Source: Candidatus Bathyarchaeota archaeon
Lineage (GTDB): Archaea; Thermoproteota; Bathyarchaeia; 40CM-2-53-6
Reading direction: 5' to 3'
Assembly: GCA_005888755.1 (NCBI GenBank)
Contig: VBBQ01000030.1
Span: forward strand, 62,001 to 126,000
Length of the DNA stretch: 64,000 nucleotides
This document shows positions 1 through 64,000 of this stretch, one piece after another. The translations under genes and the position numbers were made by a program. Under the pieces are notes generated by a model. That model had not been told where the DNA came from, searched no databases, and saw only the letters and a list, made by a program, of their open reading frames with translations. The stretch's first letter is position 1, and each line of letters begins with the position of its first letter.

Positions 1-119
1 ACGATAACGCTCTGAACTTGGAGAATGGCGGGGACGCTTAGCGCGAGGGCTACCAGCCAGATGACGAAGACCGCCCGGTTGTGCTTAATGATAGTACGGG
101 CTAGCCTTGTAAAGAGCAA
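1..119 (-). CDS. MMPL/RND-family transporter, N-terminal fragment
   Basis: Only the first ~39 codons are in the window; the gene runs off the left edge. From a TTG at 117-119 the reverse strand reads a short basic start followed by a hydrophobic segment (VFVIWLVALALSVPAIL) and then QVQSVI. This is the layout of the first transmembrane helix of MMPL-type lipid or hydrophobe exporters, which begin with an Arg-rich 'LAR.I..H' stretch. An in-frame TGA lies 17 codons upstream and there is no ATG, so TTG is the best start. The gene is divergent from the amidohydrolase at 273, so 120-272 must hold both promoters. The family call rests on the N-terminus alone; any multi-TM protein with a similar first helix is possible. 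Confidence 0.45.
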   Translation of the reverse strand, partial: MLFTRLARTIIKHNRAVFVIWLVALALSVPAILQVQSVI

Positions 120-272
120 TCCATTCCCTCTTTGAGGGTGTGAAACGAGCGGGGAACGTGCTGAGCGTCATAAAGCCGTACTGTAACCCTGAACTCTTTG
201 CCGAGGCGAATCCGGGGCGTTGAGTATGTCTATATGGCGAAACTGAGCAGAATCTAGCGTAGGCGAGCGTGG

Positions 273-1100
273 ATGAAACCGATAAGCCTCCTACTAGCCC
301 AAACCGGTCCCAGACTTGGGAACAAGGAGCAAAATCTACGGCAGATCTCGGAACAAGCCGCTAAGGCTCGGAAGAAGAACGTTGATCTGTTGATCTTTCC
401 TGAGCTACACCTGACAGGGTATACGATGCGGGACGAGGTCTCCCATTTGGCAGAGTCGATTCCAGGTCCCAGCACACGGAAGGTCGAGAGAGTGGCCAAA
501 GAGTATGGTGTTCACATTATCTTCGGCATGCCCGAGGAGAGCGAGGTCAAGGGAGTAATCCACAACACAGCAGTGTTTGTCGGCCCGAAAGGGTTGATTG
601 GGAGGTACAGGAAGATCCATCTTCCAACGCATTCTGTTTTCGAGGAGCGTCGGTATTATCGTCCGGGACATGAAGCACCAGTGTTCAAGACAGATATAGG
701 AACCATCGGTTTGAACATCTGTTACGATCTCTACTTTCCCGAGCTGACTCGCCTGCAGGCTTTGCAGGGCGCACAGCTGGTCGTATGTATTTCCGCGAGC
801 CCCGGGTTGCGGCGGAGGTTCTTCGAGGGGTTCTGTTTGAGCCGAGCGATGGAGAACGCTGTCTACCTCGCCTATGTCAACCGGGTTGGCATTGAGGAGG
901 GATTGCAGTTCTGGGGTGGAAGTAGAGTAATCGCGCCGAATGGTTCCGTTCTAGCTCAGTGCAAGTATGATGTGGAGGAGTTTCAGACCTGTAAGGTGGA
1001 TCTGGGCGAGGTTTCTCGGGCTAGAGTATTCATTCCAACGATAAAGGACCTGGAACCGGGCCTCTTTGACCTACTGAGAATCAAGAGTCGAGAAGCATAG
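273..1100 (+). CDS. Carbon-nitrogen hydrolase (nitrilase superfamily)
   Basis: A 275-aa cytoplasmic amidohydrolase of the nitrilase fold. The Glu-Lys-Cys triad is visible: Glu44 in LLIFPELHLTGY, Lys114 in RYRKIHLP and Cys150 in LNICYDLYFPE. Length is normal for one catalytic domain. Members hydrolyse amides or nitriles, or move ammonia in NAD or carbamoyl metabolism; the substrate cannot be told from sequence. ATG at 273 gives the expected first beta strand (ISLLLAQTGP). The downstream region carries an oriented 19-nt element (1125-1143) that recurs behind purH. A second nitrilase-type gene lies at 7768, only distantly similar. Confidence 0.85.
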   Translation: MKPISLLLAQTGPRLGNKEQNLRQISEQAAKARKKNVDLLIFPELHLTGYTMRDEVSHLAESIPGPSTRKVERVAKEYGVHIIFGMPEESEVKGVIHNTAVFVGPKGLIGRYRKIHLPTHSVFEERRYYRPGHEAPVFKTDIGTIGLNICYDLYFPELTRLQALQGAQLVVCISASPGLRRRFFEGFCLSRAMENAVYLAYVNRVGIEEGLQFWGGSRVIAPNGSVLAQCKYDVEEFQTCKVDLGEVSRARVFIPTIKDLEPGLFDLLRIKSREA

Positions 1101-1338
1101 AATCAAGGTTTCATGAAGGGCGGGGCGCGAAAATCGACCACCCCCGGGGGGGTCACTGTGAAAAGAATATTTGGGAAAATGGTTGGCGAGAATGAAAGGC
1201 TACGAAACCAAGTGTGATGTCGTCTAACAACAATACCGCGGCTTGGGGGTAAGCCAAGGTTCGCGCCGAGATCCTCATTCCAGTCATTACGAAATCTCCT
1301 GAAAACCAGGCCTAATCGGCGCTTGCCGGGGCTAACTC
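1101..1338. other. Intergenic region with conserved 3' element
   Basis: About 240 nt between the nitrilase gene and the leader of the L10e gene. I see no tRNA, CRISPR or convincing long ORF. It begins with the 19-nt repeat at 1125-1143 followed by a C5G7 block that could form a hairpin. The rest holds a small stem around GGCTT/AAGCC near 1232-1246 but no recognised RNA. Confidence 0.5.
1125..1143 (+). repeat. 19-nt dispersed element, copy 1
   Basis: GCGCGAAAATCGACCACCC followed by a C/G-rich run. The identical 19 nt occurs on the other strand at 40565-40583. In both cases it lies 12-25 nt downstream of a stop codon and in the same direction as the gene it follows, so it behaves like a 3'-end element (terminator, RNA-processing signal or attachment site). 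Confidence 0.6.
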
Positions 1339-1422
1339 ATGAACAAAACGGCACAAAACGCAATCCTTGGAATCATTTCAGCCTACAAGCTCGCAACAAC
1401 CCTCATTAGCACCCTCAGCTAA
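1339..1422 (+). CDS. Possible 27-aa leader peptide ahead of L10e
   Basis: An ATG at 1339 opens a 27-codon frame whose TAA (1420-1422) overlaps the ATG of the L10e gene in a TAATG junction. The peptide has a short amphipathic or hydrophobic body (AILGIISAYKLATTLISTL). Upstream is GGGG rather than a clear Shine-Dalgarno. The tight stop/start coupling argues for translation, but the frame is short and could be chance. If L10e really starts at its internal ATG (1443), the overlap loses meaning. Confidence 0.3.
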   Translation: MNKTAQNAILGIISAYKLATTLISTLS

Positions 1423-1964
1423 TGCCCGTATGGTATTTGCTCATGAAGGGTCGTAACTATCGTTCCCCGTCGGGCCAAGCATTCACCCGGATGAAATACA
1501 TCCACGGGTCCCCTGCGCCTAAGGTTTCCAAGTTCAACATGGGAGACTTGTCCATGCAGTTCGCCCGGAGAATCCGCTTGGTGGCCAGAGAGCATGTGCA
1601 GATTCGTCATAACGCGCTGGAATCTGCTCGTGTATCCGCGAACAAGGTTCTGACCGACAGGTGGGGAGAAACAGGATACCGATTACAGCTGTGCGTGTAC
1701 CCGCATATTATTCTCCGAGAAAACAAGATGATCGCCACTGCCGGAGCTGACAGATTACAGGAAGGCATGAGGCGAGCCTTCGGAAAACCCACCGGCAGAG
1801 CAGCCAGAGTCGAAAACGGTCAGGACCTCTTCATCATCTACGTTCCCGAGGATGGCGTCGAAACTGCGAAGAAAGCATTGGAAGTCGCCGGAACAAAGAT
1901 GCCGATGAAAACCCGGATCATAGTCGAAGAACCAGTCGCACCGCCAATACCCGCAGGAGCCTAG
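1422..1964 (+). CDS. rpl10e: Archaeal large-subunit ribosomal protein L10e (uL16)
   Basis: A 180-aa ribosomal protein, the archaeal equivalent of bacterial L16, which sits near the A-site tRNA in the large subunit. The sequence contains the family pattern: FTRMKYIHGSP near the start, KFNMGD, the central VLTDRWGETGYRLQLCVYPH and the loop region GADRLQEGMRRAFGKP. The first eight residues (MPVWYLLM) are unlike the usual short N-terminus, so the true start may be the ATG at 1443 (MKGRNYRSP). The gene is followed after 3 nt by ppsA. Confidence 0.92.
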   Translation: MPVWYLLMKGRNYRSPSGQAFTRMKYIHGSPAPKVSKFNMGDLSMQFARRIRLVAREHVQIRHNALESARVSANKVLTDRWGETGYRLQLCVYPHIILRENKMIATAGADRLQEGMRRAFGKPTGRAARVENGQDLFIIYVPEDGVETAKKALEVAGTKMPMKTRIIVEEPVAPPIPAGA

Positions 1965-1967
1965 CCA

Positions 1968-4355
1968 TTGCCCAGGCCTGACGCTATAGTTGTCCGGCTT
2001 GAAGATGTAAGAAAAGACGACATTCCACTAGTTGGTGGAAAATGCGCAAACCTCGGGGAGCTAACCGCAAAGGGAGTTCACGTCCCCCCAGGATTCGCAG
2101 TCACCGCAGAAGCATTTCGGCGATTTTTGGAAGAGACAAAGATCGGCGAGATCATTCACAAGACTCTGGGAAGCTCCAACGGTTCCCGCGACCCGAAACA
2201 ATACGAGGAAGCGTCCGAGGAGATCCGAAAGATTCTAGAATCGGCCATCATGCCCGAGGATATCGCAGGCAAGGTCCGAACCGCATATAGAGAGCTCTGC
2301 GAGAAAACAGGCGACAAAAATGTGAATGTCGCAGTCAGATCCTCCGCCACCAGCGAGGATCTACCAGACGCATCGTTCGCCGGGCAACAGGACACCTACC
2401 TCAACGTGCGAGGCGAGGATCAGCTCGTACACTATGTCCAGAAATGCTGGGGCAGCCTCTACACGCCACGTGCAATATTCTACCGGGAAGAGAAAGGCTT
2501 CCCGCATGATAAGGTGCTGATCAGCGTCGGGGTTCAGAAGATGGTAAAGTCAAAATGCTCAGGTGTTGCCTTTACTCTGGACCCGATCAACGGCGACCCA
2601 TCCAAGATCGTCATCGAATCGACGTGGGGGCTCGGAGAAGCTCTAGTTGCTGGAATCGTCCGGCCCGACAGGTTCATCGTCGACAAGGGCACCATGCAGC
2701 TAATCCACAAAGAGATCGTCCCAAAGATGATCGAGCACATCCCGAACGATAAGACCGGGCTAACCATGCAGAGCGATGTCCCGGTTGAGCGCCGTAATGT
2801 TTCGAGCCTAACCGACGAACAAGTTATTGAAATTGCAAAGGTGGCCGTGGACATTGAGGATCACTACCACACTGCGCAAGACATCGAGTTTGCCGTCGAG
2901 CACGGAGCCACCGGAAGCTCGCTCTTCGTTGTCCAGACCAGACCCGAGACGTTCTGGAGCAAAATGAAGGGTCCAACTGGAGAGACCGATTCCCACATCG
3001 TTCACAGAGTCGCGGTTGTACACGGTCTGCCCGCGAGCCCAGGAATGCACGCAGGAAGGGCCAAGATCGTCCCGACTACGCTTGAAGCGGGACGCTTGAT
3101 GAAAAACAAGGATATTCTCGTTACTCGAATGACGAACCCCGACTGGGTTCCCTACATGAGAATCGCAGGCGCAATCGTAACAGAAGACGGAGGAACCACC
3201 TGCCACGCAGCCATCGTCTCCCGAGAGATGGGCATCCCGTGCATCGTCGGAGCAAGGAACGCAACAAAACTGATGCAGATGGGACAAGAATACACCGTTG
3301 ACGCGAAATCAGGCGTCGTCTACAACGGCCTCGTCGAAGAAATTCTCAAGGCAACCCAGCCCCAACATGAGATTCCTACCGTTATCCCGATAACCTCAAC
3401 AAAGATCTACGTGAACATCTCACTCCCAGAACTTGCCGAGAAGGTCGCACGGGAGACACACGCGGACGGTGTAGGTCTCCTCCGTGCGGAGCATATGATG
3501 CTCTCAGTCGGGAAACATCCTCGACTTCTGATAGAAGAGGGAGGCGGGGAGAAAATGGTTGATGCCTTCGCAGAGGGCGTGCGAAAGGTCGCGACGCCCT
3601 TTGCTCCAAGACCCGTCGTGTACAGATGCCTCGACTTCAAACCTGACGAGTTCCTCGGACTTCCAGGCGGTGAAAAATACGAACGGGAAGCAGGACACGT
3701 TGGGCCCAACCCACTGCTTGGATTCCGGGGCACCTTCCGATACGTGAAAGAGCCTGACATTTTCCGGTTAGAATGCCGGGCAATCAAGAAAGTCAGAGAG
3801 GAATACAAGCTCACTAACGTCCACGTGATGCTGCCGTTCGTCCGAACGCTAGAGGACTTCAGGAACGCAAAGAAAATCCTCGAAGAAGAGGGACTGAAGA
3901 GAGGCCCCGACTTCAAGCTCTGGATCATGGTAGAAGTTCCAGCAACAGTATTGCTAATCGACAAGTTCGTCGACGAAGGAATCGACGGCATATCCTTCGG
4001 CACCAACGACCTGACAATGCTAATCCTCGGTATCGACCGGGACGACGCATCAATCCAGGAAATCTACGACGAACGCAATCTCGCCGTACTGCGGGCAATG
4101 AGTCATGTCATCAGGGTCTGCAACGAAAAAGGCGTGACAACATCGATTTGCGGTCAAGCACCATCGAACTACCCTGAAGTAGTCGAGTTCTTGGTCAGAG
4201 AAGGAGCCGTCAGCATGAGCGTAAACCCCGACAAGGTCATCGAGACAAAATTCTTGGTGGCTGCTATCGAACAGAAGCTGATCCTTGAAGGAATGAGAAA
4301 GATGCGTCAAGCCAACGGGGACCAGGGAGCTATGCAGCCACGCTGGCCCAAGTAA
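1968..4355 (+). CDS. ppsA: Phosphoenolpyruvate synthase
   Basis: A 795-aa enzyme that makes PEP from pyruvate, ATP and water, feeding gluconeogenesis. Domains in order: N-terminal ATP-grasp nucleotide-binding domain (about 10-330, with LVGGKCANLGEL and VAVRSSATSEDLPDASFAGQ), the swivelling phosphohistidine domain with His413 in GGTTCHAAIVSREMG, and the C-terminal TIM-barrel PEP/pyruvate domain (about 480-780, with ISFGTNDLTMLILGIDRD and the cysteine in SICGQAPSN). Length fits the archaeal family. Start is TTG, 3 nt after the L10e stop, so the two genes probably share a transcript. Confidence 0.95.
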   Translation: MPRPDAIVVRLEDVRKDDIPLVGGKCANLGELTAKGVHVPPGFAVTAEAFRRFLEETKIGEIIHKTLGSSNGSRDPKQYEEASEEIRKILESAIMPEDIAGKVRTAYRELCEKTGDKNVNVAVRSSATSEDLPDASFAGQQDTYLNVRGEDQLVHYVQKCWGSLYTPRAIFYREEKGFPHDKVLISVGVQKMVKSKCSGVAFTLDPINGDPSKIVIESTWGLGEALVAGIVRPDRFIVDKGTMQLIHKEIVPKMIEHIPNDKTGLTMQSDVPVERRNVSSLTDEQVIEIAKVAVDIEDHYHTAQDIEFAVEHGATGSSLFVVQTRPETFWSKMKGPTGETDSHIVHRVAVVHGLPASPGMHAGRAKIVPTTLEAGRLMKNKDILVTRMTNPDWVPYMRIAGAIVTEDGGTTCHAAIVSREMGIPCIVGARNATKLMQMGQEYTVDAKSGVVYNGLVEEILKATQPQHEIPTVIPITSTKIYVNISLPELAEKVARETHADGVGLLRAEHMMLSVGKHPRLLIEEGGGEKMVDAFAEGVRKVATPFAPRPVVYRCLDFKPDEFLGLPGGEKYEREAGHVGPNPLLGFRGTFRYVKEPDIFRLECRAIKKVREEYKLTNVHVMLPFVRTLEDFRNAKKILEEEGLKRGPDFKLWIMVEVPATVLLIDKFVDEGIDGISFGTNDLTMLILGIDRDDASIQEIYDERNLAVLRAMSHVIRVCNEKGVTTSICGQAPSNYPEVVEFLVREGAVSMSVNPDKVIETKFLVAAIEQKLILEGMRKMRQANGDQGAMQPRWPK

Positions 4356-4376
4356 CCCTAGGACCTATTCAGGATC

Positions 4377-4802
4377 TTGTTCGAACAACTCGTAGACTGG
4401 GTCAAACAGAACTACGGCGACGCTAAAAAAATCGTAGAAGTTGGAGTAGGTCACCGGATTGACGTGGCACAGCGAATTTCTGAAGCCCTCCCACATGCAG
4501 AGATACTCGTGACCGACAAGGATGAGTCATGGGTGCGCTCGCGAAGACCCGGACGGATCAGAGCAGTAGCAGATGATGTCTTGACTCCAAACTTCAACGT
4601 ATACCGCGGTGCATCTCTCATGTATTCCCTCAATCCACCCGGCGAGATCATGCCTGCACTTGAGAAGTTGGCGGATAGAGTTGGCGCAGACCTCTTGGTA
4701 GTTCCAATAAGCGACGAACTGCATGAGCTTGGAGAGGACAAGTGGCAAGAACTGGTGATTCGTGGGAGAATTATCGGCTGGCTAGTCAACAAGCGTATTT
4801 GA
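4377..4802 (+). CDS. UPF0146 family protein
   Basis: A 141-aa protein of the archaeal UPF0146 family. The N-terminal half looks like the start of a Rossmann fold (IVEVGVGHRIDVAQRI, then ILVTDKDES), resembling a SAM- or nucleotide-binding domain, and the C-terminal half has LLVVPISDELHELG and ends IIGWLVNKRI. No function is established. The TTG start lies 21 nt after ppsA. Assignment is from remembered family pattern and length. Confidence 0.7.
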   Translation: MFEQLVDWVKQNYGDAKKIVEVGVGHRIDVAQRISEALPHAEILVTDKDESWVRSRRPGRIRAVADDVLTPNFNVYRGASLMYSLNPPGEIMPALEKLADRVGADLLVVPISDELHELGEDKWQELVIRGRIIGWLVNKRI

Positions 4803-4902
4803 TCTCTAAGGGTTTCAACTAGTAACAGAAACAAGCCTCCTTTGGTATTAGACAACTAATAGTGTAGACCTCGGCTTCTCGTAGACTCTCGAGACTACTC
4901 CC

Positions 4903-5985
4903 TTGAGTACATGGTACCCACAGGTCGCGGAGAAAAAGGGGCGTGTAGCCCGGATTATCAGTTACCTCAAGGCGCATCCTCTGCTCTGCCTGCTGATTCT
5001 GAGCCCAGGAATCCCTGAGTATCTCTCAGGGTCAAGCAACATGGCTTTCTTGGTCCTATCGCCTCCAGTATTCTTCCTCTTTCTCGCTGCGAACCTTGCA
5101 CTCTATGGCCCAGGTGTCATATTGATCCGTGAGGCCAAGATTCACTGGAACAAAGGATGGGCGTCTGTCTTCCTCCTGGGCGCCGCCTACGGGATTGTAG
5201 AGGAGGGGCTAGCCTTGCGAACTCTGTTCAACCCAACATCTTCAGTGGTAGGAAATCTAGGTGTCTACGGACACTGGCTCGGAGTCAACTGGGTCTGGAC
5301 TGTCGGACTGGTGATCTTCCATTCAGTCTTCAGCATCGGCCTGCCAATTTTCATCTTTGGACTAGCTTTTCCAGATCTGAAATCAAAGAGCCTCGTCTCA
5401 ATAACGGGGATACGACTCAGCATACTCACCTTAGCTATCGACTGTATCCTCCTTTCGTTACTGGTCAATTATTGGCCAGCTGAGATATGGGGTCTGCTTC
5501 TACTCTCAAGCATTGTCGTAGCATTGCTCGTCGTGGCTGCGAAGAAATTGCCTGCTGATTTTCTGAAGACTGTCAGAGCAGAGCCGAGGTGGAGGCCTCG
5601 CGCATTCTTCCTACTCGGAGCAGCATTCTTTCCAATATGGCTGCTTGCAGGAGGCTTCGCAGCGAGTGCTAGCCTCTTCCCACCCGTAATCGTGGTTTTC
5701 GACATCGTTGTCTCGCTGTGGATACTTCGGCTCGTCTTCAGGTCGATGGGAACCAAATTGAATCAAGCCCACAAAGTCGCGTTCGCCTTCGGACTGGTCT
5801 CTCCTATCATGATCTTCGGCATCGCGGCCAGCGCATCCTTCCCACTCGTCATGATGAACGACGTGCTGGTCATTCTATTCTCTAAGAAAATGTGGACAAA
5901 ATGGAAGGCATGGACATTCACCCAGCATTATTCGCTCATGCAAGGGCTTCCAAAGTTGGGCGGCGATGGAAGCTCTATGCCATAG
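4903..5985 (+). CDS. Polytopic membrane protein, possible remote CPBP-like
   Basis: A 360-aa integral membrane protein with roughly nine or ten hydrophobic segments. I do not recognise the family. One helix carries YGIVEEGLALRTLF and a later one IFHSVFSIGLPIF; the paired glutamates and the His in a following helix recall the EE...R / F..H pattern of CPBP (CAAX-type) membrane proteases, but the spacing (EE plus four residues before Arg) differs, so this is weak. Start is TTG at 4903; no closer ATG is in frame. It stands alone with about 100 nt upstream and 216 nt downstream non-coding. Confidence 0.65.
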   Translation: MSTWYPQVAEKKGRVARIISYLKAHPLLCLLILSPGIPEYLSGSSNMAFLVLSPPVFFLFLAANLALYGPGVILIREAKIHWNKGWASVFLLGAAYGIVEEGLALRTLFNPTSSVVGNLGVYGHWLGVNWVWTVGLVIFHSVFSIGLPIFIFGLAFPDLKSKSLVSITGIRLSILTLAIDCILLSLLVNYWPAEIWGLLLLSSIVVALLVVAAKKLPADFLKTVRAEPRWRPRAFFLLGAAFFPIWLLAGGFAASASLFPPVIVVFDIVVSLWILRLVFRSMGTKLNQAHKVAFAFGLVSPIMIFGIAASASFPLVMMNDVLVILFSKKMWTKWKAWTFTQHYSLMQGLPKLGGDGSSMP

Positions 5986-6158
5986 CATTATCGGACCGCC
6001 GGTCAAGAACCTTAGGATTGTGTTCAGACATGGCGACGTCTCCGCCATAGTCTTTGAAGGCCTCTTAACAGAAGAGAGGAACGCTTGAACCAGCGCGCTT
6101 TACAATCGTTCTCAATGGGCTAATCGCAGAAATGCCCTCGACGTGCCTGAAGAACCTG

Positions 6159-6165
6159 TATATGC
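6159..6165 (+). promoter_or_regulatory. TATA-like box before 6202 gene
   Basis: GTATATG about 40 nt upstream of the ATG at 6202, with a purine-rich stretch (agaaggaaaa) directly before the start that may act as a ribosome-binding site. Position and composition fit an archaeal promoter. Confidence 0.4.
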
Positions 6166-6201
6166 CCCAGATAGATTGAGCGGGAGAAGTTAGAAGGAAA
6201 A

Positions 6202-6441
6202 ATGAGCGCCAAGAGTATGAAGACAGCTCTCAAGGGAACCAGTATCGAGGAGAAAGACGCGAAGGAGATTATTTCGGGGGTCCAAGCAATGTACGACAAG
6301 GTTCCTGGATTCATCCGGCCCATGCTACCAAGCCTGCCCGACATTCTCAAACGAATCCCTTCGAGCGCCGGAAAATATACTCTCAACGAGATCATCCAGC
6401 TTCTAGACTGGGCCTATGAAAGTGGACAATTGAAGAAATAG
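6202..6441 (+). CDS. Conserved-looking small protein, 79 aa
   Basis: A soluble, mainly helical 79-aa protein (AKEIISGVQAMYDKVP, then TLNEIIQLLDWAYESGQ). I do not recognise a family. A purine-rich ribosome-binding sequence and a TATA-like box precede it, and it ends 15 nt before coaBC, so it is probably cotranscribed with coenzyme A biosynthesis. Function unknown. Confidence 0.6.
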   Translation: MSAKSMKTALKGTSIEEKDAKEIISGVQAMYDKVPGFIRPMLPSLPDILKRIPSSAGKYTLNEIIQLLDWAYESGQLKK

Positions 6442-6456
6442 AGAAGCAGGTCGGAA

Positions 6457-7719
6457 ATGACCCACCCGTCCAAGGACATCACTGGAACTTCCGGCACACA
6501 ACTCTCCGGAAAGAAGATCGCACTCCTAGTGTCAAGCAGCGTTGCCGCGTTCAAAGTTCCCGAGATCGCGCGCGAGCTGATGAGACATGGAGCAGACGTG
6601 TATGCAGTGATCTCTCCATCGACCGAGAAGATGATCGGATCCGATCTTCTCGAGTGGGCCACAGGAAATCCAGTAGTCCGGGAGCTTACCGGCAAACTGG
6701 AGCATATCGCCCTTGCTGGAAAGAGTTCTGGACACGTTGATCTCGTTCTCATCGCTCCTGCAACCGCTAATACGATCGGGAAGCTTGCAACAGGAATTGA
6801 CGATACGCCAGTCACGACGGTGGCTGCGACCGCTATCGGTTCAAAGCTGCCCGTTCTTATTGCTCCAGCGATGCACGAGCCATTGTATGATCATCCGATA
6901 GCTCAAGAGAACATGGTGCGTCTCAAGAGGATCGGGGTCGAGTTTGTCGAACCGGAGATTGTGGAAGGAAAGGCGAAGATTGCCTCAACGGCCAAGATTG
7001 TCCAGGCCGTCATCACGCGCCTCTCTTCTCAGCTCTCATCTCAGAGAAGAGATCTTGAGGGACATAGAGTGCTGGTCACTGCGGGTCCCACGATCGAACA
7101 CATTGACCCTGTCAGGGTGATTACTAACCGGTCTTCAGGGAAGATGGGTGTAGCAATCGCTGAGGAAGCATGGTCAAGGGGTGCTGAGACAACGTTGATT
7201 CTGGGACCCGGCTCAGTCACGCCTCCTCCTAGCGTGAAGACTGTCAGGGTTGAAACCACGGACGAGATGCTTGAAGCCACGCTTCGTGAGTTGAAGAGAG
7301 GCAAACATGATCTGGTTTTCGCCGCTGCAGCCCCAAGCGACTATAGGCCATCAACCTCGGCTGGCAGAAAAATAAGCACAAGAAAGGAGAAGACTGTCGA
7401 GCTGGAGCTTGAGGCCACCCCGAAGATAATACGAGAGATTCGCCTTGCAAGCCCAAATTCATTTCTTGTAGCGTTCAAGACGGAACACGGCGTATCGAAC
7501 GAGCAACTTGTGACAGAAGCGTTTGAGATACTCAGTGAGAAAAGCGCGGATCTCGTCGCGGCCAACGATGTCTCGATTGAGGGTGTGGGGTTTCAGACTG
7601 ACACCAACGAGCTGTTCGTTGTTGACGAGCGAAAGAAGGTAACACATATCGCGTTGGCACCGAAACGCGATGTTGCGCGGCAGCTGCTGGACATTGCAGT
7701 TAAGAAATTGAAAGGCTAA
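6457..7719 (+). CDS. coaBC: Bifunctional phosphopantothenoylcysteine synthetase/decarboxylase
   Basis: A 420-aa two-domain enzyme of coenzyme A biosynthesis: CoaB joins 4'-phosphopantothenate to cysteine and CoaC decarboxylates the product. The N-terminal FMN-binding CoaC domain (about 15-190) has KIALLVSSSVAAFKVPEIA and the APAMHEPLYDHP active loop (most bacteria have Asn where this has His). The C-terminal CoaB domain (about 200-420) has VLVTAGPTIEHIDPVRVITN, RSSGKMG and LVAANDVS. ATG start. It leads a run of three genes in the same reading frame (coaBC, nitrilase-like, HAD). Confidence 0.93.
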   Translation: MTHPSKDITGTSGTQLSGKKIALLVSSSVAAFKVPEIARELMRHGADVYAVISPSTEKMIGSDLLEWATGNPVVRELTGKLEHIALAGKSSGHVDLVLIAPATANTIGKLATGIDDTPVTTVAATAIGSKLPVLIAPAMHEPLYDHPIAQENMVRLKRIGVEFVEPEIVEGKAKIASTAKIVQAVITRLSSQLSSQRRDLEGHRVLVTAGPTIEHIDPVRVITNRSSGKMGVAIAEEAWSRGAETTLILGPGSVTPPPSVKTVRVETTDEMLEATLRELKRGKHDLVFAAAAPSDYRPSTSAGRKISTRKEKTVELELEATPKIIREIRLASPNSFLVAFKTEHGVSNEQLVTEAFEILSEKSADLVAANDVSIEGVGFQTDTNELFVVDERKKVTHIALAPKRDVARQLLDIAVKKLKG

Positions 7720-7767
7720 GGTCAGAGGTCCTTTCGAACGTCGAAAAGGATTGTTCGAGCAGCAGCG

Positions 7768-8520
7768 GTGCAGACTAGACCTGTAGCGACCTCAGTCAAA
7801 GAAACGATTTTCCGGGCGGTCAAGCAGGCAAAGCAGGCAGCAGAAAGGGAGGCGGACATTATCTGCCTGCCCGAGCACTGGTTGCCTGAAAAGACGATTC
7901 CATCACCCATGAGTCCTATTCCGGGGCTGCAATCGATTGCTGAGGAGTACGGTGTGGTTGTTGTCGGAGGAGCTTTCTATGAAAAAGCCAAGGGGCGATT
8001 ATATCTCAATAGCCCAGTCATCGGTCGCGATGGAGAAATCGTCGGACGACAACCGAAAGTCCACCTGTTTCATTTCGAGAAGAAGATTGCTCATCCAGGA
8101 AACGATTACAAGATCTTCCAGTTGGACGGGTTCAAGATCGGGGTTCTCGTTTGTTATGATGTTGACTTTCCAGAGGCTTCTAGAATCCTGACGTTTAGAG
8201 GCGCGGACTTGTTGATGTGTCCCTCAAGAATTGTGAGACAAGGAATCGAGCCATGGCGTCAATACGTCACGATTCGGTCCCTTGAGAACCGGATAGCGGT
8301 TGTAGCGCCCAACGTCTACTCGCCCCCCATGTTCACCGGATACAGTATGATTGTCAGTCTCAAGGAAGATCCGAAGATGAGGATATCTCACCCGAGGATG
8401 CACGTGTTCAAAGAACGGAGAGAGGGAATAGTCATCGAGGATATTGATCTCGCGCTTCACGCTAGACTGCGTAAAGAACGGTTCGCCGATCGAAGGCCAG
8501 AAACATATGTCTGGAATTGA
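7768..8520 (+). CDS. Carbon-nitrogen hydrolase (nitrilase superfamily), second
   Basis: A nitrilase-fold amidohydrolase of at least 250 aa. Catalytic residues are Glu36 (IICLPEHWLP), Lys97 (RQPKVHLFH) and Cys129 (GVLVCYDVDFPE). The GTG start given here cuts off the first beta strand: the frame continues upstream as RIVRAAAV, the usual start of this fold, yet no ATG, GTG or TTG lies between coaBC's stop and that stretch. ATT at 7750 or ACG at 7738 are the only near-cognate choices. Substrate unknown; the position next to coaBC may only reflect cotranscription. Confidence 0.82.
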   Translation: MQTRPVATSVKETIFRAVKQAKQAAEREADIICLPEHWLPEKTIPSPMSPIPGLQSIAEEYGVVVVGGAFYEKAKGRLYLNSPVIGRDGEIVGRQPKVHLFHFEKKIAHPGNDYKIFQLDGFKIGVLVCYDVDFPEASRILTFRGADLLMCPSRIVRQGIEPWRQYVTIRSLENRIAVVAPNVYSPPMFTGYSMIVSLKEDPKMRISHPRMHVFKERREGIVIEDIDLALHARLRKERFADRRPETYVWN

Positions 8521-8526
8521 AGGAGA

Positions 8527-9240
8527 CTGACCGAGAGAAGGATTCGCGGAGTCGTCTTCGACCTAGACAACACTCTCATCCAGTCCAAGAAAGGCGCTCG
8601 CCAGGGCCTCCGAACAGTCGCAACCATCTTCGCGAAACGATTGAGGAAAGAAGGATACCACTACGCCGAGGGAAATCTGCTCAGAAGACTCCGGCTCATC
8701 GATTTGGAAATGCACGGCCGAAAATTTCTGTACAATCGGGATGTTTGGTGGGAGACTCTGCTCAAGCAGCTGGGTTTGTCAATGCTGAAAGCTTCGTGGA
8801 TTCATGGGACAACTCTCCGATATTGGAAGACGTACGCCGGGGCGAGTCCGATTTTCTCCGACACGATGTCGACTATTCAACGACTGAAGAAGGCAGGGTT
8901 TAGACTTGGAATGGTCTCCGACTCAGACGGGACGCCGGGAATGAAAATGAAGAGAATCCGGAGACAGCCGTTTCGGAAGTTTCTTGAGACAATAGTTGTT
9001 GCGGGTGAGGATACACGGAATGTGAAGCCGAGCAGGAGACCCTTTACTCTGGTCGCAGAACAACTCGGCTTACAACCAAGGGACTGCGTCTACATCGGCG
9101 ACAACCCAAACACAGACATTCAAGGAGCAAAGGGAGTTGGTATGATGACGATACTTGTGAAACGTCGAGGCCCTAAGGGCGGACATCCAGATTATCTTGC
9201 TAGATCGTTGAGTGATGTTGCTAGGCTGCTAATTCGCTGA
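8527..9240 (+). CDS. HAD-superfamily hydrolase, probable CTG start
   Basis: A HAD phosphatase of about 237 aa. The nucleophile motif reads GVVFDLDNTLI (Asp12 and Asp14 from the CTG), followed by a helical cap, GMVSDSDGTP (motif II region), a lysine in VKPSRRPF and the motif IV YIGDNPNTDIQGAKG. The catalytic motif lies upstream of the first conventional start (TTG 8641), so the gene must begin earlier. Between the preceding TGA (8518-8520) and the motif the only candidates are CTG 8527 and ATT 8542. An AGGAG lies at 8521-8525, very close to the CTG. The gene is in frame with the nitrilase before it; a readthrough fusion or sequencing error cannot be excluded. Confidence 0.8.
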   Translation: MTERRIRGVVFDLDNTLIQSKKGARQGLRTVATIFAKRLRKEGYHYAEGNLLRRLRLIDLEMHGRKFLYNRDVWWETLLKQLGLSMLKASWIHGTTLRYWKTYAGASPIFSDTMSTIQRLKKAGFRLGMVSDSDGTPGMKMKRIRRQPFRKFLETIVVAGEDTRNVKPSRRPFTLVAEQLGLQPRDCVYIGDNPNTDIQGAKGVGMMTILVKRRGPKGGHPDYLARSLSDVARLLIR

Positions 9241-10085
9241 CCTGTTCCGCAACAGACTGGTTTTTGGAAAACTATTCTTTCTGAATCACGGCCCATCCGT
9301 TCCTTTATGATTCCCGAAAAATCTTCTAGCCTCTCATATCCGATGAATCGTCTGCCAAGATCCATCGCGGCCTTGAGAGTGGTTCCAGATCCCAGAAAGG
9401 GATCCAATACGAGGTCGCCTTCAATGGAAAACATTCGGATCAGTCGTCTTGGAATTTCTTCTGGGAATGCCGCGACGCGCCTTTCAAGCCCCCAGTGCGT
9501 TTGTCTTGTTCCAGTAATGGTCCAGACTTGGGAGAACCATTCGTCTCGTTCTTTCTTGGTGAATTTGCTCCTGTAACGCTTCGGGTCCTTCGGCTCGAAC
9601 GTTCTCAGGCTCCCGTTCCGAAAAATCAAGATGTATTCCATGTCCAGGGTCACGTATGCGTTGGGAGGGAGGAAACCTGAGCCTAGAAACGCTCCCTTTC
9701 CCTTGTACCGGGGCTTCGTAGTGGGCTTCTTCCAGAGAATATAGGGCAGGGTGACTAGACTCAGTCTCTCGAAAGTCTCTATTACACGCGAATGGTTTGG
9801 ATAGAGATGGAACACACCGTCCTTTGTCCGTGTTGCGTCCCCTATGTTGACGCAGGCAATTCCTCCGGGAACAAGGACTCTCTTTACTTCCATCCATGTC
9901 TGGTTGAGGTAGCTGTGCATCGCGTCATAGGATTCTGCGGATTCCTTTCGGAAGAAATCGTCCCATATACCAACCATCGGGTACGGTGGCGAGGTGACGA
10001 CTAGATGCACGGAGCTATCGGATAGTTCTTCCATGCGACGACTGTCACCGATGATAACCCGGTAATCGGCGTTCGCCGCAGGCAG
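9192..10085 (-). CDS. Beta-class DNA methyltransferase (m6A/m4C type)
   Basis: An amino-methyltransferase of about 297 aa that transfers methyl from SAM to adenine N6 or cytosine N4. The catalytic motif IV (VTSPPYPMVG) lies near the N-terminus and the SAM-binding motif (LDPFLGSGTTLKAA) near the C-terminus, the beta-class order. The ATG at 10034 falls inside the conserved stretch VIIGDSRRMEEL, so the start must be upstream; an in-frame TGA (10089-10091) leaves only CTG 10085 as a plausible start. GGGTGA of the preceding gene's end sits about 7 nt before this CTG and may act as ribosome-binding site. No restriction enzyme is adjacent, so it looks like an orphan methylase. The 3' end overlaps the HAD gene on the other strand. 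Confidence 0.85.
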   Translation of the reverse strand: MPAANADYRVIIGDSRRMEELSDSSVHLVVTSPPYPMVGIWDDFFRKESAESYDAMHSYLNQTWMEVKRVLVPGGIACVNIGDATRTKDGVFHLYPNHSRVIETFERLSLVTLPYILWKKPTTKPRYKGKGAFLGSGFLPPNAYVTLDMEYILIFRNGSLRTFEPKDPKRYRSKFTKKERDEWFSQVWTITGTRQTHWGLERRVAAFPEEIPRRLIRMFSIEGDLVLDPFLGSGTTLKAAMDLGRRFIGYERLEDFSGIIKERMGRDSERIVFQKPVCCGTGQRISSLATSLNDLAR

Positions 10086-10092
10086 TTCTCAG

Positions 10093-10836
10093 TCACCCGA
10101 TATATTCAGAACTACCAGAAGATTCTGAGTCTTTGTCGCCGCTCTGTTTGAGTGCGGTCTCGATCTCTTTCGCTTGTCCTTCCAGCTCTGTCATGTCGAT
10201 CTGTAGTCCCAGCTTCTTTACGAGGACGCGAAGGATTACCATCGCTGCGCGAGGGTCGATCATGAACCCGGAGGTTTCCCCGGAGAGAAATAGGCCTTTG
10301 AGGTTTCGGACTTTTGCGAGTCCTGGGATAAGTCCGTTCATCCAAGTGACGGCACCACTGTCGATGATCTTCACACCTAGCTCTTCAAGCTCTTTGACGA
10401 GAACTAGTTCGCTGGCTGCTCCATAGACTTGTGGATGTTCAGCGATCTTGCCGGTGATGAAGGCGCCGACTGTTACGACTGTTTCGACTCCGAGCTTCTC
10501 GGCGAGTTTCACGACAGCTTCTGAGAGACGGAAGGCTCCCTCGGGTAGGATTGGTTGCGCGTCCCCGGTGTATAGGACGAGGTCGGGGCCGGAGTCTCTG
10601 TTGATCCAATAGAATATTTCATGTTTCATCAGGTCAGAGGTTCCGTCTGGCTTGAGGAGCAGGCGAGGCGGGAGATAGTCTGAGTAGAGATAGCCCAAGG
10701 GGATTGCTTTGAGAGCCTTAATCAACTGGTCGAGAACGATCTTGGCCACTCTTCCGCTGTCGGGAAGGCCGGCTATCAGGACCGGAGTCTTTAACGTCGG
10801 AGCCTCGTTGAGATGAAAATCGATACGTTCTCTCAA
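10093..10836 (-). CDS. PAC2-family protein (proteasome assembly chaperone-like)
   Basis: A 247-aa protein of the archaeal PAC2 family, related to eukaryotic proteasome assembly chaperone 2. Family features include LIAGLPDSGRVAKIVLDQLI at the N-terminus, DLVLYTGDAQP, VVTVGAFITGK and the C-terminal GLFLSGETSGFMIDPRAAMVIL. A charged tail follows. TTG start. The gene lies 7 nt upstream of the methyltransferase start and is probably cotranscribed with it. The molecular role in archaea is not settled. Confidence 0.85.
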   Translation of the reverse strand: MRERIDFHLNEAPTLKTPVLIAGLPDSGRVAKIVLDQLIKALKAIPLGYLYSDYLPPRLLLKPDGTSDLMKHEIFYWINRDSGPDLVLYTGDAQPILPEGAFRLSEAVVKLAEKLGVETVVTVGAFITGKIAEHPQVYGAASELVLVKELEELGVKIIDSGAVTWMNGLIPGLAKVRNLKGLFLSGETSGFMIDPRAAMVILRVLVKKLGLQIDMTELEGQAKEIETALKQSGDKDSESSGSSEYIG

Positions 10837-10959
10837 GATCAGATCAAGTCTTTCGAAGCTAGCTCCCGCGGAATCTGCCTGAATCGGGGCTGATAGACAT
10901 TCCCATGTTAGCCTCTCTACTGATTTGAGTGAAAAGAGTCTCTACTTTCTCTCCGTAGA

Positions 10960-11259
10960 ATGTTTATATTCGACGAACCCGGAGCTGACCCTCTCCGCTC
11001 TTTAGGTGTCCAATTGGCAAAATTCATGCTGTCACTCCGCGATGAAAGTTTCGAACTCCTACAAACAGAAGCAAAAGACCGAGGCATATCGATCCAGGAA
11101 TTGATCAGGGCCGTGATCATCCCTGACTGGGTTAAACTAAACAACGCGACCAAGCCCCCTTTCGATAACGGGATCAACGGGCTTCGAGCATACAGATCCA
11201 CGGCTCCCGTGCGCGATCAAGAACAAATGTTCCAGCCTGCAATGAGCAGGATACGATGA
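10960..11259 (+). CDS. Small ribbon-helix-helix-like protein
   Basis: Up to 99 aa. The core, LSLRDESFELLQTEAKDRGI followed by SIQELIRAVIIPDW, has the strand plus two-helix pattern of ribbon-helix-helix (CopG/Arc) DNA-binding proteins. The 5' end of the frame contains a TATA-like TTTATATTC (10963-10971), so the real start may be the ATG at 11026, just ahead of the strand, with 10960-11025 being promoter and leader. A run of nine Ts follows the stop (11280-11288). Likely a small transcription regulator; target unknown. Confidence 0.55.
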   Translation: MFIFDEPGADPLRSLGVQLAKFMLSLRDESFELLQTEAKDRGISIQELIRAVIIPDWVKLNNATKPPFDNGINGLRAYRSTAPVRDQEQMFQPAMSRIR

Positions 11260-11279
11260 CACACGCGATCACGCCTCTC

Positions 11280-11288
11280 TTTTTTTTT
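11280..11288 (+). terminator. T-run terminator
   Basis: Nine consecutive Ts about 20 nt after the stop of the RHH-like gene, preceded by CTCTC. Archaeal intrinsic terminators are commonly simple U-tracts, so this fits. Confidence 0.6.
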
Positions 11289-11429
11289 CGTTCGATCCCC
11301 AGAATCATTTTCCCGATCCCACCTAGGATCCTGGCCCTCCTTAGACTACGTTCCCTTTTGGGACGTCGTTCTCTATCCTGATGATATCTGCACGATCAGT
11401 TTTTCCAGATTCAAGTGGTGATATCGGCG

Positions 11430-11567
11430 ATGAATGATCAATATGGTGAGGCAGTTTTCACAGACAGTTGCCGAGTATCCGGCGGTTTCGATCCGAACCA
11501 GGCTATCAGCGGGGACATGCTCTCTCCTAAACGCACAGGTCGCAAGCATCAGCTATCTCAGCTTTAG
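11430..11567 (+). CDS. Candidate 45-aa protein
   Basis: An ATG at 11430 opens 45 codons ending at TAG 11565-11567. GGTGAT at 11417-11422, a perfect match to the archaeal anti-Shine-Dalgarno, lies 7 nt upstream, which is the main support. The product is polar, with a basic C-terminus (SPKRTGRKHQLSQL). No family is recognised. A long overlapping frame in another register (11434-11715) has no coding features. Confidence 0.3.
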   Translation: MNDQYGEAVFTDSCRVSGGFDPNQAISGDMLSPKRTGRKHQLSQL

Positions 11568-11715
11568 CAGGACTTCTTGTTGGCACCACCATGTCCTTAA
11601 GCATTCAAGCGTCCTAGTCGCCCCATTCTCACTACTCGAGGCAGTGAAGGCTGTTCCCAGCAACAAACTCCACAACTCTTATGGAGTATCATTGATAGTC
11701 CAACAGGGAAGCGCA

Positions 11716-11916
11716 ATGGGAATAGTCTCTGACATCGAGAAGACCTTGCAGATTCCCCGACTAGGGACCGCCTTACTGGCTATCCTCCTCGGTGCCTTGC
11801 TTCTAATGATTCCTTGGTTATTGAACTACCTAATCGCGGTAGGCCTAATCATTTGGGGAATCTCGGAGGCAGTAAAGGCGAGCAACACTTCAAAAAGTTC
11901 TACCCCGACGAAGTAG
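11716..11916 (+). CDS. DUF3096-like small membrane protein
   Basis: A 66-aa protein with two hydrophobic segments separated by a short turn (LGTALLAILLGALLLMIPWL then LNYLIAVGLIIWGI) and a Ser/Thr/Lys tail. The pattern 'LIP.LLNY.VAVYLI..GI' matches small DUF3096-type membrane proteins. I start it at ATG 11716 because the longer frame upstream is unlike a protein. A weak TATA-like CTTATGG lies about 36 nt upstream. Function unknown. Confidence 0.6.
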   Translation: MGIVSDIEKTLQIPRLGTALLAILLGALLLMIPWLLNYLIAVGLIIWGISEAVKASNTSKSSTPTK

Positions 11917-11952
11917 GTCTCAATAGCCAGAGTATGACTCTAGGAACCGTTC

Positions 11953-12396
11953 GTGCATCCGGCCATTAGAAGATACGAAAAGAATGATGAGACCGCCGTT
12001 CTCCAGCTCGCAGAAATATGCTCATGGGACTCCACCCCAACCGAAGCTGACATTCAAGGCTTCCACTCGTCCGAGCCTGACTTCTTCCTAGTAGCAGAGC
12101 TCAACCAAAAAATAATCGGTTTTGTCTACGGCCGTGAATCAAAGAACGTTCCCAATGAAGTCCTGAGGAAATGGAAGGCAACAAGAGTCGGATCCGTCGA
12201 GGTATTGGCAGTCGAGGAAAAGTACAGACGGAGAGGAATCGGAACCCAGCTTCTGAAGAGCCTCTTTCAAGCCTTCACCGAGAGGGGAATCGACACGGTC
12301 ACACTGTCAACACCAGCTGAGGAGATTGCGGCAAAAAGACTGTATGACAAATTGGGATTCGAGACTAGAGGCTATTTCTTGAAGAAGAAACTCTAG
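11953..12396 (+). CDS. GNAT-family N-acetyltransferase
   Basis: A 147-aa single-domain acetyltransferase. The acetyl-CoA loop is seen in VLAVEEKYRRRGIGTQLLK (R-x-x-G-x-G) and the C-terminal part in ERGIDTVTLSTP and AAKRLYDKLGFETRGYFL. Related archaeal enzymes acetylate protein N-termini or small amines; the substrate here is not determined. Start is GTG 11953, since IRRYEKNDETAVLQLAEI gives the normal first strand and helix. Confidence 0.85.
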   Translation: MHPAIRRYEKNDETAVLQLAEICSWDSTPTEADIQGFHSSEPDFFLVAELNQKIIGFVYGRESKNVPNEVLRKWKATRVGSVEVLAVEEKYRRRGIGTQLLKSLFQAFTERGIDTVTLSTPAEEIAAKRLYDKLGFETRGYFLKKKL

Positions 12397-12417
12397 CGGA
12401 ATTGAGAGAACAGGCAG

Positions 12418-12858
12418 CTAGACTATTTTGCTCGCGACTCGATTCTTCTTCGCATCCTCATAGTTCGAGACTTCTATCAGGTTCAGATCAGGGTCCCGGA
12501 AGTACACGGACATGATCTGGCCGAGCGCACCAGTTCTCTTGACAGGGCCCTCTAGTATCCTGACTTTCGATAATTGGAGACGGTTTACAATCTTATCGAT
12601 AGGGGTGGTCGTGGTGAAGCATAGGTCGGCTGAGCCCGGGGTAGCTCTGTAGGCTTTTGGTTCGAGCTCCTTGCCCGCCTCGTGGAGGTTGATCTTTTGG
12701 GATCCAAAAGACAGCGCTTTGCGGCCGTTCTCGAAGGTGACGACTTCCATCCCGAGGACGCTTGAGTAGAATGTGCATGTTGTCTCGATGTTTCTGACTG
12801 TCAGGACGAGATGGTCGAGCCGATCCAGTTTCATAGGAGTTGCCTGCGATCTAGTCAT
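12418..12858 (-). CDS. VOC-family (glyoxalase/dioxygenase-like) protein
   Basis: A 146-aa member of the vicinal oxygen chelate superfamily. Paired beta-alpha-beta-beta-beta modules are visible: [20 protein letters not shown] and, at the end, [16 protein letters not shown]. Probable metal ligands are the His in LDHLVL, the His in INLHEAG and the Glu in LIEVSNY. These usually act as lyases, isomerases or resistance proteins; the reaction is not known. It converges on the GNAT gene. Confidence 0.8.
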
Positions 12859-12925
12859 GTCTGTTGTATAGAAAAAGGAGGGTTGAGCGAAGCGTTGGCT
12901 TCGCCCGTAGAGGTTAGTGTTGAGG

Positions 12926-13486
12926 CTAGTTTTGTACGACTTGGGCTTCTTCTGTCCGGCCGGGGTGCTCGTTTTGAGTGAACATTGCCATGGCCTGTTT
13001 CTGTTTCTCGTCTTTCTCTTTCTTGCTCATGTTGACTTGCTGAGATACAGACCAGTGGTGTCCGTACGGGTCGGTTAGTTGGCCGTAGCGTTCGCCCCAG
13101 AACTGGTTGTCCAATGGCATTGTGACCTTGGCGCCTGCGTCGACGGCTTGCTGCCAGATCTTCTCGATATTGCTGGTGTAGATGTGGAGTGTGACGGGGC
13201 TGTTGCCGAGCATGTCAGGGGATTGAGGGCCGCCGCCCGGGAAGGTGTCGGATAGCATTACTATCGAGTCGCCGATTCTGATGCGCGCGTTCATGATTTT
13301 TCCGTCTGGGATGGCATCTCGTGCCAGTTCTCTTGCGCCGAAGGCTTTCTTGTACCAGTCTATGGCGGCAGCTGCACCATTGATCGTGAGGTATGGTGTT
13401 ACTGTATGGAATCCTGGTGGGATGGGGGCTTTCTTGGGCTTCGCAGTTTTCTTTGCTTTTGCCTTTTTGGATTTGGATTTAGGCAT
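12926..13486 (-). CDS. PhnB-like VOC protein
   Basis: A 186-aa VOC protein of the PhnB/YdcJ type. After a Lys-rich N-terminal tail (about 20 residues) come [34 protein letters not shown], the [13 protein letters not shown] segment and [14 protein letters not shown]. The Lys/Gln/Glu-rich C-terminus is typical. Function unknown. The basic tail may be a charged solubility or nucleic-acid contact region (inference). It is 67 nt upstream of the VOC gene at 12858 and may share its transcript. Confidence 0.82.
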
Positions 13487-14189
13487 GGTCGGGGCTAGTG
13501 AACCCGTGGACTAAAACCTTGCTAGGGGTTTTGGGAGGACAGCTGAATTCCTACGAGATAACAACGCCGAATGTGTCTCGTGTCGTTGCTCGATGAGAGT
13601 AAGATAACCGCTCCTATGGACTGTCTGCTATTTTGGGCCTTGACCGGTTTGAAGCGGTTTTGCGCCTCTAGCGCAAGACAGTACTGGATGAAACCTGTTA
13701 AATGGAATGGTATCGTTTCTTCTTGGTTGATCCTTCTAACATGAGAGAATGCTATGTTTCGAATACTTGCTTAACCTAGATAGTGCCGAGAAGTACATCA
13801 CAATTAGGGGGGAATTTCTGCCGTTTTTTTTGGCGGAGTGCTGACCCTATCAGGAGACATTCGAACGTGATTGATATGGGTATCTTTTGATGTAGAAAGG
13901 GTTCCTGTTGAAGGGCAACGCTTAACGGACGCCAAGCCCTATAGCCGCATGCGTTTCAGTTATGGGCGAGGAAGATCCTTCAATCCCGACTCCCTTAGGG
14001 GAACCTACAAGACTGAATACCTCCGATGGACAGGGACGTAGGGATGTCCACAAGCTACCAGAAGTTGTTCATGGTAGAATGTTATGCGTGGCTCATGGCC
14101 GGATGTGTTATCGAAGAATATCGAGGGTTGGCCTGGGCGAATGGGTTTGCCCCGACGAACGGCATGGGACGCCGATCAAGAGCTCTTGA
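13487..14189. other. About 700 nt without a recognisable gene
   Basis: No frame here shows protein-like features that I can defend. The stretch holds a 6-bp hairpin (TTGCGC, five-base loop, GCGCAA) near 13660-13680 and an eight-T run near 13826-13833 flanked by GCC/GGC that could terminate transcription. The overlapping frames from about 13960 on may be the decayed 5' part of the broken gene at 14190. Confidence 0.5.
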
Positions 14190-14733
14190 AACGACGCCTC
14201 TCCAGGGCTACGAGACAAGAAGCGAGTAAACGTTCCAGCGAATACGGGTCTCGGAGACTACAATCTCACCATTGATGTCTTGTCGTGGCAATATCTAGAT
14301 ACTCAAGCTCAAACATGGATTTCTCTTCAGTCGGCGAGCTTGAGGGAGACCTTGGTCTTGACTAACAATCCGATTCCATCAACCAATCCTCGCTCTAACC
14401 CTTCCAGCTCTGGCCAAAGTCCCTCCACATCGACCAACAAGACGATGAGGTCGTCTGTCTCTTTACTCGGAGTAATTAGTTCGGTCATTATACCCGTCGT
14501 CGTTGCAGGATACGCGGCGCTCGGGGCTTCTAGCCGTTCTATTGTTCGTCAGCCAAGACAGGAAGCGATCGACTAATGGCTCCATTCCTTCATTGAGATT
14601 TTGCCATGGTTGCGGCAGAGAACAGATCCTCGGGTCTTTGACCTGCCCTAGCTGCGGCCTATCTGCTGATCCAACAAAAAGTCCAGAAAGTCGGGAATCA
14701 GTGACATCAGGTCCAAGCCAACTCGCGGCATGA
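14190..14733 (+). pseudogene. Frameshifted membrane-anchored zinc-ribbon protein remnant
   Basis: One frame encodes an extracellular-looking region (NTGLGDYNLTIDVLSWQYLD), a Ser/Pro/Asn-rich linker and the first half of a membrane helix (LLGVISSVIIPVVVAGYAAL). The helix then continues in another frame as LLAVLLFVSQDRKR, followed by a zinc ribbon (CHGCGREQI...CPSCGL). Removing one G from the GGGG near 14522-14525 joins them without a break. No start codon or signal peptide is found, so the 5' part is missing. Either a decayed gene or a homopolymer error. It ends 16 nt from the convergent phosphorylase gene. Confidence 0.55.
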
Positions 14734-14748
14734 GTCTCCCACGGTCGC

Positions 14749-15510
14749 TCATGTGCGGAGTGTTGCGACCGCTTCTAGCACAACCTCCTCTGCTTTCTTC
14801 AAGGCTTCGGCTAGCTCTGGTCGGTCAACGGCTGGCCTCCAGTCTCTCCATAGCTCATCGCTCACTACCAAGAAATTGCAGACCTCTACATTCCGATACA
14901 CTCCTAGCGCGTACATTGCAGAGGTTTCCATGTCCACGCCTAGGATGTCTCGTAGACGATAGTTCTCGATCGTGGTAACCATCTCCCTGTACGGCGCGTC
15001 GGTAGTCCATAGTGGACCCGTGTATGCTACCAATCCTTTTTTGACACGTGCTTTCTCAAGTGCCCGGACCAGTCGCTGGGCTGGACGAATCCCCTCATCG
15101 CTCGATAAATAATGAGGCGATGTCCCCTCTTCTCTAATACATGAGGTCGGAATGAAACAGGTTCCTACTGGCGCTTCAGGCTGAATGCTGCCGGTTAGCC
15201 CCAGTCCCAAGAAGACCCTTGTTCCACAAGCGATCAACTCCTCCATGACCATGACAGTTGCGGGCGCACCCAATGGAAGATTAACGAAAGAAACCTTCTT
15301 TCCACCAATCTCACCATTATACAATGGAAATCGTGGTCCCCACCACCACGACGGCGAGGACACAGCACGGACTGTCCCGGCTAGAGACCTGACAGTACCA
15401 AGGTCCCAGGAGCCAACAACGGTCGGAGCTATTCCGACTTGCTCGACAGAGACTCCCCGCTGGGAAGCCCAGAACTCCGCAGCCATGTCAGCTGAGAGGT
15501 GTTCGCTCAT
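14749..15510 (-). CDS. Nucleoside phosphorylase (PNP/UDP family)
   Basis: A 253-aa phosphorylase that splits nucleosides with phosphate into base and ribose-1-phosphate. Motifs: LGLGLTGSIQPEAPVGTCFI (phosphate and nucleoside site) and the ribose-binding GVDMETSAMYALG near residue 190, followed by the VVSDELWRDW region. Substrate (uridine, purine or methylthioadenosine) is uncertain. It is divergent from a MtnX-like phosphatase whose coding start lies 90 nt away, which hints at a shared nucleoside or methylthio-sugar salvage role (inference). Confidence 0.85.
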   Translation of the reverse strand: MSEHLSADMAAEFWASQRGVSVEQVGIAPTVVGSWDLGTVRSLAGTVRAVSSPSWWWGPRFPLYNGEIGGKKVSFVNLPLGAPATVMVMEELIACGTRVFLGLGLTGSIQPEAPVGTCFIPTSCIREEGTSPHYLSSDEGIRPAQRLVRALEKARVKKGLVAYTGPLWTTDAPYREMVTTIENYRLRDILGVDMETSAMYALGVYRNVEVCNFLVVSDELWRDWRPAVDRPELAEALKKAEEVVLEAVATLRT

Positions 15511-15600
15511 GAGACAGACAACATGTTACATGTGATAGGCTTTGCGAGGATTGTTTTTCAACATCAGTTAGGGAAGAATGGTAGAGAAGCTACGTCTCAA

Positions 15601-16272
15601 TTGAAACTTGCAGTTCTAAGCGACTTCGATGGCACTGTTACGCTCAACGACACCTTCGAGAATGTTCTAGCAAGATTCGGAAAAGGTGACTGGAGAACCG
15701 TTGACGACCAGTGTGTAAGAGGGGAGATCACACTCGAGGATTGCGTCCGACGACAAGGTGCCATGGTTCAGGTCCCACGTTCTCAGATATTGAGCTATTT
15801 AGATGGAGTAACCGAGTTCAGGCCCAACTTCGACAAGCTCATCGAATTTTGCAAGACAAACCACTTCCCACTCGTCATAGTCAGCACTGGCCTGGATTTC
15901 GTCATCAAACATTTTCTAACGCCCAAAAATCTCGAAGACAAAGTGAAATTGTTCGCGGCATCAGCGAAATGTACGCCGACTGGTATCAAATTCAAATGGC
16001 CCAAGCTGAAAAGTAACCGTTCAATGAACTTGAAAGACGACATGGTCCGGTACTACAAGCAGAAGGCTGATACGGTTGCTTACATCGGAGATGGGAGGTG
16101 GGACCTCCACGCGTTGAGGAACGCGGACCGCCGATTCGTGATTAAGAATTCAGAGCTCGCGGGGCTATGCAGAGAACAAGAAATTCAGGCGACGAGAATC
16201 ATCGACTTCCAGGAAGTGGTTGAGGCTCTTCAGAAAGAAATGTCCGAACGAGATTCAAAGCAAGGAAAGTGA
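15601..16272 (+). CDS. MtnX-like HAD-IB phosphatase
   Basis: A 223-aa phosphatase. LAVLSDFDGTVTLNDTFE is HAD motif I, IVSTGLDFVI motif II, and AYIGDGRWDLHALRNAD motif IV. The cap helices and length resemble phosphoserine-phosphatase-like enzymes such as MtnX of methionine salvage. The TTG at 15601 is chosen because it places the nucleophile Asp close to the N-terminus; a longer frame back to 15499 runs into the promoter space of the divergent phosphorylase. Which phosphoester it cleaves is unknown. Confidence 0.78.
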   Translation: MKLAVLSDFDGTVTLNDTFENVLARFGKGDWRTVDDQCVRGEITLEDCVRRQGAMVQVPRSQILSYLDGVTEFRPNFDKLIEFCKTNHFPLVIVSTGLDFVIKHFLTPKNLEDKVKLFAASAKCTPTGIKFKWPKLKSNRSMNLKDDMVRYYKQKADTVAYIGDGRWDLHALRNADRRFVIKNSELAGLCREQEIQATRIIDFQEVVEALQKEMSERDSKQGK

Positions 16273-16315
16273 GTAGCAAGGTGTCTCCATTCGGCCCTTT
16301 CTATTGCGTGTTCAG

Positions 16316-16798
16316 ATGGGACCTATCCAAGTTCGATTATCCAGGCCCAACAATCCGAAGATCTAAGAATCAAGTTTGGTTCAGAGAACGAAATCGGCTC
16401 GGCGGCAAGAGTATGGTATGAAGGTCTCGGCCAAGAAGAAGGTTCTCCCTGGACGAGTTATCTGAAGAAATGGACACCCGCAACCGCAGCAAAACGGTTT
16501 CTAGCTCCAAGAAACGACTCGGCGAGAGGATGTTGGTCGCTGAGAAAGAAGAGACGATTGTTGGAATCAACGGGATAATCTCCGAGAGGAACTCAGGTAA
16601 AGGCGGTTCTTCACCGGAATAGTCGTCTCGCCCAGCTATCGGAGGCAAGGAATCGGATTGCTAATCCTGCACAAGACTCTCTTGGATCTGAAGGCGGAGG
16701 GCCTCCGACGCGCGGAAGTAGAAGCAATTCACGGGATTCTCGCAGCGAAATATCTCTATCCGAAATATGGAGGAAAAAGCATCCAGGTCCATGCATAG
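16316..16798 (+). pseudogene. Decayed GNAT acetyltransferase
   Basis: Three registers together spell a GNAT domain. One has KFGSENEIGSAARVWYEGL, another RMLVAEKEETIVGINGIISE, and a third TGIVVSPSYRRQGIGLLILH with LEGLRRAEVE-like helix and AAKYLYPKYGGKSI, ending at TAG 16796-16798. The acetyl-CoA loop RRQGIG is intact but no single frame spans it. At least two frameshifts are needed, so this is more likely a decayed gene than one sequencing error. Confidence 0.6.
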
Positions 16799-16817
16799 CG
16801 AAATCTGCGCCTTCTGG

Positions 16818-17309
16818 CTACGACTCAGATTGTAGTTCTTGCTTGGTTTTGTTCGCCTTGTCTGTGAGAATGTCTATCGCGTCTTCTAGCCTCTTGCATT
16901 TTTCCTTTTCTGAGAAGAGTGCTGTAAGTAGCTCGTTGATCTTGCTGAGCGCGTAATCCATGCTTCTGTTAATCTGTCCTAACGGGACATAGTCTAGGCG
17001 GCGGGGCATAGTTGAGAAGAGCTGTCGTTGGGCCGCGTTTATCTCGCTCATCTTAGCGTTGTCAGTGGCGCCAAGCCAGGTTACTTCTCGCGCGGTTTTC
17101 AGACTCTCATACAACTGGTTTTGTAGCTCGATGTAGGCGTTCCAGTAGACGAGCCAGGACTCGTTGAACTCGTCAAATGTCTGCTCTAGCCGTTTGCTCT
17201 TCTCCGCGTTCGAACTGGCTGACAATGGTGGTGGAGGAGGAGACCGCGTCCGGTAAATGTGTTGCGGGGTCGTGTAGCGACTGTTTATGAGTAGCGTTGC
17301 CTGGTCCAC
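16818..17309 (-). CDS. Coiled-coil hypothetical protein
   Basis: A protein of up to 163 aa, dominated by helices with heptad character (FDEFNESWLVYWNAYIELQN, then ALSKINELLTALFSEKEKCK to the end). No family is recognised. The GTG start at 17309 adds a Pro-rich leader; TTG at 17225 (before SASSNAEKSK) is an attractive alternative because a TATA-like ATTTACC lies about 33 nt upstream of it and because the divergent gene at 17325 starts only 15 nt away. No membrane segment. Confidence 0.6.
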   Translation of the reverse strand: MDQATLLINSRYTTPQHIYRTRSPPPPPLSASSNAEKSKRLEQTFDEFNESWLVYWNAYIELQNQLYESLKTAREVTWLGATDNAKMSEINAAQRQLFSTMPRRLDYVPLGQINRSMDYALSKINELLTALFSEKEKCKRLEDAIDILTDKANKTKQELQSES

Positions 17310-17324
17310 CGGTTGGTAATCTTA

Positions 17325-17486
17325 GTGGAACATGTTTGCGACAGGTGTGGCGGTCAGTTCGAATATAGTGAACTCAACTCTCAGGAAAAGCAGATCCTCG
17401 ATTCGTCTGGCAAATGGAAGACGGAGCGAAGCTATCGGTGCTTTGACTGCGAGAAGGAAGCCTTACTCGGACAGGGTCCCGCTTAG
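17325..17486 (+). CDS. 53-aa zinc-ribbon protein
   Basis: A GTG at 17325 opens 53 codons with two CxxC pairs at classical zinc-ribbon spacing: Cys5/Cys8 in VCDRCGGQF and Cys39/Cys42 in YRCFDCEKEA. The protein is otherwise charged and soluble. A TATA-like TTTATGA lies about 37 nt upstream. The overlapping longer frame beginning at 17332 is Arg/Ser-rich and lacks motifs, so I take the zinc-ribbon register as real. Function unknown; such ribbons are often nucleic-acid or protein adaptors. Confidence 0.6.
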   Translation: MEHVCDRCGGQFEYSELNSQEKQILDSSGKWKTERSYRCFDCEKEALLGQGPA

Positions 17487-17521
17487 AAACGTGCGAAAGC
17501 GCAATCAGATCGGGAATCGAA

Positions 17522-17698
17522 CTATTTCTTCTTCAAAGCTGCGGACTCGACTTTACCGTGGACCCTGACCGTTCCGACTCGTAAGGTTGAGGTTGCGAGT
17601 TCCATGGTTACATCGAAATTGAAAGCATAGTCTTTTTCAGCCATTTTTTCGAAGACCTCTGCAAGAGAAGAAGGCGACGATTCATTCTTCTGGGGCAT
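17522..17698 (-). CDS. 58-aa conserved-looking small protein
   Basis: ATG at 17698 opens 58 codons: a helical N-terminus (SSLAEVFEKMAEKDYAF) and a strand-rich second half (NFDVTMELATSTLRVGTVRV), ending ALKKK. A strong TATA box (CTTTATAC on the reverse strand, 17729-17737) lies about 31 nt upstream, predicting a leaderless mRNA starting at this ATG. No family recognised. The promoter spacing and sensible composition are the reasons to accept it. Confidence 0.55.
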   Translation of the reverse strand: MPQKNESSPSSLAEVFEKMAEKDYAFNFDVTMELATSTLRVGTVRVHGKVESAALKKK

Positions 17699-17728
17699 AA
17701 TGACCGGGCTTGATTAGTCATGTACCGA

Positions 17729-17737
17729 GTATAAAGT
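17729..17737 (-). promoter_or_regulatory. TATA box for the 58-aa gene
   Basis: Reverse-strand CTTTATACT centred about 33 nt before the ATG at 17698, the distance expected for a leaderless archaeal transcript. Confidence 0.5.
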
Positions 17738-17782
17738 TCTATGCCACGGGTTTCGAAGCTTAGCGTTGCTTGCTTCTACTAT

Positions 17783-18490
17783 CTAGCCTAGCTTGTACAG
17801 TTTGAGGCCGACAAGCAAGCTCCAGACCACGAGGAAGATGAAACCTCCTATGTTGAAGAGTCCTGACGGCATGGAACCCATTGCGAATGTTGGAATGAAG
17901 AGAAGCCCTAGGACTCCGCTCAGGATCCCGATGTAGCCCAAGCTCTTCTTGAACGTCTGGCTCTTCAACATAGCATAACTTGCCAGGATTATTGCGGAAA
18001 ACTGGAGAAAGGTGGCCACGAGAGCGGTGAGGTTTGCAAGGTCCATCGTCAGCTGTCCTGTCGCCAGATATGCAGCTCGCGTATCACCGTTTGTTGAAGC
18101 GTAAGAGTTGCTCAAGCCTATGAGAGAAAGGCGCAGAGGAATGTCTACTCCGACATCGACTGCGACGAAAACCATATTGAAAATCGTGGCAATCAACGTA
18201 ACAGTACGGTTAGCCTGCCTTAGCGCGAAATAAAGCGCGGGGAATGCGATGAGGTAAAGAAGGTCGCTTACTAGGTAAATTCCCCAGGTCGTGCCAAAGA
18301 GAACGCTTTGAGATTGGATAGAGGTAAGACCCGACTGCACGGATGATGGAGCCAAGCTCGGAAGGAGGAGAGGTATCAGTGGCAGGCTGATGAGAACCAG
18401 GATGCCGGCTATTATGATACTTATCGCGCCTGCCCGGTAATACCCGGCCCATCTCTTGTCAGGACCTCTCTCTGCCGCTGGACTTGTCAT
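17783..18490 (-). CDS. DUF4386-like membrane protein
   Basis: A 235-aa protein with about six hydrophobic helices. The order (YRAGAISIIIAGILVLISLP, a long loop, YLVSDLLYLIAFPALYFALR, VDVGVDIPLRL, and a C-terminal FNIGGFIFLVVWSLLVGLKL) matches DUF4386-type membrane proteins of unknown function. ATG start. It stands between the GHKL ATPase gene and the 58-aa gene on the same strand. Confidence 0.7.
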   Translation of the reverse strand: MTSPAAERGPDKRWAGYYRAGAISIIIAGILVLISLPLIPLLLPSLAPSSVQSGLTSIQSQSVLFGTTWGIYLVSDLLYLIAFPALYFALRQANRTVTLIATIFNMVFVAVDVGVDIPLRLSLIGLSNSYASTNGDTRAAYLATGQLTMDLANLTALVATFLQFSAIILASYAMLKSQTFKKSLGYIGILSGVLGLLFIPTFAMGSMPSGLFNIGGFIFLVVWSLLVGLKLYKLG

Positions 18491-18606
18491 TGAACAGTTT
18501 CGATAGGCTATTTGGTGGGTTTCTAACGGTTACCGAGAAGAAGCGAATCGGAGAACTTGATTCGAGGCCACTCTCGCCTGCTTTTGACTTCGAGCCCCTA
18601 GACTAT

Positions 18607-20121
18607 CTAGGCCAAGGCATCGTTGTAAAGGGCGTCCAGCACCGAGTAGGCTTCCTCAGGGGTCGAGGGATTCGCTGGGAGAATGTCCTCGGCAATCGAT
18701 CGTTCAAGGATCTGGCGTATACAATACCGGAGCTTTGTTGGAGTCATGCTCGCCTCCACGTTCCACATGGGATGATCCATGTTGACGAAGACTGTTCGGA
18801 CTCCGTTCTTGTCAGTCTCCACATACGCCTGACCTCGATCTCCACCGTGTGCAATATCGAAGGCTAGGACTTGGTCTTTTAGATGTATCACGCTGCGGGT
18901 TGCGTCTCTAGGATGAGTCTTCGATTTCCGGTCTCTCCCGTGGCGCGACCCGTTCTCTTTCTTCACCACGTGTTGCGGTGCCTGGCTGGTCTTTGACGAT
19001 GTCTTTGCCTTGACTACTGCCTTTGAGAGTATCTCGATGTTTCGCCGGAGACTACGGCGCAATCTCTCTGCAATTTCTCTATTCAGGTATTGTATGCTGC
19101 GGAGTTCTCTGCGGCTGGCGGTCTGTCTTAGGAACTTGTAGACTTTGTTCCGAACAAAGCCGCGCATAGCCTTCTCGAACACTCGCCACTGCGAACTGTC
19201 TCGCTCGAACTCGTTACCACCAGGCAGTCGTCGGAGGAAGTCTGCGTTGACCCAGCCCTGAATGCGGCTTAGCCCGTGGATCCGGTACTGGTCGAGGCCG
19301 AAGAACTGATGTTGGAGACAGGTGATGTGTTTCTGCTGGACGCTCATACCGGCTTCCGATATCCCAGCACGGGTCTTCGAGAGGGGAAGAATCAAGACTT
19401 CGCCAGTAATCTTCCCGTATTCCGTGGCAATATTGACGGGGAGGAGCGTTGCGCCGCGGAGCTCTTCCGGCTTCACCGTTTCGCCATTTACAAATACTTC
19501 GAAGGGACCATACCCCCGTAGAGCAAGGACGTTCGCTCTTGCAAGGAGGGCTCTCCGGACGTCTGCAGGATCAGTTTTCTTCGTCAGCGATCGGATCCTG
19601 ATTCTCAAACCATCATGCTCGAGCGGTGCTTGGATCACTCGCAAGGGCTTCCAGGTAGACTGGTCGGTCGGGGCCCAGTGACGGTCGATAAGGCTCTCGG
19701 TTAGCATAATGGTTCGGTCGAAACGTCCCTTGTGGACTTGCAGCTCGAGCTCACGACCTAGAGTGAGCCAGGCGAGACTGCCCATCCCATACGACTCGCG
19801 AATCGGACGCTTGTACTTCGGCGAGAAACCTTCCCCAGTTGTTTTTCCCTTGGTAAGAAATTCGCGCAGACCATCGAGGTCCATTCCATGGCCCCATTCC
19901 TCGTATTCGATCTGGGAGCCTGAGTCTGAGATCTCGATCTCAACCCTTGTTGCTTCGCCCCACATCCACGAGTTGACAACAAGCTCGACGAAAAACTGTG
20001 CCGCATCCGTGTACTGCCGTCCAAGGGTCTTGATGATGCTCTTGTGAGTAGCGACCTGTAGATCCTCGTCCATTATCGAGTGTGCTGCTCTCGCCGAATG
20101 CACTAGTCGTCTTGTCGCCAA
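18607..20121 (-). CDS. GHKL-type (Bergerat fold) ATPase
   Basis: A 504-aa protein whose first ~200 residues form a GHKL ATP-binding domain like that of MutL, Hsp90, MORC and topoisomerase VI B. The N box has Glu46 and Asn50 in FVELVVNSWMWGEA, the G1 box is EEWGHGMD (Glu in place of the usual Asp), and the G2 box is ESYGMGSLA at about 109-117. A transducer-like region follows, then a basic helical segment (about 330-420, rich in Arg/Lys) and a C-terminal domain. TTG start. The coiled-coil gene 93 nt upstream is probably its partner. It is not a recognisable MutL or Top6B; the job is unknown, with DNA or chromatin handling or defence as possibilities. Confidence 0.75.
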   Translation of the reverse strand: MATRRLVHSARAAHSIMDEDLQVATHKSIIKTLGRQYTDAAQFFVELVVNSWMWGEATRVEIEISDSGSQIEYEEWGHGMDLDGLREFLTKGKTTGEGFSPKYKRPIRESYGMGSLAWLTLGRELELQVHKGRFDRTIMLTESLIDRHWAPTDQSTWKPLRVIQAPLEHDGLRIRIRSLTKKTDPADVRRALLARANVLALRGYGPFEVFVNGETVKPEELRGATLLPVNIATEYGKITGEVLILPLSKTRAGISEAGMSVQQKHITCLQHQFFGLDQYRIHGLSRIQGWVNADFLRRLPGGNEFERDSSQWRVFEKAMRGFVRNKVYKFLRQTASRRELRSIQYLNREIAERLRRSLRRNIEILSKAVVKAKTSSKTSQAPQHVVKKENGSRHGRDRKSKTHPRDATRSVIHLKDQVLAFDIAHGGDRGQAYVETDKNGVRTVFVNMDHPMWNVEASMTPTKLRYCIRQILERSIAEDILPANPSTPEEAYSVLDALYNDALA

Positions 20122-20214
20122 AGGTCTTGTCGTTTGTCGTATGGAAAGTCGGCCGGATAATGGACTAGTGTAACCGGCCTCAACAAAGAACGGGAAATAT
20201 CGAACAGTTTCTCT

Positions 20215-20769
20215 CTAGCGCGACCCGGCTTTCCTAGTAACTTCCTTCGCAGGCTCCGGCGTATCTGGGAAGAGGTCCTTCGGCATTCCGGAGAGAACGT
20301 CAGACAGCGAATCACGGCCCATTTGACCTTGGCCTCCGGTCTGGAAGGGGCGGACCCTGTTGAACAGGTCGTCGATCTTGTTTGCCATCTTCATCTTCTC
20401 ATTGATCCTCCCATCAAGCTCTTGACCGTCCGCCTCCAGTTGTTGCACTCGTGGCGCGAGTCCTTCTATCCCCTTTGAAACCTCAAGCATTCCGTTGACA
20501 GTAGCGAGTGACGATCTCAGACTGGTGATCTCTTTCTGCATCGCTTCTCGATAGCTACGGAGTCTTTCTAGTATAGGCTGGTAGAGGCGTAGAAAATCGA
20601 CCATGAGCCCCTCGAACTGTCGGATAGCGAGGGTGAATTTCTCTTCTCTCTTCTTCTCAGCGAACTGTTTTGCAGTGCCCAAGAGCTTCTCGCGGAGAGC
20701 AACCCTCTCGATAACATCATCCAACACTTCTCGTACATTGTACGACTCGTCAAACACAGTCTCGCGCAT
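20215..20769 (-). CDS. Coiled-coil protein upstream of GHKL ATPase
   Basis: A 184-aa, almost entirely helical protein. Long heptad-like stretches run from about residue 10 to 135 (REVLDDVIERVALREKLLG, QPILERLRSYREAMQKEITS, RVQQLEADGQELDGRINEKM). The C-terminal 45 residues are Gly/Pro-rich. No membrane segment or enzyme motif. ATG start. It is the first gene of a probable pair with the GHKL ATPase and could be its scaffold. Family not recognised. Confidence 0.65.
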   Translation of the reverse strand: MRETVFDESYNVREVLDDVIERVALREKLLGTAKQFAEKKREEKFTLAIRQFEGLMVDFLRLYQPILERLRSYREAMQKEITSLRSSLATVNGMLEVSKGIEGLAPRVQQLEADGQELDGRINEKMKMANKIDDLFNRVRPFQTGGQGQMGRDSLSDVLSGMPKDLFPDTPEPAKEVTRKAGSR

Positions 20770-20923
20770 TAGAGGTCAATATTCCATCACAAAGAGCCCG
20801 AGCATTAAGAGACACGTCACCGAGCACAATGCAGTTCAGTACTTGGGTTCAGTTAGGTGTGAATATCAGCACCAACTCTTGGCGACGAGTCAGGTTATTC
20901 CGTTGTCAGAACCTCGGTAGCTG

Positions 20924-21994
20924 CTAGCCATCGTCCCCAAGCCATTCAAGCCATTCACCATGTGCATTTGACCGGGCCAACACCTTCTCTGTATTTTCTC
21001 CATTGTTTAATGAAGCAAGGCTGAGGAGAGGGGTTTCCGAGTTTTTTGGCCACTCGAAGCTAACGTGAAACAGGTGTCTCTTCTCGGAGGCTTTTGCAAG
21101 CATCAACTCCAGTCTCTCTCTTGGTTTCCCGCTTGCGAGGGAGAGTGTAAACGAGTGAAAGGTGCACAACTGTATGTCATCTCGGACTCGCTTGATGAGG
21201 CTAGGGAGAAGCTCTAAGGCATCTCCGCGAACGATTTGTGGAGGGGTACGTTTTGCTAGTTGGATGGCGAGTTCGAGCTGATTGGCCCTTTTCCGGTGCT
21301 CAGGCCATATCAGAGCCCGAAGCCATTGAACGTTCTCTGGATCGTTAATGTCAAGGGGGTTAAGGTCCACTCCGAGCCGTGAGGCGATTTCCGGAAAACG
21401 GTTGGGAACTGGAGGGCGTTTTTCTCCGCGTAGCAGACACTCGACTTGTACAGGGGAGTCAGGGTCCCCACATTGTAAGTTCTTGTTGTATTGGTAGTGG
21501 TATCGGTCCCAGAGCAATGTTAGACCTGCGCTTGAGCCAATCTCGATTAGAGCCAGTGGCCGATTTTTCGCCTGGCGGGCTACGAGTTCGAAGGCTGGGA
21601 CCAGGATTGCACAACGCCCCACTTCGTTTGTCTGAACGAAGCGGGCGGTGATTATTCCCTCTATCTCGTTCTCGTGTTCAAGGACGAAGCTGCGAAAATA
21701 GGGATAAGCAAGGTCGTAGTGCTTGGAGTTATTGTTGAGACTGGGGTAGAACGCGGTTAGCTGATGATGCTCACCTTTCAGCAGAAGAAAATGGACGGCA
21801 GAGAAGAACAGGTTTGGTAGAGCGTTTTTCTCCCAAGCCTTGGCCGCTATTGTTAGGAGTTCCGGATCTTCCGCAACCCTCATTGCGAGGCTGACGTACA
21901 AGGGGGAGCGACCAGGATAGACAGTGCTAGCATAATAGCGAAAGTTTTCCGCTGCTTTGTCAACAGGTGATGGCGAAGGGTCTGGATTACCCAT
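20924..21994 (-). CDS. DUF2332 family protein
   Basis: A 356-aa cytoplasmic protein with the DUF2332 layout: an N-terminal helical part (ENFRYYASTVYPGRSPLYVS), then a Rossmann-like half with LALIEIGSSAGLTLLWDRY (a methyltransferase-style glycine loop), VGVDLNP-like RLGVDLNPLDI, LRALIWPEHRKRANQLE and VRGDALELLP. Mostly known from bacteria, so transfer is possible. It may be a SAM-dependent methyltransferase relative; no activity is established. ATG start. Confidence 0.75.
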   Translation of the reverse strand: MGNPDPSPSPVDKAAENFRYYASTVYPGRSPLYVSLAMRVAEDPELLTIAAKAWEKNALPNLFFSAVHFLLLKGEHHQLTAFYPSLNNNSKHYDLAYPYFRSFVLEHENEIEGIITARFVQTNEVGRCAILVPAFELVARQAKNRPLALIEIGSSAGLTLLWDRYHYQYNKNLQCGDPDSPVQVECLLRGEKRPPVPNRFPEIASRLGVDLNPLDINDPENVQWLRALIWPEHRKRANQLELAIQLAKRTPPQIVRGDALELLPSLIKRVRDDIQLCTFHSFTLSLASGKPRERLELMLAKASEKRHLFHVSFEWPKNSETPLLSLASLNNGENTEKVLARSNAHGEWLEWLGDDG

Positions 21995-22021
21995 GAGACC
22001 TACGTTCGAGTTGGGAGATTA

Positions 22022-22362
22022 TCAGGATTTTCCGGTGGTGGCAATTTTTCTGGCCGAATTTCTTTCTGTGCGACTTCTCGTCAGTAATGCCCTGTAAGCC
22101 GCGTATCCGTCGGGTTCGTTGACGACTGTTATGATGTCTCAATGGTCGAGGAAGGCATCGATGAAGTTTACGCCATTCCTGTAATTCAGTTCCGTGACAT
22201 TGGACCCGATTTCTGATGTGTCCCAGGCGTTTGTAGGTAGGTACGGTAAGATTGGCTAGTCCTTGTGTAGGATCTCGCTTGCTGCTTCCGTACTCTTATG
22301 CTCTTCCGGGTCAGGGTGGGCATCCTTGCTTGCGTCTCTGACTGTAATATCCGTGGGTCGGG
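22022..22362 (-). pseudogene. Open frame interrupted by TAG and TGA
   Basis: One reverse-strand register reads as plausible protein over about 110 codons but contains a TAG (22256-22258) and a TGA (22139-22141) before its final TGA (22022-22024). Around the breaks the text stays protein-like: TEAASEILHKD, stop, PILPYLPTNAWDTSEIGSNV, then FIDAFLDH, stop, DIITVVNEPDGYAAYRALL. There is no conventional start. Best explained as a decayed 3' gene end; stop-codon readthrough is a remote alternative. Confidence 0.35.
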
Positions 22363-22371
22363 ATTAGAAGG

Positions 22372-22379
22372 TTTATATA
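22372..22379 (+). promoter_or_regulatory. Strong TATA box of the RAM-domain gene
   Basis: TTTATATA preceded by purines (GAAGG, a BRE-like position) and followed 33 nt later by the ATG at 22412. It is the most canonical archaeal promoter in the window and suggests strong expression. Confidence 0.65.
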
Positions 22380-22411
22380 GAAAGTAATACCCGTTACTCT
22401 ATTGCAATAAG

Positions 22412-22930
22412 ATGATATCTATGCAAAACACAAACTATCCCGCCTATGTCTTCGCGACCGTTAATCACGGCATGACGAAGAACGTGGTCGAGGAGCTAAA
22501 GAACAACCCCAACATCGACCTCATCGCACCCGTCACCGGACGTTTCGACCTCGCACTCCGACTAAAACAGACCACTCCAGAGCAAATCGTACAACTCGTC
22601 AGCCAGATCCGCCAAGTAAAAGGCATCCAGACAACCCAGACACTCTTCGGTTTCAATGGCATCAACGGTGCTCACTTCCAAAACCAGATGCCACTCGGCA
22701 TCAGCCTCTTCAACGTCACCACTCCATTCCAGACATTCGTAAACCAACTCAAGAGCTTCCCAGGCCTCATCGAGGCATGGACAACACCAGGCCAGTTCGA
22801 CATCGTAGCACTCTGGCAGGCAAGGACTTCTGACGAGATCGTCAAGTCCGCCTTCGAGAAGTTCCCTACTCTACAAGGCATCGCTCGCAGCGAGACACTT
22901 CTCGCCCCTACGCCGCTCTTCAAGCAGTAA
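22412..22930 (+). CDS. Tandem RAM (Lrp/AsnC ligand-binding) domain protein, no HTH
   Basis: A 172-aa protein made of two copies of the Lrp/AsnC effector-binding fold: about 10-82 (AYVFATVNHGMTKNVVEEL, GRFDLALRLK) and about 94-168 (LFNVTTPFQTFVNQLKSF, GQFDIVALWQ). Both keep the 'tGrFD' turn that forms the ligand pocket. The helix-turn-helix that Lrp regulators carry is absent. It could be a stand-alone small-molecule sensor or a partner that modulates Lrp proteins by mixed assembly. ATG start, strong TATA box, and codons biased to C-ending forms, in line with high expression. Confidence 0.75.
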   Translation: MISMQNTNYPAYVFATVNHGMTKNVVEELKNNPNIDLIAPVTGRFDLALRLKQTTPEQIVQLVSQIRQVKGIQTTQTLFGFNGINGAHFQNQMPLGISLFNVTTPFQTFVNQLKSFPGLIEAWTTPGQFDIVALWQARTSDEIVKSAFEKFPTLQGIARSETLLAPTPLFKQ

Positions 22931-23082
22931 GACACCAGTTAGCTCTAAGACCAATACCCCTTTTTCTTTCGTATCCGGCAGAGTGTGATCAGCGAGACGA
23001 ACCATACATTCGATTACGTTAACCAAGAATCTTTCATGCACTTTTTGAGCAATATTTCCGGGCTTGGAAACGTGTAACTCAT

Positions 23083-23646
23083 CTAACGGGTGAAGCGTTT
23101 CATCTGGCCGCTTACAATTCTCGATCCTAATCGTAGCTGTGGTTTTCCCAGCAGGCCGGTCAAGACCTCTTTTTGGTCCGGTGGTTGTCCGGGAAACCTT
23201 TCGATGATTCGTTTCATTTCGGTGAAGAGCTTCTCGTAGTATTCCCGTCGATGCGTATTTTGGTCCACTAGCTGCCAGTCTAGTTGCGTGTAGACAGTTT
23301 CTCTTCGATCTCCGTTTCCATCATGTATGACCGCTTCCGCTTCGAACATGAAGTCTTGATTCCTTCCACGGAGGGCGAGGTAGAGGGCGAAGGGAATTCG
23401 AGAAGGTGGTGAAAAAGCGATGTAGCCGCTCTCATGACGGTCGAACCTCCGGCGAAGGTTCGCTCTGTGGCCTCCGCTGCAAGATGAGAATGTTCTATAT
23501 CCCTTGCTGTTAAGTGACGAAACGATCTCTCGAATGGCCGGGTCAATGCGTGAAGCGTTCCTTCCAACTCCTAGATTCTTCCAGTTTGACGCGTCAAGTT
23601 CTCCCAGTTTCCTGGAATGGGCTCGTGGCAAGAATTCTCTGGGCAA
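23083..23646 (-). CDS. Hypothetical protein with SCSGGH motif
   Basis: A 187-aa soluble protein. The most striking segment is IVSSLNSKGYRTFSSCSGGH followed by a basic RANLRRRF; a Ser-Cys-Ser-Gly-Gly-His loop after a Gly-Tyr-x-Thr recalls the SCSGR loop of Tyw3-like proteins, but the rest does not obviously match. The C-terminus is charged and helical. TTG start; it ends the transcript that begins with the Rieske gene 3 nt away. Function unknown. Confidence 0.6.
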   Translation of the reverse strand: MPREFLPRAHSRKLGELDASNWKNLGVGRNASRIDPAIREIVSSLNSKGYRTFSSCSGGHRANLRRRFDRHESGYIAFSPPSRIPFALYLALRGRNQDFMFEAEAVIHDGNGDRRETVYTQLDWQLVDQNTHRREYYEKLFTEMKRIIERFPGQPPDQKEVLTGLLGKPQLRLGSRIVSGQMKRFTR

Positions 23647-23649
23647 CGG

Positions 23650-24843
23650 CTAGACTCCAGTCAGCGTACTGGTTTGACTATTGCTCGAGACGGTCTCGTA
23701 GACGAGTCTGTGGAACCAATGGGGTCCTGTCTCTTCGTTCGGGGCAAACCGTCCTCGGGGCGCGAACCCGGACTTTGCTCCGGCACTTACTAGGCTGATC
23801 GCTTCAATGTCTTCAGCATCTACTTGCTCGTTGAGCCAGGTGCTGTTTCGATGCCGGAATTTGTCTTCGTCTAGGGCGTACTGGTACCATAGAAAGCGCG
23901 TTCTGTCAGGCTTCCCGGGGATCGGCATGTACACATTGACTGATACCCCCCATGGATAGAAGTTCAGTGTTGTATTTGGGAAGATAAACCACCACAAAGC
24001 AAACACTCTCTTCGAGTTGTCCTTCCCGTCTCTAAACCGGTCGGCCAGGAGTCGGTGCTCGAACCCGTTCTCCTCGTCCCTTGCGTATGCCCACTGCAGA
24101 GCGCTGAACTTGTACAGCTCAGTTCGGTAGGAGGACAGGTCGATAGCGTCGGCCAGTCCACCAGGTCCTTTGTGGACGAATCTGATGTGGAAGTTGTCCA
24201 TGTAGTTCCAAGCATGTTGTTTCCAGTTTCCATCAACCTCTCGAACTTCACCATCAACACGCTGTCTTCTCAGCGCCTCGAGTCTGATTCCAGGTATCGA
24301 TTGTTGAGCCTTCTCCACGAACTCGTGGAAGTATGCCAACGGTTCGCCGGTAGAAACGAATATCCATGGTCCCCACTCATCCACTTGAACATTTCGAAGA
24401 TTGTCCGATTTCTTTGGAAACCCCTCCATCTTCTCAAATCCCGCATGCGCGACGAATCTGCCTTCGTTGTCAAATTGGCGTCCGTGTTGAGGACAGATTA
24501 TTGTCCCTCCAATGCTCGACGATTCAACGAGAGGGTGCCAAGCGTGCGTGCAGACGTTGGGGAAGCAGCTCAGCTTCCCATGTTGGCCTCGCTGGAGAAA
24601 GAGGGGTTTTCCTAGAAGATTGAATGGAACTCTAGAACCGGTTTTCCCTAGGGAGTCTGTGAGAGCGGCCAGACTATTCTGGGAATTACTTTCTTGTGGT
24701 GCTAACAGCCAGGTGTGAGCAAAGATAGTTCCAAGTTCTAGGTCGAGAAATTCTAGGTCGACGAAGGCTGAACTGGGTAGGGATTCTGCTCGAGTAATCT
24801 CGGGATCTACAAAGAATTCTCTCGTCGAGAGGATTTTGTTCAT
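23650..24843 (-). CDS. Rieske [2Fe-2S] ring-hydroxylating oxygenase-like protein
   Basis: A 397-aa protein with an N-terminal Rieske domain and a C-terminal oxygenase domain. The cluster ligands are Cys98/His100 (NVCTHAWHPL) and Cys117/His120 (IICPQHGRQF). The mononuclear iron site is seen in WNYMDNFHIRFVHKG (Asp216, His219, His224), with a downstream acidic residue in EDIEAISLVSAG. Such enzymes use O2 and electrons from a ferredoxin or reductase to oxidise aromatic, amine or sterol substrates; none of the electron-transfer partners is in the window. ATG start. Confidence 0.88.
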   Translation of the reverse strand: MNKILSTREFFVDPEITRAESLPSSAFVDLEFLDLELGTIFAHTWLLAPQESNSQNSLAALTDSLGKTGSRVPFNLLGKPLFLQRGQHGKLSCFPNVCTHAWHPLVESSSIGGTIICPQHGRQFDNEGRFVAHAGFEKMEGFPKKSDNLRNVQVDEWGPWIFVSTGEPLAYFHEFVEKAQQSIPGIRLEALRRQRVDGEVREVDGNWKQHAWNYMDNFHIRFVHKGPGGLADAIDLSSYRTELYKFSALQWAYARDEENGFEHRLLADRFRDGKDNSKRVFALWWFIFPNTTLNFYPWGVSVNVYMPIPGKPDRTRFLWYQYALDEDKFRHRNSTWLNEQVDAEDIEAISLVSAGAKSGFAPRGRFAPNEETGPHWFHRLVYETVSSNSQTSTLTGV

Positions 24844-24922
24844 CAGACTCAGATCGCCTCATCCCGTTCTAGCTAGAATGTCAACTCTTCGGATTGTGCC
24901 ACAGGATAGCAATGGAAAAAGA

Positions 24923-24929
24923 GCTTAAG
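24923..24929 (+). promoter_or_regulatory. TATA-like box before purS
   Basis: GCTTAAG about 30 nt upstream of the purS ATG (24957). The distance predicts a leaderless purS transcript. Confidence 0.4.
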
Positions 24930-24956
24930 GGAGGCTCGTGAAGCATCATCTTTGCA

Positions 24957-25220
24957 ATGTCGCCGGCAACCTTCACTTTAGAAGTCATCGTGGAGAACAA
25001 GCCTTTGGCTCGGGATCCTGAGGGAGAGACGATCCACCACAATCTGATCCTGAAGGGAGGCTACTCACAGGTGACGAGTGTTCGGGCTGGCAAGCTCTTG
25101 CGGATGAAAGTAGAAGCCCGTTCCTCAGAAGAGGCTGAACAACTTGTGCGGAAACTCTGTGATGATCTCCGAATTTACAATCCTGCATCCCACATCTGCC
25201 AGGTCAGAGTCCTAAGCTAG
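24957..25220 (+). CDS. purS: Phosphoribosylformylglycinamidine synthase subunit PurS
   Basis: An 87-aa subunit that bridges PurL and PurQ in FGAM synthase, the fourth step of purine synthesis. Pattern: LEVIVENKPLARDPEGETI, LRMKVEARSSEEAEQLVRKL and a C-terminal strand with SHICQVRVL. ATG start. First gene of the purine cluster, 130 nt before purQ, which has its own TATA-like box. Confidence 0.9.
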   Translation: MSPATFTLEVIVENKPLARDPEGETIHHNLILKGGYSQVTSVRAGKLLRMKVEARSSEEAEQLVRKLCDDLRIYNPASHICQVRVLS

Positions 25221-25308
25221 CTAAGCAAGCTCAGTGTCATGATTCCAGAGCAATAGGGCGTGGATCTACCGCGTTCTCCTGGCTTGACACAAGCTTGTCA
25301 AAAAAGGG

Positions 25309-25316
25309 CTTATTAG
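25309..25316 (+). promoter_or_regulatory. TATA-like box before purQ
   Basis: CTTATTAG about 36-42 nt upstream of the purQ ATG (25351), preceded by an A/G-rich stretch. Probable promoter for the main purine operon. Confidence 0.4.
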
Positions 25317-25350
25317 GCAACGAAATTCACTACTTTAGGAAATCAGGATA

Positions 25351-26070
25351 ATGGTAAAGGTCGCTGTCATCCAGTTCCCTGGAAGCAACTGCGACCTAGA
25401 CGCGCTAAAGATTCTCCAGAAAACCATCAAGGTCCCAACAGACCTCGTATGGCACAAGGACCTGAAACGGGATCAGTATGATGCCTACGTTCTACCAGGC
25501 GGCTTCTCCTACGGGGACTATCTTCGCGCTGGAGCAATTGCCGCGACCAGCCCTAGTATACAAATCATTAGAGAAGCAACAGAAGAGGGCAAACCAATCC
25601 TTGGAATATGCAACGGCTTCCAGATTCTGGTAGAAGCCGGAATCCTACCAGGCGCAGTTCTCCGGAACAGTGGCCTTAGATTCGTCTGCAAGTGGACACG
25701 TCTCCGAATAGAATCCACCAAGACGCCGTTCACAAGAGGGGCGAGTAAGGGGCAGATTCTCCGGATCCCAATCGCCCACAACGAAGGCCGGTACTATCTC
25801 GATAAGGACCAGCTTGATGAACTAGAGAGGAACGAGCAAATAGTTCTGCGATATGTCGACGAGAACGATATTCCGACCGTTGATTCAAACCCTAACGGAT
25901 CCTTGGATAACATAGCCGGAATTTGTGACAAGAAAAGAAACGTGATGGGACTCATGCCCCATCCTGAAAGGGCCTCGCTCCCAATTCTTTCTCCATCTAA
26001 TCATCCGGAGGGAAGAGTCATCTTTGATTCAATGGCTGAGACCCTCGAACCTTCTCTTGGAGGAAAATAG
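25351..26070 (+). CDS. purQ: FGAM synthase glutaminase subunit PurQ
   Basis: A 239-aa class I glutamine amidotransferase that supplies ammonia to PurL. The nucleophile is Cys87 in PILGICNGFQILVEAG; the His/Glu pair is in MPHPERASLP near the C-terminus; VAVIQFPGSNCD forms the first strand. ATG start. The stop is followed with no gap by the TTG of a tiny membrane protein. Confidence 0.95.
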   Translation: MVKVAVIQFPGSNCDLDALKILQKTIKVPTDLVWHKDLKRDQYDAYVLPGGFSYGDYLRAGAIAATSPSIQIIREATEEGKPILGICNGFQILVEAGILPGAVLRNSGLRFVCKWTRLRIESTKTPFTRGASKGQILRIPIAHNEGRYYLDKDQLDELERNEQIVLRYVDENDIPTVDSNPNGSLDNIAGICDKKRNVMGLMPHPERASLPILSPSNHPEGRVIFDSMAETLEPSLGGK

Positions 26071-26277
26071 TTGCCCCAGCAACCTCGCTCAATTCGCCGT
26101 CTGGCTCTAGGCATATTCTCCATCGCGCTCGGCATCGTCTCACTCATCGCCTTCTTCTCCATCACGTACATCGCAGGCATCGGTTTTCTCGGCGGTTTCT
26201 ACGGCTTCATATTGATAGCGCTTGGCGTAGGCTTGATCCTTCCGAAAAAGGAGCGCAAGAACGAGGAGATTCAATAA
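26071..26277 (+). CDS. Small two-helix membrane protein (a) inside the purine operon
   Basis: A 68-aa protein with two membrane segments (LGIFSIALGIVSLIAFFSI and GIGFLGGFYGFILIALGVG) and a charged tail KKERKNEEIQ. It starts at TTG on the base after purQ's stop. No family recognised. The tight spacing means it is translated with purQ and purL; a role in anchoring or transport linked to purine synthesis is speculation. Confidence 0.7.
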   Translation: MPQQPRSIRRLALGIFSIALGIVSLIAFFSITYIAGIGFLGGFYGFILIALGVGLILPKKERKNEEIQ

Positions 26278-26280
26278 GAC

Positions 26281-26484
26281 TTGGCAGAATCATCTACCCC
26301 CAAGAAGAGGCCAGATCCGCGCGCAACTGCTCTTGTTGCAGGAATTTTTGCCGGAGTTGTGGCCGGGCTCATCGCCTATGTCTTCGCAGGGCTCATCGGG
26401 TTCATCGTCGCGTTCATCATAGGAGTAATCACAGGTTCGCGCGCAACTCTCCTTGTTCGTAGAACACGAGAACAACCGCCATGA
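26281..26484 (+). CDS. Small two-helix membrane protein (b) inside the purine operon
   Basis: A 67-aa protein: polar N-terminus ([12 protein letters not shown]), then two Gly/Ala/Ile-rich membrane helices ([20 protein letters not shown] and [14 protein letters not shown]), ending [11 protein letters not shown] start 3 nt after the previous stop; its TGA overlaps the purL ATG (ATGA). The glycine spacing suggests close helix packing and oligomers. Family not recognised. Confidence 0.7.
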
Positions 26485-28730
26485 CTCGGCCTATCATCGA
26501 GGAGCGTCTCAGCTTGACCCTAGTTGAAGTTCAGAAGCCCAATCTCACCGACGAAGAGGTCCAATACGCGATCCAGACGCTCCAACGGGAGCCCAACGAA
26601 GTTGAGTGGGCAATGCTCGAAGCACAATGGTCGGAGCACTGCAGCTACAAATCCAGCAAACCACTCCTCAAGCAACTACCGAGCAAAGGAACAAAGGTCC
26701 TGGTCGGACCAGGCTTCGACGCGGGTGTAATCGACGTCGGTGACGGCTGGGTTGTAACCCTTCACATCGAATCGCACAATCATCCAAGTGCCATCGATCC
26801 TTACGGCGGGGCGGCTACCGGGGTGGGTGGAGTAGTTCGTGATATCCTCAGTCTAGGGTCACGACCCGTCGCTCTCCTCGATCCATTGAGGTTTGGATCA
26901 ATCGAAAGCTCTCACAGCCGCTGGCTCTTCGACAACGTAGTTAGGGGAATAGCAGACTATGGCAACTGCATCGGCGTTCCGACAGTCGGCGGAGAAGTGG
27001 AGTTCGATCCGTCCTTCGAGAGAAACTGCCTCGTCGACGTGGTCTGCGTCGGCCTTGGGCGAAAAGACAAACTCGTCCTGGGCGAAGCCCGCAACCCGGG
27101 CGACCTCGTCTACCTTGTTGGGGGAAGAACGGGACGAGACGGCATTCGCGGGGCAAGCTTCGCCAGCAAAACACTGGCAGACAAGTCCGACACGGAACGA
27201 TCCGCCGTCCAAGTTCCAGACCCTTTCACCAAGAAGCTCATCATCGAAGCTATACTAGAGGCGGTCGAGGCGAATATCCTCCGAGGAATGAAAGATCTAG
27301 GCGGAGGCGGCCTAACATGTGGGCTCGCTGAGATAGCGGCAAAAGCCGGGACTGGGATAGAAGTCGATCTGAGCAAGATCCAAACCCGCGAGCCCAACAT
27401 GTTACCCGCAGAGGTCATGATATCAGAGTCGCAGGAAAGAATGATTCTCCTAATTCGAGAGGAAGACGAAAGGGAACTGGTCAATATTCTCGAAAAATGG
27501 GAGCTAAGCTTCGCGAAGATTGGACACGTCACCAAGGACGGCCTCCTAACCATCCGGTGGGGAAACGAGATTGTTGCTAAGGCACCAGCCAAGTTCGTCG
27601 CTGAGGCCCCATTCGCGACCAGGTCAGCAGTGCGCCCTAGATATCTCGATGTTCTCGCAGAAGTACCTGAGCCCGCTCTGCCTGAAGACCTCGGTCAGAC
27701 TCTAATCGAACTACTCTCTAGCCCCAACATCGCTAGCAAGGAATGGATCTATCGCCAGTACGATCACGAGGTGGGCATCAGAACCATCATAAAACCGGGA
27801 CAAGCCGACTCTGCGCTACTATGCCTGCCCAACAAGCGCTCCCTCGCTCTCACAACAGATGGCAACAGCAAGCAATGCTACGTGGACCCCTACTGGGGAA
27901 CCATGGGAGTCGTCTCGGAAGCACTCTGCAATCTTGTTGCCAGCGGTGCCGAGCCTGTTGCGGTCGTAGATCACCTCCAGTATGGAGACCCAGGAAATCC
28001 TGAGGTCTACTGGACGTTCAAGGAGGCCATCCGAGCTATCTCCAACTATCTCAAAGCTCTCAGCGTGCCTTGTATCGGCGGGAAGGTTAGCTTCTACAAC
28101 GAAGACTCGACAAGTCGCAAGGCGATCAAACCTTCGCCAGTCATCGCCGCCCTAGGTCTAGTAGAGCCCAAAACTCCACGGATCCTACAGGCTCTCAGAA
28201 AAGAAGAGAATGATTTGATAGTTATCGGAAATACCTCTGATGAAATGGGCGGGAGCGAATATTACGAACACATTCACAAACTCGCAGGCGGCCGGGTCCC
28301 AAGGGTCAACTTGAAAAAAGAGAGAACGCTCTTGCGATCTTTGTTGAGGACCCTGAGAAGCGGCCGTGTAGAGAGTATTCACGATGTCTCGAAAGGTGGA
28401 TTGGCTGTTGCCTTGGCAGAGATGTCGGTTCAAGGCCGAAAAGGCGTAACGGTTGATCTCGATAAGGTCCCGAACAAGACGAGCAGAATGGACAACTTGC
28501 TGTTCTCAGAATCAAGATCACGATTCATCCTCGAGACAAAACCCATGAACACGACTAGAATAGTCAACTCCTTCAAGCGACTCGGGATACCTGCCTCAAA
28601 GGTTGGATCTGTATCAGACAACGGGATCGAGTTCCTTGCGAAGGGACAAGCCATGCTTACGATTCCCATGGCTGAAGCTTCAAGGGCGTGGTCCGAAGCA
28701 ATCCCCGCGGCAATGGAGGCGACGATTTGA
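26481..28730 (+). CDS. purL: FGAM synthase large subunit PurL
   Basis: A 749-aa ATP-dependent synthetase that converts FGAR to FGAM. Family hallmarks: [17 protein letters not shown] near the N-terminus, [20 protein letters not shown], the [17 protein letters not shown] loop, and [15 protein letters not shown]; the second half repeats the PurM-like fold ([34 protein letters not shown]). Length is that of the small archaeal/Gram-positive PurL, consistent with separate PurS and PurQ. ATG start overlapping the preceding stop. Confidence 0.95.
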
Positions 28731-30157
28731 AAGAGCACTGTGGCGTCCTCGCCATATATTCAATGGAGAAGCAGTCTGTCGCCGAGCGCATTGTCAAAGG
28801 ACTCGCGGCACTACAGCACCGGGGCCAGGAGTCGTGGGGAATCGCCGTTCCCGGCGAGCCTATTCTCAAGGGCCTAGGCCTGATAGGCCAGGGCGCGGAT
28901 GCTAATGCGAAGAAGATTCTCAGCTTTACTAGCAATCGTGGAATAGGACATGTGCGCTACTCGACTCGCGGACGGACGACGTTAGAGAACGCGCATCCGC
29001 TCGACATTCGCGGCGAGTTCGCCATTGCCCAGAATGGGACTATCGCGAACACAGAGGATCTTGAGCCCATCGTGGAAAAAGAATTTCCCATCTTAGGTTC
29101 TACGACAGACACGAAGCTCGCTGGATACCGTCTCCTCCAACACTACCGTGCTGAACACGACTGGACCCGTGCGTTCCACAAGCTGAGCAAAGAGCTGAGT
29201 GGCTCGTACAGCTTCGTCATGATAACCCATGACGGCGAGGTCTTGGCGGCTAGAGACGAGGCAGGCTATAGACCGCTCTGTCTTGGATACGATCCTGACA
29301 CGGACACTCACATCGTGGCGAGCGAGAGTTGCGCCCTCACGGCTCTCCAGGCGGACTTTGTCAGGGATGTTCAACCTGGCGAGCTTGTCAGTTTGTCTGA
29401 AAACGGCCTCAAAATAACAAGATTTGCCGACTCACCACGCCACTACCACTGCCCGTTCGAGTACACATACTTCGGGCATCCCAGCAGTAGGATCGATGAC
29501 CACTACGTTTACGACGCTAGACGAAAGCTCGGCAGAGTTCTCGCCCGAAAATACCCGTTCAAAGCCGATGTTGTAATTCCAGTCCCCGACTCCGCTAGAC
29601 CAGCAGCCCTCGGCTATTCCGAGGAGAGCGGTATACCAATGGAGGAGGGTTTGATGAAAGACCGATACCGCAGAAAGGGAAGCCTCCGCAGCTTCATCGA
29701 GCCAACGGCCAAGAGCCGGGAAGAGATTGTCCGCGAGATCATCACCATCAAACCCGTCGTTGACGGCAAAGATGTCATTGTGGTCGATGACAGCATCGTT
29801 CGCGGAACTAGCAGCAGAAACATCGTCCAGTCCCTCCGCGACGCAGGGGCGAAAAAAGTCTTCATGGTCGTCACTTTCCCGCCCATCCGGCACCCATGTT
29901 ACATGGGCATCGATTTCCCGACACGGGAAGAGTTGCTTGCGAACAAAGCAGATGGCGAGACCCTCAACATCGCTGAACTCAACAAGAAAGTCGCGCGTGA
30001 AATCGGCGTCGACGGTCTCGGCTACAACGACATCAACGGTCTAAGTGAGGGAATAGGCCTCGGCAAAGACGAAATGTGTTTCGCATGCGTCACCGGCGAG
30101 TATCTGGGTCTGAAGAAAGATCCTGTGCTTCGGACCCGGGAAGAAATGAAGGCCTAG
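28727..30157 (+). CDS. purF: Amidophosphoribosyltransferase (catalytic)
   Basis: A 476-aa enzyme that makes phosphoribosylamine from PRPP and glutamine, the first step of purine synthesis. TTG 28727 overlaps the purL stop (TTGA) and gives M-K-E-H-Cys5, so a four-residue propeptide would expose the nucleophilic cysteine. Glutaminase residues are in [17 protein letters not shown] and [11 protein letters not shown]; the PRPP loop is [15 protein letters not shown]. Cysteines near the C-terminus ([12 protein letters not shown]) resemble Fe-S-type PurF. This is the functional copy of a tandem pair. Confidence 0.94.
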
Positions 30158-30164
30158 CCCAACA

Positions 30165-31466
30165 ATGCCGGGCCTGATAGGATTCTACACCTTCGGCGAA
30201 GGACGAGAAAACTGGGACGCGTCCCACTTCATCCACTACGGGCTTAGCGCCCTCCAAGGCCGAGGACAAGAATCCATCAGCTTAGCAACCATCGGACCGG
30301 GAAACACTCTACACACTCTCGGGGGAAAAGGAGGCGTCGAGGAATTCTTCCAGAAAAACAAGACAACCCTTCCAAAAGGTTTCATTGGAATCGGACAAAC
30401 ATCCTCCTACGAGGATGACTATCTCGTCCACGTAAAAACGCCCTGCGAGCTAGCTCTCGCACTCGACGGAAAGACAGACCTCCACGAAAACCGAGGCGAA
30501 GCCACCAGACTCTTCGCCCGACAACTCTCACAACTCCTCCACAGCGAGAAGGAACCCCTCAAAGCGACCTCGATGCTCATCAACAAGATAGGAGGAGGCT
30601 ACTCTTTCGTCGCCCTCACTCACAAACAAGAGCTCATCGCAGGAAGGAACCCGCTCGGAGTAAAACCGCTCGAAACTGGAAGCGTTGGTTTCGACATTGC
30701 AGCCGTCGCATCCGAAACCTGCGCCCTCGACGTGATGGGCATTGACAACACAGGACCAGTTGAAACCGGAGAAGTCATCATCCACACCCCCGAGGATATT
30801 CGAGGAAACACACCCGCAAACAGCCCAAGTAGCTTCTGCAGCTACGAATACGTCTACCTCGCAAGACTCGACAGCAACGTCAACACTCTACCGGTAGCCA
30901 AGATCAGAAACAGCATCGGAAGAGAAATGGCGAAAGCTCATCCGGTCAAAGCTGACGTTGTAATCGGTGTTCCAGAGACTGCGCTCTCGATCGCCAACGG
31001 ATACAGTCAGGAATCTGGCATTCCGGAGGAATTCGGCTTCATGCGGACCGGAGAGAATATTCGTGCAGCCCTCAAATCAACGCAGAAGGAACGTCTCCTG
31101 GGAGTCCAGCTCAAGCTCAACCCAATCAAGAGCGCGATCGAAGGCAAAGACATCGTATTGGTAGACGATAGCGTGGTCAGGGGAAATACTCTACAAAACA
31201 CTGTCTTCAATCTCAAACGCAACGGCGCCCGACGAATACACGTCCGAATCGGAAGCCCAGCACTCGTCTCACCATGCCCCTACGGAGTCGAGATCCCGCC
31301 TAGGGATGAACTGGTTTCCGGCAACCTGAACGAGAAAGAACTCGCGAACACTGTAGGGGCGGACAGCATATCGTTCATGACCGTCGAAGAACTCCAGCAC
31401 GCTATCGGCCTCCCAAGACAGAGTCTCTGCATGTGTTGTTTTGAGAAAGGAGCTGGGACACAATGA
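30165..31466 (+). CDS. PurF paralog lacking the glutaminase nucleophile
   Basis: A 433-aa protein homologous to PurF along its full length, directly after it. The N-terminal Ntn domain starts MPGLIGFYTFG, with no Cys where PurF has its catalytic Cys; the STRG and QNGT.AN glutamine-binding motifs are replaced (GIGQTSSYED, LALDGKTDLH). The phosphoribosyltransferase half keeps the PRPP loop DIVLVDDSVVRGNT and C-terminal cysteines (SLCMCCFEKG). It could be an ammonia-dependent synthase, a regulatory subunit of PurF or an enzyme for another phosphoribosyl product. Its ATGA overlap with purD shows it is part of the operon. Confidence 0.85.
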   Translation: MPGLIGFYTFGEGRENWDASHFIHYGLSALQGRGQESISLATIGPGNTLHTLGGKGGVEEFFQKNKTTLPKGFIGIGQTSSYEDDYLVHVKTPCELALALDGKTDLHENRGEATRLFARQLSQLLHSEKEPLKATSMLINKIGGGYSFVALTHKQELIAGRNPLGVKPLETGSVGFDIAAVASETCALDVMGIDNTGPVETGEVIIHTPEDIRGNTPANSPSSFCSYEYVYLARLDSNVNTLPVAKIRNSIGREMAKAHPVKADVVIGVPETALSIANGYSQESGIPEEFGFMRTGENIRAALKSTQKERLLGVQLKLNPIKSAIEGKDIVLVDDSVVRGNTLQNTVFNLKRNGARRIHVRIGSPALVSPCPYGVEIPPRDELVSGNLNEKELANTVGADSISFMTVEELQHAIGLPRQSLCMCCFEKGAGTQ

Positions 31467-32955
31467 GAATAATGGGTATCGGTGGAGGTGCTCGCGAACA
31501 CGCGATCGCTTGGAAGCTAGGTCTCAGCGATCACAAACCGGAGATCTTCTGGATTGCCGAGAATCGGAATCCAGGAATTCACAAGATCTGCAGAGACAAC
31601 CAGGGAGAACTTCGTACCGGCAGAACAACAGACGCAAAGACGATAGTCAGGTCTGCCCGAGGCTGGGGAATCGACATGGTGGTAGTCGGACCCGAGGAGC
31701 CTGGCTTCCATGGCATACCAGATGCTCTCGAAAAGGAAGGTGTCCACTGTATTGGCGCGACTCAAGAGCTCTCGGTCATAGAACGTTCGAAGGCAAGCTT
31801 CTGTTTCGAACCTTCAAGAACGCACGAGAAGCCTCAGACTGTATTCGGAAAAACATCGAATCTCAGCCCTGGCTTCAGAACATCGTCATCAAGCCCGCCC
31901 GTCAATCCGGCGGTAAGGGCGTTAAACTGATCGAGGACCGCCAGGTCTATCTTCACGACGACAAAGAGCGTTTCAAAGAAGCCTACTTCGATTCTCTCCA
32001 AGCCAGCATGGCTGCCTACTCTGACATCGAGGACAAGATTCTGGTTGAGGAGAAGGCTTGGGGTCCCGAGTATTCCCTGCAATGCTTTACAGACGGCAAA
32101 ACCGTTCTCGGCACCCCTCTCGTCCAGGACAACAAGAGCGCTCACGAATTCGACAGCGGACCCGAGACAGGTGGAATGGGCAGCATCTCAGGTCCTGACA
32201 TGACCCTCCCATTCATCACTCGAGAAGAATATGACAAGTCGCTGAAGGTCGTCGAGGGAATCGTTGAGTCCATTCAGAAAAAAACCGGCAAATCCTACCA
32301 CGGCATGGTCGGCGGACAGATGATGCTCACCGAAAACGAGGGACCGACCGTCATCGAGATGTACTCGCGGCTGGGCGATCCCGAAGCTCTCAACATGCTT
32401 GCGATGCTCAAGACAGACATCATCGACATCTTCCAAGCCATCGTTGAAAGACAGCTGTCTAAGCTAAAGCTCGAATTCACCAACGAAGACGCTGTGGTCG
32501 TGAAAGTCGTGGCTCCTAATGGCTATCCCGAAAAACGGGACAAAGCCAAGGGTCACTCAGTTCAGGTTTTTGAGACAAACATCAAACGTAATGGTTGCTA
32601 TCTTTTCTGGGGAAACGCTGACCTACACGGAGATGGCCAAGTGATCACGGGCGGCTCCCGTCTTCTCGCGCTGATGGCCATGGATCATACTCTTCCACCA
32701 GCCAGCGCGAGGATCGAAAAAACGATGTCGAGCGTCCAGCTCGCTGATGGATGGGGACTTTACCACCGGAGCGACATAGGCTCACAACAACTTCTCGCAA
32801 AGAGACAGGGTGTAGCGGAACGAGTCCGTCGGCTCTACACGTATAGGGAAGAACACGGAATTCTCGGTAGCAGAATGGGATGGGTTCCAGGGGTCGGCAG
32901 GGTCGACCCGTCACATTTGATGCTGCAAGGGATGCATGGGCCCGAAAAGGGTTAG
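31463..32955 (+). pseudogene. purD: Phosphoribosylamine-glycine ligase, disrupted by internal deletion
   Basis: PurD joins phosphoribosylamine and glycine using ATP. Here the gene is split between two registers. The first (31463 to about 31800) has RIMGIGGGAREHAIAWKLGL, DMVVVGPEEPGFHGIPDAL and IERSKASF. The second (about 31800-32955) resumes with LFRTFKNAREASDCI and the ATP-grasp core NIVIKPARQSGGKGVKLIED, EEKAWGPEYSLQCFTDGK, GGMGSISGPD, EMYSRLGDPEALN. Compared with the family, roughly 14 residues of the helix after 'SK' are missing and the frame shifts by one, so a deletion of about 40 nt fits. Either the gene is dead here, with another copy elsewhere, or the assembly lost bases. Confidence 0.8.
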
Positions 32956-32959
32956 CTGA

Positions 32960-33583
32960 ATGGTCCCGATCGGCGTCTTAGCGTCAGGACGGGGTTCAAA
33001 CCTTGACGCCGTACTAGACGCGATCGATAATCGATATCTTACCAATTGCGAGGTCAAGATCGTCATCAGCAACAGACCAAACGCGCCAGCTCTCGACATA
33101 GCCAAGAAACATCATGTTCAGACAATCACACTGGATGACAAGGGTGTCCCGAAGAAAAACTGGGACTACGACCAGAAAACTATCGCTTCTCTCAAATCAT
33201 TTGGTGTGGTACCTAAAGACGGGCTCATCGTTCTTGCAGGTTATCTCCGGATTCTCAGTGAACAGTTCGTCGATCTCTACTCTCGCAGAATCATAAACGT
33301 ACACCCTGCTCTACTTCCGTCGTTTCCAGGTTTGGAAGCTCAGAAGCAAGCCCTCGATCATGGCGTCAAGGTTACAGGTTGTACCGTCCATCTTGTTGAC
33401 AGAGAGGTCGATCACGGTCCCATACTTCTTCAGACAGCAGTCGCGATCCGTGACGACGACACTGTGGAAACCCTTTCGAGCCGTATCCTGAGAGAAGAGC
33501 ACCGAATTCTTCCCGAAGCAATCAGACTCCTCACCGAGGATCAGTTGAGGTTTGAAGGGAGGAGGGTTCTCTTCAAGAATTGA
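32960..33583 (+). CDS. purN: Phosphoribosylglycinamide formyltransferase PurN
   Basis: A 207-aa folate-dependent transformylase that moves formyl from 10-formyl-THF to GAR. The catalytic Asn113 and His115 are in IINVHPALLPSFPG and Asp151 in LVDREVDHGPIL; the phosphate loop is VLASGRGSNLDAV. ATG start 4 nt after purD. Having PurN rather than formate-using PurT shows that this archaeon uses tetrahydrofolate for purines. Its TGA overlaps the TTG of folD. Confidence 0.95.
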   Translation: MVPIGVLASGRGSNLDAVLDAIDNRYLTNCEVKIVISNRPNAPALDIAKKHHVQTITLDDKGVPKKNWDYDQKTIASLKSFGVVPKDGLIVLAGYLRILSEQFVDLYSRRIINVHPALLPSFPGLEAQKQALDHGVKVTGCTVHLVDREVDHGPILLQTAVAIRDDDTVETLSSRILREEHRILPEAIRLLTEDQLRFEGRRVLFKN

Positions 33584-34440
33584 CAGCCATTCTCATGGAC
33601 GGCAGATTGGTCGCTGGAGAGGTCAAGGAACAGGTCGTTCAGCACGTCCAACAACTGGAAAAACATGGGACTGCGCCGCTCCTCGCTACAGTTCAGGTTG
33701 GAGACGACTATGCCAGTGCGTCCTACCTCAAAGCCAAGCATAAGGCCGCTGTCGAGGTTGGAATAAGATCCGAGAGCCACCATTTACCCGCCGACACTTC
33801 CCAGGACAAGCTGGAGGCCTTGCTTGGCCAGCTCAACACTAACCCAAAGGTCAACGGGATACTCGTTCAACTGCCACTACCCCCAGGCTTAGACGAGGAG
33901 AAGGTAATCGAGAGAATCATACCCTACAAGGACGTAGACGGATTACATCCAATCAACGCTGGCAAACTGGCAGCGGGCCGTGAGGAGCTGGTAGCTTGCA
34001 CGCCAAAAGGCGTTATCAAACTGCTAAACTATTACAAAGTTCCTGTTGCTGGATCCCGTACGGTTATCATCAACCGGAGCAATCTCGTCGGCCGACCCCT
34101 TGCCAATCTCCTTCTCAATCGAGATGCGACCGTTACCGTTTGCCACTCCAAGACGCCCAACCTCTCCGGGATGACAAGGACCGCCGATATCCTAGTCAGT
34201 GCGGTTGGGAAAGAAATCTTCCAGATTCGCGCAGACCACGTAAAACCCCACTCAGCCGTAGTCGATGTTGGTTTGACAAGAGTTGATGGAAAGCTCCGGG
34301 GGGATGTGGATTTTGACAAGGTCAACAGAGTAGCCGGTTATATTACACCGGTCCCGGGAGGCGTTGGACCAATGACGGTCGCGTGTCTGCTCGAGAACAC
34401 GGTATTAGCTGCGAGTATCCAAATTGGCTTGAAATTTTGA
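33580..34440 (+). CDS. folD: Methylene-THF dehydrogenase/methenyl-THF cyclohydrolase
   Basis: A 286-aa bifunctional enzyme interconverting 5,10-methylene-, methenyl- and 10-formyl-THF, supplying PurN and PurH. Tyr49 and Lys53 in SASYLKAKHKAA match the active site; VQLPLPPGLDEEKVI, the PYKDVDGLHP loop and the nucleotide-binding VIINRSNLVGRPLANLLL are all present, ending TPVPGGVGPMTVACLLENT. TTG start overlapping purN's stop (TTGA). Confidence 0.95.
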   Translation: MTAILMDGRLVAGEVKEQVVQHVQQLEKHGTAPLLATVQVGDDYASASYLKAKHKAAVEVGIRSESHHLPADTSQDKLEALLGQLNTNPKVNGILVQLPLPPGLDEEKVIERIIPYKDVDGLHPINAGKLAAGREELVACTPKGVIKLLNYYKVPVAGSRTVIINRSNLVGRPLANLLLNRDATVTVCHSKTPNLSGMTRTADILVSAVGKEIFQIRADHVKPHSAVVDVGLTRVDGKLRGDVDFDKVNRVAGYITPVPGGVGPMTVACLLENTVLAASIQIGLKF

Positions 34441-35033
34441 GCGAGGCTCAAACCGCTGTTGAGAAAGAACAGTTCAGACGATACATTCTACGCCTTAGAG
34501 ACAGGCAGTCGACTCGAGACATAGAACAGAAGAGTATGGAAATCATGGATCAGGTTCTGCATCTCAACGAGTATGTCCGCGCGAGAGGTATCGCATGCTA
34601 TGTCAGCAAGGACAGTGAAGTTGATACTCGTCGGTTAATTCGAAAAGCCCTAGATGCAAACAAACGTGTTCTTGTCCCGGTTGTAAAGAAAGGAGACATT
34701 GACCTCTTCTTCTCCGAGATCAAAGACCTCGGGAAAGAACTCGCGCCTGGAAGTTTCAATATTCCCGAGCCGAAAGCGGAGTATCTTAGACCGGCAAGCC
34801 TCGATGCTATCGATGTTCTCTTCGTTCCAGGGATAGTATGGGACAAGGAAGGCTACCGTCTCGGCTGGGGCAGGGGATACTTTGACCGTGTTCTCAAAAC
34901 GCTTCCCGAGCACGTTCGTTCGATCGGACTATCGTTCAATCTGCAGCTTGTCAATCGCGTTCCTCGGGATCAGTTTGATTTACCAGTGAACACGGTAGTG
35001 ACAGAATCTCGCGTCGTGCGGTGTCATAGTTGA
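34437..35033 (+). CDS. 5-formyltetrahydrofolate cyclo-ligase (MTHFS)
   Basis: A 198-aa ATP-dependent enzyme that turns 5-formyl-THF back into methenyl-THF. Features: a basic helical N-terminus (KEQFRRYILRLRDR), ARGIACYVSKDSEVDT, LFVPGIVWDKEGYRLGWGRG with GYFDRVL, the family's nucleotide/phosphate motif. The TTG at 34437 overlaps folD's TGA (TTGA) and is preferred to longer starts inside folD. Sits with folD as the folate module of the purine operon. Confidence 0.88.
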   Translation: MSEAQTAVEKEQFRRYILRLRDRQSTRDIEQKSMEIMDQVLHLNEYVRARGIACYVSKDSEVDTRRLIRKALDANKRVLVPVVKKGDIDLFFSEIKDLGKELAPGSFNIPEPKAEYLRPASLDAIDVLFVPGIVWDKEGYRLGWGRGYFDRVLKTLPEHVRSIGLSFNLQLVNRVPRDQFDLPVNTVVTESRVVRCHS

Positions 35034-35464
35034 CTAGAAGCGTTAGCATCGTCATGGGCTCCGAGAGCGACCGAGAGATCGCCAAGAAAGCCGAGACCAT
35101 ATTTGAGAAGCTTGGAATTCCATTCGAGACGAAGGTTCTCTCAAGTCACCGGAACCACAAAGAGCTCGACAAGTACGTCGAGGGTTCCAAGTCTGAGGTC
35201 TACATTGCGATCGCAGGTCTTAGCGCGGCTCTACCCGGTTTCGTAGCGTCCCTGACCAACAAGCCGGTAATTGGGGTCCCAGTCTCAGGCAAGCTCAATC
35301 TCGACTCTATCCTCTCGATCGTTCAGCTCCCATCAGGTGTCCCCGTAGGCACAGTCGGTCTGGATAATGGAACGAATGCGGCACTTCTAGCCGCAGAGAT
35401 TCTTGCTCTCTCTGACTCGGAAGTTGCAAGGAAACTCCAACAGCACCGGGGTGTAGGTATCTAG
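35030..35464 (+). CDS. purE: AIR carboxylase PurE, class II-like
   Basis: A 144-aa PurE. GSESDREIAKKAETIFEKL and SSHRNHKEL mark the family. The central AGLSAALPGFVASLTNKPVI lacks the His of the class I 'AAHLPG' motif, and the SIVQLPSGVPVG plus NAALLAAEILAL pattern resembles class II enzymes, which carboxylate AIR directly with CO2. No PurK is in the cluster, in agreement. TTG start overlaps the MTHFS stop (TTGA). Confidence 0.88.
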   Translation: MTRSVSIVMGSESDREIAKKAETIFEKLGIPFETKVLSSHRNHKELDKYVEGSKSEVYIAIAGLSAALPGFVASLTNKPVIGVPVSGKLNLDSILSIVQLPSGVPVGTVGLDNGTNAALLAAEILALSDSEVARKLQQHRGVGI

Positions 35465-36331
35465 ATGCAAGAGCACGTTAGCGAGCCCGAGAGAGAGTTG
35501 TCCTACGCGCCTTTCAAGCGGGGCAAGGTGAAGGACATCTACGAGCTCGATAGCGAGGAGCTTTTGTTCGTTTTCACTGACCGGGTGTCCGCTTATGACA
35601 TCGTTCTTCCCTCAAACATTCCTCGGAAGGGGGAGGTACTCTGCAAGCTCGCCGCCTACTGGTTCAATTATCTGAAAGTCCCACACCATATGGTCCGGGT
35701 GGAAGACGAGAACCGCATGGTTGTCCGGAGGCTGAAGATGATTCCGGTAGAGTGCGTCGTCCGTGGTTATCTATACGGCAGCCTCTACGAGAGACTTGTC
35801 AAGGGCGAGGTCAACCTGCCGGTGAAGCCGATCAACGCCCTTAAGCTTCCTGAACCCTACTTCGATCCGACGACCAAGTCTGAAGTGAAGGACGAGCCTG
35901 TCACGGTCGATCAGATTGTGGACGAGGGCTGGTTGGACCCGGAGGAGATTACCGCGCTCAAAGATAGGAGTGTCAGCATCTACAATAAGATGTCTGAGCG
36001 CGCGGATAAGGCCGGCTTTATCCTTGCAGATCTCAAACTAGAGTTTGGCTTCGACGATGAGAGCAACATTGTTCTAGCGGACTCGATTGGGCCTGACGAG
36101 TTTCGGCTATGGCCAAAAGACAACTATTTCCCGGGCAAGAGCCAGGAGAGCTACGATAAGCAGTTGATCCGAGACTGGCTTTCAAAGGTTGGCTACAAGA
36201 AAACTCTTGATGAGGCACGAAAAGCTGGACAGCCAACTCCCAGACCGCCTGACCTTCCCAACGATCTGGTTGATGAGACGAGTAAGCGGTATGTTATCGC
36301 TTACGAGCGCCTGACAGGGCTGAAACTGTAG
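35465..36331 (+). CDS. purC: SAICAR synthetase PurC
   Basis: A 288-aa ATP-dependent ligase that joins aspartate to CAIR. Recognised by FKRGKVKDIYELDSEELLFV, TDRVSAYDIVLPSNIPRKG, VECVVRGYLYGS and LADLKLEFGFDDESNIVLAD followed by DSIGPDEFRLWP. ATG start on the base after purE's stop; followed 2 nt later by purM. Confidence 0.95.
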   Translation: MQEHVSEPERELSYAPFKRGKVKDIYELDSEELLFVFTDRVSAYDIVLPSNIPRKGEVLCKLAAYWFNYLKVPHHMVRVEDENRMVVRRLKMIPVECVVRGYLYGSLYERLVKGEVNLPVKPINALKLPEPYFDPTTKSEVKDEPVTVDQIVDEGWLDPEEITALKDRSVSIYNKMSERADKAGFILADLKLEFGFDDESNIVLADSIGPDEFRLWPKDNYFPGKSQESYDKQLIRDWLSKVGYKKTLDEARKAGQPTPRPPDLPNDLVDETSKRYVIAYERLTGLKL

Positions 36332-36333
36332 GC

Positions 36334-37383
36334 TTGTCGCGGCCCCGCATGACCTACGCCAGAGCGGGGGTCAACGTATCTCAAGTCAGAAAATCCCACG
36401 TGGCGCTGGCACGACGTCTCGAATCCACATTCAAGACTCGTAGAGGGAAAGTCGGGCATCCTGTTTTTCCGATTGGACATTATGCAGGTCTTGTTGGGCT
36501 CAACGACGGCCGGGTCCTGAGCCTCCACACCGATAGCGTTGGGACTAAGGTCATCATTGCTCAGATGATGCGGAAATATGACACCATCGGGATAGACTGT
36601 GTCGCGATGTGCGCAAATGATCTGATCTGCACGGGCACCGAACCTGTAAGCTTTCTCGACTACCTGGCCATGGTGAGACACGACCGTCGTATTGTGGAAG
36701 AGATTGCGATCGGGCTAGTTGAAGGGGCAAAACAATCGGGAATGGCAATTGTTGGTGGGGAGACAGCCATCGTCCCGGACCTTCTCTCCAATGATGCAGG
36801 GCTGGACCTCGTCGGTATGGGAGCAGGCATCGGTAGGGAGAAAGACCTCGTCCTCGGAGATGAGATTCGAAATGGTGACGCGCTACTCGGGGTTGCGAGT
36901 TCAGGAATACACTCCAACGGTCTGACCCTCGCTAGGAAAACTCTCCTAAGAAAGCACAAGCTGAGAGAGCATGTGCGGGAACTCGGCCGAAGTGTCGGTC
37001 AAGAACTACTTGAACCCACTCGAATTTATGTCAAACCTGTTCTAGAAGCGATAAGAAAACTAGAGGTTCACGGGTTGGCTCACATAACGGGGGGAGCGTT
37101 TGCAAAACTCGATCGTATAATGGAACAGGCAAGGCTTGGAGCCAGCATCGAACAACTGCCTCCTACCCCAGGAATATTCCGGATCATTCAGAGAGAGGGG
37201 AGAATCTCAGACCGCGAAATGTACCGTACCTTCAACATGGGAGTAGGATTCGTGCTCGTTTGTCCAGAGAGCCAAGTGGGCGCCTTAACTCGAATCTTCA
37301 AGAGATACGGCCACAAAACCCTCAGACTTGGAACGGTTCAGAAGACGCAGGGAGTCTGGATTCGAGGCGAGCGAATCGAGTAA
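36334..37383 (+). CDS. purM: AIR synthetase PurM
   Basis: A 349-aa ATP-dependent cyclase forming AIR from FGAM. Motifs: MTYARAGVN near the N-terminus, LSLHTDSVGTKVIIAQMM, DCVAMCANDLICTGTEPVSF, VGGETAIVPD and SSGIHSNGLTLARK with HITGGAFAKLDR. TTG start. Last gene of the operon; it converges with a membrane-protein gene 22 nt further on. Confidence 0.95.
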   Translation: MSRPRMTYARAGVNVSQVRKSHVALARRLESTFKTRRGKVGHPVFPIGHYAGLVGLNDGRVLSLHTDSVGTKVIIAQMMRKYDTIGIDCVAMCANDLICTGTEPVSFLDYLAMVRHDRRIVEEIAIGLVEGAKQSGMAIVGGETAIVPDLLSNDAGLDLVGMGAGIGREKDLVLGDEIRNGDALLGVASSGIHSNGLTLARKTLLRKHKLREHVRELGRSVGQELLEPTRIYVKPVLEAIRKLEVHGLAHITGGAFAKLDRIMEQARLGASIEQLPPTPGIFRIIQREGRISDREMYRTFNMGVGFVLVCPESQVGALTRIFKRYGHKTLRLGTVQKTQGVWIRGERIE

Positions 37384-37405
37384 GCCAAGGCACCCTTAAT
37401 TCCCC

Positions 37406-37885
37406 TCACGCAGACTTGAATCGGAGGCCAAGTATACCGCTCAACAGAGCCAATGCCCCGGCTACTGGACCCAGCGCGGAGATCTGTAGGAGAGGAATCG
37501 CGGATGAGATGCTTTCTACCAACACTAGCTCGTCGATCGCCATTGTCACCATGATTGCGCTCCAAACAATGTGTTCATGCGGCCTCTGATACAGCAGAGC
37601 GCCGACGAAAACCGTCAGGATTCCGATAATGAACGTGTTCTGGACCAGTATGTTCGTTATGAAATAATATTGCGCGTAGCTCGTAAGGCCAGATGAGAAG
37701 GAGACCATCGCGGTCCCGCCGAGTAGAGAAAGCAGGAATGCCAATGTTGGCTGTCTGACCGCCTGTCTCCCGGGTTCAATCTGACCGGTCAAATGCTGCC
37801 CGATGATATGCAGCAGCGTAGGGCTTATCGGTCTTTCCTTGCCTACCTCGAATAATGGTAACCGGCGAGATCCAGGACTAAGCAT
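37406..37885 (-). CDS. Four-helix membrane protein (DUF6114-like)
   Basis: A 159-aa protein with a cytosolic N-terminus (about 45 residues, including LLHIIGQHLTGQIEPGRQ) and four hydrophobic segments, e.g. IIGILTVFVGALLYQ and GPVAGALALLSGILGLRF. It is reminiscent of DUF6114-type proteins but I am not certain of the family. Function unknown. It follows the anchored protein at 37904 on the same strand. Confidence 0.6.
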   Translation of the reverse strand: MLSPGSRRLPLFEVGKERPISPTLLHIIGQHLTGQIEPGRQAVRQPTLAFLLSLLGGTAMVSFSSGLTSYAQYYFITNILVQNTFIIGILTVFVGALLYQRPHEHIVWSAIMVTMAIDELVLVESISSAIPLLQISALGPVAGALALLSGILGLRFKSA

Positions 37886-37903
37886 TCATGGGGGTTTCAT
37901 ATC

Positions 37904-38674
37904 CTAGCTGAGAACTAGTCCTCCTTGGTTGAGTGGGTAGTATTCTAGTTGGCTCAAATACGGGCTCGGGGGAGCGTTTTCAGTCGCCCATGTTACCGCT
38001 TCATCCACTCTATGCCCGGTGGTCATGGACTGTAAGAGAAGGATGGCTCCTCCATCGCTTCGGTTGGTGAGGACTATCTGGTTCCAGCTTATGTAGACTT
38101 GAATGCCCCTGGCGACAAAAGCTTGAGCCATCTCAGAGTTGGCGAGTCCCGCGCATCCCATGACAACTAGAACAGTGTTGGGGAAGGTCCCTTGCATCGA
38201 CTCTCGGACAAATGTGGGGGTGATGCCAAAGTAGCCAGTGTCGGCTCCAGCTACACTTACATGAATTACCTGGCCCGTCATCTGCTCGTTCACATATTTC
38301 CCCGCGTCGAAAGGCTCTGAAGTGACGAGCGCAACCACGTCTCCAGTCAAGGCTGTTGAGTGGTCTCTCAGAATAATCACACCATATCCTTTCGAAGGTA
38401 GGATCTTGAAGAGGTCAATCGTGATATCCCTCGGCGCGTAATAATCTACAGCGTAGCCTACTCTGGCCAACGCTGTTGTTACGTTTCCGACGAAATATGG
38501 GTCAGGGCTAGTCCCTGCGACTTCGTCTATGATGACGGCTCTAGACGGGCGGGCTCTTTCAGCTAGAGGATACCATGGTTGACTTCGTAGAAGGAAAAGA
38601 GACGATCCTGTGAGGACGATTATTAGAATTACAATTGAGGCTAGGTTTTGACTGACCTCATGTCCCTCTACCAA
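37904..38674 (-). CDS. Membrane-anchored protein, possible caspase/gingipain-like fold
   Basis: A 256-aa protein with one N-terminal membrane helix (LASIVILIIVLTGSSLFLL) and an external domain. The domain has VIIDEVAGTSPDPYF, GYGVIILRDHSTALTG with His105, and TVLVVMGCAGLANSEMAQAF with Cys174, followed by RGIQVYISWNQ. A His after one strand and a Cys at the end of the next, ahead of a helix, is the layout of clan CD cysteine peptidases (caspase, gingipain, CHAT). The usual His-Gly and Asp-x-Cys contexts are not exact, so this is a hypothesis. TTG start. Confidence 0.6.
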   Translation of the reverse strand: MVEGHEVSQNLASIVILIIVLTGSSLFLLRSQPWYPLAERARPSRAVIIDEVAGTSPDPYFVGNVTTALARVGYAVDYYAPRDITIDLFKILPSKGYGVIILRDHSTALTGDVVALVTSEPFDAGKYVNEQMTGQVIHVSVAGADTGYFGITPTFVRESMQGTFPNTVLVVMGCAGLANSEMAQAFVARGIQVYISWNQIVLTNRSDGGAILLLQSMTTGHRVDEAVTWATENAPPSPYLSQLEYYPLNQGGLVLS

Positions 38675-38688
38675 CCTTCAGGTCATTC

Positions 38689-38706
38689 CTAGCATCGTTA
38701 TGCTAG
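38689..38706 (-). terminator. Perfect hairpin after the cupredoxin gene
   Basis: CTAGCAT and ATGCTAG (7-bp stem, 4-nt loop CGTT) begin right after the cupredoxin stop and end 15 nt before the next start. No U-tract follows, so it may stabilise or process mRNA, or serve as an operator for the gene downstream. Confidence 0.45.
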
Positions 38707-39600
38707 TTATGCTTGCGAGACTCTTCTTGCCCGTCTAAGGTTGATTCCTGTCAAGGAAAGCGCGACGATGACAAGTGCCGCTAGTCCGAGAACGGAGATG
38801 TGTGGAGCAGGCAGCTGGTTGTTTAGGCTATTTCCACCAACAGTACCGCTAGTGACTACGACTGTCACTGGGGTCGAGTGTGATAGTGAACCGCTGGTTC
38901 CCGTCACAGTTACTGTGTAGGTTGCGAGCGGTGTGAACGCGGTTGTCGTTATGTTGAGGGTCGAGGTTGCTGTACCGCCTGAACTGAGTGTGACGCTTGA
39001 GGGTTTGAGAGTAGTTGTTATCGTGGATGTGCTAGGAGCCACCGCAGACGACAGGGCAACCGTTCCTGTAAATCCGTTGCTGGTCAAAGTTATCTGAGAG
39101 GTTGCAAAATTACCTGCGGCAATATTCACGGTTGTCGGGTTGGCGCTGATCGAGAAGTCCGGTGCCACCACAAAACTTCCGACCATGCTCATGGGATGAA
39201 CGGTGCAATAGTAGGTGTACGTTCTGGCTTGGAGGTTGTTGACGGGAAAGCTGTACGCTGTACTCGATGAGAACGAGATCGAGCAGGGGTCCGCTGTCGG
39301 ACAATCTGTCGTATCCGCTACGCCATCGTTGTCTGCGTCCAGCAGGAACCGGTGAGGCAGGTGATCAGAACTTACAAGGGTTAGCGATACAGTGTCGCTC
39401 GGGTGAACGGTTATTGTCGGGTTAGGGTTGGTTGTTGAACCGTTCCATCCATTCAGAGCGTCTCCATCTAGGCGTATTGGGAGAGCGGCGGCTCGCGCTT
39501 GCGGGATTTTGGGGGTCAGGGATCCGAGGAAATGCGTGGGAATGATGCTGGCTAGGAGGAGAATTGAGAGGGCTACTGCTAGGTAGCCAATTCTCGCCAT
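38707..39600 (-). CDS. Secreted blue-copper (cupredoxin) protein with Ig-like domain
   Basis: A 297-aa exported protein. N-terminal signal peptide (about 1-38), then a plastocyanin-like domain with copper ligands His83 (LPHRFLLD), Cys132, His135 and Met139 (YYCTVHPMSM). An Ig-like domain with NIAAGNFATSQITLTSNGF and many Ser/Thr follows (about 148-260), then a C-terminal helix (ISVLGLAALVIVALSLTGI) with a basic stop. It is thus cell-surface tethered and probably carries electrons or copper. ATG start; a TATATCGG box lies about 25 nt upstream. Confidence 0.88.
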   Translation of the reverse strand: MARIGYLAVALSILLLASIIPTHFLGSLTPKIPQARAAALPIRLDGDALNGWNGSTTNPNPTITVHPSDTVSLTLVSSDHLPHRFLLDADNDGVADTTDCPTADPCSISFSSSTAYSFPVNNLQARTYTYYCTVHPMSMVGSFVVAPDFSISANPTTVNIAAGNFATSQITLTSNGFTGTVALSSAVAPSTSTITTTLKPSSVTLSSGGTATSTLNITTTAFTPLATYTVTVTGTSGSLSHSTPVTVVVTSGTVGGNSLNNQLPAPHISVLGLAALVIVALSLTGINLRRARRVSQA

Positions 39601-39748
39601 AGGATAATCTACTACCGATATAGGAGTCTAATAACACCACCGGTCGCTTAGAGAGACGAAGCCTTCGGGTTCGGCACACTCTATTCCATAGCCCCTCCCG
39701 GATTTCGGGTCATCCACCGCGGAGAAGAGACCCTCGGTGAATAAGCCC

Positions 39749-39947
39749 CTAAGCTTCTACCTTCGAATGCTCAGCAAGGACCTTCAGCTCTGCGGCCCTT
39801 GCATGGAATCCAATCTTGGCGTGGGTTCCGTCGCAGAAGGGTTTGTTGCTTTAGCCCCCCACATCTGCACATGACAGTGAAGACTTTGCCGTCGAAATGG
39901 ATTAGGTTCGGACCGTTTTCAGTGGACCTGATCTCTACTGTATGCAT
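39749..39947 (-). pseudogene. CDGSH-type iron-sulfur protein with one-base frameshift
   Basis: From ATG 39947 the frame reads VEIRSTENGPNLIHFDGKVF and then CRCGGLK; one base later, in the next register, it continues NKPFCDGTHAKIGFHARA to TAG 39749. Joined, the C-x-C-(GG)...PFCDGTH motif is an intact CDGSH [2Fe-2S] site in a protein of 65 aa. The extra base is near 39846-39850. A TATA box (39972-39979) sits about 28 nt upstream, as for an active leaderless gene, so a sequencing or assembly error is quite possible. Confidence 0.65.
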
Positions 39948-39971
39948 GAGTCCTTTCGCTTTTCGAATTTC

Positions 39972-39979
39972 TATTTAAG
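39972..39979 (-). promoter_or_regulatory. TATA box for the CDGSH gene
   Basis: Reverse-strand CTTAAATA, 25-32 nt before the ATG at 39947, consistent with leaderless transcription. Confidence 0.45.
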
Positions 39980-40051
39980 AACAGAGCAAAACGGGAATGG
40001 CCAGTTGATGAGGGATAGAGGAAGAGAGGCCCATCTGAGGGTCGATGGGTC

Positions 40052-40420
40052 TCAGTTGTGTTGTTGTAGGTCGCGCATCATCTGTTCGAATTGTTCTTTG
40101 GTTATCTCTCCTTTGGCGTATCGTTCGCGGATGATGTTGTAGGATTCGTCTTGGTATCGCCAGTATCTTCCTCGGTAGCCCCATCCTCCTCTCCACGGGA
40201 AGATTAGCCATCTTGCTATCCAGAAAAAGGCGAATATTCCGACGAAGAAGAATAGTGGGAAGGGGAAGAAGAAGTACGGATAGTACGTGCCCGCTACAGG
40301 TGCGGGTCGGGTTGCGAATAGGAAGGCTGAGATTGCGACTGATGCTACGATAACGGCGAGGAGCGCGAATACCCCCCAGGCGAACAAATGTCTAGGACGA
40401 TTCCATTCATGGTCACTCAT
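40052..40420 (-). CDS. SHOCT-domain membrane protein
   Basis: A 122-aa protein with two hydrophobic segments (FAWGVFALLAVIVASVAISA and FFFPFPLFFFVGIFAFFWIA), a Trp/Arg/Gly-rich turn and a C-terminal SHOCT motif (IIRERYAKGEITKEQFEQMM). ATG 40420 follows a strong Shine-Dalgarno (GGAGG, 8 nt away). The promoter carries phased CGATAT repeats (40446-40485), so it looks regulated. SHOCT motifs mediate oligomer contacts; the role is unknown. Confidence 0.8.
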   Translation of the reverse strand: MSDHEWNRPRHLFAWGVFALLAVIVASVAISAFLFATRPAPVAGTYYPYFFFPFPLFFFVGIFAFFWIARWLIFPWRGGWGYRGRYWRYQDESYNIIRERYAKGEITKEQFEQMMRDLQQHN

Positions 40421-40445
40421 ACATTTCGCCTCCTTCTCTTAATGT

Positions 40446-40485
40446 TTCGATATCGGTATAACGATATCGAATATCCGATATAAGG
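40446..40485 (-). promoter_or_regulatory. Phased CGATAT operator and TATA box
   Basis: CGATATCG occurs at 40448-40455 and 40462-40469, and CGATAT again at 40476-40481: three copies with starts exactly 14 nt apart. The outermost overlaps the reverse-strand TATA box CTTATAT, with the others lying between TATA box and start codon of the SHOCT gene (40420). This is the position expected for a repressor site, probably of a dimeric regulator binding the palindromic octamer. Confidence 0.55.
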
Positions 40486-40564
40486 ATTCTCTCTATTCCA
40501 CCAAGATTACTAGCCAGGAGAAATCTCCCAATCGAAAATAGGCGTTCTTTTCTCGGCACCCCCC

Positions 40565-40583
40565 GGGTGGTCGATTTTCGCGC
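40565..40583 (-). repeat. 19-nt dispersed element, copy 2
   Basis: Reverse strand GCGCGAAAATCGACCACCC, identical to 1125-1143 and again followed by a C/G run. It lies 12 nt downstream of the AICAR transformylase stop, in the direction of that gene. Confidence 0.6.
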
Positions 40584-40595
40584 GTCCGACCCTTC

Positions 40596-41681
40596 TTAGA
40601 AATGCCTGAACGACCGTTCTCTGGTAAACAACATCTTGATACCATAATCGTCACAGGCCTTGACGATTGCTTGGTCTTCAACGGACCCGCCTGGCTGGAC
40701 TATCGCTGATACCTTCTCCCGTGCCAATGCTTCTAAATTGTCTAGTTTTGGAAGAAATCCATCAGACGCCATCACGCTTCCTTCTAGGTCGTGGTTCATC
40801 TTGTGAGCTTTGTCGATAGAGTTCTCGATGGCCCCTATCCTGTCTTGCTGGCCGGTTCCGATCGCGAGTGATGTTCCATCTTTCCAGAATACCACCGCAT
40901 TTGACCGAACCTCGCAACCCACCCACCACGCATGCAACAGATCTAGGTACTCTGGCTCTGATGGTTTTTTCTTGGTAGGCACGGGGAGCTGTTTCATATT
41001 ATCCAGTGACAATATGCTGGTTCGGTACTGGTCTTCTATGATCAAGGATCCATCCTCTAGCACTACTACATCCGGCGGCAATGCCGCGTCCTCTTTGCGT
41101 TGGGGTGGAACCTCTCCGACTCGTATGTCTCTCTTCGACTCGAAAACCGCTAATGCCTCAGACCCGTACCTTGGTGCATAGACGACTTCGACGAACGTCT
41201 TCATGATTTCTTCTGCGGTCTTTCGGTCAACAGGGCTGTTGAATATGACGACGCTTCCGAAAGCGGCCCGGTTATCAGAGTCTCTGGCCCGCGCATACAC
41301 CTGACTCAGATGATCATGTCCTCTTGAAACCGCGACTCCTGATGGGTTGAGATGTTTCATCACTGCGACAGCGGGTTCTTTGAAATAACTCGTGATCCGC
41401 AACCCGTGACTTCCATCCTCGATATTCGTCGCCGAAGGTCCGTCTTTTCCCCATTTTACCCAATCGACATTTCCTATCCCGCCCTTCGATAATTTCGGTC
41501 TGTACAACGCTCCCTTCTGGTGCGGGTTCGTGCCATACCGCAGTCCCCGCATCCGGCCTTCCACTTTCCATTGGACCTTTGAGTAGTCGAACACCTTGTC
41601 GCCGATCATAAGCTTGAGCGATAATGGTAGATCCTCGTCCCGGGCCGTCCGGTAGATCCTTCGGATCTGCTGATCGCTCAA
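40596..41681 (-). CDS. purH: AICAR transformylase (PurH C-terminal domain as separate protein)
   Basis: A 361-aa enzyme that formylates AICAR with 10-formyl-THF. Motifs: LRYGTNPHQKGALYRP, the catalytic Lys109-His110 in VMKHLNPSGVAV, AWWVGCEVRSNAVVF, ASDGFLPKLDNLE, IVQPGGSVEDQ and a C-terminal RSFRHF. Bacteria usually fuse this to IMP cyclohydrolase; here the two are separate genes with a TTGA overlap (TTG start 41681). Followed by the 19-nt element. Confidence 0.93.
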   Translation of the reverse strand: MSDQQIRRIYRTARDEDLPLSLKLMIGDKVFDYSKVQWKVEGRMRGLRYGTNPHQKGALYRPKLSKGGIGNVDWVKWGKDGPSATNIEDGSHGLRITSYFKEPAVAVMKHLNPSGVAVSRGHDHLSQVYARARDSDNRAAFGSVVIFNSPVDRKTAEEIMKTFVEVVYAPRYGSEALAVFESKRDIRVGEVPPQRKEDAALPPDVVVLEDGSLIIEDQYRTSILSLDNMKQLPVPTKKKPSEPEYLDLLHAWWVGCEVRSNAVVFWKDGTSLAIGTGQQDRIGAIENSIDKAHKMNHDLEGSVMASDGFLPKLDNLEALAREKVSAIVQPGGSVEDQAIVKACDDYGIKMLFTRERSFRHF

Positions 41682-42274
41682 TTCTTCAACTTGCCCAGGT
41701 AGCTCTCTATCGCTGTATCATACTCTGCGGTCAAGGCGAACGCCTCTCTCGCAAGTTTGCGTCTCAGTTCATCCGGGACCGCCTCATGCTTGTCCAGTTC
41801 CCGGATCAAAACATCGTACTGGGCAGGTCTGGTCAAAGGCGCGACTCTATTGTTGAGAAATGCGCCCTTTGCCGCAGCGCGGATCAGGGCGACACCTCCA
41901 ATGTCGATATTGTCGATCGCTCTCCGCAGATTTATCGGGTCGCTCTTTACGACCTCCCGAAACGGATACAAGTTCACAACGACAAAATCCACCGGTTCGA
42001 TCGCGTTTTCCTGCAGATATTTCAGCTGCGCTGGATCGTTCCAGTCGCCTAGAATTCCAGCATGTATCTTGGGATGGAGAGTTTTCACAAGTCCACCGGG
42101 CATCTCAGGAAATCCCGTATACGTTGAGACTTCTACGACCTCGTGTCGGAGTTTTCGGATCGCTTGGGCTGTCCCGCCTGAGCTGATCACTTTGATCTTG
42201 TGTCTGGCAAACGCTCCGACTATGTGTTCGAGTCTGGACTTGTCATAGACCGAGATCACAGCATTGCCAGTCAA
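41678..42274 (-). CDS. IMP cyclohydrolase (PurH N-terminal domain as separate protein)
   Basis: A 198-aa MGS-like enzyme closing the ring of FAICAR to IMP, the last step of the pathway. Recognised by VISVYDKSRLEHIVGAFAR, KVISSGGTAQAI, TGFPEMPGGLVKTLHPKIHA, FVVVNLYPFREVV and IDNIDIGGVALIRAAAK. TTG start; its TGA overlaps the TTG of the transformylase. A TATA box lies about 35-44 nt upstream. Confidence 0.93.
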   Translation of the reverse strand: MTGNAVISVYDKSRLEHIVGAFARHKIKVISSGGTAQAIRKLRHEVVEVSTYTGFPEMPGGLVKTLHPKIHAGILGDWNDPAQLKYLQENAIEPVDFVVVNLYPFREVVKSDPINLRRAIDNIDIGGVALIRAAAKGAFLNNRVAPLTRPAQYDVLIRELDKHEAVPDELRRKLAREAFALTAEYDTAIESYLGKLKN

Positions 42275-42308
42275 GGATTTTTCGCGCAGAACCTTCTCGA
42301 GTCCTGCG

Positions 42309-42318
42309 TATTATTTAA
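42309..42318 (-). promoter_or_regulatory. TATA box for the split purH pair
   Basis: Reverse-strand TTAAATAATA, 35-44 nt before the TTG at 42274, in an otherwise G/C-rich gap. It indicates that the purH genes are transcribed separately from the main purine operon. Confidence 0.5.
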
Positions 42319-42348
42319 TCTGGTTCCGCGGATGACGCCATGGCGCCG

Positions 42349-42897
42349 CTAAGGCCAACCGAGGCCGGCCTTTTCCACTGGCAGGATTCTTCTGGCGAGT
42401 TTTCCTGCGGCGGTGTGCTGGTAGAATATTGCCAGTGTTAGGAGGCCGGTCAAGCCCAAGATCCCTACTCCTGCCCAGAAGAATGGAAGAGCTGTGACTA
42501 TGTGGAATATTTTTGCAACTACGCTCATCTGGGTGAAGACCTGGTTATGGGATGTTATTGTCAAGAATACTGTTCCTCCGTTGGCTGCGGTGATAGGAGT
42601 GTTTGGAATGTCGAATGTTCCCGCGAGGAAAGTAGCCGTGAAAAGAACCAGGTTGGACTCAACAAGTGTGAGTTTTACATCGATTGTGTTGCCACTCATA
42701 ATGTGCGCTGTCGCGTAGTAGCCTGAGGGCGCGAATCCAATTTCCTGCGATAGACCGTTCGTGGTCAGCGTCGATGTAGAATATGTTGTGACATCTTGTT
42801 CTGCAGGCGCAGGGAATGATAACAGTACAAGGCCAGCAATTAGCAAGCTGCAAAGAATGGCGAGAGTGTACCGTTGACGCTGGCTGAACTTGGGCAT
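42349..42897 (-). CDS. Exported membrane-tethered protein
   Basis: A 182-aa protein with an N-terminal membrane or signal helix (LAILCSLLIAGLVLLSF), an external Ser/Thr-rich beta domain of about 90 residues (HIMSGNTIDVKLTLVESNLV, NGGTVFLTITSHNQ) and a C-terminal helix (FFWAGVGILGLTGLLTLAIF). No family recognised. It lies downstream of the ABC exporter genes on the same strand and is probably part of that unit. ATG start. Confidence 0.65.
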   Translation of the reverse strand: MPKFSQRQRYTLAILCSLLIAGLVLLSFPAPAEQDVTTYSTSTLTTNGLSQEIGFAPSGYYATAHIMSGNTIDVKLTLVESNLVLFTATFLAGTFDIPNTPITAANGGTVFLTITSHNQVFTQMSVVAKIFHIVTALPFFWAGVGILGLTGLLTLAIFYQHTAAGKLARRILPVEKAGLGWP

Positions 42898-42985
42898 GCC
42901 GGGCTCAAGATGATCAATCGATCTAGGCCGGAACTAAGCCCGCCGTACCCTACTCCAATTCCCAACAGTAACGGTTACTCGCTCG

Positions 42986-45541
42986 CTATGCCTGTTCGAG
43001 AGCCCTAGTAATTTCCATTCGCGAAGCCCGGAGAGCAGGATACAGTGATCCCGTGACCACTGCAAGAATGGACAGTCCAAGGGCTTGTACCATGGCACTA
43101 TAGGGTATGACGAATGGGAGGTAGAATCCTGCGAGGGTGGTGCTATTGGTCGCTCCCTCTAGCAGAAGGAGGCCTCCGGGAACGGAGAGAAGGAAGCCGA
43201 ATAGGCCGAGTATGATTCCTTCACTGAGAAAAAGTCCGGATATCTGTCTCCTGCTCATTCCCTGCGAGCGCAATAGCCCTATCTCGCGCTTTCTATCGGT
43301 TACGTTCATGATCATTGTAGCGCTTATTCCTAGGGTCGCGATGAGGAGGGCGAAGTAGAGAACTAGGAGGATTATCGTGAATATCCGGTTAATCGTATCT
43401 CGAACAAGCGAGAGGAGTTGCCCGAGGGTCAGCGAATTCTCGGCAAAATCGTACCTTGGATACGTGGTAGCAATGTCGTGAGCTATCGTAGACGCTACTG
43501 GCTTGTATTGGGGCTTTAGATCAATCAAGAAAAGTGGCGCGTTGTTCTGGCCGCCAAAGAATTGAGTCTGAGTCTTAAAGGATACAACAATTGTGTCGCT
43601 GGCAAAACTGTTTCCAAACTGTATGTACTGCAGGACAGGCCCAGTGAAGATTCCTGCGACTCTGAACTCAACAGGCTTCGGGATGTCCATTGTAATGTTT
43701 TCTCCCGCGGAGACCCCCAATCTAGACGCCAAAGAATCAGGTAACAGCACAGTTTGATTGTTGCTTGCCAATTGGGCATACGCAACCTGCGGAGGCGGCG
43801 AGTTAACGAATTGATAGTTAACGATCTGGGGGAATACTGTCGGATCGATTGCGAGTATTCCTACAGATGTTCTGTTGCCGGATGGACCAAAAGCAGTCGG
43901 GTTCACAGGAAGGAAACTAGGTCCGAGGGGAGTCGCAGATGAGACTTGGGCTAAACTCGTCAGGTTGTTTGTGAAACTGATAGGCAATGACTCGTTTGCG
44001 ACGAGGATGATATCGGCCCCCAATGCTTCTTGGATTCCCTGATCGAGAGCTGTCTGGACCCCTCCTTGGATACCTCCTAGCATGATCACGAAGCTGAGTG
44101 TGATTGTGATCATTCCGAACGAGATCGCGTTTCTAAGCAATCTGCGTCTACCGTTTCTCGATGCGATGTATCCAACAGCTCTTGAGAATGGTAGGAGCGG
44201 TGCGGTGAGTATTCGGCCTGATCGTCCGAACAGTATTGCGCCGAGAATAACCAGCCCCATTGGGATGAGTGCAACATCGAGGTAGGGGACGTGGAACGGC
44301 GTTATTCTGGCAGCCTCTAGCGAGCCAACTGTGAGCATGCCCAAGCTGACAAGGACGATGATTGAATCCGGGATTCGTTTTCGAGAGTTTCGGGCGGAGG
44401 GTCTAATCGCTTGGATAATGTTGATCCGGCTTGCGGAGGCGGCTGGGTAGAGCGATCCGGCGAAGACAGCTGCAAAGCCCGCTCCAAGCCCCATTAGAGT
44501 GATGGTTGGGGTGAGCTGGACTAGCGGGAGAGATGGGGTTTGGAGAATGTTCTCTGCAACTGCGGTGAAGCCCCTCGATAGAATCAACCCTGTAAAGACA
44601 CCGGCCACTGTTCCGATGGTGCCGATCAGCATTCCCTCAACCAAGAAAATCTTGAAGATCTGTGACCGGCTGGTTCCGACGGCACGCATGACCCCGATCT
44701 CGTAAGTGCGTTCGTTTACGGTCATGAACAGAGTGTTGAAGACGATGAAAGCACAAACGACTAGCGCGACGGCGACCATTACGTTTAGCCCTAGTTCGAA
44801 TCCGGCGGTTTGTCCCGCTATTCTTTGAACAGCTTCAGCTTTTGGCGCGTTTACATTGAAAAGCGGTGAGCCTAGGAGACGTTGAATCTCGTCCCGGACC
44901 TGTGGCGCTCGGGTTGGATCATTGAGAGTTGCGTAGATGTGGGAGATCATTCCTTGAAAGTTTAGGGTTGATTGGAGCTCAGGGAGGTTGACATAGACCG
45001 ACGCGCCGATGTTGCGCAGCGGATGGTTGATTCCCACCACTGATAGAGGAATCGTGACATTGGTTCTAGCAATGACGTTTGGAGTGAAGACGTTGAGTGT
45101 GGACCCGATTCTCAGCGCATACTTCTGGGCCAGCCCATCATCCACCGTTGCCTGGCCTGGAGAGAGAGTCTTGGCGCCGGTAATGTTGTAGCTGGAATAA
45201 TCGAAGTCGGTCCCGTTGACTCCTACCAAGGGAAAGAATGTCCGATTGTCGGTGGTGCCAAACCAGATTAGTCTGACGGCTGTTTGTTGAACTTCAGAGG
45301 CACTCTGGACATTGCTCAGATAGTGGCTAGGGAATACTGGTGGAAGTCCGCCGTAGCTTACGACGATATCTGTCCGGCCCCAGAACTTGTTGATGTAATT
45401 GGTGAACTCGCCAGTCGCACTTGCAGTCGCTAGATTGATCCCCACGAGCAATGCGACTCCGAGAATGACGGCGAGAATTGTAAGCGCGGTTCTTGCGCGC
45501 CGTTTTGGAAGATTGCGGTAGGCAATCTTGGCCGAAAGCAT
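42986..45541 (-). CDS. ABC exporter permease with two FtsX domains (MacB/LolE-like)
   Basis: An 851-aa permease. N-terminal membrane helix (TALTILAVILGVALLVGINL), an external MacB-PCD-like domain (about 45-235), an FtsX core (about 250-370, with FIVFNTLFMTVNERTYEIGV and MRAVGTSRSQIFKIFL), a second pair of helices, another external domain (about 475-690) and a second FtsX core (about 710-845, with MIMNVTDRKREIGLLRSQGM). Such mechanotransducing exporters move lipoproteins, peptides or lipids, or signal across the membrane. Paired with the ATPase 20 nt upstream. ATG start. Confidence 0.9.
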   Translation of the reverse strand: MLSAKIAYRNLPKRRARTALTILAVILGVALLVGINLATASATGEFTNYINKFWGRTDIVVSYGGLPPVFPSHYLSNVQSASEVQQTAVRLIWFGTTDNRTFFPLVGVNGTDFDYSSYNITGAKTLSPGQATVDDGLAQKYALRIGSTLNVFTPNVIARTNVTIPLSVVGINHPLRNIGASVYVNLPELQSTLNFQGMISHIYATLNDPTRAPQVRDEIQRLLGSPLFNVNAPKAEAVQRIAGQTAGFELGLNVMVAVALVVCAFIVFNTLFMTVNERTYEIGVMRAVGTSRSQIFKIFLVEGMLIGTIGTVAGVFTGLILSRGFTAVAENILQTPSLPLVQLTPTITLMGLGAGFAAVFAGSLYPAASASRINIIQAIRPSARNSRKRIPDSIIVLVSLGMLTVGSLEAARITPFHVPYLDVALIPMGLVILGAILFGRSGRILTAPLLPFSRAVGYIASRNGRRRLLRNAISFGMITITLSFVIMLGGIQGGVQTALDQGIQEALGADIILVANESLPISFTNNLTSLAQVSSATPLGPSFLPVNPTAFGPSGNRTSVGILAIDPTVFPQIVNYQFVNSPPPQVAYAQLASNNQTVLLPDSLASRLGVSAGENITMDIPKPVEFRVAGIFTGPVLQYIQFGNSFASDTIVVSFKTQTQFFGGQNNAPLFLIDLKPQYKPVASTIAHDIATTYPRYDFAENSLTLGQLLSLVRDTINRIFTIILLVLYFALLIATLGISATMIMNVTDRKREIGLLRSQGMSRRQISGLFLSEGIILGLFGFLLSVPGGLLLLEGATNSTTLAGFYLPFVIPYSAMVQALGLSILAVVTGSLYPALRASRMEITRALEQA

Positions 45542-45561
45542 GATCTAGTATCAGCTTTGCA

Positions 45562-46332
45562 CTAGTTGGGCTGTGAGAGAGATCGTGCGGGTTCCGGAGG
45601 AACAGGCTCTATCGCTCTCATCCTGTAGGACTCTCTGGGATGCTGTTGCGGTCCTTTCGTTATCATACCGTCGCGCATTTCAAACAGTCTCTCCGCTCGA
45701 TCCGCGACCACTGGGTCGTGTGTGACGACTAGGACGGAAGCGTTCTCTTTCTTCGCTGACTCGTACATTATCTGAACTACCTCAGTGCCTGTCTTCGTGT
45801 CCAAGTCTCCTGTTGGTTCGTCGGCGAGGATGATTTTCGGGTGGTTTGCTAGGGCTCGGGCTATGGCAACCCGTTGTTGCTCTCCCCCGCTCAGTTCATC
45901 TGGGAGGTGCGTGAGGCGTTCTTTGAGGCCGACGCGCTCAAGCATCAAGCGGGCTCTTTCTTGGGCAGCTTTCGGTTTCACTCCGGCGGTTAGCAGAGGC
46001 AGTTCCACGTTTTCTAAGGCTGTCAGTACTGGTATGAGATTGTGAAACTGGAAGACGAAGCCGATCTTGTATCGCCTGAGCTTTGTGAGCTGACCATCCT
46101 TCATGCCAGTGATGTCGTCTCCGTCAATCAACACTTTCCCAGATGATGGTTTGTCCAGTGTTCCTATGATATTGAGGAGTGTCGTCTTTCCCGACCCCGA
46201 GGGTCCGGTTATGACTACGAACTCAGCCTGGTACAGGGTGAGGTTGACCCCGCGGAGCGCGTTCACCATGACGTTGCCTAGGCGATATGTTTTCTCCAAG
46301 TTCGCAACTTGGACTACGGCAGGGGTTTCCAA
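45562..46332 (-). CDS. ABC transporter ATPase (LolD/MacB type)
   Basis: A 256-aa nucleotide-binding subunit. Walker A is GPSGSGKTTLLNI, the Q-loop FQFHNLIPVLTALENVELPL, signature DELSGGEQQRVAIARAL, Walker B KIILADEPTGDLD and H-loop VLVVTHDP. N-terminal LEKTYRLGNVMVNALRGVNL is typical of the LolD subfamily. TTG start. It energises the permease that follows on the same strand. Confidence 0.94.
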   Translation of the reverse strand: METPAVVQVANLEKTYRLGNVMVNALRGVNLTLYQAEFVVITGPSGSGKTTLLNIIGTLDKPSSGKVLIDGDDITGMKDGQLTKLRRYKIGFVFQFHNLIPVLTALENVELPLLTAGVKPKAAQERARLMLERVGLKERLTHLPDELSGGEQQRVAIARALANHPKIILADEPTGDLDTKTGTEVVQIMYESAKKENASVLVVTHDPVVADRAERLFEMRDGMITKGPQQHPRESYRMRAIEPVPPEPARSLSQPN

Positions 46333-46399
46333 CTAGGCTCAGTCCGCAAGAGGCTAGGAGCCGAGCCCCGAATATCTTCCTTTCGAGGATAGCTTCCCG

Positions 46400-46409
46400 A
46401 AGCGCTTAA
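46400..46409 (+). promoter_or_regulatory. TATA-like box before the exonuclease gene
   Basis: GCGCTTAAGC about 27-33 nt upstream of the ATG at 46435, the spacing of a leaderless transcript. Confidence 0.4.
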
Positions 46410-46434
46410 GCCCTGAGAGAATCATTCTCGGACT

Positions 46435-46986
46435 ATGGCTGCTAGGATTGTGATTCTCGATATCGAGACGACATCGCTTGAGGCGGACGCGGGAACGCTA
46501 GTGAGCGCTGGGCTCATGTCGGATGTCGGACGGGGCGAGTATTTGGAGGTGAAGACGACGAGCGACGAAAAGCCGCTTCTATTGAGGCTCGTGAAGCGAT
46601 TGGAGAGTTACGATGTCATGGTGACTTGGAATGGTAGGAGCTTCGACATCCCGTTTCTCACGACCCGTCTCATGAAACACGCGCTTGATCCTAGACCGAT
46701 TCTCCGCAAGTCGCATATTGATCTTGCTGATATTGTGAAGAGCAGGTTGAGGCTCACGTTCACCTATCTCGATCACGTTTGTGACTTCTTCCAGATAGCT
46801 CGAAAGAAAGGTCCGATGGGCCTCGACGTCCCACACCTCTATATCCGAGCGCTGGAAGGGGATAGAAAGGCCGCAGCGTCTATACGTGAGCACTGCCTTG
46901 ACGATTTGCGGGCAACCCGGCAAGTTTTCCTGAAGCTCAAGCCTCTGATTGAGCAGCAGCTAGAGTACGCCGAAGGGCAGTCTTAG
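46435..46986 (+). CDS. DnaQ-like 3'-5' exonuclease / RNase H-like nuclease
   Basis: A 183-aa protein of the DEDD exonuclease fold (YprB-like). Exo I is VILDIETTS (Asp9, Glu11), Exo II MVTWNGRSFDIPFL (Asp71), and Exo III EHCLDDLRATRQVF (Asp156/157). No polymerase or helicase domain is attached. It probably trims DNA or RNA; partners unknown. ATG start. Its 3' end overlaps the rhomboid gene on the other strand. Confidence 0.85.
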   Translation: MAARIVILDIETTSLEADAGTLVSAGLMSDVGRGEYLEVKTTSDEKPLLLRLVKRLESYDVMVTWNGRSFDIPFLTTRLMKHALDPRPILRKSHIDLADIVKSRLRLTFTYLDHVCDFFQIARKKGPMGLDVPHLYIRALEGDRKAAASIREHCLDDLRATRQVFLKLKPLIEQQLEYAEGQS

Positions 46987-47640
46987 CCCGAAGAATGTTG
47001 CGAGAACTGCGAGGATTGCGAGGTAAACGCCGAAGAGTCCGAGGGTGATTAGGAGGTTTCTTGGCCAGCGTTTGCTCCATGCTATTCCGAACGGTACGCC
47101 TACTGTGAAGCCTATGACGTGGGCGATGTAGGCGATGCTGGGATCGTAGCCAAGACCAGGGATCAACGTCGGATCGTATACGAGTGCTACGTTGTAGAGG
47201 AAGTAGAGCATGGCTACGAGTCCCTGCGGAGCCATGAAGAGGAACGAAAACTTCAGCGGGTTCATCAGCATCACACAGGCGGCTAGTGTGAAGATGGCTG
47301 CTGAGGCTCCGAGCATGCCGGTGTCGGGTGCGTAGAGTCCAAGGGCGGGAGGGAGGAGGAATGCCGTGAATCCTCCAATGAAGAAGACGGCGAGGTGGTA
47401 GTCTCTGCCGATCATCTTCTCAAGGGTGTTTCCGAACACGAAAAGGAAGAGCATATTTCCGAAGAGATGGGTAGGGCTGGCGTGGAGGAAGAGGGCGGTG
47501 AAGATTGTCCATACTCTTCCGGCCAGTAGGTTGTTCCAGCTGAACACGAAATTTGTGTCGATGAAGTTGGGGTCCTGCTGCCAGGCCCAGAGGCTCAGGC
47601 CTACGCATCCTAGTATGAGTAGATAATTGACCCTCAACAA
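46960..47640 (-). CDS. Rhomboid-family intramembrane serine protease
   Basis: A 226-aa membrane protein of six helices. The structural HLFGNMLFLFVFGNTLE motif, the catalytic Ser113 in MLGASAAIF and His174 in AYIAHVIGFTVGVPFG are all present, forming the Ser-His dyad that cleaves membrane proteins within the bilayer. The usual GxSG is GASA here. TTG start. Substrate unknown. Confidence 0.9.
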   Translation of the reverse strand: MLRVNYLLILGCVGLSLWAWQQDPNFIDTNFVFSWNNLLAGRVWTIFTALFLHASPTHLFGNMLFLFVFGNTLEKMIGRDYHLAVFFIGGFTAFLLPPALGLYAPDTGMLGASAAIFTLAACVMLMNPLKFSFLFMAPQGLVAMLYFLYNVALVYDPTLIPGLGYDPSIAYIAHVIGFTVGVPFGIAWSKRWPRNLLITLGLFGVYLAILAVLATFFGLRLPFGVL

Positions 47641-47790
47641 GAACCCCTCGAAGCCGCTCTGCCTCTAGGGGCCTATTTCAGAAGTTCCTAACTACGGCCA
47701 TATGCTCTTCGTTCTTTTCGGTTCGTTGTGTAAAGACCGTTTGCGCCAAACCCTTTTACCCGCCAGCAAGCCGAGGCCTCGCGTTCATCC

Positions 47791-48672
47791 TTGGGGTTCA
47801 GATCCCAATCCAGAGCCGAAGCCTATCTGCAGCTTACTAAGCCGAAGATAGTGTTGCTGCTGGACTTTACCGCGCTCATGGCTTTTCTTGTAGCGACACG
47901 AGGCATCAACGTGTTCAACCTAGCCGCGGTCTTGGTCGCCGGTACCCTCGCTTCTGGTGGAGCTGGCGCATTGAACTGCTATCTCGATCGAGACATCGAC
48001 CAGAGTATGGGGCGCACCAGCCAGAGGCCGATTCCGAAAGGGGAGTTATCACCGTTCAACGCGCTAGCGTTCGGATTGGCACTGGTAGCTGTTGGAGTCG
48101 GAATCTCCCTATTTCTTCTCTCTCTCTGGGCGAGCTTGTTCATCTTTCTCGGTGCTGCGATCTACGTTGGGTTCTATACGAAATGGTTGAAGCGTCGGAC
48201 GACGCTCAACATCGTCCTCGGAGGATCAGCAGGGAGTTGCGCGCCCTTGGCAGGCTGGGCAGCGGCCACAGGAAACGTTGGTGTGATCGCACCTTGGTTA
48301 ATGGCTCTGCTCGTCTTTGTCTGGACGCCAAGCCACTTCTGGAGCCTCGCCCTTCGAGCTTCCAACGATTACGCGAAGGCTGGAATTCCAATGCTCCCAG
48401 TTGTTGTCGGGGACAAGAAGGCCGCCCAGTACATCGCCCTCAACACCTTCCTCCTCGTACCATCCTCCCTCATCTTCGTCCCGCTGGGAATCTTCGGGAT
48501 CATCTACCTCGCAATCGCCGGAGCGTTGGGTCTCGGAATGATTATTCTAGACTTGAAGCTGGCTTTCAACCCGACAAAAGCTCAGGCTTGGACCGCGTTC
48601 AAATTCTCGAGCCCATACCTGGCTATTGTGTTTCTCGCGATGGTACTCGACTACCGAATCGTTCTGCACTAG
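47791..48672 (+). CDS. ctaB: Heme O synthase (protoheme IX farnesyltransferase)
   Basis: A 293-aa UbiA-family membrane prenyltransferase that adds farnesyl to heme b to give heme O for terminal oxidases. LTKPKIVLLLDFTALMAFLV at the N-terminus, the Asp-rich LNCYLDRDIDQSMGRT with RPIPKGEL, and the second motif LRASNDYAKAGIPMLPVV are diagnostic. About nine membrane helices. TTG start about 33 nt after a TATA-like CTTTTACC. Suggests oxygen respiration; no oxidase genes are in the window. Confidence 0.93.
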   Translation: MGFRSQSRAEAYLQLTKPKIVLLLDFTALMAFLVATRGINVFNLAAVLVAGTLASGGAGALNCYLDRDIDQSMGRTSQRPIPKGELSPFNALAFGLALVAVGVGISLFLLSLWASLFIFLGAAIYVGFYTKWLKRRTTLNIVLGGSAGSCAPLAGWAAATGNVGVIAPWLMALLVFVWTPSHFWSLALRASNDYAKAGIPMLPVVVGDKKAAQYIALNTFLLVPSSLIFVPLGIFGIIYLAIAGALGLGMIILDLKLAFNPTKAQAWTAFKFSSPYLAIVFLAMVLDYRIVLH

Positions 48673-48686
48673 ACAGCCAGTCAGGA

Positions 48687-49283
48687 TCACCGGATCAGTT
48701 TCAAGAGGTTTCGGAGGATCATCATACCATGTGGATGCTCGTCATTCGACCGCTCGGGATGGAACTGGACGCCGTAGATCGGCTCTGACCTGTGTACCAT
48801 CGCTTCGACCTTGGACGTCGTTGATTGCGCCAGATGTTGGAACGCGTCGGGGACTTTGGTAAGTTCCTGCCGGTGTGATTCCGCAACCATCAGGTCGGAG
48901 GGTAGTCCATCGAACAATGGATGCTTCTTGACGATGCTTACTTTTTCGTAGCCGCGGAGCATTTGGCCAAGGTCCCGCATCGGGACGTCAAAGGCTGACC
49001 CGATGATCTGATGTCCATAGCATATTCCTAGAATCGGAAACTTGGCCTTTCTGACAAGGTCTATCTCGGGCTGGAATAGCTCTCGGGTTCTAGGTTTTGA
49101 GAGCAGGGCGCTGGACCCTGTAAGAATTACTAGGTCCGGTTCGGATTCTACAACTCTACGGTAAAGGTCGGGCTCGTTGAAGTCTATCTTCTCTGTCGAC
49201 TGTCCGCTGCATCTTTCTATGTTCTGGACTGCTCTCTCAGTCTGTCCGGGTTGTTTGTAGTTATTTACAACTACGATTTTCAA
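48687..49283 (-). CDS. Class I glutamine amidotransferase (GuaA glutaminase-like)
   Basis: A 198-aa stand-alone amidotransferase. Cys88 in FPILGICYGHQIIG and the His175/Glu177 pair in GVQFHPERSN complete the triad. Length and VILTGSSALLSKPRTREL suggest the separate glutaminase subunit of archaeal GMP synthase, but the synthetase half is not adjacent, so another amidotransferase role is possible. ATG start, 4 nt after the aminotransferase gene. Confidence 0.82.
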   Translation of the reverse strand: MKIVVVNNYKQPGQTERAVQNIERCSGQSTEKIDFNEPDLYRRVVESEPDLVILTGSSALLSKPRTRELFQPEIDLVRKAKFPILGICYGHQIIGSAFDVPMRDLGQMLRGYEKVSIVKKHPLFDGLPSDLMVAESHRQELTKVPDAFQHLAQSTTSKVEAMVHRSEPIYGVQFHPERSNDEHPHGMMILRNLLKLIR

Positions 49284-49286
49284 GGT

Positions 49287-50433
49287 TTAGAGAGCAGCGA
49301 GGAGTTTGTCGATTTCCTCCTCTGTATTGTAATAGTGGGGTGACGCACGCAGCGCGTGAACCCTGCTCGCGACCGTGATGTTCAACTTCTTCAACCTCTC
49401 ATATGTGGCTCCGGGCTCGGGGTCCTCGAAGACCACGATTCCGCTTCGCCTGTCAGATTGTAGTGGTGTCAGGATCTTGCGTCCTTTCTTCTTCAAACCC
49501 TCGATAAGATGTTCTGTGACTTTCAGGACTCTGTGGGACCTTTCAGCTTGGTCATGTTTCAACGCGAATTCCAAGGCGGCTTTGGCTTACTCCCCAACTT
49601 CCACCTTCAAACATCGTCGCGTCGGGCGCAGGTACTGTCTCTTCGATGTTGAACGGTTTTCCGAACAGGTCCTGCTGGCTTGTGAGTCTCCTAACAACGG
49701 AGTCTTGGACTCCGTGCCAGCCGACATAGTTCGGGTCCAGATCCTTCAGCCTGTCATGTTTCGTGTAGACAAAAGCCGCGCCGTGAGGTCCCTGCATCCA
49801 CTTGTACATCCCGCAGACAAGCGCATCAACACCATCCTGTCGGACGTCGAGCGGGAAGACTCCGAGCGAGTGGAACGAGTCGGCTATGACAAAAGCATCG
49901 TGCTCGTGAGCGATCTTTGCAATCTCGCGAATCTTCTCTCTGCAACCGTTTGTCCACGAGACATAGTCGACGGAAACGATCGAGGTATCATCGTCGATCG
50001 CTTTCTCCCACTGTTCGAGTGGGATCGTGCCGTTTTGATCACGATGTAACAGTCGAACATCTTTCGCTCGGCCGTGTTTTTTCTGGAGGTGCCAGAGGTA
50101 GATGTTTGTGGGAAAGTTGAGCTCGCTGATAACAATGTTTCCGCTCGGTTTGTAGTGTAGGCTGCTTGCCAACGCTGTAAGCGCGCTAGTAACATTCGGG
50201 ACAGATGCAACCTCATCCAACGCGGCTCCGCCGATCATTTTTCCGAAGAGCCGGCGAGATTCGATGATGAGTGGTAGCCATTCTTCCCAGTTCTCACCAT
50301 ACTCACGCCAGTCAGCCATGTACTCGTTGATCGCATTGAGTACCGGTATTGATGGCGGGCCTGTTCCAGCATTGTCGAAGTATGCTCTTCGAGAAGTGAC
50401 CGGGATCTGTTTTCTTACAAGGTCGACGTTCAA
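49287..50433 (-). pseudogene. Class V PLP aminotransferase with one-base frameshift
   Basis: A PLP enzyme of the cysteine desulfurase/kynureninase fold. The first register (TTG 50433) has AYFDNAGTGPPSIPVLNA, SVDYVSWTNGCREKIREIAK, the PLP Asp185 (VIADSFHSLG) and Lys211 (CGMYKWMQGPHGAAF), and FEGGSWGV. The C-terminal domain follows in another register as AKAALEFALKHDQAERSHRV down to 49287. Removing one A from the GTAA near 49588 joins them exactly, giving about 381 aa. A single base suggests recent loss or a sequence error. The substrate is not clear; an active enzyme would fit a sulfur or amino acid role. Confidence 0.78.
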
Positions 50434-50510
50434 AGAGACACCGTTCTCGTGCTAGAGGTTTGTTTCGAAACCGGGTATAAAGGCAGTTCTAAAAGATTGG
50501 AGGGTCCGAT

Positions 50511-50837
50511 CTAAATCTCGAGATCATCATCCCTGGGGTCACCGTAGAATTCTCTATGATTTGTCTTGTCGGAAAGACAGTTCTTACACCAGAACCGGTT
50601 CAGCTGGGGACTGTACTGGGCGTAGCTGTCGGTGACAATGTTTCCGCAATGGCCGCAACGGACGATGAGCACCTTTCGCAGTTTATGGTTGGGTAAGTCC
50701 CTCCTGTGGCGTTCGATATCTGTGTCGCCGGGTTCGAGTACCATGTTACAGTTTTCACAATAGTAGATCGTGTCGAGAATCGCCTTGTCACGTTCGTCTA
50801 CCCAGCCCTCAGCCAAGGTCCCAATAGTCGCCTCCAC
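50511..50837 (-). CDS. Zinc-ribbon protein, 108 aa
   Basis: A 108-aa soluble protein with three CxxC pairs: IYYCENCNMVLE, IVRCGHCGNIVT and FWCKNCLSDK. Six cysteines could bind one or two zinc ions. The acidic C-terminus is GDPRDDDLEI. No family recognised. GTG start. It is first in a strand run with the aminotransferase and amidotransferase, though 77 nt separate it from them. Confidence 0.65.
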   Translation of the reverse strand: MEATIGTLAEGWVDERDKAILDTIYYCENCNMVLEPGDTDIERHRRDLPNHKLRKVLIVRCGHCGNIVTDSYAQYSPQLNRFWCKNCLSDKTNHREFYGDPRDDDLEI

Positions 50838-50982
50838 CTCAACTAGGTCTCGTCTGTGTTTGAAAAGCTGCGTTTTTCTTGCCTCGGGTTACCTTGAACA
50901 AAGCAATCGAGAATGCTGGTTCAGGAGAGCTCGGTGTTTCTCGGCATGTACGGAGCTTGCCTTCTCTCCCCCATCTTCCGAT

Positions 50983-50992
50983 AAACTTATAC
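50983..50992 (+). promoter_or_regulatory. TATA box before the SBP array
   Basis: AAACTTATAC about 35-44 nt upstream of the GTG at 51027. A closely similar ACTTATAC precedes the fourth paralog (60150-60157). Confidence 0.5.
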
Positions 50993-51026
50993 TGACAGTA
51001 CCTCCTTCGCGATTTTCTGAAGAATC

Positions 51027-53897
51027 GTGCGGGCGAAAACGCCGATTCTAACTATCATCCTCACATTGACCATACTAACAGTCCTACCCAGCTCCCTGTC
51101 TTCGGGTCGCGCTGTAGCTCAGAGTGGTTTCACGCCATGGTCTCCATTCGGTCCCCAAGAAAAGAAGCTCATCATAACCGATTATGGAGATCTCAACGGC
51201 ATGTTAAACGCGTTCCAGAACGGACAGATCGATATCCCTGACTCTCCGCTGGGAGTCGCAGGCACCTCATCGTGTATTAATGCAAACTTCTTCTGTACCA
51301 GCCCAACCTCGGAATTCGGGATCTTTCAGCTAGACATCAACCACCGCATACCGTTCTTGGGAATTTCACTTCAAGAGAATCGATCCGCTCCCCCTCCCTC
51401 GCTTATTCTGCCTGTTACCACAGGCCCAGGTTGTTCAGCAGGATTCGGCCAGTTAATCGTCCAACTTCGCAACCAGGAGCAGGGCAACGCGGTTATTCTT
51501 GACAGTCTGAACAAGTTGACTATCTCAAACCAGCCTAGCGGTTCGCCGTCAGCCACTGTAGGCGATTCTGGCGGAGTCAACCCGACGGGCACCTATGTTT
51601 TCCCGTGCATCTTAGGCGGTACCTACGCGATCAGCTCCAGCGTCTATAACAGTAACTCTTCCTGTTCGTCCGTGACGCCGACGATTTGTGTATCCGTCGG
51701 CGGCGGTCAAACTGTGACAACTACGCTCCTCGTAGATTGGAACAGTCCCAGCACGAAGCAACCGTCACAGGCAGGAGTCTACGTTGGACGTGCGCTTTCT
51801 CACCTCTTGGACAAGCCGAGCTTCATCCAGGGAGTGTTCGGGAATTTGGCAACGTTCGACGACGAACAAGTTGCTCCATCCCAGAATGTTCCCGGCCTCT
51901 TTTCGAACACGGCTGAGTGCTCCGATCATCTTTGGTTCAGTCCATGCAATCCGGTATCCGGGTACAACTTTGTCAGCGACAGCGTAGGTGGCGGTTCAGA
52001 ATGGTGGACTCTCCCCGGCCAGGCGAACGGTGTCAGCTTGGGATATTCAGGCGTGTCTGATCTTAGAGCTGCTTGCGACGATTTTGTCAAGGCCGGCTTT
52101 ACGGTTGTAGGTGGAGCAAATTCAACGGACTGCGGAGACGTCGCTCTGGCCTCTCAAGGCTCCGTCGCCCTCTCCACCTATGCACACCTGGACAACAGGG
52201 GGCAACACGTGTTCAACGCGTGGAGGACAAACCAAGGACGAAAAGAATTCGGAATCATCCTTAGTGATACGATCAACTTTCTCTTCGGGACACCAAACAA
52301 CGGTTGCACAGTTCTCTACTGGGGCACATCTTGTACGCCGAAGGGAGCAACATTCTCCCAGAGCCTTTGCGTCCTCCAGCAAGCCTGCGCGTGGAACATC
52401 TACCAGGGAGGCTGGGACCTAAGCCCCTTCCCGCAGCAACTATACGACGACTACCACAGCTCCTTCGGATCAAGCTTTTGCGGCGGTCCTCCAGTCGTAA
52501 CCCTCGCAAACTACCCTGTATACTGCGATCCTGCGCTTGATACATATGCAGCGGCTGGAGAGTTCAGTCCCACCCTGCCCCAGTCTACCCAGTTCTTCGC
52601 CAAGGCTGCCGCGACAGGTACGTCAAATGGAATGACAGATCCAGCCTTCACGCGCATAGACCAATTCCTGGCTCTGAACGGCTGGAACTTCCAACAGTGC
52701 ACCGGGTCCCCACCTCCATGCTTCTCACGGTCGAGTCTCGTCAACACTCTCGGCCGCGGATTCCTCGCTGGCTACGGGTACTGGTCACTGCTGAACATGC
52801 GGCAAGTGCCCGGTTATGTTCCGCCTAGTCCAGGGTTCGCTCCTGGAGGCGGGGATCCGGATCTGATTCGTCGAGGCTTCAGCCAGGACATCTTCAGCAT
52901 GAGCCCGTTCCAGGCCTACACGAACACTGAAAGGGAGATTGTAAGCCTCCTCTACGACTCCCTGCTGCAAGCGAACCCGATGACCGGAGGGGCAGATGGC
53001 CAGATCGTAGACTGGCAAACCATTGCCCACTCTTCCACTTTCAACCCGAGCGAAGTCTCATGCAACACCCTCAACGGTTGCATTACCGGAACAACAACGT
53101 CCATTTGGCAGCTTAGGAATGATATCAAATTCCAAGACGGAACCCCGCTGACGGCGGATGATGTCGTTTACACAATTCTCTCCTTCAGAGATGTCCCGGC
53201 AATTTACTACCAATATCTTGTGAGTAGTGTTTCCAGTGCAACTGCGCTTAGCTCTCGCACTGTACAGATCAAACTACAAGGTCAGAGTGCCTTCGGAATG
53301 TCTGACCTGGGTTCCGTGCCAATAATCCCCCGCCACATCTGGGAGCCGGTCTGTGGTCCCATCGTGAACGGAGGTATCCCTGGCGGGTCGACATCTCCAT
53401 GCGCGGATCCCACGTTTGATCCGATGGCTCAAGGCATCATGATCGGCGGCGGGCCTTGGCAGTGCATCGTGCCTGTCGGATTTCCTAACGCGGGTCACGT
53501 GGGAGGATCTTGCGTAGAGCCAGTCTGCCAACCGGCTTGCGTGGGAGGCCAAGTAGTCCAAATCGGCACAAAGATCCTGTTAACACGCTACGACGGGTTC
53601 GCCAGATGCTGCCCGGACGACACGTCCAGCAGTCTCTACAAGCTAAGCTGGGCCGACAAGAACAACGATGGAATCGTCAACATCCTCGACTTGGCAAATA
53701 TCGCAGCTCATTACGGACAGCCAGATCCATACTGGGTCAACTCAAACATCGCCCCAGGATCAACGGTCAACGCCGTGGACCTTGCGACCGTTGCGATCTA
53801 CTTTGGCCACGGAACCATCTATCCATTCCGACCCTTACAACTTACCGATTTGGACCCGCAAATAGATCCATTCTTCTGCCCCGCCACGGGATGTTAG
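51027..53897 (+). CDS. Permuted family-5 substrate-binding protein with dockerin-like end, paralog 1
   Basis: A 956-aa exported protein, the most divergent of four. Signal peptide about 1-32. The mature part opens with LIITDYGDLNGMLNAFQNGQ and IDIPD, which in normal family-5 (Opp/Dpp) binding proteins lies past the middle. After a beta insertion (about 115-235) come AGVYVGRALSHLLDKPSFIQ and DLRAACDDFVKAGF. From about 614 the usual N-terminal part appears: RRGFSQDIFSMSPF, IWQLRNDIKFQDGTPLTADD, then VPIIPRHIWEPVCG and GGGPWQC. A dockerin-like segment (about 876-930, DKNNDGIVNILDL) and the tail DPFFCPATGC close it. GTG start. Paired cysteines are frequent. No permease genes are near. Confidence 0.85.
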   Translation: MRAKTPILTIILTLTILTVLPSSLSSGRAVAQSGFTPWSPFGPQEKKLIITDYGDLNGMLNAFQNGQIDIPDSPLGVAGTSSCINANFFCTSPTSEFGIFQLDINHRIPFLGISLQENRSAPPPSLILPVTTGPGCSAGFGQLIVQLRNQEQGNAVILDSLNKLTISNQPSGSPSATVGDSGGVNPTGTYVFPCILGGTYAISSSVYNSNSSCSSVTPTICVSVGGGQTVTTTLLVDWNSPSTKQPSQAGVYVGRALSHLLDKPSFIQGVFGNLATFDDEQVAPSQNVPGLFSNTAECSDHLWFSPCNPVSGYNFVSDSVGGGSEWWTLPGQANGVSLGYSGVSDLRAACDDFVKAGFTVVGGANSTDCGDVALASQGSVALSTYAHLDNRGQHVFNAWRTNQGRKEFGIILSDTINFLFGTPNNGCTVLYWGTSCTPKGATFSQSLCVLQQACAWNIYQGGWDLSPFPQQLYDDYHSSFGSSFCGGPPVVTLANYPVYCDPALDTYAAAGEFSPTLPQSTQFFAKAAATGTSNGMTDPAFTRIDQFLALNGWNFQQCTGSPPPCFSRSSLVNTLGRGFLAGYGYWSLLNMRQVPGYVPPSPGFAPGGGDPDLIRRGFSQDIFSMSPFQAYTNTEREIVSLLYDSLLQANPMTGGADGQIVDWQTIAHSSTFNPSEVSCNTLNGCITGTTTSIWQLRNDIKFQDGTPLTADDVVYTILSFRDVPAIYYQYLVSSVSSATALSSRTVQIKLQGQSAFGMSDLGSVPIIPRHIWEPVCGPIVNGGIPGGSTSPCADPTFDPMAQGIMIGGGPWQCIVPVGFPNAGHVGGSCVEPVCQPACVGGQVVQIGTKILLTRYDGFARCCPDDTSSSLYKLSWADKNNDGIVNILDLANIAAHYGQPDPYWVNSNIAPGSTVNAVDLATVAIYFGHGTIYPFRPLQLTDLDPQIDPFFCPATGC

Positions 53898-53904
53898 AGA
53901 CTTT

Positions 53905-56900
53905 TTGCTTAGGGTTCTCAGTCTAGCTGTGATTCTCAGTCTGTCTGTTCTTATGCTGTTGCCGGGAACGTATGCTCCGGTCCGTGCGCTCAGTCAGGCG
54001 TTCTATAGATTCTCGCCTTTCGGGCCTTTCACCCAGCAGTTGATCATCCACTTCTACTCAGACTTTGACGTTATGTTCTCTCACTTCCAGCAGGGAGAGA
54101 TCGACATCAGCGACTGGCAACTACAATCCCAGAACGCCATCAACACCTTCTGCAACAACGCCGACTTCTTCTGCACCTTGCCTCAGCCCGAGCTTGGTTA
54201 TTTCGGGGAGCAGATTAACAATCATCCTTCGTTCATGGGGATTCCACTACGTCAAAACAGAACTATCAACCCAGCCTCGTTTACCTCAACTAGCTCTGCG
54301 ACAGGCTGCAATACTGGTTTCGGCTCGTTGATCATTACTCTCCTGAACCAGGAGACTAGCACGACTGTCCTAGACCCGCTGAACACTGTGACTGCAGCTA
54401 ACCAACCGAGCGGTTCACCCTCCGTTACCTCTAGCGATTCTGGAGGAACAACTCCCAACGGTGTTTACGTTGTCCCGTGCATCCTTGCTGGAAACTATGC
54501 CCTCCGTTCAAGTGTTTACAATGGAACTGGGTCAGCTGGACCGGTCATTGTCAATATTGCCAGTGCAACAGTTACGAGTGGCACCTTCAACGTCAACTGG
54601 AACAGTCCGAGCAACGTTCGGCCAACCCAAGCACGAGCGCTGTTCGGCGCTGCCATGGCCCACCTGCTGGACGACCCAGCGTTCGTCCGCACTGAATTGA
54701 CAGGTGTGGCCGAATCGCCCTGCTCGTTCTGGGTTCCAGCACAAGGTGGAGCTTGTCCGACAGGCACTACCGCAGAATACCTGTGTCAGACCGCTCCGAC
54801 GTTCTGTCCGACTGCAAATCCGGCAGGAGGTTTGCCAACTGAGGTCGATATTGCTGAATGTCAGTTCAACAATCACCCCTGGCTGAACGTTGTCGGCTGC
54901 TCACCCGATGCGACTGGACATGATGTCGGGCCCTACCACATCTCTGACAGCACCGTAACCGTGAAAACCAGTTTCTGGAATACAGGAACGCCATTCCTTG
55001 TCACGGGATATGCAGGATACGCTGGTCACGATGACTTGAGGGCCGCTTGCGACGATTTCCTCTCAATGGGTCTCACACTCTCACCACCAACCGCCACATG
55101 CAACGACGTGGCTAACGCAGCCAGCCTAAACGCAGATCCCGGTGCCTATGCCCATTTCGTGCCCGCTGGAAGTGGACACATTTTGGACTTCATAAGAACG
55201 TCTATTGGAAGGCAACAGTCTGGCCAGATTATCGCTGACACGTTGAACTTTCTCTTCGGAACACCCCAGAACAGAGACACCCAGGCTGGATTTGTCGGCA
55301 CCGTTTGCTATTTGTTGTGTCCTCAGTATACTCGACATTACTGCAGCTTCAGTTTTCAGTGTTCTCCAATCGTCTTCGAGGACACGTCGCTCTCCGGGGG
55401 AAGCCCGGATGCCTGGCAACTATACACAGAGGGGCAAGGTTTTGATCCTACCCCCGACCAGTTTTTCATTAACAGAAACAGTGTTAACACGGGTCAAGTC
55501 TGTGCCGGTGTGCCCGTGTTCAAGCCGAACAACTACGAATTCTGGTGCGATCCCCAATCCGACACTTGGAGTAGCGCAGGGGAATTCGCCCCCACAGCGA
55601 CTTTGTCAGGGCAGTTCTTCCAAAGGAATATCCTAACCGAGCTCAACAACGCGGTGGACATTCCAGGCTTCTCATTCGTCGATACTTTCGTTGAGAATAA
55701 TGGCTGGAATTTCGCACAATGCAACGGAGTAGCGTGCCTCAACTCACAGTCGAGCATCGTCAACACCGTAGGCTTCGGCACGCAAGCCGGTGGAGCCTAT
55801 TTCTCACTGCTGAACGCGAGACAGGTTCCGGGATACAATCCATGCTCTGTTCAAGGTGCTCCGGCCAATTGTGCTTCTTATGCTCCTGGAGGAGGTAACC
55901 CGAACATTATTCGTCGTGGCTTCTCGCAGGACACCAGTAATCTTAGTCCGTTCACGTTCAACAGCATCTGGGAAGGAGACGTGCTCAGCTCAATTTTTGA
56001 CACAATGCTACAGCCGAATCCCAACACGGGCGGTGGAGGGGCCCAGTACATCGACTGGGGAACCACAAGACACAGTTCTTTCTTCAACCCGAATGAGGTT
56101 GGATGCAACTCGATTGTCGGATGTGCTACGGGTGTCACAACCCAGATCTGGCACTTACGGAACGACTGGAAGTTCTCGGACGGCAACGACGTTAAGGCGA
56201 CTGACGTTGCTTACAGTATTATCGCCTATCGCGATGTACCCTCTTCCCTGCTGCAGAGCTATGTGCTAAACGTCGTCAGCGCTACCGGTCTTGACTGCGG
56301 GCCGGGACAGACATGCAAGACGCTCCAAGTGAAGCTCCAGACCCAGTGTCAAAATCCACAGTTCTGCTCCTTCAGCTCACCTTCTCTTTTCGATTTCAAC
56401 ATCGGTGCCACTCAGTTTGTTCTCGAAAAGTCGCTATGGGCACCTTACTGCGGGGATCCGCCGGTTCCAAATGGAACCTGCGCTAGCCCAGTGTTCGACC
56501 CGATGTATCCAAGCGCTAATAGCCCGGGTATCGAGGTAGGACCAGGACCTTGGTCGTGCATTGCTCCGATATCTGGAACAGGCGTTTCAGCAGGCCACGT
56601 CGGTGGACCTTGCGCTGAAACCGCAGCTGGTGTCTTGACAGGCAGCGCAATCATAACCGACGGCAAGATTCTCTTGTCAGAGAACACCAACTTTGCACGC
56701 TGCTGTCCAAACGGCCCTTCCGCACTCACAAGCTCTCTGTACAAGATCAGCTACGCGGATCACAATAACGATGGAGTGGTCAACATACTAGACTTAGCTG
56801 ATGTCGCTTCGCACTTTGGAACAGCTGACCCGTACTGGGTCAACTCGAACATTGGATCAGGCACAACAGTCGGAGCAGAAGACCTCGCGACAGTGGCCAT

Positions 56901-57000
56901 ATACCTTGGACATGGCATAACCACACCATACACACCACAAACGCTCACTCTAGTCGACCCGCAGACAGATCCATTCTTCTGCCCTGCCACAGGGTGCTAG
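53905..57000 (+). CDS. Permuted family-5 substrate-binding protein with dockerin-like end, paralog 2
   Basis: A 1031-aa exported protein starting (TTG) only 7 nt after paralog 1. Signal peptide LSLAVILSLSVLMLLPGTYA. Order of parts: LIIHFYSDFDVMFSHFQQGE plus IDISDW, beta insertion (about 120-240, GFGSLIITLLNQE to FNVNWNSPS), ARALFGAAMAHLLDDPAFV, DDLRAACDDFLSMG, then from about 670 RRGFSQDTSNLSPFTFNSIW, IWHLRNDWKFSDGNDVKATD, VLEKSLWAPYCG and GPGPWSC. The dockerin-like unit is about 951-1005 (DHNNDGVVNILDLADVASHF) with a second degenerate loop (TTVGAEDLATVAIYLG). Same DPFFCPATGC tail. A patch near 56503-56600 is almost identical to paralog 4. Confidence 0.87.
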   Translation: MLRVLSLAVILSLSVLMLLPGTYAPVRALSQAFYRFSPFGPFTQQLIIHFYSDFDVMFSHFQQGEIDISDWQLQSQNAINTFCNNADFFCTLPQPELGYFGEQINNHPSFMGIPLRQNRTINPASFTSTSSATGCNTGFGSLIITLLNQETSTTVLDPLNTVTAANQPSGSPSVTSSDSGGTTPNGVYVVPCILAGNYALRSSVYNGTGSAGPVIVNIASATVTSGTFNVNWNSPSNVRPTQARALFGAAMAHLLDDPAFVRTELTGVAESPCSFWVPAQGGACPTGTTAEYLCQTAPTFCPTANPAGGLPTEVDIAECQFNNHPWLNVVGCSPDATGHDVGPYHISDSTVTVKTSFWNTGTPFLVTGYAGYAGHDDLRAACDDFLSMGLTLSPPTATCNDVANAASLNADPGAYAHFVPAGSGHILDFIRTSIGRQQSGQIIADTLNFLFGTPQNRDTQAGFVGTVCYLLCPQYTRHYCSFSFQCSPIVFEDTSLSGGSPDAWQLYTEGQGFDPTPDQFFINRNSVNTGQVCAGVPVFKPNNYEFWCDPQSDTWSSAGEFAPTATLSGQFFQRNILTELNNAVDIPGFSFVDTFVENNGWNFAQCNGVACLNSQSSIVNTVGFGTQAGGAYFSLLNARQVPGYNPCSVQGAPANCASYAPGGGNPNIIRRGFSQDTSNLSPFTFNSIWEGDVLSSIFDTMLQPNPNTGGGGAQYIDWGTTRHSSFFNPNEVGCNSIVGCATGVTTQIWHLRNDWKFSDGNDVKATDVAYSIIAYRDVPSSLLQSYVLNVVSATGLDCGPGQTCKTLQVKLQTQCQNPQFCSFSSPSLFDFNIGATQFVLEKSLWAPYCGDPPVPNGTCASPVFDPMYPSANSPGIEVGPGPWSCIAPISGTGVSAGHVGGPCAETAAGVLTGSAIITDGKILLSENTNFARCCPNGPSALTSSLYKISYADHNNDGVVNILDLADVASHFGTADPYWVNSNIGSGTTVGAEDLATVAIYLGHGITTPYTPQTLTLVDPQTDPFFCPATGC

Positions 57001-57080
57001 AGACAGACATGGACGCTCCTCGAATGCTGCTTCCGATACACCTATTGGCGCAACACCCGTTGAGGAGCTGAGAAGGTTCT

Positions 57081-60000
57081 TTGTTTAAGGTTCTCAGTCT
57101 TGCGGTAGTTCTCAGTCTGTCAGTTCTTATGGTGTTGCCGGGAACCTACACTCCGGTCCGCGCGGTCAACCAGAATGGCCCCACTCGCTTTTCGCCTTTC
57201 GGTCCTTTCACACAACAGATGATCATCCATTTCTACTCAGACTTCGACCCTGCGCTCTCAGCCTTCCAGCAAGGGCAGATAGACATCAGCGATTGGACTC
57301 TTCAATCCACAAGCCAGATCAACACATTTTGTAGCAACCCGGACTTCTACTGCACTTCACCCACAGGTCCGGGCGGATATTTTGGTCTAATGATTAACAA
57401 TCACCCTTCATTTATGGGGATTCCACTCCTGCAACCTAGAACAGTAGGTCCCGTCTCGTTCACAACAACCAACACCACGCCCGGTTGCAGCACAGGCTTC
57501 GGCTCCCTGCAAATTACTCTCCGGAATCAGGAGACCGCTGCGACCATACTAGATTTCCTAAACATCCTAACTGTGCGTAATCAGCCGAGCGGTTCGCCGT
57601 CAGTAATGGTCAGCGACTCAGGGGGGTCCAGTCCGAACGGGGTCTACAAGGTTCCATGTATGCTCGCCGGCTCGTACTCCATCATGAGTAGTGTCTACAA
57701 CGCAACAGGTATCATAGTAACAGTTGCGGGGAGCACTATTAAGTCAGGCATTTTGAACGTCAACTGGAACAGTCCCAGCAGTCTCAAGACGACCCAGGCT
57801 AGAACTCTTCTCGGTGCCGCGATCGCCCATCTTATTGACGATCCGGCGTGGGTCAGCGGTGCCTTTGGAAGTACCGCCCTGGCACCCTGCGCCAATGGCA
57901 TCACCTCTCAGGGGATTGCATGTCCAACGGGGACCTCGACAATGTACCAAGGCGGGTTGGGGACACCTCCTCCGGGCGGCCCTGCCTCCCAGATCGATTT
58001 GGCGGAATGCCAGTTCAACAATCATCCTTGGCTTAACGTGGCTGGCTGCTCGCCAGGCGCGACAGGCCACAATATTGGTCCGTACAATATTGCCGATGAC
58101 AAGATCAGTGTCAGTTCCGAGTTCTGGAATACTGGAACGAGCTATGGCGGTCAAGGCTACTCTGGCCACGATGACCTGCAGGCAGCATGCGACGACTTTG
58201 TCAGTATGGGTCTAACACTTTCGCCTTCGACCGCGACCTGTAACGATGTTGCGAACGCTGCTACCGGAACAATAGACCCTGGTGCATATCCTCACATTGT
58301 GCCGAACGGGCAGATCAAGACATACATCAGAGTCAACTTCGGTAGACAACAGTCCGGTCAGGTTATCGCTGACACTCTGAACTTTCTCTTCGGCACTCCC
58401 CAGAACAGGGCTTCTCAGACTGGTTTCGTCGGAACCGTCTGTTATGACGCTCGGACAACCCCATGCACACAGTTCACGCCCAAGTACTACACGTTCTCAC
58501 AGGTGACGCCAATCGTGTTCGAGGATACCGTTGCTTCAGGCGGCAGTCCGGATGCATGGCAGTTGTATACGGGATCGCACAGCGTCGGTTTCTTTCCTGC
58601 CGAGCAGTACTTCGTCAACCATAACAGCATTGGAACTGGTGGGATCTGTGCCGGTCAATCTGTCATTCATCCAGAAAACCCCGAATTCTGGTGCGATCCG
58701 GAGACGGACACTTTTGGGAGTGCAGGAGAGTTCGCTCCGACGCTTAACCTCTCAGAACAGTTCTTTCAAACCGAACTGGTTTACGAACTCAACAGGGCGG
58801 TGGATGTCCCTGCCTTTACCTTCGTAAATGCGTTCGTCGAAAACAATGGATGGAACTTCCAACAATGCACAAGCCAGTGCGCAAATACACAGTCCAGCAT
58901 TGTTAACACTGAGATGCAGGGCACAATAGCTGGCGGAGCATATTTCACACTGCTAAACGCGCGTCAGGTGCCCGGATACGATCCGTGCGCCTTGCCAGGT
59001 GCTCCAGTCAACTGCTCATCCTACAAGCCCGGAGGAGGCAATCCGAACCTCATCCGCAGAGGATTCTCCCAGGACACCTCTAACCTCAGCCCGTTCACTT
59101 TCAACAGTCCATGGGAGGGAGAGATTGTATCCTCGATTTTTGACACAATGCTTCAACCGAATCCCAATGTGAGCGGATCCTCGCAACTCTTTGACTGGGG
59201 CACGATCAGCCACAGTTCCAGTTTCAACCCTAACGAGGTTGGATGCAACTCGATCAACGGATGTGTAACAGGTGTCACGACGCAGATCTGGCGCCTAAGG
59301 AACGATTGGAAATTCTCGGACGGAAATGATGTCAAGGCTACAGATGTTGCGTACAGTATCATAGCCAACCGGGATGTGCCATCGTCACTATTGCAAGTCT
59401 ATGTGATAAACGTGGTAAGTGCAGTCGGTCTTGACTGCGCACCCGGACAACCATGTAAGACATTGCAAGTAAAGATTCAAGGCCAGAGCGCGTTGAACGA
59501 TTTCAGCATCGGAGCCACACAGCTTGTCATCGAAAAGTCGTTGTGGGCACCGTCTTGCGGTGATCCGCCGGTTGCAGGCGGAGTATGCGCCAGTCCAACC
59601 TTCGATCCGATGTATCCATCTGGAAACGCGCCCGGCATCATGGTTGGACCCGGCCCGTGGGCCTGTATCTCTCCGATAGCTGGTACAGGCGTACCCGCGG
59701 GCCACATCGGAGGTCCCTGCTCTAGGGACGCCAGTGGAAAGTTAGTTGGAAGCGCGATAACCCTTGATGGAACAGTCCTCTTGTCGGAAAATACTAACTT
59801 TGTGCGTTGCTGTCCGAATGGTCCATCAGCGACCTCTAGCTCTCTATACAAGGTCAGCTATGCTGACCACAACAATGATGGAGTGGTCAACATACTCGAC
59901 CTGGCAGATATTGCCTCGCACTATGGGACAGCTGACCCGTACTGGGTCAATCCAAATATTGCGTCAGGCACAACAGTCGGAGCAATAGACTTGGCAACAG

Positions 60001-60107
60001 TAGCAATATATTTCGGTCACGGCATAACCGCCCCGTACACGCCACGAACCCTTACTCAGGTCGACCCGCAGATAGATCCTTTCTTCTGTCCCGCTACGGG
60101 TTGCTAG
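57081..60107 (+). CDS. Permuted family-5 substrate-binding protein with dockerin-like end, paralog 3
   Basis: A 1008-aa exported protein. TTG start and signal peptide (LSLAVVLSLSVLMVLPGTYT) nearly match paralogs 2 and 4. The same permuted order is seen: MIIHFYSDFDPALSAFQQGQ at the front, ARTLLGAAIAHLIDDPAWVS, GRQQSGQVIADTLNFLFGTP, then from about 658 RRGFSQDTSNLSPFTFNS, IWRLRNDWKFSDGNDVKATD and LVIEKSLWAPSCG. The dockerin-like unit is about 928-983. The upstream 80-nt gap is related to the one before paralog 4, but its TATA position is degraded (ACCTATTG). Substrate unknown; peptides are typical for the family. Confidence 0.87.
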   Translation: MFKVLSLAVVLSLSVLMVLPGTYTPVRAVNQNGPTRFSPFGPFTQQMIIHFYSDFDPALSAFQQGQIDISDWTLQSTSQINTFCSNPDFYCTSPTGPGGYFGLMINNHPSFMGIPLLQPRTVGPVSFTTTNTTPGCSTGFGSLQITLRNQETAATILDFLNILTVRNQPSGSPSVMVSDSGGSSPNGVYKVPCMLAGSYSIMSSVYNATGIIVTVAGSTIKSGILNVNWNSPSSLKTTQARTLLGAAIAHLIDDPAWVSGAFGSTALAPCANGITSQGIACPTGTSTMYQGGLGTPPPGGPASQIDLAECQFNNHPWLNVAGCSPGATGHNIGPYNIADDKISVSSEFWNTGTSYGGQGYSGHDDLQAACDDFVSMGLTLSPSTATCNDVANAATGTIDPGAYPHIVPNGQIKTYIRVNFGRQQSGQVIADTLNFLFGTPQNRASQTGFVGTVCYDARTTPCTQFTPKYYTFSQVTPIVFEDTVASGGSPDAWQLYTGSHSVGFFPAEQYFVNHNSIGTGGICAGQSVIHPENPEFWCDPETDTFGSAGEFAPTLNLSEQFFQTELVYELNRAVDVPAFTFVNAFVENNGWNFQQCTSQCANTQSSIVNTEMQGTIAGGAYFTLLNARQVPGYDPCALPGAPVNCSSYKPGGGNPNLIRRGFSQDTSNLSPFTFNSPWEGEIVSSIFDTMLQPNPNVSGSSQLFDWGTISHSSSFNPNEVGCNSINGCVTGVTTQIWRLRNDWKFSDGNDVKATDVAYSIIANRDVPSSLLQVYVINVVSAVGLDCAPGQPCKTLQVKIQGQSALNDFSIGATQLVIEKSLWAPSCGDPPVAGGVCASPTFDPMYPSGNAPGIMVGPGPWACISPIAGTGVPAGHIGGPCSRDASGKLVGSAITLDGTVLLSENTNFVRCCPNGPSATSSSLYKVSYADHNNDGVVNILDLADIASHYGTADPYWVNPNIASGTTVGAIDLATVAIYFGHGITAPYTPRTLTQVDPQIDPFFCPATGC

Positions 60108-60136
60108 GGACAGATGTGGACATCTCTCGAACGCTC

Positions 60137-60142
60137 TTTTTT
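60137..60142 (+). terminator. T-run between paralogs 3 and 4
   Basis: Six Ts 30 nt after the stop of paralog 3 and just before the TATA box of paralog 4; likely ends the upstream transcript. Confidence 0.45.
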
Positions 60143-60149
60143 CAGATAG

Positions 60150-60157
60150 ACTTATAC
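60150..60157 (+). promoter_or_regulatory. TATA box before SBP paralog 4
   Basis: ACTTATAC 34-41 nt upstream of the TTG at 60191; the same octamer lies in the promoter of paralog 1. Confidence 0.5.
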
Positions 60158-60190
60158 CCTCGCGACTTGCTCGCCTCCTGAGAAGACTCT

Positions 60191-63100
60191 TTGTTCAGGG
60201 TTCTCAGTCTTGCGATAGTTCTCAGTCTGTCTGTTCTTATGGTGTTGCCGGGAACCTATACTCCGGTTCGCGCGATCAACCAGACTAATCCCTTACGTTT
60301 TTCGCCCTTCGGGCCTTTCACGCAGCAGATGATCATTCATTTTTACTCAGACTTCACCGTGATGTTCCAGCATTTCCAGCTGGGAGAAATCGACATCAGT
60401 GACTGGCCTCTACAATCCAGTGCCGACATCAGCACTTTCTGCTCTAACGCTGACTTCTTCTGTACGAGCCCTCAACCTCAGCTCGGATATTTCGGGCAGG
60501 AACTCAATAGCCATACTCCGTTTATGGGAATCGCGCTGACACAAGCAAGGACTACCAGTCCACCCTCGTACACCACAACCTCTACTGCAGCAGGCTGCAG
60601 CAGTGGTTTCGGCTCGTTGACCGTTACTGTACGGAATCAGGAGACCAGTTCGATCGTGTTAGACTCACTGAACGCTTTGACCGTCGCCAACCAACCGAGC
60701 GGGTCACCATCGGCAACCGTTAGCGACTCAGGAGGATCAACTCCAAACGGCGTGTACAACATTCCATGTATCCTCGCTGGGACCTACAGCCTTAGATCCA
60801 GCGTCTATAATGCCACCGGCACTACCGTGGCCATTGGTAGTGCAACGACTACCTCAGGCACTCTTAATGCCAACTGGAACAGTCCGAGTAATGTGAGGCC
60901 AACTAGGAACAGAGCGCTCCTCGGCGCTGCGATAGCTCACTTGCTTGATGACCCAGAGTTTGTTTCCAGCACTTTCGGTCCCGTAGCCTCCGCACCTTGC
61001 GCTTTCATGGTTCTCGCGCAAGGACAGGTCTGTCCAACCGGTACAACAAGTTCATACCAGTGCCTTCTCCCACCATTAGCTACTCCCGCACCCTGTCCAG
61101 CATTGAATCCTCTGGGCGGTGCCGCTACGCAGAATGATAATGCTGAATGCCAGTTTGGTAATCACCTCTGGCTGAATGTGATCGGATGCGCCTCAGGCGC
61201 GACCGGCCACGACCTCGGCCCCTACAACGTTGGTGACGACAGAGTGAACGTCAACGCTCGATTCTGGAACACCGGAGCTTTCGGCGTCGTCCAAGGTTAT
61301 TCCGGCCACGACGACTTGCGAGCTGCGTGTGACGATCTCGTTTCAATGGGTCTCACGCTCTCGCCCTCAACCGCCACCTGTAACGATGTGGCAAATGCGG
61401 CTGACCTGACCACGGACCCAGGCACATACGCGCACATCGTGCCTGCCGGGGATGGTCACATCAAATACTACATCAGGTCCAACTTTGGAAGACAACAGTT
61501 CGGCCAGGTCATCGCCGACACTTTGAACTACCTCTTTGGAACCCCTCAGAACAGAGCTGCTCAGACAGGTTTTGTCGGCACCGTCTGCTATGGTCAGTGT
61601 CCTCAGTACACTCCAAGGTACTACACCTTTACCCAGGTGCAGAGTTGCGTCTTTGCGGACACCCCGGCCTCCGGGGGCAGCCCAGATTGTTGGCAGCTAT
61701 ACACGGCGGGGCAGGGCTTCGACCCGACAGCAGACCAGTACTACCTGAACAGAAACAGCATTCAAACTGGCACCATCTGTGCCGGCGTGGCTGCGTTCAA
61801 GCCGAATAACTACGACTTCTGGTGCGATCCGCAGACAGACACTGACAGCAACGCGGGTGAGTTCTCCGCAACATTGGCTATCTCAGGGCAGTTCTTCCAG
61901 AGAGCGCTCCTCGATGAGCTCAACAACGCGGTTAGCATCCCAGGCTTCTCCTTCGTTGACACTTTCGCTGAGAACAACGGCTTCAACCTCCAACAATGCA
62001 CCACACAGTGCTCACCCACTCAGTCGAGTATAGTCAATACCGTAGGCTTCGGCACGCTGGCGGGAAGTGCTTACTACACGTTGCTGAACGCTCGTCAGGT
62101 TCCGGGATATACGGCTCACGTCGCGGCGTACCAACCTATTCCCGGTTTGATTCGCAGAGGCTTCTCGCAGGACACTAGCAATCTCAGCCCGTTCACGTTC
62201 AACAGCGTATGGGAAGGTGATGTGCTCGCCGATATTTACGACACAATGCTCAGCCCTGATCCTAACACAAGTGGTGGGAACACCCAGTTCATCGATTGGG
62301 GAACAACCAGCCACAGTTCTCGCTTCAACGCCAACGAGCTTGGATGCAACTCTATCAACGGATGCTCTATCGGAGTCACTACACAAATCTGGCACATACG
62401 CAACGACTGGAAGTTTTCCGACGGCAATGATGTCAAGGCTAGTGACGTAGCCTACAGTATTATAGCGTACCGAGACGTGCCATCTTCCTTGTTACAAGGC
62501 TACGTGGTAAACGTAGTCAGTGCTTTCGGTCTCGACTGCGGTGCCGGGCAACCATGCAAGACACTGCAGGTTAAACTGCAAGGCCAGAGCTCACTGTTCG
62601 AATACAACATCGGAGCCACTCAATACGTCCTTGAAAAGTCGTTGTGGGCACCGTACTGCGGAGACCCACCAATTCCAGGTGGGACCTGTGCCAGCCCCTT
62701 GTTCGATCCCATGTATCCAAGCGCTAATAGTCCGGGTATTGAGGTAGGACCAGGTCCTTGGTCGTGCATTGCTCCGATATCTGGAACAGGCGTATCAGCA
62801 GGCCATGTTGGTGGTCCATGTGCTGAGACATCGACTGCCTTGACAGGGGGAGCAATAACGCGCGACGGCAGAATTCTCCTTCAGGCGAACACGTTCAACG
62901 CTCGATGTTGTCCAACCGGACCAACCTCTACCGGCAGCTCTCTGTACAGGATCAGCTATGCGGATCACAACAATGATGGTGTCGTCAACATACTAGACCT
63001 AGCTGATGTTGCCTCGCATTACGGAACTACTGACTCGTATTGGGTCAACCCGAACATTGCGACAGGCAGCACAGTCGGAGCTGTAGACCTGGCAACTGTA

Positions 63101-63205
63101 GCAATATACTTCGGACACGGCACAACCACGCCATTCGCTCCCGAAACGCTCTTTCAAGTCGACCCACAAGTCGACCCATTCTTCTGCCCAAGCAACGGCT
63201 GCTAA
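60191..63205 (+). CDS. Permuted family-5 substrate-binding protein with dockerin-like end, paralog 4
   Basis: A 1004-aa exported protein with its own TATA box and TTG start. Signal peptide LSLAIVLSLSVLMVLPGTYT. Front half: MIIHFYSDFTVMFQHFQLGE plus IDISDW, beta insertion, RALLGAAIAHLLDDPEFV, DDLRAACDDLVSMG, YCP-like FWCDPQTDTDSNAGEF. Rear half from about 653: RRGFSQDTSNLSPFTFNSVW, IWHIRNDWKFSDGNDVKASD, VLEKSLWAPYCG, GPGPWSC. Dockerin-like unit about 924-978 (DHNNDGVVNILDLADVASHY). The tail is DPFFCPSNGC, slightly changed. As in the others, no lipobox and no C-terminal membrane anchor are seen, so attachment to the cell may depend on the dockerin-like part. Confidence 0.87.
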   Translation: MFRVLSLAIVLSLSVLMVLPGTYTPVRAINQTNPLRFSPFGPFTQQMIIHFYSDFTVMFQHFQLGEIDISDWPLQSSADISTFCSNADFFCTSPQPQLGYFGQELNSHTPFMGIALTQARTTSPPSYTTTSTAAGCSSGFGSLTVTVRNQETSSIVLDSLNALTVANQPSGSPSATVSDSGGSTPNGVYNIPCILAGTYSLRSSVYNATGTTVAIGSATTTSGTLNANWNSPSNVRPTRNRALLGAAIAHLLDDPEFVSSTFGPVASAPCAFMVLAQGQVCPTGTTSSYQCLLPPLATPAPCPALNPLGGAATQNDNAECQFGNHLWLNVIGCASGATGHDLGPYNVGDDRVNVNARFWNTGAFGVVQGYSGHDDLRAACDDLVSMGLTLSPSTATCNDVANAADLTTDPGTYAHIVPAGDGHIKYYIRSNFGRQQFGQVIADTLNYLFGTPQNRAAQTGFVGTVCYGQCPQYTPRYYTFTQVQSCVFADTPASGGSPDCWQLYTAGQGFDPTADQYYLNRNSIQTGTICAGVAAFKPNNYDFWCDPQTDTDSNAGEFSATLAISGQFFQRALLDELNNAVSIPGFSFVDTFAENNGFNLQQCTTQCSPTQSSIVNTVGFGTLAGSAYYTLLNARQVPGYTAHVAAYQPIPGLIRRGFSQDTSNLSPFTFNSVWEGDVLADIYDTMLSPDPNTSGGNTQFIDWGTTSHSSRFNANELGCNSINGCSIGVTTQIWHIRNDWKFSDGNDVKASDVAYSIIAYRDVPSSLLQGYVVNVVSAFGLDCGAGQPCKTLQVKLQGQSSLFEYNIGATQYVLEKSLWAPYCGDPPIPGGTCASPLFDPMYPSANSPGIEVGPGPWSCIAPISGTGVSAGHVGGPCAETSTALTGGAITRDGRILLQANTFNARCCPTGPTSTGSSLYRISYADHNNDGVVNILDLADVASHYGTTDSYWVNPNIATGSTVGAVDLATVAIYFGHGTTTPFAPETLFQVDPQVDPFFCPSNGC

Positions 63206-63354
63206 TGATTCCGGAAATCTTCCACTAGATTCCGCTCTTTCTTTCCCGGATAGACCGATCCGTATCACCTCTCCATGGCCCATGATCCTATGCGAGGCTG
63301 AAACGCGACGTTTACAAGGCCTCGACGATCAACTGACGGATTCAGTGTTCCTGA

Positions 63355-64000
63355 ATGGGTCTTCCAGAGAAAATTAAGCAGATAGAGGAGGAGATGAAGA
63401 AGACCCAGATCAACAAGAAAACCGAACACCACGTCGGTCTCCTCAAAGCCAAGCTCGCACGGCTGCACGAGGAGCTGGAAAGCTCCACCTCCAAGGGTGG
63501 AGGCCCGGCTTTCGAGATCCGCAAAGGCGGCGATGCAACAGTCGTTCTCATCGGCCTGCCCAGTGTTGGCAAGTCGACTATTCTGAACCGGTTGACGAAC
63601 GCCAAGTCGAAAGTTGCGGCCTATGCTTTCACAACTCTCACTGTTGTCCCGGGAATTCTGCGTCTCAACGGAGCGGACATCCAGATCCTCGACCTTCCAG
63701 GAATAATCAGCGGCGCCTCCTCGGGACGAGGCAGAGGGAGGAGAGTTCTATCCGTTGCGCGAAACGCGGACCTCGTCCTGCTTGTCTTGGACGTGTTTCA
63801 GCCGGGACAGATACAAGTATTGAAGAATGAGCTTCACGGGATGGGGATTCGGATCGACCAGAAGCCCCCCGATGTGGTCATCAGCAGGGGCAGTAAGGGA
63901 GGGCTAGCTCTTACCACGAGCGTCAAGCTTACGAAACTAACCCCGGCAACTGTCAAGGGAATAGTCGAGGCCTACGGGATTAGTAATGGCGGCATTTTGG
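63355..64000 (+). CDS. DRG-family GTP-binding protein (partial)
   Basis: The first 215 codons of a GTPase of the DRG/Rbg family, cut by the window edge. An N-terminal helical region (PEKIKQIEEEMKKTQINKK, LLKAKLARLHEELE) precedes the G domain: G1 LIGLPSVGKSTILNRLT, switch FTTLTVVPGIL, G3 ILDLPGIISGASSGRGRGRR. DRG proteins bind ribosomes and are universal in archaea. ATG 63355 follows a TATA-like GTTTACAAG by about 40 nt. Confidence 0.93.
   Translation, partial: MGLPEKIKQIEEEMKKTQINKKTEHHVGLLKAKLARLHEELESSTSKGGGPAFEIRKGGDATVVLIGLPSVGKSTILNRLTNAKSKVAAYAFTTLTVVPGILRLNGADIQILDLPGIISGASSGRGRGRRVLSVARNADLVLLVLDVFQPGQIQVLKNELHGMGIRIDQKPPDVVISRGSKGGLALTTSVKLTKLTPATVKGIVEAYGISNGGIL

Follow-up and report, generated by a model that had tools for sequence, protein, structure and literature searches.

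Solute-binding proteins (SBPs) are textbook clam-shell proteins whose domain order is used in classification and assumed by profile methods. Four adjacent genes in the window, a stretch of 64,000 nucleotides from a Candidatus Bathyarchaeota archaeon (contig VBBQ01000030.1), raise the question of whether this order can be reversed in family-5 SBPs, and, if so, how the reversed proteins arose and what they do. A first-pass annotation had described four tandem secreted ORFs here, and both their existence and their N-terminal hydrophobic signals, present in all four, are borne out (Table 1). The array lies between an aminotransferase-like ORF upstream and a GTPase ORF downstream, with no half genes at either end and, within the window, no permease or transporter gene beside it. 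The encoded proteins are about twice the normal SBP length and carry long insertions. ORFs 2-4 share 66-69% identity in their front parts and 75-81% in their rear parts, and are 42-55% identical to ORF1.

Table 1. Positions in the window of the four SBP genes and their parts, as assigned from sequence comparison and predicted structure.
Feature	Position	Strand	Length or evidence
ORF1 (W1), secreted, circularly permuted family-5 SBP	51027..53897	+	956 aa
ORF1 front, canonical SBP C-terminal part (1DPP 206-507)	51144..52808	+	VIA-align, hhalign, secondary structure
ORF1 inserted beta-rich stretch, inside front part	model residues ~85-206		
ORF1 rear, canonical SBP N-terminal part (NikZ 2-186, DppA 38-237)	52854..53612	+	VIA-align, hhalign
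ORF1 PF00496 match, in rear part	53091..53336	+	
ORF1 dockerin-like loop DKNNDGIVNILDL, sub-threshold	53655..53711	+	PF00404 E 0.16, own-genome search
ORF2 (W2), architecture as ORF1	53905..57000	+	1031 aa; rear half from ~55876
ORF2 dockerin-like loop, sub-threshold	56752..56820	+	PF00404 E 0.015
ORF3 (W3), architecture as ORF1	57081..60107	+	1008 aa; rear half from ~59019
ORF3 dockerin-like loop, sub-threshold	59859..59927	+	PF00404 E 0.063
ORF4 (W4), architecture as ORF1	60191..63205	+	1004 aa; rear half from ~62126
ORF4 dockerin-like loop, sub-threshold	62957..63025	+	PF00404 E 0.044

In all four ORFs the Pfam family PF00496 (SBP_bac_5) matches the rear half only, and does so through the model's N-terminal part. 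In ORF1, residues 689-770 align to model positions 16-100 (model length 368; E 8e-13) and pass the gathering score (48.7 against 32.4 bits), whereas the rear halves of ORFs 2-4 align to positions 17-59, 18-46, and 17-49 at E 5e-6 to 5e-5 with 23-26 bits, under the Pfam cut-off. The front halves of all four have no Pfam match, and an NCBIfam search of the window proteins returned near-chance matches only. Profile-profile comparison by hhalign with 12 canonical-order SBPs, comprising E. coli DppA and OppA plus archaeal proteins, placed the rear half on DppA 38-237 (probability 98, E 3e-14) and the front half on DppA 236-312 (E 0.0017, but probability only 16), so that the two segments abut at DppA 236/237. 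Because the sequence similarity of the front half is weak by itself, its assignment rests on predicted structure.

ORF1 minus its signal peptide was modelled with AlphaFold2, with a separate model of the rear half alone. The full chain gave one confident model (pLDDT 87.2, pTM 0.88), of which residues 9-563 were superimposed by VIA-align on residues 206-507 of 1DPP (DppA) with Z 20.9 and 2.2 Å over 293 residues. The same region corresponded to NikZ 185-494 (Z 21.4), and many other family-5 structures matched it by their C-terminal part. In its separate model (pLDDT 84.6), the rear half corresponded to NikZ 2-186 (Z 18.2, rmsd 2.0 Å, 183 residues), and also to AppA 17-210 and NikA 3-188, with Z 16-18 overall. 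In these predicted models the front and rear matches combined cover both lobes of the three-domain DppA/OppA fold, and the structural matches listed are all family-5 proteins (Z ~16-21), with no cluster B or other fold among them.

By the segment matches from Pfam, hhalign, and VIA-align, the permutation is real both in sequence and in predicted structure, and to that extent the four ORFs are confirmed as family-5 SBPs circularly permuted with a cut at DppA 236/237. This is the arrangement that the first-pass annotation had proposed from motif blocks paired by eye, and the pairing was right in all four proteins, with the IIHFYSDF...GEIDI block first and the RRGFSQD, HLRNDWKFSDG, VLEKSLW/IIPRHIW, and GPGPW/GGGPW blocks last. 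None of the outcomes that would have refuted the permutation was observed: the front half did not turn out to be an entire SBP or a domain of some other kind, and it does not align to the N-terminal end of SBP_bac_5, where the rear half matches. Profiles, predicted structure, and many higher-scoring relatives all back the permutation. Since their segment order is reversed, the window proteins are filed as a permuted subgroup and not as ordinary SBP_bac_5 members.

The inverted order is already revealed in many archaeal ORFs by a phmmer query with E. coli DppA alone, and becomes clear-cut with a profile of canonical proteins. In DppA precursor numbering, the relatives are cut at three sites. 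Type A, which includes the window family, is cut at ~236/237, as in the compact protein L108, where residues 51-364 correspond to DppA 233-520 and residues 380-585 to DppA 28-236; compact permuted relatives of this kind score far above the window proteins. Type B is cut at ~277-284 (291-298 in one case), as in L058, where residues 65-307 correspond to DppA 282-520 and residues 323-593 to DppA 30-279. Type C is cut at ~369-373, as in L090, where residues 36-192 correspond to DppA 370-521 and residues 200-545 to DppA 28-369, and 18 of 25 type C proteins have a hydrophobic C-terminal segment. Throughout the permuted proteins the segments are complementary and hardly overlap, and the old C-terminus is joined to the old N-terminus by short linkers, with a median of 15-33 residues. 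Of the ORFs collected, which were selected in part for permuted order, 60 are permuted and 59 canonical, while 25 gave partial matches only. A search for related loci gave a single true relative, L145, from Candidatus Bathyarchaeota archaeon BA_25 (G007), a close relative of the window genome. That family of organisms also has proteins of canonical order (L045 and L065, both from G020). A phmmer search of the PDB with a type A protein matched chains in canonical position only.

Permuted family-5 SBPs occur across Thermoproteota and are common there, not a local oddity. Of 250 Thermoproteota genomes, 45 match the type A profile with E no higher than 1e-40, and in some 27 of these a single unbroken match spans the junction of the old C-terminal end and the old N-terminal start; junction-spanning matches to the type C profile come from more than 12 genomes. 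Other families carry the permuted order too, on chromosomes that are closed or nearly so (L189-L194 and L219-L222). The two bacterial proteins encountered, L146 and L147, are both canonical. An assembly or alignment artefact, which could be suspected from the multi-contig state of the window genome, has practically no chance of explaining an order that is contained within one unbroken ORF each time and recurs in tens of genomes, some of it on contigs of 1.3-2.3 Mb, with segments as complementary as those described above.

Genomic context links these proteins to Opp/Dpp ABC importers. A fifth paralog in the window genome, the single-copy gene L009 on contig C13, heads a complete dppBCDF operon: after the SBP come two BPD_transp_1 permeases, of which the second carries OppC_N, and then two ABC ATPases that carry oligo_HPY. 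This permease pair is the strongest of seven BPD_transp_1 matches in the genome. The C13 protein is the closest paralog of the window proteins, being 70% (front) and 85% (rear) identical to ORF4, and has the same insert and tail. Permuted SBPs of types A, B, and C adjoin DppB/C/D/F-like genes at at least 11 further loci (L148, L149, L151-L153, and L155-L160), and single-copy permuted genes head complete dppBCDF operons at L148, L149, L151, L153, and L159, as at L009. The importer association thus applies to the C13 paralog and to further members of the family, and, the window being without a permease gene, transport by its four proteins is inferred from the C13 paralog. Several SBPs sharing one permease have a precedent in Pseudomonas aeruginosa, where DppA1-A5 are served by one DppBCDF (PMC4206461).

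Each window gene very probably encodes a self-sufficient, secreted, permuted cluster C SBP, with the permutation inherited and the array expanded later. The chain begins near DppA 237 and takes in the second lobe as far as the normal C-terminus, from which a linker leads into the normal N-terminus, and it ends near DppA 236, followed by the dockerin-like tail. Once exported, the permuted chain would fold to the usual two-lobed clam and capture a peptide-like ligand between its lobes outside the cell, and would then dock on a DppBC permease, with import driven by ATP through DppD/DppF. On the model of DppA sharing in P. aeruginosa, the four orphan SBPs probably feed the C13 permease.

The tails of the window proteins are dockerin-like in a restricted sense: none exceeds the cut-off for dockerin type I (PF00404; E 0.015-0.16, 13.7-17 bits against 22.9), and the first calcium-loop motif alone is well kept. 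In a paralog on contig C17, an NHL propeller lies within the tail region. Immediately upstream of the C13 SBP lies a gene for a cohesin-PKD protein with a cohesin match above cut-off (E 5.5e-7) and a C-terminal transmembrane segment, and several cohesin and dockerin proteins are encoded in the same genome. One hypothesis, and only that, is that the tail binds a cohesin protein anchored in the membrane, perhaps the one encoded upstream of the C13 SBP, and so keeps the SBP at the cell surface.

The same tail and the extra beta-rich insert, together with the NHL propeller of the C17 paralog and the lack of transporter genes adjoining the window copies, would also suit proteins derived from SBPs that have left transport and serve as surface receptors, as a scaffold, or as cellulosome-like binders. 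This is rather unlikely, since the closest paralog shares both insert and tail yet stands at the head of a dppBCDF operon, and family members in four other genomes (G007, G013, G017, and G019) adjoin dppB/C genes.

The history of the permuted order was addressed with an unrooted tree of 58 proteins, built in IQ-TREE under a mixture model after their segments had been reordered to canonical; L059, a truncated ORF with a type C cut, was left out. The tree requires seven changes of order type, and its starred branches force at least four canonical/permuted changes. Type A splits into two distant clades and type B into two places. A single clade of all permuted forms was rejected by the AU test (p 2e-37; LG+F+G4, fast trees), as were single clades of type A (p 0.03), type B (p 0.003), and, narrowly, type C (p 0.046). 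Several independent permutation events are a safe statement; their exact number is uncertain because the tree has no root and its deep branches are long. Those two properties, and the inability of counts on an unrooted tree to separate gain from loss, leave some room for a single origin of the permuted form with the nested canonical relatives as reversions. Such a history is nonetheless improbable, since three different cut points are incompatible with one event, the starred branches and AU tests oppose it, and reversion itself demands repeated permutation. It seems probable, on balance, that Thermoproteota family-5 SBPs were permuted repeatedly and independently, with at least four changes and three cut sites, and stayed dedicated partners of Opp/Dpp importers. 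The fold would then represent a series of natural permutants, their termini moved time after time, possibly for surface anchoring by a C-terminal membrane anchor or by cohesin-dockerin pairing.

The first-pass annotation had taken the four-gene array for the footprint of a permutation event, with new starts and stops left inside each repeat. That idea did not survive comparison with single-copy genes heading dppBCDF operons and with distant families, which have the same order; the permutation must long predate the array. Ranking the four window genes and the C13 gene by front identity or by rear identity gives a like result, which indicates that the halves travel together as one gene. With the halves inherited as one gene and the permuted order widespread, the array is not where the permutation arose but a recent multiplication of a gene that was permuted already. 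Reading across the gene borders does restore the normal order, as had been pointed out, but this is true of any head-to-tail array of permuted genes and adds no evidence. Tandem duplication, the textbook route to circular permutation, remains a candidate mechanism for the original events.

The head-to-tail arrangement and the normal order across gene borders could also be read to mean that the rear of one product and the front of the next together form one SBP, as a domain-swapped fibre or by complementation, so that single proteins are not functional units. Assembly of this kind is very unlikely, since single-copy permuted SBPs lead complete dppBCDF operons, a single chain is predicted to form one confident fold, the linkers between halves are short, and the array ends hold no half genes.

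Natural permutation of an SBP of an ABC importer is known from TpMglB-2 (Tp0684), a glucose-binding protein of cluster B for which the class 'Type Ic / Cluster Bc' was proposed, which binds ligand and changes shape, and whose gene is clustered with permease and ATPase genes (PMC4990184). TpMglB-2 is a sugar SBP of Type I/cluster B, is cut at one site, and occurs in spirochaetes and Gram-positive bacteria, whereas the permuted proteins described here are archaeal, belong to cluster C (family 5), appear to be of a different fold class, and have at least three cut points. With DppA, OppA, and NikA the window proteins share the fold segment by segment (Z 16-21), the PF00496 family, and, via the paralog and relatives, dppBCDF partners, but differ in the reversed order of their N- and C-terminal parts, their long insertions, and their dockerin-like tail. 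The P. aeruginosa DppA1-A5 set resembles the array, as proposed, in having several SBP genes for one permease, but has canonical order, and its sharing was put to the test (PMC4206461), whereas that of the array is a proposal. In the open-licence literature no natural SBP permutant besides TpMglB-2 was found, although an earlier report in a subscription journal is possible, nor was any report of permutation in cluster C or archaeal SBPs; it was also looked for in OpuAC, whose paper mentions none. The principle of permutation is known; what is new, as far as could be checked, is its occurrence in this fold class and in this domain of life, and with several different cuts.

The permuted order explains why many archaeal SBPs give half-only matches, and the permuted proteins are ready-made permutants for biosensor design. 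A large archaeal set of SBPs broken at three places, with canonical paralogs that share their phylum and their operon setting, constitutes a natural experiment on protein permutation, in which the effect of moved termini on folding, anchoring, and permease docking becomes testable.

The four tandem permuted SBPs of the window each carry a beta-rich insert with the pattern CSxGFGxLxxxLxNQETG...AGxYxLSSSVY, placed after the block matching DppA ~312 and before the RQAL-like helix; this insert is absent from compact relatives such as that at locus L108. In the relative on contig C17, an NHL-repeat propeller splits the dockerin-like tail into two halves.

Permutants of type A (cut at DppA ~236/237), to which the window family belongs, also occur in other genomes. 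A divergent type A SBP of ~770 aa with a Thr-rich C-terminal stretch and a membrane segment (loci L219-L222) is conserved within one family having complete chromosomes. The window's genome encodes type C permuted SBPs besides its type A family.

Features of the permuted SBPs, their relatives and a neighbouring gene
Feature	Location	Strand
Cohesin + PKD protein, secreted, C-terminal transmembrane segment	L009:12006-13400, contig C13	-
Beta-rich insert, ~110 residues	Front half of each ORF, window 51027-63205; ORF1 model residues ~85-206	
Sixth relative, NHL-repeat propeller in tail	L010:3-4004, contig C17	+
Type A SBP, genome G240, split into two ORFs by in-frame TAG	L228:5243-7453	+
SBP permutant of type C, cut point DppA ~370	L011:6640-8715, window's contig, outside window	+
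Second type C copy, interrupted, in-frame stop	L012:2-1303, edge of contig C2	-

The single-copy permuted SBP on contig C13 has a dockerin-like tail, and its upstream neighbour, across a gap of ~100 bases, is the cohesin and PKD protein gene. At this locus, an ABC-importer SBP of an archaeon may possibly be tethered via a cohesin-dockerin interaction.
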